Virus record (IMG/VR): IMGVR_UViG_3300008107_001212
Location: 1 to 23,184 of that record
Source: a virus
Reading direction: 5' to 3' (one strand)
DNA length: 23,184 bases
This document shows positions 1 through 23,184 of this stretch, one piece after another. Under the pieces are notes generated by a model that ran no database searches, was not told the origin of the DNA, and saw only the letters and a list, made by a program, of their open reading frames with translations. The position numbers and the translations under genes are program-made. The first letter of the stretch is position 1. Every line of letters begins with the position of its first letter.

Positions 1-2
1 AT

Positions 3-278
3 GTGGTGAAGGCATGGGAGAGTGTTCTGCATGCTTGCCGGGCGAAGATGTTGGCTGTTCCGACCAAGATGGCCCCGGTGCTGGCTGGCACGATGGATGT
101 GAACGTCATTAAGGAGCGCCTGGACGAGGCTGTCCGCGAGGCGCTGGATGAACTGGCCAACTACAACCCCAGCGTCGATCCTGTGAAAACTGGCGTGGCC
201 GCTCCGGTCGAGGAAGATGGCGAGCCTGCGCCGAAGAAGCGTGGTCGGCCAAGGAAGATCGATAAACTGAAGGAGTAG
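3..278 (+). CDS. terS: Phage terminase small subunit, C-terminal part (5' end outside window)
   Basis: The reading frame is open to the left edge, so the gene starts upstream; the GTG at position 3 is simply the first usable codon. The visible part reads VVKAWESVLHACRAKML, then VPTKMAP, then a helix (KERLDEAVREALDELANY). That resembles the region after the helix-turn-helix in Nu1-like small terminase subunits, which bind the packaging site and recruit the large subunit. The end is a basic, proline-rich tail (KKRGRPRK, an AT-hook-like motif) that could contact DNA. The gene ends in TAG, a stop used by few genes here. The nearby large terminase supports the call. The family assignment is by eye, and the DNA-binding domain itself is not in the window. 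Confidence 0.7.
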   Translation: MVKAWESVLHACRAKMLAVPTKMAPVLAGTMDVNVIKERLDEAVREALDELANYNPSVDPVKTGVAAPVEEDGEPAPKKRGRPRKIDKLKE

Positions 279-314
279 GTTGCTCCCAGTGCCGTTTTGG
301 ACTAGATTGGATAG

Positions 315-602
315 ATGATCTACCTTCTTGCCGTCTTTATCGCACTCCAGATCGTCGATGGCGTTACGACCTATTTGGTCCTGACCAATGGCGGCTATGA
401 GAAGAACCCCATCGTCGCGTGGGGCATGGCTAAGGTCGGCATGGTCCCAGCCTTGGTGCTGTTCAAGGGCCTGTCTGTTGCGCTTGGCGTCATCCTGTAC
501 AACTTTGCGGACCAGGGCGGCGTCTATGGCTTGGCGGTGCTGACGGCAATTGGCCTTTGGGTCGCGCAGAACAACTACAGGGCGTATAAATCACTCACCT
601 AA
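315..602 (+). CDS. Small three-helix membrane protein (DUF5658-like)
   Basis: This is a 95-residue protein with three hydrophobic stretches: about residues 2-22 (IYLLAVFIALQIVDGVTTYL), 36-58 and 68-86. The first segment carries an aspartate in the pattern LQIVDGVTTYLVLTNGGYEKNP, followed by a conserved-looking NP. This is the signature of the small DUF5658-type membrane proteins, whose function is unknown. It sits between the small and large terminase genes, an unusual place for a membrane protein. The spacing is 36 bases from the upstream gene and 13 bases to the large terminase. The ribosome binding site is weak. A role at the membrane during infection (for example exclusion or entry) is only a guess from location. 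The ORF itself looks real: its composition is clearly membrane-like and it fills the gap exactly. Confidence 0.7.
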   Translation: MIYLLAVFIALQIVDGVTTYLVLTNGGYEKNPIVAWGMAKVGMVPALVLFKGLSVALGVILYNFADQGGVYGLAVLTAIGLWVAQNNYRAYKSLT

Positions 603-615
603 CCATTGGCTTCTA

Positions 616-1992
616 ATGATAGCACTAGATCCATCAATCCGCGCCGAAGCCCTAGCCCAGTTGGCTGGGGCCATGAAGCGTTTGACGCCCCCGCCTCGGC
701 TTTCTGTGGCGGAGTGGGCCGACCATGAGCGGAGGTTGGATAGCCAATCGTCGGCTGAGCCTGGCCGGTGGTATACCTCGCGGGCTGAATATCAGCGCGG
801 GATCATGGATGCCTGCTCGGACCCGAATATTCGCGAAGTAGTGGTGATGTGCGGTACGCAGTCGGGTAAGTCCGAGGCGATTCTGAACACCATTGGCTAC
901 CATATGCACCACGATCCCTGCCCGATCTTGGTGATGCAGCCCACCGTCGATATGGCGCAGGCGTTTTCGAAGGACCGCGTAACTGCGGGTCTGATCCGTC
1001 CCACCCCGGCTCTGCGTGGGCTGGTCAATGATAGTAGGGCTAAAGATGCTAATAATACGACACTTCACAAGGTTTTTCCTGGTGGCGCTCTGTCTCTTGT
1101 TGGCGCTAACAGTCCATCTTCCCTTGCTTCTCGTCCTATTCGCGTTGTTCTATGTGACGAAGTGGATCGATACCCTCCGTCAGCGGGTGAGGAAGGCGAT
1201 CCAATTTCTCTGGCAAAGCGCCGAGCGGCTACGTTCTGGAACCGAAAGATAATTCAGGTAAGCACCCCAACCAACAAGGGCGCGAGCCGGATTGAGGACG
1301 CTTACGAAGAGACTGACCAGCGCAAGTTCTATGTGCCGTGCCCGCATTGCTCGCATAGCCAGCTTCTGCTCTGGTCAAACGTCCAGTGGCAGGATGATAA
1401 TCCCAAGACGGCGCGTTACCACTGCAACGAATGCGGCGCGGCATGGAGCGAAAGCGAGCGCCACGCTGCTGTGGCCCAGGGCCAATGGATCGCGCACAAG
1501 CCGTTTAACGGCGCGGCTGGCTTTTGGTTCAATGCCCTCTATTCGCCGTGGGTTGATCTGGTGGATACGGTCGAGGAGTTCCTTGCCTGCCGCAAGGATC
1601 CGATGCGGCTCAAGACGTTCGTTAACACTATTCTGGCCGAGACTTGGGAAGATCAGGGCGACGGCGTCGATGATTATGCCGTGGCGCAGCGCAAAGAGGA
1701 TTATGATGGCATCCCAGAGGATGTCGTGCTGCTGACTGCCGGCGTTGACGTACAGGACGACCGGCTTGAAGTCGAGGTCGTCGGCTGGGGCGCCGGGGAG
1801 GAAAGCTGGCAGATTGAATACCATGTTCTGTACGGCGATCCGTCGTCGCCGCGCCTCTGGGCGCAACTGGATGAGATTATTCTGGCGACTTACGCGCATC
1901 CGATTGGCGAGCCTATGCTTATCCGCGCAACTTGCGTGGACTCCGGCGGTCAGCGTGGACTCCGGCGGTCACCACACCCGCGCTGTCTATAA
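616..1992 (+). pseudogene. terL: Terminase large subunit (GpA family), ATPase part, frameshifted at its end
   Basis: This part holds the N-terminal 450 or so residues of a GpA-type large terminase, the ATP-driven DNA packaging motor and nuclease. I count from the ATG at 616, 13 bases after the previous stop. The Walker A-like loop is GTQSGKS (residues 80-86) and Walker B is VVLCDEVD (177-184). A CPHC/CNEC zinc-knuckle-like pair lies at 242-245 and 270-273. The nuclease domain opens with GVDVQDDRLEVEVVGWG (376-392). The frame then reads CVDSGGQRGLRRSPHPRCL and stops, because a 19-bp tandem duplication (1934-1971) shifts the frame by +1. Removing one copy joins it to the downstream fragment and gives a protein of about 621 residues, normal for the family. 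An earlier in-frame ATG at 550 would overlap the membrane-protein gene and is less likely. Confidence 0.9.
1934..1971 (+). repeat. 19-bp perfect tandem duplication inside the large terminase gene
   Basis: The unit GCGTGGACTCCGGCGGTCA occurs at 1934-1952 and again, directly abutting, at 1953-1971. Because 19 is not a multiple of three, the second copy shifts the terminase reading frame. Deleting either copy gives CVDSGGHHTRAVYNY, a sequence typical of GpA terminases, so the single-copy form is the ancestral one. Replication slippage or an assembly artefact could produce it. The same process could revert it precisely. Confidence 0.95.
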
Positions 1993-2500
1993 CTATGCCA
2001 AGACTCGCGCCGGCCACCGGGTGTTTGCCATCAAGGGTGTCGGCGGCGAGGGCAAGCCAATCGTGGGTCGCCCCAGCAAAAACAACGTCGGCAAGGTGCC
2101 GCTATATGCCATTGGCGTAGATACGGCCAAGGAACTGCACTATGCCCGGCTAAGAATTGACGAAGCCGGCCCCGGCTACTGCCATTTTCAGGCCAAGCGG
2201 GATGATGAATACTTCCGGCAGTTGACGGCGGAAAAGCAGGTCATCAAGTATCACAAGGGTTATCCGACCAGAACTTGGGTGAAAACCCGCACCAGAAACG
2301 AGGCTCTGGACGTTCGTGTTTACGCGATTGCCGCCTTTCACATATTAAATGTGAATATGGATAGCATTGCTCGCCGCTTTTATGCTAATGTGGAGCGTAG
2401 GGCGGAAGTTGCAGCCCCGAAGGAGGTGGCGAAGCCGCATCCACTGGTAGGCCCCAAGCGGGCAAGACCAAAGGGCGGATTTGCGAATAACTGGCGTTGA
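1972..2500 (+). pseudogene. terL: Terminase large subunit, C-terminal nuclease fragment
   Basis: This is the continuation of the large terminase in the +1 frame after the 19-bp duplication. It begins around HHTRAVYNYAKTRAGHRVFA and runs through GVDTAKELHYARLRI, the GYCHF and YFRQLTAEKQV segments, and NEALDVRVYAIAAFHIL, all characteristic of the C-terminal nuclease half of GpA proteins. It ends with a basic tail (GPKRARPKGGFANNWR). It has no convincing start of its own. The overlapping open frame continues upstream to an ATG at 1745, but that stretch is out of frame with the true protein. Unless frameshifting or reversion occurs, packaging would lack an intact nuclease domain. The following gene starts six bases after the stop. 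Confidence 0.88.
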
Positions 2501-2506
2501 GGGCTG

Positions 2507-3094
2507 ATGGCTAACCTGTTCGACGAAAGCAATGCTCCAGAGGGCGAACCGCTTAAGATAGTGGTTGGCGACTTCATCCAGTGGAAAAAGACGGCGCTTG
2601 CCGAAGCCTATCCGCCTGCCACGCATTCGGCGCAGTATGTGGCCCGGATCACTCAGGGCGGCGCGTCGGAAATTCAATTGCCTGCGATTGAGCGGAGTGG
2701 TTACTACCTGTTTCAGGTTTCCAGCGCCACCTCTGAGCTATTTACGCCGGGCTTCTATCACTGGCAGCTTGAGGTTGTACAAACCGCCACCGGCAATCGC
2801 ATTGTTGTCGAGCGCGGCGAGTTCGAGGCTATTCCTGACCTCGATAGCAATGGCGCTGACCCGCGCACTCATGCTGAGATCATGCTCGACAAGATCGAGT
2901 CGCTGCTTGAGGGCCGTGCCGACAAGGATGTTTCTTCTTATGCAATTCAGGGCCGCTCTATCTCCAAGATGAGCGTTTCTGACTTGCTTCAGTGGCGCGA
3001 TTACTACCGCAAGGAAGTCCTTAAGGAGCGCCGCGACAACGCCATTGCCTTGGGCAGGCCGACTAAAACGACTGTAAAGGTGCGATTCCTATGA
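2507..3094 (+). CDS. Head-tail joining protein with gpW-like C-terminus
   Basis: This 195-residue protein lies between terminase and portal, where lambda carries gene W. The C-terminal third (about residues 120-195) reads like gpW: a helix (HAEIMLDKIESLLEG), a short beta hairpin (SYAIQGRSISKMSVSDLLQWRDYY), a second helix and a final TVKVRF. gpW plugs the portal after packaging so that the tail can attach. The N-terminal 115 residues form an extra beta-rich domain (GDFIQWKK, GYYLFQV, GFYHWQLEV) that I cannot assign; gpW itself is only 68 residues. The stop overlaps the portal start by four bases (ATGA at 3091), indicating coupled translation. The C-terminal assignment is from motif similarity by eye; the N-terminal function is unknown. 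Confidence 0.65.
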   Translation: MANLFDESNAPEGEPLKIVVGDFIQWKKTALAEAYPPATHSAQYVARITQGGASEIQLPAIERSGYYLFQVSSATSELFTPGFYHWQLEVVQTATGNRIVVERGEFEAIPDLDSNGADPRTHAEIMLDKIESLLEGRADKDVSSYAIQGRSISKMSVSDLLQWRDYYRKEVLKERRDNAIALGRPTKTTVKVRFL

Positions 3095-4761
3095 GCGTAT
3101 GGCGTAATTTGCTTGGGCTGCCTGAAGGGCGGGCGGTGGCCGCGCCTCGCAAGCGCTCATATCACGCTGCCAATGTCGGGCGGCTCTTTGCTGACTTTCT
3201 AAGTTCAAACCGCAGCGCCGACAGCGAGCTTCGCAGCGATCTGGTGACGATGCGCAATCGCTCGCGGACCTTGGCGCGTGACGACGTTTATGTTCGCCGC
3301 TACCTTAACCTGCTGAAGACCAATGTCGTTGGCGAGAATGGCATTGCGGCGCAGATTAAGGCGCGCAACACCGACGGCAGCCTCGATACCATTGGCAACC
3401 AGATCATTGAACAGTCTTGGGCTGTTTTCAGCCTAAAGGGCAACTTCACGCCGGACGGCAAGCGTAGCCGGGTCGATGTCGAAAAGTATGTCATTGAAAC
3501 TGTCGCCCGCGATGGCGAAGCCTTTATTCAGGTCGTCAAGAACCGCCGCTTTAAGCATGGGATTGCCTTTCATCCGGTTGAGGCCGACCAGATTGACGAG
3601 CAGAAGAACGAGCGCCTGCGCAATGGCACTGAAATTCGCATGGGCATCGAGCTTGACGAATATCAGCGCCCGGTTGCTTACTGGGTTAAGCCCCGCCACC
3701 CCGGCGACTATGACTTCGCTGCTGCATATCAGCGCGCGGCTGTGCGAATCCCGGCAGAAAACATGCTGCACATCTATGCGCCAGATCGCGCCGGACAGAC
3801 GCGCGGCGAGCCTTGGATGGCGCCTGCGATTAGCCAGTTGAAGATGCTGAACGCGCACCGCGAGGCTGAGCTTGTCGCAGCCCGCATGGCGGCGTCCAAG
3901 ATGGGCTTCTTTACGTCGGAATCCGGCGAGGACATGCCCGCCGACGATTACGACAATACGGTGCCGATTATCGACGCGGAACCCGGCACGTTCCACCAGC
4001 TTCCCGCTGGCGTGGACTTCAAGCCGTTTGACCCCAATCACCCGGCGACGGCTTTCTCTGACTTCCAGAAGGGCATCCTGCGCGGCATCGCTTCTGGTCT
4101 TGGCGTTTCCTACGCCAGCCTTTCGGGCGATTTGGCCGAAACATCCTATAGCTCTGTGCGGCAGGGCGCGCTGGAAGAGCGCGACGCCTACAAGATGCTT
4201 CAGCGCTTCCTGATCGAGCATTTTGAGGCGCCGGCCTTTGCCATCTGGTTGCAGCATGTCATGGAATTTGGGCTCATCCCCATTCCGGCGACCCGCTTTG
4301 ACAAGTTCTACAATGCCGCCACCTTCCGGGGCCGTTCGTGGCAGTGGGTCGATCCGCAGAAGGAAATTGCCGCCGTGGTGGACGGCATGCACAACGGCAT
4401 TATGTCGATGAGCGATGTTGCCGGCCAGTTTGGGCGGGATATCGAAGAAACCTTCAGCCAGTGGCAGCGCGACAAGGAGCTTGCCCAGCAGTTCGGCCTT
4501 GATCTTGCGTTTGGGCCGTTTGGTGGCAATCTTCAGGCTAAGGGCGTGGAAGCGCCAGATCAGGAAGATTCACCACCGCCTCCGCCGTCGGAGCCAACTC
4601 GGATTGAGCCCAACATTACCGTAAATACTCCTCCGGTAAATGTGCAGCTTGACTTCCCGTCAACGCCGGTAGCAAAGCCGGTTAAAAGGCGGGTAAATCT
4701 TATAAGAAATGAGGCCGGAACCGTCATCGGCGCGGAGACGGAGGAGGTGGCAGATGATTGA
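3091..4761 (+). CDS. Portal protein, lambda family
   Basis: A 556-residue lambda-type portal forms the dodecameric ring at the capsid vertex through which DNA is packaged and released. Supporting stretches are RDDVYVRRYLNLLKTNVVGENG, the ARDGEAFIQVV core, and RGEPWMAPAISQLKML followed by EAELVAARMAASKMGFF (about residues 230-275), the most recognisable block of this family. SLSGDLAETSYSSVRQGALEER lies near 345-365. The C-terminal 75 residues are low complexity with a proline run (SPPPPPSEP) and a basic patch (KPVKRRVN), probably flexible. The start overlaps the gpW-like gene by four bases, and the end overlaps the next gene by eight. No lesion is seen. Confidence 0.93.
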   Translation: MSVWRNLLGLPEGRAVAAPRKRSYHAANVGRLFADFLSSNRSADSELRSDLVTMRNRSRTLARDDVYVRRYLNLLKTNVVGENGIAAQIKARNTDGSLDTIGNQIIEQSWAVFSLKGNFTPDGKRSRVDVEKYVIETVARDGEAFIQVVKNRRFKHGIAFHPVEADQIDEQKNERLRNGTEIRMGIELDEYQRPVAYWVKPRHPGDYDFAAAYQRAAVRIPAENMLHIYAPDRAGQTRGEPWMAPAISQLKMLNAHREAELVAARMAASKMGFFTSESGEDMPADDYDNTVPIIDAEPGTFHQLPAGVDFKPFDPNHPATAFSDFQKGILRGIASGLGVSYASLSGDLAETSYSSVRQGALEERDAYKMLQRFLIEHFEAPAFAIWLQHVMEFGLIPIPATRFDKFYNAATFRGRSWQWVDPQKEIAAVVDGMHNGIMSMSDVAGQFGRDIEETFSQWQRDKELAQQFGLDLAFGPFGGNLQAKGVEAPDQEDSPPPPPSEPTRIEPNITVNTPPVNVQLDFPSTPVAKPVKRRVNLIRNEAGTVIGAETEEVADD

Positions 4762-5152
4762 AAGTGGAATTTCCCGCAGCTACAAAACTGAACTTCTTCG
4801 CGGAATCCATTCCGAGAACGATGAATATTACATGGCTCTTTATACGGATTCCGCCAATATCGGGCCGCAAACTCAGCGGTATTCTCCGGATGGAGAGGTT
4901 ACTGCGGATGGCTACGAAAAAGGCGGAAAGAGAGTCGGCCTTAATGTGTCTGCGCTTGGGTACGGGGCGGTCTTGACCTTGGATGAACAGGTGTGGGAAA
5001 ATACCACTATTACTGCTGGCGGTTCCATGATATACAATGCCAGCAAGGACGGACGAGCGGTGGCTGTGATGTCTTTTGGCGAGAGTGTTTCCTCTGTGAA
5101 CGGAAAATTCACAGTAACCCCAGTTTCTGGTCAACTCATCAGGATTGTTTGA
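4754..5152 (+). CDS. Small beta-rich phage protein, probable virion surface component
   Basis: This 132-residue protein starts at the ATG at 4754, which follows a GGAGGTGG ribosome binding site inside the portal 3' end; the frame extends further upstream but without such a site. It is rich in predicted strands, with motifs YYMALYTDSA, VTADGYEKGGKRV, ENTTITAGGSMIYNASKDGRAVAVMSFGE and NGKFTVTP. The pattern of an AxIYN-type strand followed by an Fg/sG turn is shared with the next gene's product, so the two may be distant paralogues. I do not know the function. The position between portal and protease and the beta-sandwich look fit a capsid decoration or fibre-base protein. Confidence 0.7.
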   Translation: MIESGISRSYKTELLRGIHSENDEYYMALYTDSANIGPQTQRYSPDGEVTADGYEKGGKRVGLNVSALGYGAVLTLDEQVWENTTITAGGSMIYNASKDGRAVAVMSFGESVSSVNGKFTVTPVSGQLIRIV

Positions 5153-5153
5153 A

Positions 5154-5555
5154 ATGGCAAACGCAATTTACCCACTTTACAAGCAGGCACTCCTTGACGG
5201 AGACACCAATATCGACCTGAACGACCTGACCGTTAAGGTGGCTCTTGTTGATACTGGGGCGTACACATATTCAGCCGCCCACCAGTTTCTGTCCTCCCTG
5301 ACCGGGGTGGTCGGAACTGCTCAGACGATTGCCGCCACCACGGTCACCAATGGCGTTTTCGACGGCGACAACGTAACCTACACCGCCGTAACCGGAAACT
5401 CTGTCGAAGCTCTGGTCATCTACATTGACACCGGGGTTGCCGGCACTTCGCGGCTGGTGGCCTATATCGACACGGGCGTAACCGGATTGCCAGTGACGCC
5501 CAATGGCGGGGACATTACTGTGACTTGGAACGCTTCCGGCATCTTCGCCCTGTAA
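5154..5555 (+). CDS. Small beta-rich phage protein, possible paralogue of the preceding gene product
   Basis: This is a 133-residue protein (MANAIYPLYKQALLDG...). The ATG at 5154 is two bases after the previous stop and is preferred to the TTG at 5145. Proteins opening with ANAxYPxYKxALL and continuing with VKVALVDTGAYTYSAAHQFL recur in phage structural regions and are normally left as hypothetical. The later segments TTVTNGVFDGDNVTYTAV and EALVIYIDTGVAGTSRLVAYIDT look like strands of a small beta sandwich. The layout (YK-ALL-G near the start, an ALxxDTA strand, an IY strand, a final GG-fTVT strand) parallels the preceding gene. The role is unknown; capsid decoration or a fibre-related part is plausible. 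Confidence 0.72.
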   Translation: MANAIYPLYKQALLDGDTNIDLNDLTVKVALVDTGAYTYSAAHQFLSSLTGVVGTAQTIAATTVTNGVFDGDNVTYTAVTGNSVEALVIYIDTGVAGTSRLVAYIDTGVTGLPVTPNGGDITVTWNASGIFAL

Positions 5556-5569
5556 GTAAGGGGTAGAAA

Positions 5570-6577
5570 ATGACCTGCCCGTTTTATAATGCCGTTAAAA
5601 GCACAACTTCGGGCGCGCCCGGAACAGGTAACTTTACGCCCAATGCGGCGGCGTCTGGATTTATTCATTGGGCCGATAGCATTTACGGAGCGCCAACCGG
5701 CTATATCGGATTAGTTCGTTACGACGACGGCTCAGAGTGGGAATTGCGTTACGGCTATTGGAATGGAACGACTATCAGTCGTCCGACTAATGGCTTTGTC
5801 ACCAGTTCAAGTGGTTCGGGTCTGTCTCTATCCGCATCTGCAACAGCAACCTTGGTTGCGGACGGCGGCGCTGTGCAGCCACATTTGGGTATGGGCTTTG
5901 CGCGAGGATACACCGGCATTCCGGCGGCTACCACGACGCCCACGGCTCTTGGTGCTGCCGCTGCCACCGTGACTGGTACGGCAGGCTCCTCTACATTCGC
6001 CACGACCAACTTCTTGACTGAGCAGCCAACCAGTCAAACGGCCAGCGCCACCACTGCCAACGCGCAGGCGGGATATACTACGCCGGTTCAGGCGGTTAAC
6101 AATACGGCGTCCGGGCGCGGTGGCTGGGGCTTCATGGCTAGGTTCGGCACCTCCACCACGATCCCAACTGGTCGCCGCTTATTCGTTGGGGCAACCGGCA
6201 CGACTTTCGTCGGCGTGACAACCGATCCCAGTGCCCTGACTGCGCATTACGCCGGCTTCGCGCTCGATAGCGCCGACACCAATATTCAACTCCTTGTTAA
6301 CAGCAATGCTGGCACCGGCACAAAGACTGACACCGGCATACCGCTCGTTCAGAACGGCTGGTATCACGTTCAGCTTTCGATGCGTTCCGGCGGCGGTCGC
6401 GTTTATGCCTTGCTGATCCGGCTCGATACCGGGGCCATTTGGTACGGCCACGTCACGACAGACGTTCCGGGGGTAACAACACTGCGCGGTCATGTGCTGG
6501 GCGGTTTGTCCGGCACGACTGGCACGGCGTTTACGATGAACATGAGCGCGATGATGCTGCGCTCTGGTGGATGGTAA
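5570..6577 (+). CDS. Phage fibre-like structural protein
   Basis: This is a 335-residue beta-rich protein of low complexity (many G, T, S and A). Residues 1-100 resemble a domain common at the N-termini of phage fibre and receptor-binding proteins: an opening MTCPFYNAVKSTT, then SEWELRYGYWNGTTISR and a serine-rich turn (SSSGSGLSLSASATATLV). This matches the usual 'WE-g-GTy-..TTLsR..v..Ss..g..v..s' pattern. The C-terminal half (GRGGWGFMARFGT, GWYHVQLSMRSGGGRVYALLIRLDTG) looks like a jelly-roll or lectin-like domain. It stands between portal and capsid genes rather than with the tail, so a head fibre or decoration is as likely as a tail fibre. Its stop directly abuts the next start (TAA then ATG), suggesting the two products are made together. 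Confidence 0.7.
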   Translation: MTCPFYNAVKSTTSGAPGTGNFTPNAAASGFIHWADSIYGAPTGYIGLVRYDDGSEWELRYGYWNGTTISRPTNGFVTSSSGSGLSLSASATATLVADGGAVQPHLGMGFARGYTGIPAATTTPTALGAAAATVTGTAGSSTFATTNFLTEQPTSQTASATTANAQAGYTTPVQAVNNTASGRGGWGFMARFGTSTTIPTGRRLFVGATGTTFVGVTTDPSALTAHYAGFALDSADTNIQLLVNSNAGTGTKTDTGIPLVQNGWYHVQLSMRSGGGRVYALLIRLDTGAIWYGHVTTDVPGVTTLRGHVLGGLSGTTGTAFTMNMSAMMLRSGGW

Positions 6578-7696
6578 ATGTTTGGCTTTAGCCCTTGGGG
6601 CTATGAGGCTTTTGCTGCCTCGCGGTTTACAGGCCCAGCCACTCAGGGCCTTACCCCGGCGCTCTACACTAATAACCAAACCTTCTTCGGCCCAACAATA
6701 ACTCCGGGCACGGTAACGCTCAGTCAGAGCAGCCGCTTTGATAACGGCAACACATTTTATGCGGCGACAATTGGGCAAGGCACGACGGTCACGCAAGCGA
6801 CCCGCTTTGATAATGCCAATACTTTCTATGCGGCATCGCTGACGCGCGGGACGGTCGCTCTAACTCAGGCGAGCCGCCTCGATAATACCAATACCTTTTA
6901 TGCCGTGACGCTCAGTCGCGGCGCGGTCGCCCTGACCCAGAGCAGCCGCCTCGACAATGCAAACACGTTTTATAGCCCCGCCATCAGCGGCGCGGCGACT
7001 ATCACGCAGACGGCTCGGTTTAATAATACGAACACGTTCTATGCGACTACGATAACGCAAGTAGGTCCGACCCAATCGCTTCTTCCTGCATATTATGCGG
7101 GATCAAATGCATTCTACTCGCCGGTCATTAGCTCTCAGGCCACGATTCTTGTAAACCTAGCGGTAAATTCGGCTCAGTTTTACTCGGCTTCGGTCAATTC
7201 ATCGATCAACCTGTCCGGCCAGTTTACCCAAAATCAAAACACTTTTTACTCAGCCACAGTGTCTACGGCTGGGATATCTATAACTCTTCCAGAGCCAGTA
7301 TCTAATGCTCAGCAATTCTATTCGGCTGAGTTGAGTTATAGTCAGTTTGTTTCGGCGCCGATCATTTCTAGCGGCAATACCTTCTACGGGGTTATTGTCA
7401 CTAATGGCGCAGAGCAAACCTCTCCCGGCGGGTTTACTAAAAATCGTCCGTTCAAGCCATCCAAATTCATTCAGCATCCGGAGGACAAGCCGGAATCGGC
7501 CACGGCATTTGTCGAGGCGCTGGAAATGCGCGCCACTCTGTCTGGCGTCTGGGCTGTCGGGGAAACAATTATATTTGGTCTGGCAAAAGTCAGGACCCAA
7601 ATAATTAGCTCAGAAACTTTCGAAATTCGCGCATTTTCAAGCTGGAATGACCCGACCGAAGATGAGCTTGCGGCGATAATTGAATGTCTGGTTTAA
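6578..7696 (+). CDS. FY-repeat structural protein
   Basis: A 372-residue protein built on about 11 repeats centred on N-T-F-Y or x-x-F-Y. The first five are regular, with a 23-24 residue period of the form TQxSRxDNxNTFYAxTxxxGxVxL (about residues 48-165). Later repeats (NAFYSPV, AQFYSAS, NTFYSAT, QQFYSAE, NTFYGVI) degenerate. The C-terminal 85 residues are different: a basic proline stretch (KNRPFKPSKFIQHPEDKP), then ALEMRATLSGVWAVGETIIFGLAKV and an acidic end. Regular strand-turn repeats suggest a beta solenoid or fibre shaft, with a globular cap at the C-terminus. The gene looks more AT-rich than its neighbours (many AAT, TTT and TAT codons), which may indicate separate acquisition. I cannot name a function. 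Its place suggests a virion surface protein. Confidence 0.75.
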   Translation: MFGFSPWGYEAFAASRFTGPATQGLTPALYTNNQTFFGPTITPGTVTLSQSSRFDNGNTFYAATIGQGTTVTQATRFDNANTFYAASLTRGTVALTQASRLDNTNTFYAVTLSRGAVALTQSSRLDNANTFYSPAISGAATITQTARFNNTNTFYATTITQVGPTQSLLPAYYAGSNAFYSPVISSQATILVNLAVNSAQFYSASVNSSINLSGQFTQNQNTFYSATVSTAGISITLPEPVSNAQQFYSAELSYSQFVSAPIISSGNTFYGVIVTNGAEQTSPGGFTKNRPFKPSKFIQHPEDKPESATAFVEALEMRATLSGVWAVGETIIFGLAKVRTQIISSETFEIRAFSSWNDPTEDELAAIIECLV

Positions 7697-7737
7697 CTGT
7701 GCTATTGTTGTTGGTGATGGACTAGTGAGGAAATGCC

Positions 7738-9642
7738 GTGCCTGAAGAGCTTGAAGAGCGGATGAAGGTCAAGGTTGAGGTCGAGATCGACAGCGATCCT
7801 ATCATCGACGTTGAGGAAGACATGGGCGAAGATGGCCGTGAATATGTTCTGGTTTCTGAAGAAACCGACCGCAAGAACGTAGTCGAGCTTGAGCGTCGCG
7901 CCACCGACATGGATATTCGCGGCGTTGACGAAAAGAAGCGCACTGTAAGCATTGCCGTATCTTCGGAGCTTCCGGTCGAGCGCTCTTTCGGCAGGGAAAT
8001 TCTTGTTCATGAGGACGGCGCCATTGATATGGCTTTCCTCTCGTCTGGCCGGGCACCGCTGCTGCTTGACCACGATATGGAACGCCAGATCGGCGTGATT
8101 GAATCTGTCGAACTTTCTGCCGACAGGGTGCTGCGAGCCAAAGTCCGGTTCGGGCGCTCTGCACTAGCGCAGGAGGTTTTTCAGGATGTTGTCGATGGTA
8201 TTCGCGGAAACGTCTCCGTTGGATACCGCGTCAACAAAATGGAGCGCTCTGCTTCGGGCAAGGATGAATACTTTGTCCGTTCGTGGTCGCCCCTTGAGGT
8301 ATCTGTCGTTTCGATCCCTGCTGACCCGTCAGTCGGCGTCGGTCGTAGCGCGGCTGCTCTCGAACCCAAACCTACCGTTGAACCATCCATCAAAAAGGAG
8401 GCCAAAATGGCTGACGAAGTGAATCTGGATGCGGTTCGGGCCGAAGCTGCTGAAGCTGCTGCCCGCAATGCCGCCGCCATCATCGAACTGGGTGCGCGCC
8501 ACAACAAGCGCGACCTCGCTGACGCTGCAATCAAGTCGGGCAAGAGCATCGAGCAGTTCCGTGGCGAACTGCTGGAAGTGATCGGCAACGACAAGCCGCT
8601 CGACAATCAGGACATTGGCCTGAGCAAGAAGGAAGCCCGTAGCTTCTCGCTGGTTCGCGCCATTGCCGCCCTCGCCAACCCCGGCGACCGTCGCCTGCGC
8701 GAAGCTGCCGCCTTCGAATTTGAAGCTGGTGAAGCTGCTGCTCAGCGCTATGGCCGCTCGGCTCAGGGCATCATGGTCCCCGTTGACGTTCTCGGCGTCT
8801 GGAAGCAGCGCGACCTGAACACCTCGGACGACAACGAAATCGTTGCCACCAACCTGATGGCCGGCGACTTCATCGACGTTCTGCGCAACTCGGCTTCGGT
8901 CATGCAGGCCGGCGCCCGCATGATGCCGGGTCTGGTTGGCAACGTGGCGATCCCGAAGAAGACCGCTGCTTCGGCTGGCGGCTGGATCAGCACTGAAGGC
9001 GGCGCTTCGAGCGAATCGGAACCGACCTTCGGTACTGTCAGCCTGACGCCGAAGACTGTTGGTGCGTTCACCGACATGACCCGCCAGTTGATCCTTCAGT
9101 CGACTCCGTCGGTTGAAGCTCTGGTTCGCGATGACCTGACCCAAGCTCTGGCTCTGGCTATCGACAAGGGCGCTCTGGAAGGAACCGGCCTGTCGGGTCA
9201 GCCGACCGGCATCCTCAGCACTGTTGGCGTCAACAAGCCGACCAACTTCGCTGCTGCGGTTCCGACCTTCGCTGAAATGGTGGCTCTCGAAACCGCCGTT
9301 GCCGAAGACAACGCTCTGATGGGCAACCTTGCCTACATCACTGACGCTGCCACCTACGGCGGCCTGAAGACCAAGGCCAAGGACGCTGGTTCGGGCATGT
9401 TCGTGATTGAGAACGGTCAGGCCAACGGCTACAACGTGATCCGCTCGCAGCAGTGCACCGCCGGGAATGTCTACTTCGGTAACTTCTCGGACCTGCTGAT
9501 CGGCATGTGGGCCGGTCTGGACCTGACGGTCGATCCGTACACCGCTTCGACGAGCGGCACGGTTCGTATCGTCGCCCTCCAGACGGTTGACGTTGCGGTT
9601 CGTCACGCTGTGTCGTTCGCTTACAACAACGACGGCGCATAA
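7738..9642 (+). CDS. Prohead protease-major capsid fusion protein
   Basis: This 634-residue protein joins a prohead protease to an HK97-fold capsid protein. It starts at GTG 7738 behind a GAGGA site; an ATG at 7762 is an alternative. Residues about 65-200 are the protease: LLLDHD gives the candidate catalytic His112, GNVSVGY gives Ser160, and SPLEVSVVSIPADP gives Glu187 as the likely third member. Residues about 224-330 form an alanine/glutamate-rich helical region (AEAAEAAARNAAAIIE, FRGELLEVI) that probably acts as scaffold. The capsid domain follows, with GTVSLTPKTVGAFTDMTRQLI, DLTQALALAIDKGALEG and GQPTGILSTVGVN. Base use shifts towards preferred C-ending codons from the capsid part on, as expected for a highly expressed product. 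An internal start (8407) probably yields free capsid protein. Confidence 0.92.
   Translation: MPEELEERMKVKVEVEIDSDPIIDVEEDMGEDGREYVLVSEETDRKNVVELERRATDMDIRGVDEKKRTVSIAVSSELPVERSFGREILVHEDGAIDMAFLSSGRAPLLLDHDMERQIGVIESVELSADRVLRAKVRFGRSALAQEVFQDVVDGIRGNVSVGYRVNKMERSASGKDEYFVRSWSPLEVSVVSIPADPSVGVGRSAAALEPKPTVEPSIKKEAKMADEVNLDAVRAEAAEAAARNAAAIIELGARHNKRDLADAAIKSGKSIEQFRGELLEVIGNDKPLDNQDIGLSKKEARSFSLVRAIAALANPGDRRLREAAAFEFEAGEAAAQRYGRSAQGIMVPVDVLGVWKQRDLNTSDDNEIVATNLMAGDFIDVLRNSASVMQAGARMMPGLVGNVAIPKKTAASAGGWISTEGGASSESEPTFGTVSLTPKTVGAFTDMTRQLILQSTPSVEALVRDDLTQALALAIDKGALEGTGLSGQPTGILSTVGVNKPTNFAAAVPTFAEMVALETAVAEDNALMGNLAYITDAATYGGLKTKAKDAGSGMFVIENGQANGYNVIRSQQCTAGNVYFGNFSDLLIGMWAGLDLTVDPYTASTSGTVRIVALQTVDVAVRHAVSFAYNNDGA
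8395..8409 (+). promoter_or_regulatory. Internal ribosome binding site and start codon for separate capsid protein
   Basis: AAGGAG at 8395-8400 lies six bases before the in-frame ATG at 8407 (residue 224 of the fusion, reading KMADEVNL). This is one of the strongest Shine-Dalgarno matches in the window, yet it lies in the middle of an open reading frame at the exact boundary between protease and capsid domains. Initiation here would produce a 411-residue scaffold-capsid protein in excess over the protease fusion. It parallels the nested C/Nu3 arrangement of lambda, but with the capsid protein as the nested product. Confidence 0.75.
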
Positions 9643-9654
9643 GCGTTAAGGTGA

Positions 9655-9685
9655 GGGGTGGCCGTTTGGAAGTCGCGGCCACCCC
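9655..9685 (+). terminator. Perfect 10-bp hairpin after the capsid gene
   Basis: GGGGTGGCCG (9655-9664) is followed by an 11-base loop and its exact complement CGGCCACCCC (9676-9685). It begins 12 bases after the capsid stop and ends eight bases before the next ribosome binding site (GAGGAGG). It lacks a long T run (AATCCTTTG follows), so it may be a leaky terminator or an mRNA 3'-end stabiliser that keeps capsid message abundant relative to the tail genes. Confidence 0.6.
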
Positions 9686-9705
9686 AATCCTTTGAGGAGG
9701 ATATA

Positions 9706-9975
9706 ATGGTATTGTCTACCGCCTCGATGATGGGCAAAAATTCGGAGAAGGTTATGGCAAAGTATAAGTGCATTCGCGGTGTGGTAACCAGCCAAGGCGT
9801 TGCCAACGTCGGCGACATTGTTGAGCTTTCTGAGCGCGAAGCCAAAGCCCTCTCGGCCAAGTTCGTGCCAGTGGAAGATGCGCCTGAAGAAATCCGGGTG
9901 GCAGAGGCGCCTGCCATAGAGCATCGCGATCCCGTTGCTCCCCGGCGCGGTCGTCCGGCTAAGGCGTTCAAGTGA
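9706..9975 (+). CDS. Small phage structural-region protein with basic C-terminal tail
   Basis: This protein has 89 residues from the ATG at 9706, which follows GAGGAGG with five-base spacing. A second in-frame ATG at 9754 (MAKYKCIRGVVTSQG) has its own GGAG site at 9744-9747. The related small phage proteins I know usually begin MAKYK and carry a GDxVELSxxEAKAL core, seen here as VGDIVELSEREAKALSAKF. The core resembles a small beta barrel, and the tail (RRGRPAKAFK) is basic. Such genes are found between the capsid and the head-tail connector and usually remain unnamed. The stop overlaps the next GTG start (GTGA at 9972). It may be a connector accessory or a decoration protein; the function is not known. 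Confidence 0.72.
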   Translation: MVLSTASMMGKNSEKVMAKYKCIRGVVTSQGVANVGDIVELSEREAKALSAKFVPVEDAPEEIRVAEAPAIEHRDPVAPRRGRPAKAFK

Positions 9976-10280
9976 TCGAGTCTAGCGCAGACCTGCTTGA
10001 CTTTCTGTCCCTCGACGACTTCGCCGAGAATGCGACCTATACGCCGATTGCTGGGAGCCCGGTAACGGTTCAGGGCATTTTCGATGCGCCGCAGGCGAGC
10101 CGCAATATCACCGAGATGATGGATGTCACGATCCCGGCGCCGCAGTTTGTCTGCCGCACGGTCGATGTGCCCAATGCGGCTGATGGCGACAGCATCACAA
10201 TCCGGTCCGTGGCGTATTATGTCCGGGTGGTGATTACCGATGGAACCGGGATTAGCACCCTAATGCTTGAGAGGGCTTAA
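9972..10280 (+). CDS. Head-tail joining protein, gpFII-like
   Basis: This 102-residue protein starts at GTG 9972, overlapping the preceding stop. It matches the lambda gpFII (phage_attach) layout: an N-terminal LLDFLSLDDFAENATY segment, a GIFDAPQASRNI strand, QFVCRTVDVPNAADGDSITI and the final SVAYYVRVVITDGTGISTLMLERA. gpFII-type proteins sit at the tip of the filled head and form the docking site for the finished tail. The stop overlaps the next start (TAATG). Length is close to the family norm. No lesion is seen. Confidence 0.85.
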   Translation: MIESSADLLDFLSLDDFAENATYTPIAGSPVTVQGIFDAPQASRNITEMMDVTIPAPQFVCRTVDVPNAADGDSITIRSVAYYVRVVITDGTGISTLMLERA

Positions 10281-10789
10281 TGGCCCATGTCCGTAAGCAG
10301 ATCAGGGATTATGTCGCGGTCCTGCTAACGGGCTACGTCTACGACCGTTTTGGCATTGTCCTGCTGGATCGCAGTGGGTCAAAGCTGGAGGTTAATAACA
10401 CCCTGCTGCCGACCGGCTCTATCTACAAGTCGCGGCATTATGCGCTGGATGATTCCAAGCTGCCAGCCATTCTGGTCTACACCGAATCCGACATTACAAA
10501 CCTGGCGACTATCGGCAATCGCACCTTGGCGCACAATCTGGAACTGGGTATCGATATTCTCAACAAGGGTGCAAGCGGTAGCATCTTTGAGAACGTCGAG
10601 CAGTTTGCCGCTGACATTGTTTGGGCGCTGGAAAACGATTACGACTTTGGCGGCTTGGTCAAGTCGTGTGAGCTTGCCTCCATGCAGACGGACACCAATT
10701 CGCAGGGCGAGCGCACCGTCGCCAGCGCCCAGTTGCGCTTTAACGTAAGATATGTCACCGCAATTGGCGATTGCGAGGTTTCGATCTAA
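10280..10789 (+). CDS. Tail terminator/completion protein, copy 1
   Basis: This 169-residue protein begins MAHVRKQIRDYVAVLL and shows the gpU/tail-terminator pattern: an N-terminal helix, a YKSRHYALDDSKLPAILVYT strand block, then the HNLELGIDILNKGASG strand and a helix (FAADIVWALEND). It closes with VASAQLRFNVRYVTAIGDCE. Terminators cap the tail tube and set its end for head attachment. The next gene is an evident paralogue, sharing IRDYVA, LDD/IDD-KLPA, KGAS, GLxKSC and GER-VASA. This copy has about 22 extra residues near position 20-45 (YDRFGIVLLDRSGSKLEVNN). TAATG overlaps flank it on both sides, so it is translated in a coupled series. Confidence 0.75.
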   Translation: MAHVRKQIRDYVAVLLTGYVYDRFGIVLLDRSGSKLEVNNTLLPTGSIYKSRHYALDDSKLPAILVYTESDITNLATIGNRTLAHNLELGIDILNKGASGSIFENVEQFAADIVWALENDYDFGGLVKSCELASMQTDTNSQGERTVASAQLRFNVRYVTAIGDCEVSI

Positions 10790-11232
10790 TGGCGCACATT
10801 CACCAGCAAATCCGCGACTATGTGGCCACCCAGGTCAACGCCATTGGGACGCTGACGGGCAAAGTCTACAAGATGCGCAATCACGCCATTGACGATGGCA
10901 AGCTGCCTGCGGCGGTGGTCTATACCAACACTCAGCAGTCCTCTGTCATTACGATTGGCATGATGACGGCGCGCGGATCGCTGGAGTTGGTTGTAGAGAT
11001 TTACGTAAAGGGCGCTAGTGCCACCATCTCCGATACGCTGGATGAGTTGTGCGTCTTGGCTGAAAACGCCCTGGCCGCTGACTTTACCGTCAACGGCTTG
11101 GCCAAGTCATGCGTTTTGACCGGGACGGAAATCGACATTAATGTTGAGGGTGAGCGGGCAGTGGCGTCAGCGCGCTTGGTTTATGCCGTCGAATATGTTA
11201 CAAGCATTGGCGATGTGGAGACTGCGCAATGA
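10789..11232 (+). CDS. Tail terminator/completion protein, copy 2
   Basis: This is a 147-residue paralogue of the preceding gene (MAHIHQQIRDYVATQV...). The shared blocks run in the same order: YKMRNHAIDDGKLPAAVVYT, LELVVEIYVKGASATI, NGLAKSCVLTGTEID, GERAVASARLVYAVEYVTSIGDVE. It lacks the insertion seen in copy 1 and so looks closer to the ordinary terminator length. The start ATG overlaps the upstream TAA and the stop overlaps the next ATG, which is tight packing on both sides. Divergence is large enough that this is not a recent duplication. One copy may cap the tube and the other complete the head side, or they may form a mixed ring. Confidence 0.75.
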   Translation: MAHIHQQIRDYVATQVNAIGTLTGKVYKMRNHAIDDGKLPAAVVYTNTQQSSVITIGMMTARGSLELVVEIYVKGASATISDTLDELCVLAENALAADFTVNGLAKSCVLTGTEIDINVEGERAVASARLVYAVEYVTSIGDVETAQ

Positions 11233-11375
11233 AGATGGTGCCTGTCTATAACGCCAATGGCGACAAGATTCTTGCTTGTGCCGATGCTGTCGAGTATTAT
11301 CGCAGCATTGGTTGGGCTACCGAAGAACCGGCCAAGGAAAAACCGAAGGCCAAGGCCGCTAAGGAGACTGCATAA
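11229..11375 (+). CDS. Micro-protein between tail terminator and tail tube genes
   Basis: This is a 48-residue ORF. It starts at ATG 11229 (ATGA overlap with the terminator copy 2 stop) and ends at TAA 11375, which overlaps the tail tube ATG. Such exact overlap on both sides strongly supports a real gene. It reads MKMVPVYNANGDKILAC, then YYRSIGWATEE, and ends in a lysine/alanine repeat tail (AKEKPKAKAAKE). The central N-G-D-K-I and SIGW elements are typical of small beta-rich phage proteins in tail regions that remain uncharacterised. The charged tail is probably disordered. No function can be given. Confidence 0.8.
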   Translation: MKMVPVYNANGDKILACADAVEYYRSIGWATEEPAKEKPKAKAAKETA

Positions 11376-11773
11376 TGGCTACTCATACTGGCAGTGAGGG
11401 CACCGTCAGGGTGGGTGCCAACGCTATCGCCGAGATCCGTTCGTATTCGGTCGAAGAAACCGCTGATACGGTCGAGGATACCTCGATGGGCGATAGCTAC
11501 CGGACCCATAAGACCACGCTAAAGGCGTGGACGGGCACCGTGGACGTTTTCTGGGATGAGACCGACACCAATGGTCAGGTCGCCCTGACGGTCGGTAGCC
11601 AGGTTACTGTCTCGTTCTTCCCCGAAGGAACGTCCGCTGGTCAGTCGGAAAAGTACCTGACCGGCGATGCTATCGTGACCGGCAAGACCGTTTCGGCCTC
11701 GTTTGACGGCATGGTTGAATCGACCATCACGCTTCAGGGCACTGGCGCTCTGACGCTTTCGACTCTGGCCTAA
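11375..11773 (+). CDS. Major tail (tube) protein, copy 1
   Basis: A 132-residue tail tube protein. The central block RSYSVEETADTVEDTSMGDSYRTHKTTLKAWTGTVDVFWDETD has the pattern of tube proteins that stack as hexameric rings. It is followed by QVALTVGSQVTVSFFPEG, YLTGDAIVTGKTVSASFDGMVESTITLQGTGAL. The position just after terminator genes and before the G/GT-like chaperones matches lambda gene V. A very similar second copy follows after 10 bases. By eye the two share roughly 85% of residues, and residues about 21-65 are identical apart from many synonymous changes in the DNA. Both copies are intact. Which is the main tube subunit cannot be told from sequence. Confidence 0.85.
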   Translation: MATHTGSEGTVRVGANAIAEIRSYSVEETADTVEDTSMGDSYRTHKTTLKAWTGTVDVFWDETDTNGQVALTVGSQVTVSFFPEGTSAGQSEKYLTGDAIVTGKTVSASFDGMVESTITLQGTGALTLSTLA

Positions 11774-11783
11774 GAGGTAGATC

Positions 11784-12176
11784 ATGGCAACGCATACTGG
11801 TAGCGAGGGCACTGTCCGGGTCGGAGCGAGCAACGACATCCTTGAGATCCGCTCGTATTCGGTTGAGGAAACTGCTGACACCGTTGAAGACACTTCGATG
11901 GGTGACAGCTATCGCACTCACAAGACGACCCTGAAGGCTTGGACCGGCACGGTCGATGTGTTCTGGGACGAGACCGACTCGACCGGCCAAGGCGCGCTGA
12001 CTGTTGGCAGCGAAGTCACTGTTCGCTTCATGCCCGAAGGCACAATCGGCGGCGATGCCTATCTGAGCGGCAGCGCAATCGTCACCGGCAAAACCATCTC
12101 GGCGTCCTTTGATGGGATGGTCGAATCCACCATTACCTTGCAGGGGACCGGGGCGCTTACCACCACCACCGTCTAA
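11784..12176 (+). CDS. Major tail (tube) protein, copy 2
   Basis: This 130-residue paralogue of copy 1 differs mainly in three places: the start (GASNDILEIRSY rather than GANAIAEIRSY), the loop after the GQxALTVGS strand (RFMPEGTIGGDAYLSG versus SFFPEGTSAGQSEKYLTG) and the last residues (TTTTV versus TLSTLA). These are likely surface or inter-ring loops, so the copies may occupy different positions along the tail or meet different partners. The block of about 45 identical residues in the middle is encoded with many third-base differences, showing long selection for the same protein sequence. It follows copy 1 by 10 bases with its own AGAGGT site. Confidence 0.85.
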   Translation: MATHTGSEGTVRVGASNDILEIRSYSVEETADTVEDTSMGDSYRTHKTTLKAWTGTVDVFWDETDSTGQGALTVGSEVTVRFMPEGTIGGDAYLSGSAIVTGKTISASFDGMVESTITLQGTGALTTTTV

Positions 12177-12192
12177 CAACTAAGGAGTTAGT

Positions 12193-12531
12193 ATGAGTAT
12201 TGCACAGCGTATCACGGCTCGGACGAGCCAGAAGCGTCATATCGAAGTTCCGCAGTGGGGTGAGCCTGGTAGTCCTGAAAAGGTCTTCTTCGGCCCCCTG
12301 CTTGCTGGTGAACTCAACCGGATCCAGCGCAAGCATCCCAGCTTCCTTCAGTCGGCCTCGTTTGAGGCGATGGTGGATCTTATCATCCTCAAGGCTGAAA
12401 ACGGCCAAGGCGACAAGCTGTTTACGCTGGAAGACAAGCCGGTCCTGATGCGGGAAGAGGTGGCCGTAATTTCAGGCGTGGCCGCTGAGATGATGTCTGG
12501 AACGAGCGTCGAGGACCACGAAAAAAACTAA
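12193..12531 (+). CDS. Tail assembly chaperone, G-like
   Basis: This 112-residue protein lies between the tube genes and the tape measure, where lambda gene G lies. It starts at ATG 12193 behind AAGGAG. The N-terminal half is beta-like (RHIEVPQWGEPGSPEKVFFGPLLAGELNRIQRKHP) and the rest helical (FEAMVDLIILKAENGQGDKLF). Chaperones of this class coat the tape measure and recruit tube subunits during tail assembly. It ends at TAA 12529-12531 immediately after a run of seven A and a C, which forms a -1 slippery heptamer that would extend it into the T-like frame. Confidence 0.8.
   Translation: MSIAQRITARTSQKRHIEVPQWGEPGSPEKVFFGPLLAGELNRIQRKHPSFLQSASFEAMVDLIILKAENGQGDKLFTLEDKPVLMREEVAVISGVAAEMMSGTSVEDHEKN
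12522..12528 (+). promoter_or_regulatory. -1 ribosomal frameshift site (A AAA AAC)
   Basis: The heptamer AAAAAAC sits in the correct phase for tandem slippage: the zero frame reads GAA AAA AAC then TAA. It ends directly before the G-like stop codon, and the -1 frame downstream is open for 54 codons. Slippage at this position is the standard way long-tailed phages make a small share of G-T fusion chaperone. No stem-loop downstream was worked out. Confidence 0.85.
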
Positions 12532-12692
12532 AAGACGATCCGCTGAGGTACAATCTCGTTACCTTGGCGGATCGCCTCGGCAAAACCATCGCGGAGATTG
12601 AAGAAATCTCAATTTCAGAGTACAACGAGTGGGTCGCCTACTTCAAGGTAGAGGAAGAGAGACGGAAGCGTGGCCCAGCAAAACACTCTTGA
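12528..12692 (+). CDS. T-like extension of the tail chaperone, read by -1 frameshifting
   Basis: From the slippery site the -1 frame reads KLKDDPLRYNLVTLADRLGK, then TIAEIEEISISEYNEWVAYFKVEEERRKRG, and stops at TGA 12690-12692. This gives 54 added residues and a fusion of 166 residues in total. The E-Y-N-E-W-xAYF helix with a charged tail is what GpT-type domains look like. It has no good start codon of its own, so it should exist only as part of the fusion. It overlaps the tape measure start (GTG 12670) by 23 bases. In lambda the T part binds the tube protein while the G part binds the tape measure. Confidence 0.82.
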   Translation, partial: LKDDPLRYNLVTLADRLGKTIAEIEEISISEYNEWVAYFKVEEERRKRGPAKHS

Positions 12693-13932
12693 CTTCCTCA
12701 TTGCCGCCCAGGTCACTGGGCAAGAGCAGATGGCGAAGCTCATTCGCGAGGTTGGCGCGCTTCGCGCAGAGACGGACAAGCTGCGCGAGGCAAATAAGGC
12801 GCTTTCAAGCTCAACGGATGCCGTAGTCCGTAACGGCGTCCGTTATAATAATGCCCTAGATGCTCAGTCCAAGGCCATGCGTCAGCAGCGGCAGGGTGCG
12901 CAGCAGCTTACGATGCAGATGAATGACTTCTTTACATCAGTAAGCACTGGCGCTAGTCCGGTTCAGGCATTTAACCAGCAAATCGGCCAAATTGGCTATG
13001 CCCTTACTCTTTTTGAGGGTAATGCTGGTAAAGTCGGTCGTTTGCTGAGCGGGCCGTTCGGGATTGCCCTGATGCTTGCCTCTGTGGCGCTTGGCAAGGT
13101 CGGCAAGGACTCCGATAGCGTCGGCGAGAAGTTTGACCGGCTTGGCGCAATCGGCGTCAGCGCGGGCAAGTCGATTGCTTCGAACTTTAATGAGATGCTG
13201 GCCCCAGCCATTAAGGCGCTTGGCCCAGTAATTCAGCTTGTTGAGGACATGATCCCGCACATAATGGAAGCCTTTGCCAATATGGCGAAGGGCGTCCTCG
13301 CAGTATTCAACCGTGTTGTGGGCGGCGTTGTCGGGCTAGTTACCGCCTCAATCATCGCAATTAAAAACTCGATCTCGGTCGTTCTTGATCTAGGCGTCGG
13401 CGTGGTCAATGCGTTTATTCGCTTGGTCGCCGCGCTCGGTGTATCCACTCGGGTCGCAGAGGTCAGGTTTGGCCGTCTTGAGGAAGTCACCAATAGGTGG
13501 GCAGGGTCTGCTGTAAAAACCGCCAATGAAGTTGGCGAGGCGTTTTTGAAGTCATTCCGCTCTGACCTCATCGATATTGATGAGATCATGGCTGGCGTGA
13601 AGATGAAGCCTAAGGCCAAGGATAAGGAAAAAGGCGGCGGCGGAAAGGGCAAGTCCGAAAAGCGGGAGGAAGACCTCTCGAATGTCAATCTAATCGAGCG
13701 TAACCAAGCGTCGATTGCCGCGATCCTGAAAAAGGGCCAGGATGCTTGGCAGGAGTATTGGGACAAGGCTTCTGGCATTGCGGGCCATGCCATGGAAAAG
13801 GTGGTTGAGATTACCGCCATGGCAACCGCCTCGGTCAACACCCTTGGCGATCAGATGTCGCAGACATGGCTCAATCGATATGAAGAGATCCAGCGGTCCT
13901 TCACCTCTATTGGTGAGGCAGTTTCCAATTAG
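12670..13932 (+). CDS. Tape measure protein, N-terminal part, ended by an in-frame TAG
   Basis: 420 residues from GTG 12670, embedded in the end of the T-like frame. Features: an N-terminal coiled coil (residues about 15-50, MAKLIREVGALRAETDKLREANKAL), a middle of alternating hydrophobic and glycine-rich segments (PFGIALMLASVALGKV; VVGGVVGLVTASIIAIKNS; VGVVNAFIRLVAALGV), a lysine/glycine linker (KPKAKDKEKGGGGKGKSEK) and a further helix. Tape measure proteins set tail length and are ejected into the host. The TAG at 13930-13932 interrupts the text SFTSIGEAVSN-stop-DGMKGIINAV, and the same frame continues directly in the next entry. Joined, the protein would be about 596 residues. Confidence 0.85.
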   Translation: MAQQNTLDFLIAAQVTGQEQMAKLIREVGALRAETDKLREANKALSSSTDAVVRNGVRYNNALDAQSKAMRQQRQGAQQLTMQMNDFFTSVSTGASPVQAFNQQIGQIGYALTLFEGNAGKVGRLLSGPFGIALMLASVALGKVGKDSDSVGEKFDRLGAIGVSAGKSIASNFNEMLAPAIKALGPVIQLVEDMIPHIMEAFANMAKGVLAVFNRVVGGVVGLVTASIIAIKNSISVVLDLGVGVVNAFIRLVAALGVSTRVAEVRFGRLEEVTNRWAGSAVKTANEVGEAFLKSFRSDLIDIDEIMAGVKMKPKAKDKEKGGGGKGKSEKREEDLSNVNLIERNQASIAAILKKGQDAWQEYWDKASGIAGHAMEKVVEITAMATASVNTLGDQMSQTWLNRYEEIQRSFTSIGEAVSN

Positions 13933-13938
13933 GATGGC

Positions 13939-14460
13939 ATGAAGGGCATTATTAACGCCGTCATTAATGAACTGTGGCGGCTGTTTGTCGTGCAGCAGAT
14001 TGTCGGCATGATTACTGGTGGCCTGAACAATCTGTTCGGCTTTGGCGGCGGCGCTGTCTCTGGCATGCCCTCCATGTATGGTGCCGCGACTGCTGTGGGT
14101 AGCCAGTTGTCTGGCTCGACGCAGTTCTTTGGCCCGGCGAAAAGCTCTGGTATTTTTACTCCCGGCTTCGCCAACGGCACCCAGAACGCCCCCGGCGGCA
14201 TGGCATGGGTCGGCGAGCGCGGGCCTGAACTGGTCAATCTGCCGCGTGGCAGCCAAGTCATTCCGGCCCACCGCGCTCAGAGCATGGGCGGCGGCGGTGT
14301 CACCATCAACGTAGACGCTCGCGGCAGTGCGGATCCGGCTGCGGTGCGCGCCCAGGTCCAGCAGGGCATCATTGAGGCTGCGCCCTCAATCATTGCCGCT
14401 GCCGAAGCCCGCACGGTTCAGGGGCTGCGTAGGCCGCGTCTCGGAGGGGCAATCAAGTGA
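13939..14460 (+). CDS. Tape measure protein, C-terminal part
   Basis: This is 173 residues in the same frame as the upstream part, six bases after the TAG. It reads MKGIINAVINELWRLFVVQQIVGMITGGLNNLFGFGGG. That is the usual late section of tape measure proteins, and it is followed by FTPGFANGTQNAPGGMAWVGERGPELVNLPRGSQVIPAH, a very common C-terminal tape-measure signature. The end is a helix with RGSADPAAVRAQVQQGI. An AGGATGG stretch (13931-13937) just before ATG 13939 could allow re-initiation after the stop, so a split tape measure is possible. Alternatively the gene is simply inactivated by a point mutation. The stop overlaps the next GTG start (GTGA). Confidence 0.8.
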   Translation: MKGIINAVINELWRLFVVQQIVGMITGGLNNLFGFGGGAVSGMPSMYGAATAVGSQLSGSTQFFGPAKSSGIFTPGFANGTQNAPGGMAWVGERGPELVNLPRGSQVIPAHRAQSMGGGGVTINVDARGSADPAAVRAQVQQGIIEAAPSIIAAAEARTVQGLRRPRLGGAIK

Positions 14461-15047
14461 CGACCATTACCTTCCCATCCAGCCCTAAGCCGCAAACGCT
14501 GGCGTGGAAGCTGGTTCAGCCCGCGCAGAGCAATATCTCGTCGTGGACCGGCAAGCGCCAAGTCATTGCCTCTAGCCGTGGCTGGTGGGAATGCGAACTG
14601 ACCCTGCCGCCGATTGTCGGGACGAGCAATGCCAATGCGTGGCGTTCGTTCCTGGCGAAGACGCAGGGGTCGGCCAACGACTTTCAGGTGCCGGTGGATC
14701 CCACCGCGCAATCGTCAGCCTCGGCATCCCCGAAGGTCAATGGCGCTGGGCAAACCGGGCGTAGCATAGCAACGGACGGCTGGCCGATCTCGACCACGGT
14801 GTTGCAGGCTGGTCAGTACATCACCATCGCCAATCAGCTTTTGCAGCTAACGGCGGACATTACGTCCAATGGTTCCGGGCAAGCTACTATCTCGTTTGAG
14901 CCGCCGATCCGAGTTCCGACCTCGGACAATGCCGACATTGAGTTCAAGAACCCTTATTGCCTGATGTACCTGATCGAAAAACCGGCCATGTCGGTTGAGC
15001 CGGGCTATGTTTATAGCCTGAGCCTTAGCCTACGGGAATCGTTCTAA
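14457..15047 (+). CDS. Tail tip protein in gpM position
   Basis: This 196-residue protein starts at GTG 14457, overlapping the tape measure stop, with a CGGAGG site upstream. Sequence features are TLAWKLVQPAQSNISSWTGKRQVIASSRGWWECELTLPP near the start, a middle with AWRSFLAKTQGSANDFQVP, and a final YVYSLSLSLRESF. The first part (signal from a beta sandwich with S-x-W-T-G-K-x-Q) and the position immediately after the tape measure fit the lambda M or distal-tail role, a ring at the end of the tube. I assign it by order and general look, not by a defined signature. The next gene starts at the stop (TAATG). Confidence 0.7.
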   Translation: MTTITFPSSPKPQTLAWKLVQPAQSNISSWTGKRQVIASSRGWWECELTLPPIVGTSNANAWRSFLAKTQGSANDFQVPVDPTAQSSASASPKVNGAGQTGRSIATDGWPISTTVLQAGQYITIANQLLQLTADITSNGSGQATISFEPPIRVPTSDNADIEFKNPYCLMYLIEKPAMSVEPGYVYSLSLSLRESF

Positions 15048-15757
15048 TGGTAGATCCGACTACCCAGGCGGCGCTTGAAGCGCCGGTCGTCTATTGGCGC
15101 GCGCTGCTCTATGCGGACATCGACGGCGATGTTTTGCGGGCAACCACCGGCCTGTATGATAAGACGATCTCAGGTTCTGGCGATAGCGAACTGGACGGGA
15201 CCTACGAATCCTACAGCCACCAGATCATTGAGATTGGCTCTGTAAAACACAACGAAACCGGCTCGGACACCGTTGCGGTATCGATGAACGGTATTCTGGT
15301 TAATCTCGATCCCATCCTTGAGCGAGATGGTGACACGATTTACACCAGGGACACCGAGACGGTGCTGGTCCGCACCTCGGACTTCTTGAACACCATTGGC
15401 GACAAAACCCGATGGCAGGGTCGCGCTGCTCGGCTGTGGTTCTACTGCGCCGATGAGAATGAGAGCCAGGTCGGGTCGATTGTGCCGTACTATACCGGGT
15501 ATATGAATGACATTGTGGTTTCCGGCTCTGCCGAGCAGCAGCGCGTGACACTCACCATTGAGAACTATCTGGCATCGCTCTCTGGTGCGCCCAGCAAGAC
15601 TTACATGATGCAGAACATCTTTGACAGCGGCGATCTTAGCGCCAATGCTACACTGGGCGCTGCCAACGGGGTCGGCGGGGCTGGCTCCACTGGCTATGGT
15701 GGGTCCGGCGGCGGCGGTGGGAACGTGGGCGGCAACCCCGATGTGAGGCTGGTATGA
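15047..15757 (+). CDS. Tail tip protein in gpL position, glycine-rich C-terminus
   Basis: A 236-residue protein. VVYWRALLYADIDGDVLRATTGLYDKTISG and IIEIGSVKHNETGSDTVAVSMNGIL are typical of the phage tail tip proteins that follow M, and YTGYMNDIVVSGSAEQQRVTLTIENYLA closes the folded part. The final 30 residues are glycine-rich (GVGGAGSTGYGGSGGGGGN) and probably disordered. It lacks the cysteine cluster that binds a metal in lambda gpL, having a single cysteine (LWFYCADEN). It lies between the M-position gene and the K-like peptidase, and its stop overlaps the next start (ATGA at 15754). Confidence 0.72.
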   Translation: MVDPTTQAALEAPVVYWRALLYADIDGDVLRATTGLYDKTISGSGDSELDGTYESYSHQIIEIGSVKHNETGSDTVAVSMNGILVNLDPILERDGDTIYTRDTETVLVRTSDFLNTIGDKTRWQGRAARLWFYCADENESQVGSIVPYYTGYMNDIVVSGSAEQQRVTLTIENYLASLSGAPSKTYMMQNIFDSGDLSANATLGAANGVGGAGSTGYGGSGGGGGNVGGNPDVRLV

Positions 15758-16152
15758 GGTTGTCTAACTGGGAAGAGCGATTGGCAGAATATGTCGCTTA
15801 TAAACGACATGAGCCGTTTGTTTATGGTGTGAATGATTGCGCCCATTTTGTCGCTGGGGCTGTTGAGGCTATAACCGGCGAATACCCCATGCCGGAACTT
15901 CGTGGAAAGTATGACAGCGAGTTTGGTAGCCTGCGGGCGGCGATGGAGATCGGCAATGGCTCTCTTGAGGCAACCGTGGACGCCAAGTTTCCGATTATTG
16001 GCATTGGCCACGCTCAAAGGGGCGACATTGCTTTCTTTGACGGCTCTATTGGTGTAGTAATGGGGTCGTTCGCGTGGTTCGTCTCCGACGATGGATTGGA
16101 GAGGGTGCCGCGCTCGATGTGGGACAAGGCATGGAGCGTCGGGCGTGGGTAA
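15754..16152 (+). CDS. NlpC/P60-like tail peptidase (DUF6950-like, gpK position)
   Basis: This 132-residue protein begins with W6 and L10 and has FVYGVNDCAHFVAGAVEAITG, in which Cys29 is the candidate nucleophile. LRGKYDSEFGSLRAAM follows, then GHAQRGDIAFFDG (His86), GVVMGSFAWFVSDDGLERVP and WDKAWSVGRG. This string of motifs is typical of the small NlpC/P60-like proteins (DUF6950) in tail tip clusters. They are thought to help the tail penetrate peptidoglycan, by cleaving cross-links or by processing tail parts. The genomic order L-K-J matches lambda. Whether the protein is catalytically active cannot be told; the full catalytic triad is not obvious. Confidence 0.8.
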   Translation: MRLSNWEERLAEYVAYKRHEPFVYGVNDCAHFVAGAVEAITGEYPMPELRGKYDSEFGSLRAAMEIGNGSLEATVDAKFPIIGIGHAQRGDIAFFDGSIGVVMGSFAWFVSDDGLERVPRSMWDKAWSVGRG

Positions 16153-18664
16153 GGTTCTGAAAATTATTGCGGGCATTGCCCTGATTGCATTGGCTGGTCC
16201 TATTGGCGTCGGCGCTGCGTTTGCAGGCATTGGCGCGGCTGGGACTATCTCAACACTTCTGATTGCAGTTGGGGCCACACTTGCGCTGACAGGCGCAATG
16301 TCCTTTATGATGCCATCAATTCCCAAGTCTCAACTTTCCCGCCTCAATGTCACGCTGGAAACAACTACGCCGCGCAAGGCCGTGTTCGGCACCACGGCGA
16401 TGAATTTGGACCTTCGCTATCATGAGGCGAGCGGCACCAATCAGGAATACATCGACTACATCATCGCGGTGGCCGCTCACAAAGTGAAGTCCATTGATGA
16501 GATCTGGTTTGAAGAAAAGCAGGCCTGGACGGCTGGCGGTGGTGTAACTGGCACCTACTCCGGCTATTTGACTGTGGCAGTCCGCACTGAGGGCACGGCT
16601 GGCAACACCATTGCGATCAATGGTGGCTCGAAGTGGGGATCATCCACTCGCCTAACCGGCTGTGCTTATGTCCACATTCGCATCAAGCGCACTGGGGCAA
16701 CTTCAAAGACCGAAAGCCCGCTGGTCAATGGCATGCCTAGCCGCGTCACGATCATTGGTGACGGCGCGATGCTCTATGACCCGCGCCTTGATAGCACTGT
16801 CCCAGGCGGCTCTGGCGCGCATCGGGCAGACGATCAGGACACTTGGGGCAGTTATACGGCTGCTGACGATACCGATAACCCGGCGCTGCAACTGCTGTGG
16901 TGGCTGCTGGGCTGGAAGATCAATGACCGCCTATCGGTTGGCTGTGGTGTGCCGCCTGAGCGGATTGATCTGGAATCCTTCATCACTGCGGCCAACATCT
17001 GCGATGAGACTGTGATCCTTGCCACTGGCGGGACGCAGAAGCGTTACCGGACCTCTGGCACGGCCTCCGATGCCGACGACCGCATGGGCATTATTAATAC
17101 CTTCCTTGCCTGCATGAACGGGACGCTGCGGGACAGCAACGGCAAGCTCAGCCTTGAGGTCATCAAGAACGATCTGGCCGATTATGTGCTTGATTTCGAC
17201 GACAACGACGTTCTGGGTGATTTTGAATGGAACCAGACACGCGGCCTGACAGACACCTATAACAAGGCGCGCGGGCAGTTTGTGGATCCGTCCACCAACA
17301 GCCTTTATCAGCTTGTCGATTATCCCGAAGTCGGCTTTGCCAGCCCGGATGGCATCGAGCGTGTCATGACGCTGGATCTGCCCTACGTCGAGGATGGTCG
17401 CCGGGCGCAGCGTATCGCCAAGCAGGCATTGCAGCGCAATCAGTATCGCGGCCTGTTCTCGGCGGTGTTTACGGCCAAGGCACAGGGCTGCGTGGTCGGC
17501 GATGTGGTTCGCCTGACCTTCCCGGCACTGGGCTGGTCGAACAAGCTGTTCCGGGTCGTGAGTCAAGAGGTCCGCTTCGACGGCCAGGTGCCGCTGTCGC
17601 TGATCGAGGAAAGCCCTGAGATCTACAAGTGGGATGCCGAAGATAGCGCCCCTGTGACGCCGACGGCTCCGACCATCTATAATCCGCTAAACAACCCGTT
17701 CATTCTGGGCCAGGTCGAGGCGCTCGATGCGGCTGAAGCGGCGGCTATCCTTGCGGGCGATGCGCAGGCCACGGCTGACGGCAAGGTGCAATCGTTCTAT
17801 CAGGCGTCCGCCCCGACCGCTGAAGGCGTCGGCGACCTCTGGTTCGACACCGACGACGGCAACAAGCAATACCGCTGGTCGGGCACGGTTTGGGAACTGG
17901 TGCAGGATCAGGAGATCGGCGAGGCACTTACTGCTGCGGCTGGGGCGCAGGCTACTGCGGACGGCAAGGTTACGACCTTCATCTCCGAGACCTCGCCCAC
18001 CGCCGAGGGCGAAGGCGATCTGTGGTTCAAGGCATCGACCGGCGAACTGCGCCGCTGGAACGGGGCAAGCTGGAGCAGCGCGCTGGTTGACCTGACAAGC
18101 GCAGCCGTTCCGCGTCATGAGCCGTCCGATGTCACCACGACGTTTACGGCCAACTATCAGGGTACCCTTGACGGTGGCCAGTTGCCGCGCATTGTCCAGT
18201 TCAAGCGGTTCCGTGGCAGCACCGATGTGTCCGGCTCGGCCACTTGGAGCATTGTCAGCCAGACCGGCATCACTGGCGGCACTGTGACCGTCTCGGATGG
18301 CTATGTGACCATCCCGACGGGATCCACAGTTGCGCCGACCGCCGAGATTAGCGTCAAGTCGGTCCATGAGACCTTTGAGATCATCAGTAAGGTCAATGTG
18401 ATCCGCCAGGATGCTGCTCCGCCAAATACTGGTGGTGGCTCCGGCTCCGGCACGACCGTGAACGACAGCACGTTCAATGGCGTGTCTGGTACGACCCTGA
18501 CGGCGACTACGGTGCCATTGGTCGCTGGAAGTACCGCACTGTCGGCGGCAGCTTCAACGACGCTGGCACCCAGGCTGATGACACTAGCCCGGTTAGCGTG
18601 GTTGACGAAGGTGGCGGCTTCTACTTCTCGTATGCTGGCTATATCAGCATTTCCGCGACTGTGA
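16145..18664 (+). CDS. Tail tip attachment protein J-like, C-terminus frameshifted
   Basis: 839 residues from GTG 16145, which overlaps the K-like stop and has GGAG at 16133-16136. A longer open frame extends upstream but lies over the K-like gene. The first 55 residues are hydrophobic and glycine-rich (KIIAGIALIALAGPIGVGAAFAG...), reminiscent of lambda gpI, which has no separate gene here. The tail-J core follows: VTIIGDGAMLYDPRLD, IERVMTLDLPYVEDGRRAQRIAKQALQ and CVVGDVVRLTFPALGWSNKLFRVVSQEV. Two copies of an AQATADGK...EGxGDLWF...RxxG..W module occupy about 540-645. The last 55 residues are out of character because the frame changes near 18480-18530; the true end is in the next entry. Confidence 0.85.
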   Translation: MGKVLKIIAGIALIALAGPIGVGAAFAGIGAAGTISTLLIAVGATLALTGAMSFMMPSIPKSQLSRLNVTLETTTPRKAVFGTTAMNLDLRYHEASGTNQEYIDYIIAVAAHKVKSIDEIWFEEKQAWTAGGGVTGTYSGYLTVAVRTEGTAGNTIAINGGSKWGSSTRLTGCAYVHIRIKRTGATSKTESPLVNGMPSRVTIIGDGAMLYDPRLDSTVPGGSGAHRADDQDTWGSYTAADDTDNPALQLLWWLLGWKINDRLSVGCGVPPERIDLESFITAANICDETVILATGGTQKRYRTSGTASDADDRMGIINTFLACMNGTLRDSNGKLSLEVIKNDLADYVLDFDDNDVLGDFEWNQTRGLTDTYNKARGQFVDPSTNSLYQLVDYPEVGFASPDGIERVMTLDLPYVEDGRRAQRIAKQALQRNQYRGLFSAVFTAKAQGCVVGDVVRLTFPALGWSNKLFRVVSQEVRFDGQVPLSLIEESPEIYKWDAEDSAPVTPTAPTIYNPLNNPFILGQVEALDAAEAAAILAGDAQATADGKVQSFYQASAPTAEGVGDLWFDTDDGNKQYRWSGTVWELVQDQEIGEALTAAAGAQATADGKVTTFISETSPTAEGEGDLWFKASTGELRRWNGASWSSALVDLTSAAVPRHEPSDVTTTFTANYQGTLDGGQLPRIVQFKRFRGSTDVSGSATWSIVSQTGITGGTVTVSDGYVTIPTGSTVAPTAEISVKSVHETFEIISKVNVIRQDAAPPNTGGGSGSGTTVNDSTFNGVSGTTLTATTVPLVAGSTALSAAASTTLAPRLMTLARLAWLTKVAASTSRMLAISAFPRL

Positions 18665-18777
18665 CCGGGCTTAGCGCCAATACGGACTACGAGGTCCAGT
18701 TGTACGCCGCGCGTGACAGCGCCAGCCCATCAAAAACGATCAACTTTGGCGGAACCGCTTCCGTCACCGGCTCTTAA
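18499..18777 (+). pseudogene. Detached C-terminal end of the J-like tail tip protein
   Basis: In the -1 frame relative to the J-like gene, the sequence reads DGDYGAIGRWKYRTVGGSFNDAG, then SPVSVVDEGGGFYFSYAGYISISATVTGLSANTDYEVQLYAARDS, and ends with TINFGGTASVTGS at TAA 18775-18777. That is a plausible final fibronectin-like or beta-sandwich domain of a J-type protein (W-K-R-GGS, then LSANTDYEVQLYAAR). In the J frame the same bases give serine/alanine/leucine-rich text that looks random. The frame change therefore lies between about 18480 and 18530. A one-base loss or a larger non-triplet deletion could explain it. No slippery heptamer is visible. The fragment has no start codon of its own. 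Confidence 0.72.
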
Positions 18778-18794
18778 GTGATATAGGAGGTGTT

Positions 18795-20105
18795 ATGGCC
18801 TACATCTACGACCTGACCGATACTTGGAATGCTGGGGGCACGACCTTCTACGGCATCAAGATGAACGTAACCAATACGGCTTCGGCCTCTGGCTCGAAGC
18901 TGCTCAGTCTCCAGGTTGGGGGATCTGAGAAGTTTGGGGTTGATAAGGATGGTAATGTTGGGGTTGGGACGGCATCGCCGGGTGCGAGGCTGGAAACATC
19001 AGTCACTTCGGCGGGAGCTACTGCTGAAGTTCTGCGTCTGAGCAATCCGGGGTCCGGTGCAAACACTCAGGCCCAACTCAATTTCTACACCACCTCTACT
19101 TCGTATGCGACCATCACTGGCGGCTACGGAGCCTCTGCCCCCCAGATGACGTTCAACCTGCCTAGCGTGACGGCAGGTAACTACGTTTGGCAGATTTCCA
19201 GTTCCGAGAAAATGCGTCTCGACGCCAGCGGCAACGTCGGGATTGGTACGGCTACGCCGAGTGCGAAGCTGAGTGTTGTAGGTACGGCTAAGATTGGTGA
19301 AGGCGCAGCTTCCAACTCCGCGAAGCTGATGGTCAATACCGTGTCTGGCGCGGCAGCGGGTATCCAGCTCTTCCAAGACGGTAACGAGAGTTGGGTTATT
19401 GAGAACCCCGCGTCCACTACTGCGCTGACCTTTGCCAACAGCGGCACCGAGCGCATGCGGATTGCCGCCAATGGCTATGTCGGGATCGGGACGAATGCGC
19501 CGGATAGCAAATTGCACGTTGCTGGAACGGGCGGCGAAGGCTTTGTAACCGTTAGCGATAATACGCAGGCGACGATCCGCCTCTCCATGTCTGGCGGTGC
19601 GCAGTCTGACTTCACCATGACAGACTTGGCTACTATTCTGCGGACCAACGCTGGGCAACCACTTCTTTTTAGCACCAACGCTACCGAACGCATGCGTATC
19701 GACACCAGCGGCAACGTCGGGATTGGGACGACTGCGCCTGCAACTAAGTTTGTCGTTAGCAATAGCGGCGCGGCGGGTATTGAGTTCTACCCCGCAACAG
19801 GCATCATCCAGACCTACAACCGCGCCACTACTGCCTACACCGACTTGGTTACGTCTGGTCTGCAACAGCGGTTTTTCAGCGGCTCGTCTCCGGCTGAGCG
19901 TATGCGCATCGACAGCAGCGGTAATGTCGGGATTGGGACGACTGCGCCCGCCTACAAGCTGGATGTGTCGGCAACTGGCAATATCTCCGGTCGCGTAAAG
20001 ACCAGCGGTGCCCTCAACGCATTCTACATGGAAGATGCGGGCACTACGGCAGGCGCGCGGCAACGTACAAGTCGGTACTGGGGCTATCGCGACGACGGCG
20101 ACTGA
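18795..20105 (+). CDS. Tail fibre protein with repeated GNVGIGT modules, C-terminus frameshifted
   Basis: 436 residues from ATG 18795 behind a strong TAGGAGG site. The N-terminal 40 residues (MAYIYDLTDTWNAGGTTFYGIKMNVTNTASASG) probably attach it to the tail. Five copies of an (E-R)MRIDxSGNVGIGTxxPxxKLxV module begin near 18927, 19203, 19446, 19683 and 19893, spaced 210-276 bases; copies 4 and 5 are nearly identical in DNA. Such modules occur in phage fibres as triple-helical shaft elements, commonly before a cleavable chaperone domain; none is seen here. The reading frame ends as ARQRTSRYWGYRDDGD, which does not look authentic. The natural ending continues in the +1 frame (next entry). Confidence 0.82.
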   Translation: MAYIYDLTDTWNAGGTTFYGIKMNVTNTASASGSKLLSLQVGGSEKFGVDKDGNVGVGTASPGARLETSVTSAGATAEVLRLSNPGSGANTQAQLNFYTTSTSYATITGGYGASAPQMTFNLPSVTAGNYVWQISSSEKMRLDASGNVGIGTATPSAKLSVVGTAKIGEGAASNSAKLMVNTVSGAAAGIQLFQDGNESWVIENPASTTALTFANSGTERMRIAANGYVGIGTNAPDSKLHVAGTGGEGFVTVSDNTQATIRLSMSGGAQSDFTMTDLATILRTNAGQPLLFSTNATERMRIDTSGNVGIGTTAPATKFVVSNSGAAGIEFYPATGIIQTYNRATTAYTDLVTSGLQQRFFSGSSPAERMRIDSSGNVGIGTTAPAYKLDVSATGNISGRVKTSGALNAFYMEDAGTTAGARQRTSRYWGYRDDGD

Positions 20106-20247
20106 TGGTTTCCTATATATCCCGACTTGTGCCGGTACGCCGACCGGCACGCCGACTGCGAAAACTGGCTTTGCGCCGATGGTCGTCGATAGCACCAACA
20201 ACAAGCTGTACGTCTACGTGGGCGGCGCTTGGCAGGCAATGAACTAA
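20053..20247 (+). pseudogene. Detached C-terminal end of the tail fibre
   Basis: This is 64 residues in the +1 frame after the fibre. They read ARGNVQVGTGAIATTATDGFLYIPTCAGTPTGTPTAKTGFAPMVVDSTNNKLYVYVGGAWQ, ending at TAA 20245-20247. This is a common last module in phage fibre proteins: a GFLYIPT strand, PTGTP repeats, then APMVVDSTNNKLYVYVGGAW. The switch is consistent with loss of two bases in the GC repeat GGCGCGCGGC (20052-20061) or gain of one. An ATG at 20008 opens this frame upstream, but the residues before 20053 are not convincing. A separately translated chaperone-like tip is possible but has no good ribosome binding site. Confidence 0.75.
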
Positions 20248-20259
20248 GGAGAACGTAAA

Positions 20260-20589
20260 ATGGCTGTCGAATACACTTGGAGCATCTCGGCTCTGGAATG
20301 CTACCCTGAGCATGAGGGCCAGCCCAACGTGGTCTTCACGGCCCACTGGCGTCTGCATGGCGCTGACGGCGAGCATGCCGGTGGCGTCTATGGCAGCCAG
20401 GGCCTGACGCTTGATCCCGAAGCGGAGTTCGTTGCGTTTGAAGACCTGACCGAAGAAACCGTGATCGGCTGGGTCAAGGATGCGATGGGCGCTGAAGCCG
20501 TCGAGGCCCATGAAGCCAACGTGGCTGCTCAGATCGACGCCCTGGTCAATCCGCCGGTTATTCGCCCCGCTCTGCCGTGGGGTGAATAA
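20260..20589 (+). CDS. Small phage protein (DUF7936-like) after the tail fibre
   Basis: A 109-residue protein with an AAGGAG site before ATG 20260. The pattern YTWSISALECYPEHEGQPNVVFTAHWRLHG, then EFVAFEDLTEETVIGWVKDAMG, and a C-terminal helix (HEANVAAQIDAL) with a proline-rich end matches a small family regularly found beside phage fibre and lysis genes (I think the DUF7936 type). The first half should be a beta sheet and the second half helical. The function is not known. It may be a fibre-assembly partner, given its place. The TAATG overlap with the next small gene supports coupled translation. Confidence 0.72.
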   Translation: MAVEYTWSISALECYPEHEGQPNVVFTAHWRLHGADGEHAGGVYGSQGLTLDPEAEFVAFEDLTEETVIGWVKDAMGAEAVEAHEANVAAQIDALVNPPVIRPALPWGE

Positions 20590-20735
20590 TGAGCGTCCAG
20601 CTTGAATTAACTGTGGAGGAAGTGAATGCTATCCTCCAGACCTTGGGACAATTGCCCACTGCTTCAGGGGCTTGGCCGCTAGTGGTCAAGATCAAGGAGC
20701 AGGCGGAAGCCCAGGTTTCCACGGAAGAGGGCTGA
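20589..20735 (+). CDS. Short phage helical protein
   Basis: This 48-residue ORF was found by reading the gap. It starts at ATG 20589 (overlapping the previous TAA) and stops at TGA 20733-20735 (overlapping the next ATG). Residues 6-20 read ELTVEEVNAILQTLG and 22-47 read LPTASGAWPLVVKIKEQAEAQVSTEE. The layout, a strand, an EVN-IL-LG helix, LP, then a helix ending in K-I-x-x-Q-A-x-x-Q, is recurrent in many unrelated tailed phages. There it is a tiny uncharacterised protein near tail fibre or DNA-metabolism genes. Its function is unknown. Confidence 0.78.
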   Translation: MSVQLELTVEEVNAILQTLGQLPTASGAWPLVVKIKEQAEAQVSTEEG

Positions 20736-20851
20736 TGAACTCCCATCATCAGTACGAAATTTCCCTACAATACGGCGGTGTCAAGTATATGCTTGACACT
20801 GCCATTGTTGTTCTTTCTACTACCATTATGGCGATAATGGTGGTATCATGA
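20735..20851 (+). CDS. Single-helix membrane micro-protein before the holin candidate
   Basis: This 38-residue ORF starts at ATG 20735 (TGATG overlap) and ends at TGA 20849-20851, which overlaps the next ATG at 20848. The N-terminus is polar (MNSHHQYEISLQYGGVKY) and residues 19-38 form one hydrophobic segment (MLDTAIVVLSTTIMAIMVVS). The exact overlaps on both sides favour a real gene despite its small size. Lying first in the lysis block, it could be an antiholin or part of the holin system, or it could be a leader whose translation opens the hairpin before the next start. It resembles no family I recognise. Confidence 0.55.
   Translation: MNSHHQYEISLQYGGVKYMLDTAIVVLSTTIMAIMVVS
20819..20844 (+). 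promoter_or_regulatory. Hairpin just before the holin-candidate start codon
   Basis: ACTACCATTAT (20819-20829) pairs with ATAATGGTGGT (20834-20844) across the tetraloop GGCG, giving an 11-bp stem with a single G-U pair. The ATG of the following gene is at 20848. The only Shine-Dalgarno-like bases (GGTGG, 20839-20843) are in the 3' arm, so the folded form would hide the ribosome binding site. Translation of the upstream micro-protein passes through the stem and would open it. Confidence 0.55.
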
Positions 20852-21063
20852 ACGACGACGAAATCTGGAAGCACATTCCCGAGGGCGTCAAGCATCTGTT
20901 CGATGCATTGTCGGTCGGAACTATGCTGGGGACGCTCTTCCAGATGCTGCCTAACATCGCCGCCCTTATCACCATCATTTGGACCACAATTCGGATCTTT
21001 GAGACTCGGACGGTTCAGGGATGGCTTGGACGGAGAAAAGCCGATGGCGAAGGGAAACTTTGA
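20848..21063 (+). CDS. Putative holin-like small membrane protein
   Basis: A 71-residue protein with an amphipathic N-terminus (MNDDEIWKHIPEGVKHLFDAL), a first hydrophobic stretch at about 21-32 (LSVGTMLGTLFQ) and a clearer transmembrane helix at about 34-50 (LPNIAALITIIWTTIRI). The C-terminal tail is charged (GRRKADGEGK). The closing IIWTTIRIFETRTVQ is a pattern I associate with small phage lysis-region membrane proteins. It sits directly before the endolysin and overlaps it by 20 bases, which is where holins are found. Only one helix is certain, so the protein could also be an antiholin or a pinholin-like protein. Its start is preceded by a hairpin. Confidence 0.6.
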   Translation: MNDDEIWKHIPEGVKHLFDALSVGTMLGTLFQMLPNIAALITIIWTTIRIFETRTVQGWLGRRKADGEGKL

Positions 21064-21592
21064 CGCCTGCCTGAAGGTTATCCTTCATCACGAAGGCGGG
21101 TATGTAAATCACCCCGCCGATCCGGGTGGTCGAACTAATCTCGGCGTTACGCAGCGGGTCTACGAGGAGTGGGTTGGCCACCCCGTGACCGAAGCCATCA
21201 TGCGCGGGCTGACTGTCAGCCACGTTCGCGCGCTCTACAAAGCCAAGTATTGGGATAAGGTCCACTGCGACTCGCTGCCCGCAGGGCTGGACCTTTGCGT
21301 GTTCGACTTCTCGGTCAATGCCGGGACCGGGCGTGGTGCCAAGTTCTTGCAGCGCCTCGTTGGCGCAGTCGATGACGGGATCATTGGCCCTCGCACCCTG
21401 TCGCTGGTCGAGCAGACCGTTCGCGGGCGCGGTGTAGACCATTGCGTCATGGCCTATCAGGATCTGCGTCGGGACTATTATCGTCAACTTCGTACCTTCA
21501 ACACCTTCGGGCGCGGCTGGTTGCGCCGGGTGGCAGAGGTTGAAGACGAGGCCATTAAAATGGTCGTCCCGGCGCAGCGCGGTGGCGCATGA
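21044..21592 (+). CDS. Endolysin, glycoside hydrolase family 108 (muramidase)
   Basis: 182 residues from ATG 21044, which has GGAG at 21032-21035; the longer upstream frame lies over the holin candidate. The N-terminal domain (about 5-90) has the GH108 signature HHEGGYVNHPADPGGRTNLGVT, with Glu17 the expected catalytic residue. After it come LYKAKYWDKVHCDSLPAGLDLCVFDFSVNAGTGRGAKFLQRLVG and a peptidoglycan-binding-like section (DDGIIGPRTLSLVEQ). The C-terminal half contains DLRRDYYRQLRTFNTFGRGWLRRVAEVE. Length and order are those of a full GH108 endolysin, which cleaves the glycan strands of the cell wall. No signal peptide is seen, so it needs the holin for release. Confidence 0.93.
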   Translation: MAKGNFDACLKVILHHEGGYVNHPADPGGRTNLGVTQRVYEEWVGHPVTEAIMRGLTVSHVRALYKAKYWDKVHCDSLPAGLDLCVFDFSVNAGTGRGAKFLQRLVGAVDDGIIGPRTLSLVEQTVRGRGVDHCVMAYQDLRRDYYRQLRTFNTFGRGWLRRVAEVEDEAIKMVVPAQRGGA

Positions 21593-21861
21593 AGCTGCCT
21601 AGCATTATGTCGCCAGACGGGCGGCGGGCCTGGGCCTTCGCTGCGATCTGCGGCGGCTGCATGATCTTCACAGTCTTTGCTGCCGTGGGCGTCTACATCC
21701 TCCGCAATGACGCCAAACTGGCGTTCTGGCTGGCTCTTGCCGCCCATCTCCAGATCCTTGTCGGCATGACCGCGCTCGGCTGGGTGCTGGGCCGTCGCAT
21801 GCAGATCGAGGCCGGTAAGGACGGTGCCAAGATCAACGACCAGGGCGGAGCAGAACAATGA
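21589..21861 (+). CDS. Two-helix membrane protein in the lysis cassette
   Basis: A 90-residue protein starting at ATG 21589 (ATGA overlap with the endolysin). Two transmembrane segments at about 14-37 (AWAFAAICGGCMIFTVFAAVGVYI) and 44-66 (AFWLALAAHLQILVGMTALGWVL) are joined by a short polar turn (LRNDAKL). A charged C-terminal tail follows (GRRMQIEAGKDGAKINDQGGAEQ). A two-helix protein with both ends on the cytoplasmic side fits a class II holin, so this, rather than the upstream gene, may be the holin, or the two may act together. Its stop overlaps the Rz start (ATGA at 21858). No family is recognised with certainty. Confidence 0.65.
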   Translation: MKLPSIMSPDGRRAWAFAAICGGCMIFTVFAAVGVYILRNDAKLAFWLALAAHLQILVGMTALGWVLGRRMQIEAGKDGAKINDQGGAEQ

Positions 21862-22394
21862 TGCCTCTATTTGCCGGTCTGGACGCCGCTGTGGCGCTTG
21901 TTCGCCGCTTCCGTGTCCTGATAGTCGCTGCACCGTTTGCGCTGCTCAGCGCCTTCCTCTGGGCAAAGCTGTACGGCTTCCTCTGGTGGGATGGTGCAAT
22001 CGAGCAGCGGGACAAGGCTCGTGCCGCTGTAGCCATGTGCCAAGAGGCCGGTCAGCGCAATCTCGCCGAGCAGATCCGCCAGCGTGATATGGAGAAAGCG
22101 GCCTACCAAGCCAACCATGAGAAAGCGAAGCAAATCCATGCCAAAGAACTGGAAGCGGCCCACGATGGCCTTGATCGCTTTATTGAGCGCAACCGCCTGC
22201 ACCAAAACGGTCTACGTGGCGGCTCCTCCGGTGGAGCGGGCCAAGATCAAGGTGCCGGATCACGCCAAGCAGTGCCCGGCGGTGCCATCATGGTATCCGA
22301 AACCGACCTGCGCATCTGCACCGACCGCACCGCAGACGCGGTAGCCACGTTTGAGTACTTCGAGGGACTTCGGAAAGACGGTCTAGCTGAATAA
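21858..22394 (+). CDS. Rz: i-spanin (Rz-like)
   Basis: A 178-residue protein. The N-terminal membrane anchor is at about 19-44 (RVLIVAAPFALLSAFLWAKLYGFLWW). A long charged helix follows, with no glycine or proline in about 48-112 apart from one early glycine (EQRDKARAAVAMCQEAG...LEAAHDGLDRFIERNRL), the coiled coil expected of an inner-membrane spanin. The C-terminal part has a glycine-rich link and a closing domain with IMVSETDLRICTDRTADAVATFEYFEGLRKDG, like other Rz-type proteins of proteobacterial phages. Spanins fuse inner and outer membranes in the last step of lysis. A second protein, Rz1-like, is encoded in another frame inside its 3' half. Confidence 0.82.
   Translation: MMPLFAGLDAAVALVRRFRVLIVAAPFALLSAFLWAKLYGFLWWDGAIEQRDKARAAVAMCQEAGQRNLAEQIRQRDMEKAAYQANHEKAKQIHAKELEAAHDGLDRFIERNRLHQNGLRGGSSGGAGQDQGAGSRQAVPGGAIMVSETDLRICTDRTADAVATFEYFEGLRKDGLAE
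22138..22344 (+). CDS. Rz1: o-spanin (Rz1-like) lipoprotein embedded in the Rz gene
   Basis: A 68-residue protein in the +1 frame within the Rz gene. It starts MPKNWKRPTMALIALLSATAC: a basic n-region, a hydrophobic core and a lipobox ending A-T-A-C with the lipidated cysteine at residue 21. The mature protein (CTKTVYVAAPPVERAKIKVPDH...) is short and proline-rich, ending in PSWYPKPTCASAPTAPQTR, with TAG as stop. This is the character of Rz1, the outer-membrane partner of Rz. ATG 22165 is an alternative start but leaves out the positive n-region. The embedded arrangement is the same as in lambda. Confidence 0.78.
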   Translation: MPKNWKRPTMALIALLSATACTKTVYVAAPPVERAKIKVPDHAKQCPAVPSWYPKPTCASAPTAPQTR

Positions 22395-22414
22395 CTTAAC
22401 AATAGGAGTAGAGT

Positions 22415-23184
22415 ATGCCGACCCCGCCGCTTGAAGATAAGGTTCTGCTTGAGGCCCTGCGCCTCGTTCACCAGCACGGCAGCGTGTCTGAAGCAGCCAA
22501 GGCTATGAACATGCCTCGGCCCACGCTTCAGGCCCGCGTGACCTCTGCCCGGCACAAGTTCCCCGATTGGCGACCCGATGAGGTCGCCGCCGAGGCCCTG
22601 CCGCCGAAAGACCTGTCGTTCGAAGAACGGCTGGAGATGATGAAGCGCCGCAATGCCATGCGGATCACTCATCAAGCCGCCAAAGACTGGCAGCGTGTTC
22701 ATATCCCCGTCGAGGGGCCGTATGCGCTCTGCTGGTTCGGCGATCCCCACCTGGACGATCCCTATTGCGATCTCGACGCCGTGGAGCGCCATGCGCGTAT
22801 CTGCGCTGAGACCGAGGGCATGTTCGGCGTCAATGGCGGCGACAGCATCAATAACTGGGTAGGGCGGCTCAAGGCGCTCTATGCCGAGCAGTCGGCTACC
22901 GCTGAAGAGGGCTGGGAACTGGTCGATTGGCTGCTCAACAACCTCGGCGTCCGCTGGGCTGCATGGATCCTTGGCAACCATGACGCCTGGGAGATGGGTT
23001 TCCGCATCTTCGAGAAGATGAATACTAACCGCGTCCTGATGCGCGATTGGGAGGCCAAGCTGACCTTCGTCTCGCCCTGTGGCGGCGAATGCAAGGCTTG
23101 GGTGCGCCATGACTTCAAGGGGCAGTCGATCTACAACGAACTGCACGGCCAAAAGCGCGCTGCGATGTTCTCTGGCGGCGTGGC
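22415..23184 (+). CDS. Helix-turn-helix/metallophosphoesterase fusion, 3' end outside window
   Basis: The first 256 residues are visible, from ATG 22415 behind AGGAG; the frame is open to the right edge. Residues about 8-50 form a helix-turn-helix (VSEAAKAMNMPRPTLQARVTSA). The calcineurin-like phosphoesterase part follows with metal-ligand motifs: WFGDPHLDD (108-115), NGGDSINNW (140-148), LGNHD (186-190), then RHDFKGQSIYNELHG (231-245). These fit the DxH, GDxxxN, GNHD and late-histidine pattern of a two-metal phosphatase or nuclease. Phage copies of this enzyme often follow the lysis genes; their substrate is unknown. The N-terminal DNA-binding element suggests nucleic acid as target. No lesion is seen in the visible part. 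Confidence 0.85.
   Translation, partial: MPTPPLEDKVLLEALRLVHQHGSVSEAAKAMNMPRPTLQARVTSARHKFPDWRPDEVAAEALPPKDLSFEERLEMMKRRNAMRITHQAAKDWQRVHIPVEGPYALCWFGDPHLDDPYCDLDAVERHARICAETEGMFGVNGGDSINNWVGRLKALYAEQSATAEEGWELVDWLLNNLGVRWAAWILGNHDAWEMGFRIFEKMNTNRVLMRDWEAKLTFVSPCGGECKAWVRHDFKGQSIYNELHGQKRAAMFSGGV

Follow-up and report, generated by a model that had tools for sequence, protein, structure and literature searches.

To our knowledge, the tail tubes described for siphophages consist of a single stacked protein or, in the case of SPP1, of two forms of the product of one gene. The open-licence papers that we searched contained no siphophage tube built from two genes. The two major tail protein forms of SPP1, gp17.1 and gp17.1*, occur at a ratio of about 3:1 (PMC8718954), and they are derived from the same gene through a translational frameshift that appends an extra C-terminal domain. 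Contractile injection systems carry more than one tube-fold protein in one tube, with Cis1 forming the tube and the initiators Cis5 and Cis7 serving as its first layers (Alg1, Alg5 and Alg7; PMC8894135, PMC8894136). Homologues of the tube proteins considered here are found in the roseophage R4C (vB_DshS-R4C, PDB 8gtb) and in the Roseobacter phages CRP-811, CRP-821, CRP-823 and CRP-831. These tubes have the same size and predicted fold, are encoded at the same place between the terminator and chaperone genes, and are the product of one gene that gives one kind of ring. In the R4C tube, the residues that join ring to ring are V33, W36, M38, F46, T48, V49 and K107, whereas the contacts within a ring involve the pairing of b5 with b2 and a D67/E70/E103-R91/K126 network (PMC10276861).

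Here, we analysed a linear fragment of 23,184 bases from a lambda-like siphophage (hereafter the window), in which two adjacent genes encode the tube proteins A and B. The likeness to SPP1 would lie in the presence of two tube-protein forms in one siphophage tail, and that to Cis1 with Cis5 and Cis7 in the presence of more than one tube-fold protein in one tube. Whereas the SPP1 forms stem from one frameshifted gene, A and B are encoded by complete ORFs of their own (132 and 130 amino acids), each with a separate start, and differ inside the core of the protein. Likewise, Cis5 and Cis7 belong to contractile systems and are linked to the baseplate, whereas A and B are 84% identical neighbours. 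No sheath gene was found beside the tube genes of the window, which are flanked by an ORF of 48 codons, the chaperone gene, and lambda-type connector and tape-measure genes. The pair differs also from the single tubes of R4C and the CRP phages, for which the best identity to A is 62-64%. Neither SPP1 nor the contractile injection systems thus represent the arrangement seen here.

Results

Organization of the tail genes

The window has the siphophage order of terminator, tube, frameshifted chaperone and tape measure (all tail-gene coordinates given here refer to the + strand). From position 9972 onwards, a head closure gene is followed by two tail terminator genes at 10280-10789 (169 amino acids; PHROG 4204, E=4.7e-16) and 10789-11232 (147 amino acids; PHROG 4204, E=7.1e-22), which agrees with the first-pass annotation of a doubled terminator next door to the tubes. 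A lysine-rich protein of 48 amino acids (11229-11375) is encoded between the second terminator and tube A (11375-11773), and tube B (11784-12176) starts 10 nt downstream of A. These genes are followed by those for the tail assembly chaperone G (12193-12531; PHROG 344, E=4e-5), the tape measure protein (12670-14460) and the distal tail protein (Dit). An AAAAAAC slippery site (12522-12528) is present at the 3' end of the chaperone gene and the -1 frame is open beyond it, as in the usual G-T frameshift of tail chaperones. Of 107 related loci, 104 retain the A6 run, which was missing in one contig (L050/L128/L149).

Three other genes of the window have an unusual structure. The tape measure is divided into parts of 420 and 173 amino acids by an in-frame stop codon (13930-13932) that coincides with the junction of an in-frame deletion (36 nt compared to L089), while in the other relatives examined it is one ORF of about 540-670 amino acids. 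This stop is either a strain variant or an assembly error. The terminase large subunit also looks split, with two overlapping frames (550-1992 and 1745-2500) that continue one protein and a frameshift near position 1950. Lastly, a single ORF of 634 amino acids (7738-9642) appears, by eye, to encode a head-maturation protease fused to the major capsid protein.

Both tube proteins matched the major tail protein family PHROG 1407 (E=5.8e-15 for A and 3e-12 for B), and the R4C tube was found at E=7e-11 with a profile of 66 relatives. Pfam gave weak matches for the tube proteins, with Phage_tail_2 remaining below the cut-off for A, and was not relied on by itself. AlphaFold models of A and B (mean pLDDT 79.8 and 76.2, respectively) showed the same order of elements, and both contain the beta sandwich, long loop and peripheral helix of the tube fold. 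The best PDB match of the A model was the R4C tube (E=2.4e-6), with the tubes of GTA, monocin, lambda and SPP1 scoring lower. Profiles and models thus indicate that A and B are siphophage major tail (tube) proteins, and they are predicted to form hexamer rings in virions.

Comparison of the two copies

According to BLASTP, A and B are identical at 111 of 132 residues (84%; E=3e-76), close to the 85% that had been estimated by eye. The identical central run extends from E20 to D64 of A and counts exactly 45 residues, the approximate number given in the first-pass annotation. The DNA identity is 73% over 129 aligned codons. As had been noted before, the divergence is concentrated at third positions, with 80 changes compared to 14 and 11 at first and second positions, and 66 of the 111 codons that specify the same residue differ between the copies. 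Since 49 of 68 fourfold sites differ, dS between A and B has reached saturation, compared to a dN of about 0.095. The earlier view that the protein differences gather in three loops proved too narrow, because they are found at residues 15-19, 66-69, 76-98 (a strand plus the loop after it), 106 and 128-132. Copy A is marked by A19, N80, two extra residues at 90-91, E92-K93 and a C-terminal TLA, and copy B by one extra residue after position 15, leucine at 19, arginine at 80, the lack of the 90-91 insert and a C-terminal V. Peptide stretches by which the copies could be told apart are, for example, SAGQSEKYLTGDAIVTGK in A and FMPEGTIGGDAYLSGSAIVTGK in B. Arg80 of B was also considered as a unique lumen charge, but this idea was dropped as some single tubes (L070, L078) have Lys at this position.

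For orthologue pairs with dS below 1, the median dN/dS was 0.078 for A and 0.087 for B. In the comparison of the window with L003, dN was 0.0034 and dS 0.202 for A (dN/dS of about 0.017), and dN was 0.0103 and dS 0.267 for B (dN/dS of about 0.039). The residues that change fastest are 65-99 in both copies, and no broken versions were seen among the complete A or B copies. By the measure of these similarly low rates, both copies are under strong and similar purifying selection, as the first-pass annotation had supposed, and relaxed selection on either copy is ruled out. Together with the absence of broken complete copies, this excludes that A or B is a pseudogene.

Distribution and age of the tube pair

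A scan of viral contigs with A identified at least 595 relatives, and the best 80 loci, many of which are short metagenome contigs, were examined for the presence of the pair. Two tube copies were found in 52 of these best 80 loci, always in the order A then B and with a spacing of 9-12 nt, so that the paired tube duplication is indeed shared by relatives. A tree built from 105 distinct proteins placed the A rows (34) and the B rows (40) in two supported clades, with the single-copy tubes outside (A and B of the window were assigned by ORF, PHROG 1407 and clade, and additionally by the predicted fold for A and the Shine-Dalgarno (SD) comparison for B). This is indicative of one old duplication that has been inherited as a pair, and the two clades and the saturated silent sites both support the earlier claim that the duplication is not recent. 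Placement of the odd pair in L057 within the same two clades was not rejected by AU tests (p-values of 0.38 and 0.47), and an independent duplication in L057 is therefore not required. The 17 cultured phages with a relative gave one match each and no pair was present among them; the annotated region of CRP-811 contains one tube gene. More distant viral relatives, fetched with B or the terminator, have single tubes. At L028:4263-5060, an A of one type adjoins a B of another type, which suggests either recombination between the genes or a chimeric contig.

Recent gene conversion was rejected as a general cause of the similarity between A and B. The mean A/B difference at fourfold sites in 39 distinct genomes was 0.635, compared to 0.656 expected for fully randomised codon usage, and the difference within genomes (0.63) equalled that between genomes (0.63). 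Short tracts were observed in a few genomes. In L007 (tubes at 5001-5396 and 5412-5801), A and B share an identical tract of 53 nt at codons 100-117 that is probably the result of short gene conversion, and the same perhaps applies to L024 and L023. It should be noted that older conversions would leave no trace at saturated sites.

Relationship between tube and terminator doubling

Copies 1 and 2 of the terminator in the window are 40% identical. They form one clade each, T1 (SH-aLRT 100) and T2 (SH-aLRT 99, including one contig that is cut before its first terminator copy), and the terminator doubling can therefore be regarded as an old single event. Copy 2 is nearer than copy 1 to the single-copy terminators. 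The association with the tube pair was counted in those 65 distinct loci in which both flanks could be seen: 24 have two tubes and two terminators, 14 two tubes and one terminator, one (L050) one tube and two terminators, and 26 one of each. The doubling of the terminator is an event separate from that of the tube, and the association between the two is strong, but not obligatory. Of the paired tube-and-cap system that had been proposed for this phage, the association thus stands, and each doubling is single and old. An obligatory coupling is rejected because a single terminator accompanies the tube pair in 14 of the 38 distinct loci that carry it, and L050 shows the reverse.

The closest relative of the window has tubes that are 99% (A) and 98% (B) identical to those of the window and a single, different terminator. 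In the relative L089, with tubes of the same 99% and 98% identity, the chaperone and the tape measure are 94% and 95% identical to their counterparts in the window, whereas this is only 41-63% for the terminator and 62% for Dit. Since the tubes are kept while the terminator and the distal tail protein differ, the pair is not tied to particular end caps. The lysine-rich protein of 48 amino acids is 100% identical in the nearest relative, even though the adjoining terminators are strongly different.

Matched and fixed positions

Separate evolution of A and B after an old duplication would leave A no closer to the B of its own genome than to the B of other genomes. This expectation holds at fourfold sites (0.63 and 0.63), but at the protein level the data depart from it. 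The summed within-genome A/B identity was 102.9 compared to 99.0 between genomes (sd 0.40), a value that was reached in none of 2000 partner shuffles. The excess was located at residues 28-55 (0.957 within and 0.868 between genomes) and 100-112 (0.937 and 0.878, respectively), and was nil or near nil elsewhere. Residues 28-55, comprising the long ring-to-ring loop and its flanking strands, are encoded at 11456-11539 in A; the equivalent codons 29-56 of B are located at 11868-11951. A and B are told apart in most or all of 39 genomes by positions 17, 19, 66, 69, 80, 82, 92, 93, 98, 128 and 131 and by several indels, and these class-fixed positions all lie outside residues 28-55 (Fisher p-value of 0.0009).

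In the profile alignment with R4C, where the mapping of loop residues is approximate and may be off by one or two because the proteins are only about 24% identical (structure alignment), residues 28-55 hold the ring-to-ring loop, with residues 33 and 36 of A coinciding with V33 and W36, and residue 110 within the segment 100-112 corresponds to the facing K107. Residues 69, 72, 95, 106 and 129 coincide with the in-ring set, and many of the class-fixed positions are on or near the strand (76-82) and the salt-bridge positions that join neighbours within the R4C ring. Judged by a tree of the neighbouring genes, there were only about 3-4 independent matching changes per column, a number that would be lower if phages exchange the A-B block. 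The mixed-type pair of L028 breaks the match at residues 33, 51 and 53. The matching may have arisen through parallel change, short gene conversion or both. Whichever its origin, the mapped positions indicate that the stacking surfaces are kept alike and the other surfaces are kept apart.

Ribosome-binding sites

The ribosome-binding site of A in the window is strong (AAGGAGA), and that of B is weaker. The SD sequence of A was stronger than that of B in 45 of 48 genomes, which are related and therefore do not represent independent observations, and the mean duplex energies were -8.7 kcal/mol for A, -6.1 kcal/mol for B and -8.7 kcal/mol for single-copy tubes. This suggests a lower output of B than of A, unless the weaker site is offset by translational coupling. 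No promoter-like site was found on the coding strand in the A-B region. Separate expression of A and B is thus rejected and, with the copies only 10 nt apart, there is no support for the previous suggestion of different tubes at different stages.

Discussion

We favour the view, with a probability of roughly 60%, that A and B are structural tail-tube proteins of one hybrid tube. The tails of this phage group would then probably contain two kinds of subunit, where one is the rule. Rings of A and rings of B would be stacked on one another around a single tape measure, for which their docking surfaces would have to stay in step, and the fixed differences on or near the in-ring strand and salt bridges would make rings of a single kind (A6 and B6) more likely than randomly mixed ones. 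A would probably be the main constituent of the tube, with B forming a minority of the rings, and we consider a zone of B near the tip or neck more likely than strict alternation. The full picture of a siphophage tube with two separately encoded and near-identical subunits, in-step ring-to-ring and distinct in-ring surfaces, and ordered zones of A and B is proposed tentatively. What survives of the first-pass idea of a two-component tube is that it offers the best reading of the evolutionary pattern, without an obligatory link to a doubled cap. The hybrid-tube reading is weakened by the conversion tracts, the small number of matching changes per column (3-4), the mismatch in L028 and the approximate mapping onto R4C.

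A sub-case of the two-component tube, to which we assign a lower but still appreciable likelihood, is that B is exclusively an end-specific ring. A few B hexamers would make up either the layer that begins the tube on the distal tail protein or the one that ends it beneath the terminator, by analogy to the first tube layers of Cis5 and Cis7. This would fit with the weak ribosome-binding site of B, and the shared docking surfaces would be in keeping with the need for B to stack on A; dedicated tube-initiator rings are also precedented in eCIS (PMC8894136, PMC8894135). However, B is 98% identical to its L089 counterpart although the terminator and Dit are both strongly different, B appears far closer to A than known initiators are to their tubes, and the single-tube relatives manage without B.

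Mixed rings, in which A and B alternate within the hexamer (A3B3) or are mixed at random, seem unlikely. The fixed in-ring differences are equally compatible with A3B3 rings and with rings of a single kind, and those on or near strand 76-82 and the salt-bridge positions could be complementary between A and B. However, as B has the weaker SD sequence in nearly all genomes, the two proteins are predicted to be made at unequal levels, A and B of different types are paired in L028, and the hetero-contacts would be hypothetical.

As tail-tube protein is required in large amounts and both copies are intact, the two genes could simply serve to raise the output of one abundant protein. This appears improbable, because across 39 genomes A and B show fixed differences at about ten positions and in several indels but are kept alike in other segments, and because B has the weaker start site. 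Duplicated genes often change function, and one copy might thus have left the virion to take up a different role, such as one in assembly or in countering a host protein, but the matched ring-to-ring loops, the similar constraint and the lack of any broken complete copy make this quite improbable. Recent acquisition of the second tube gene from another phage would account for the saturated silent changes between A and B, which a gene taken from a distantly related phage should show, but is highly improbable considering the same-order pair in 52 of the best 80 loci and the parallel diversification of the A and B clades, and it is rejected for the window by the tree; gene transfer at the time when the pair first arose is conceivable.

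The widespread group of phages with paired tubes provides a natural setting in which to study the function of unlike rings within a single tube. Candidate roles of such rings are specialisation of the tip or neck, stiffness, and contacts with the DNA or the tape measure. Moreover, paired tubes could separate the residues for ring stacking from those for ring building, with the matched and the fixed positions representing direct, testable predictions.
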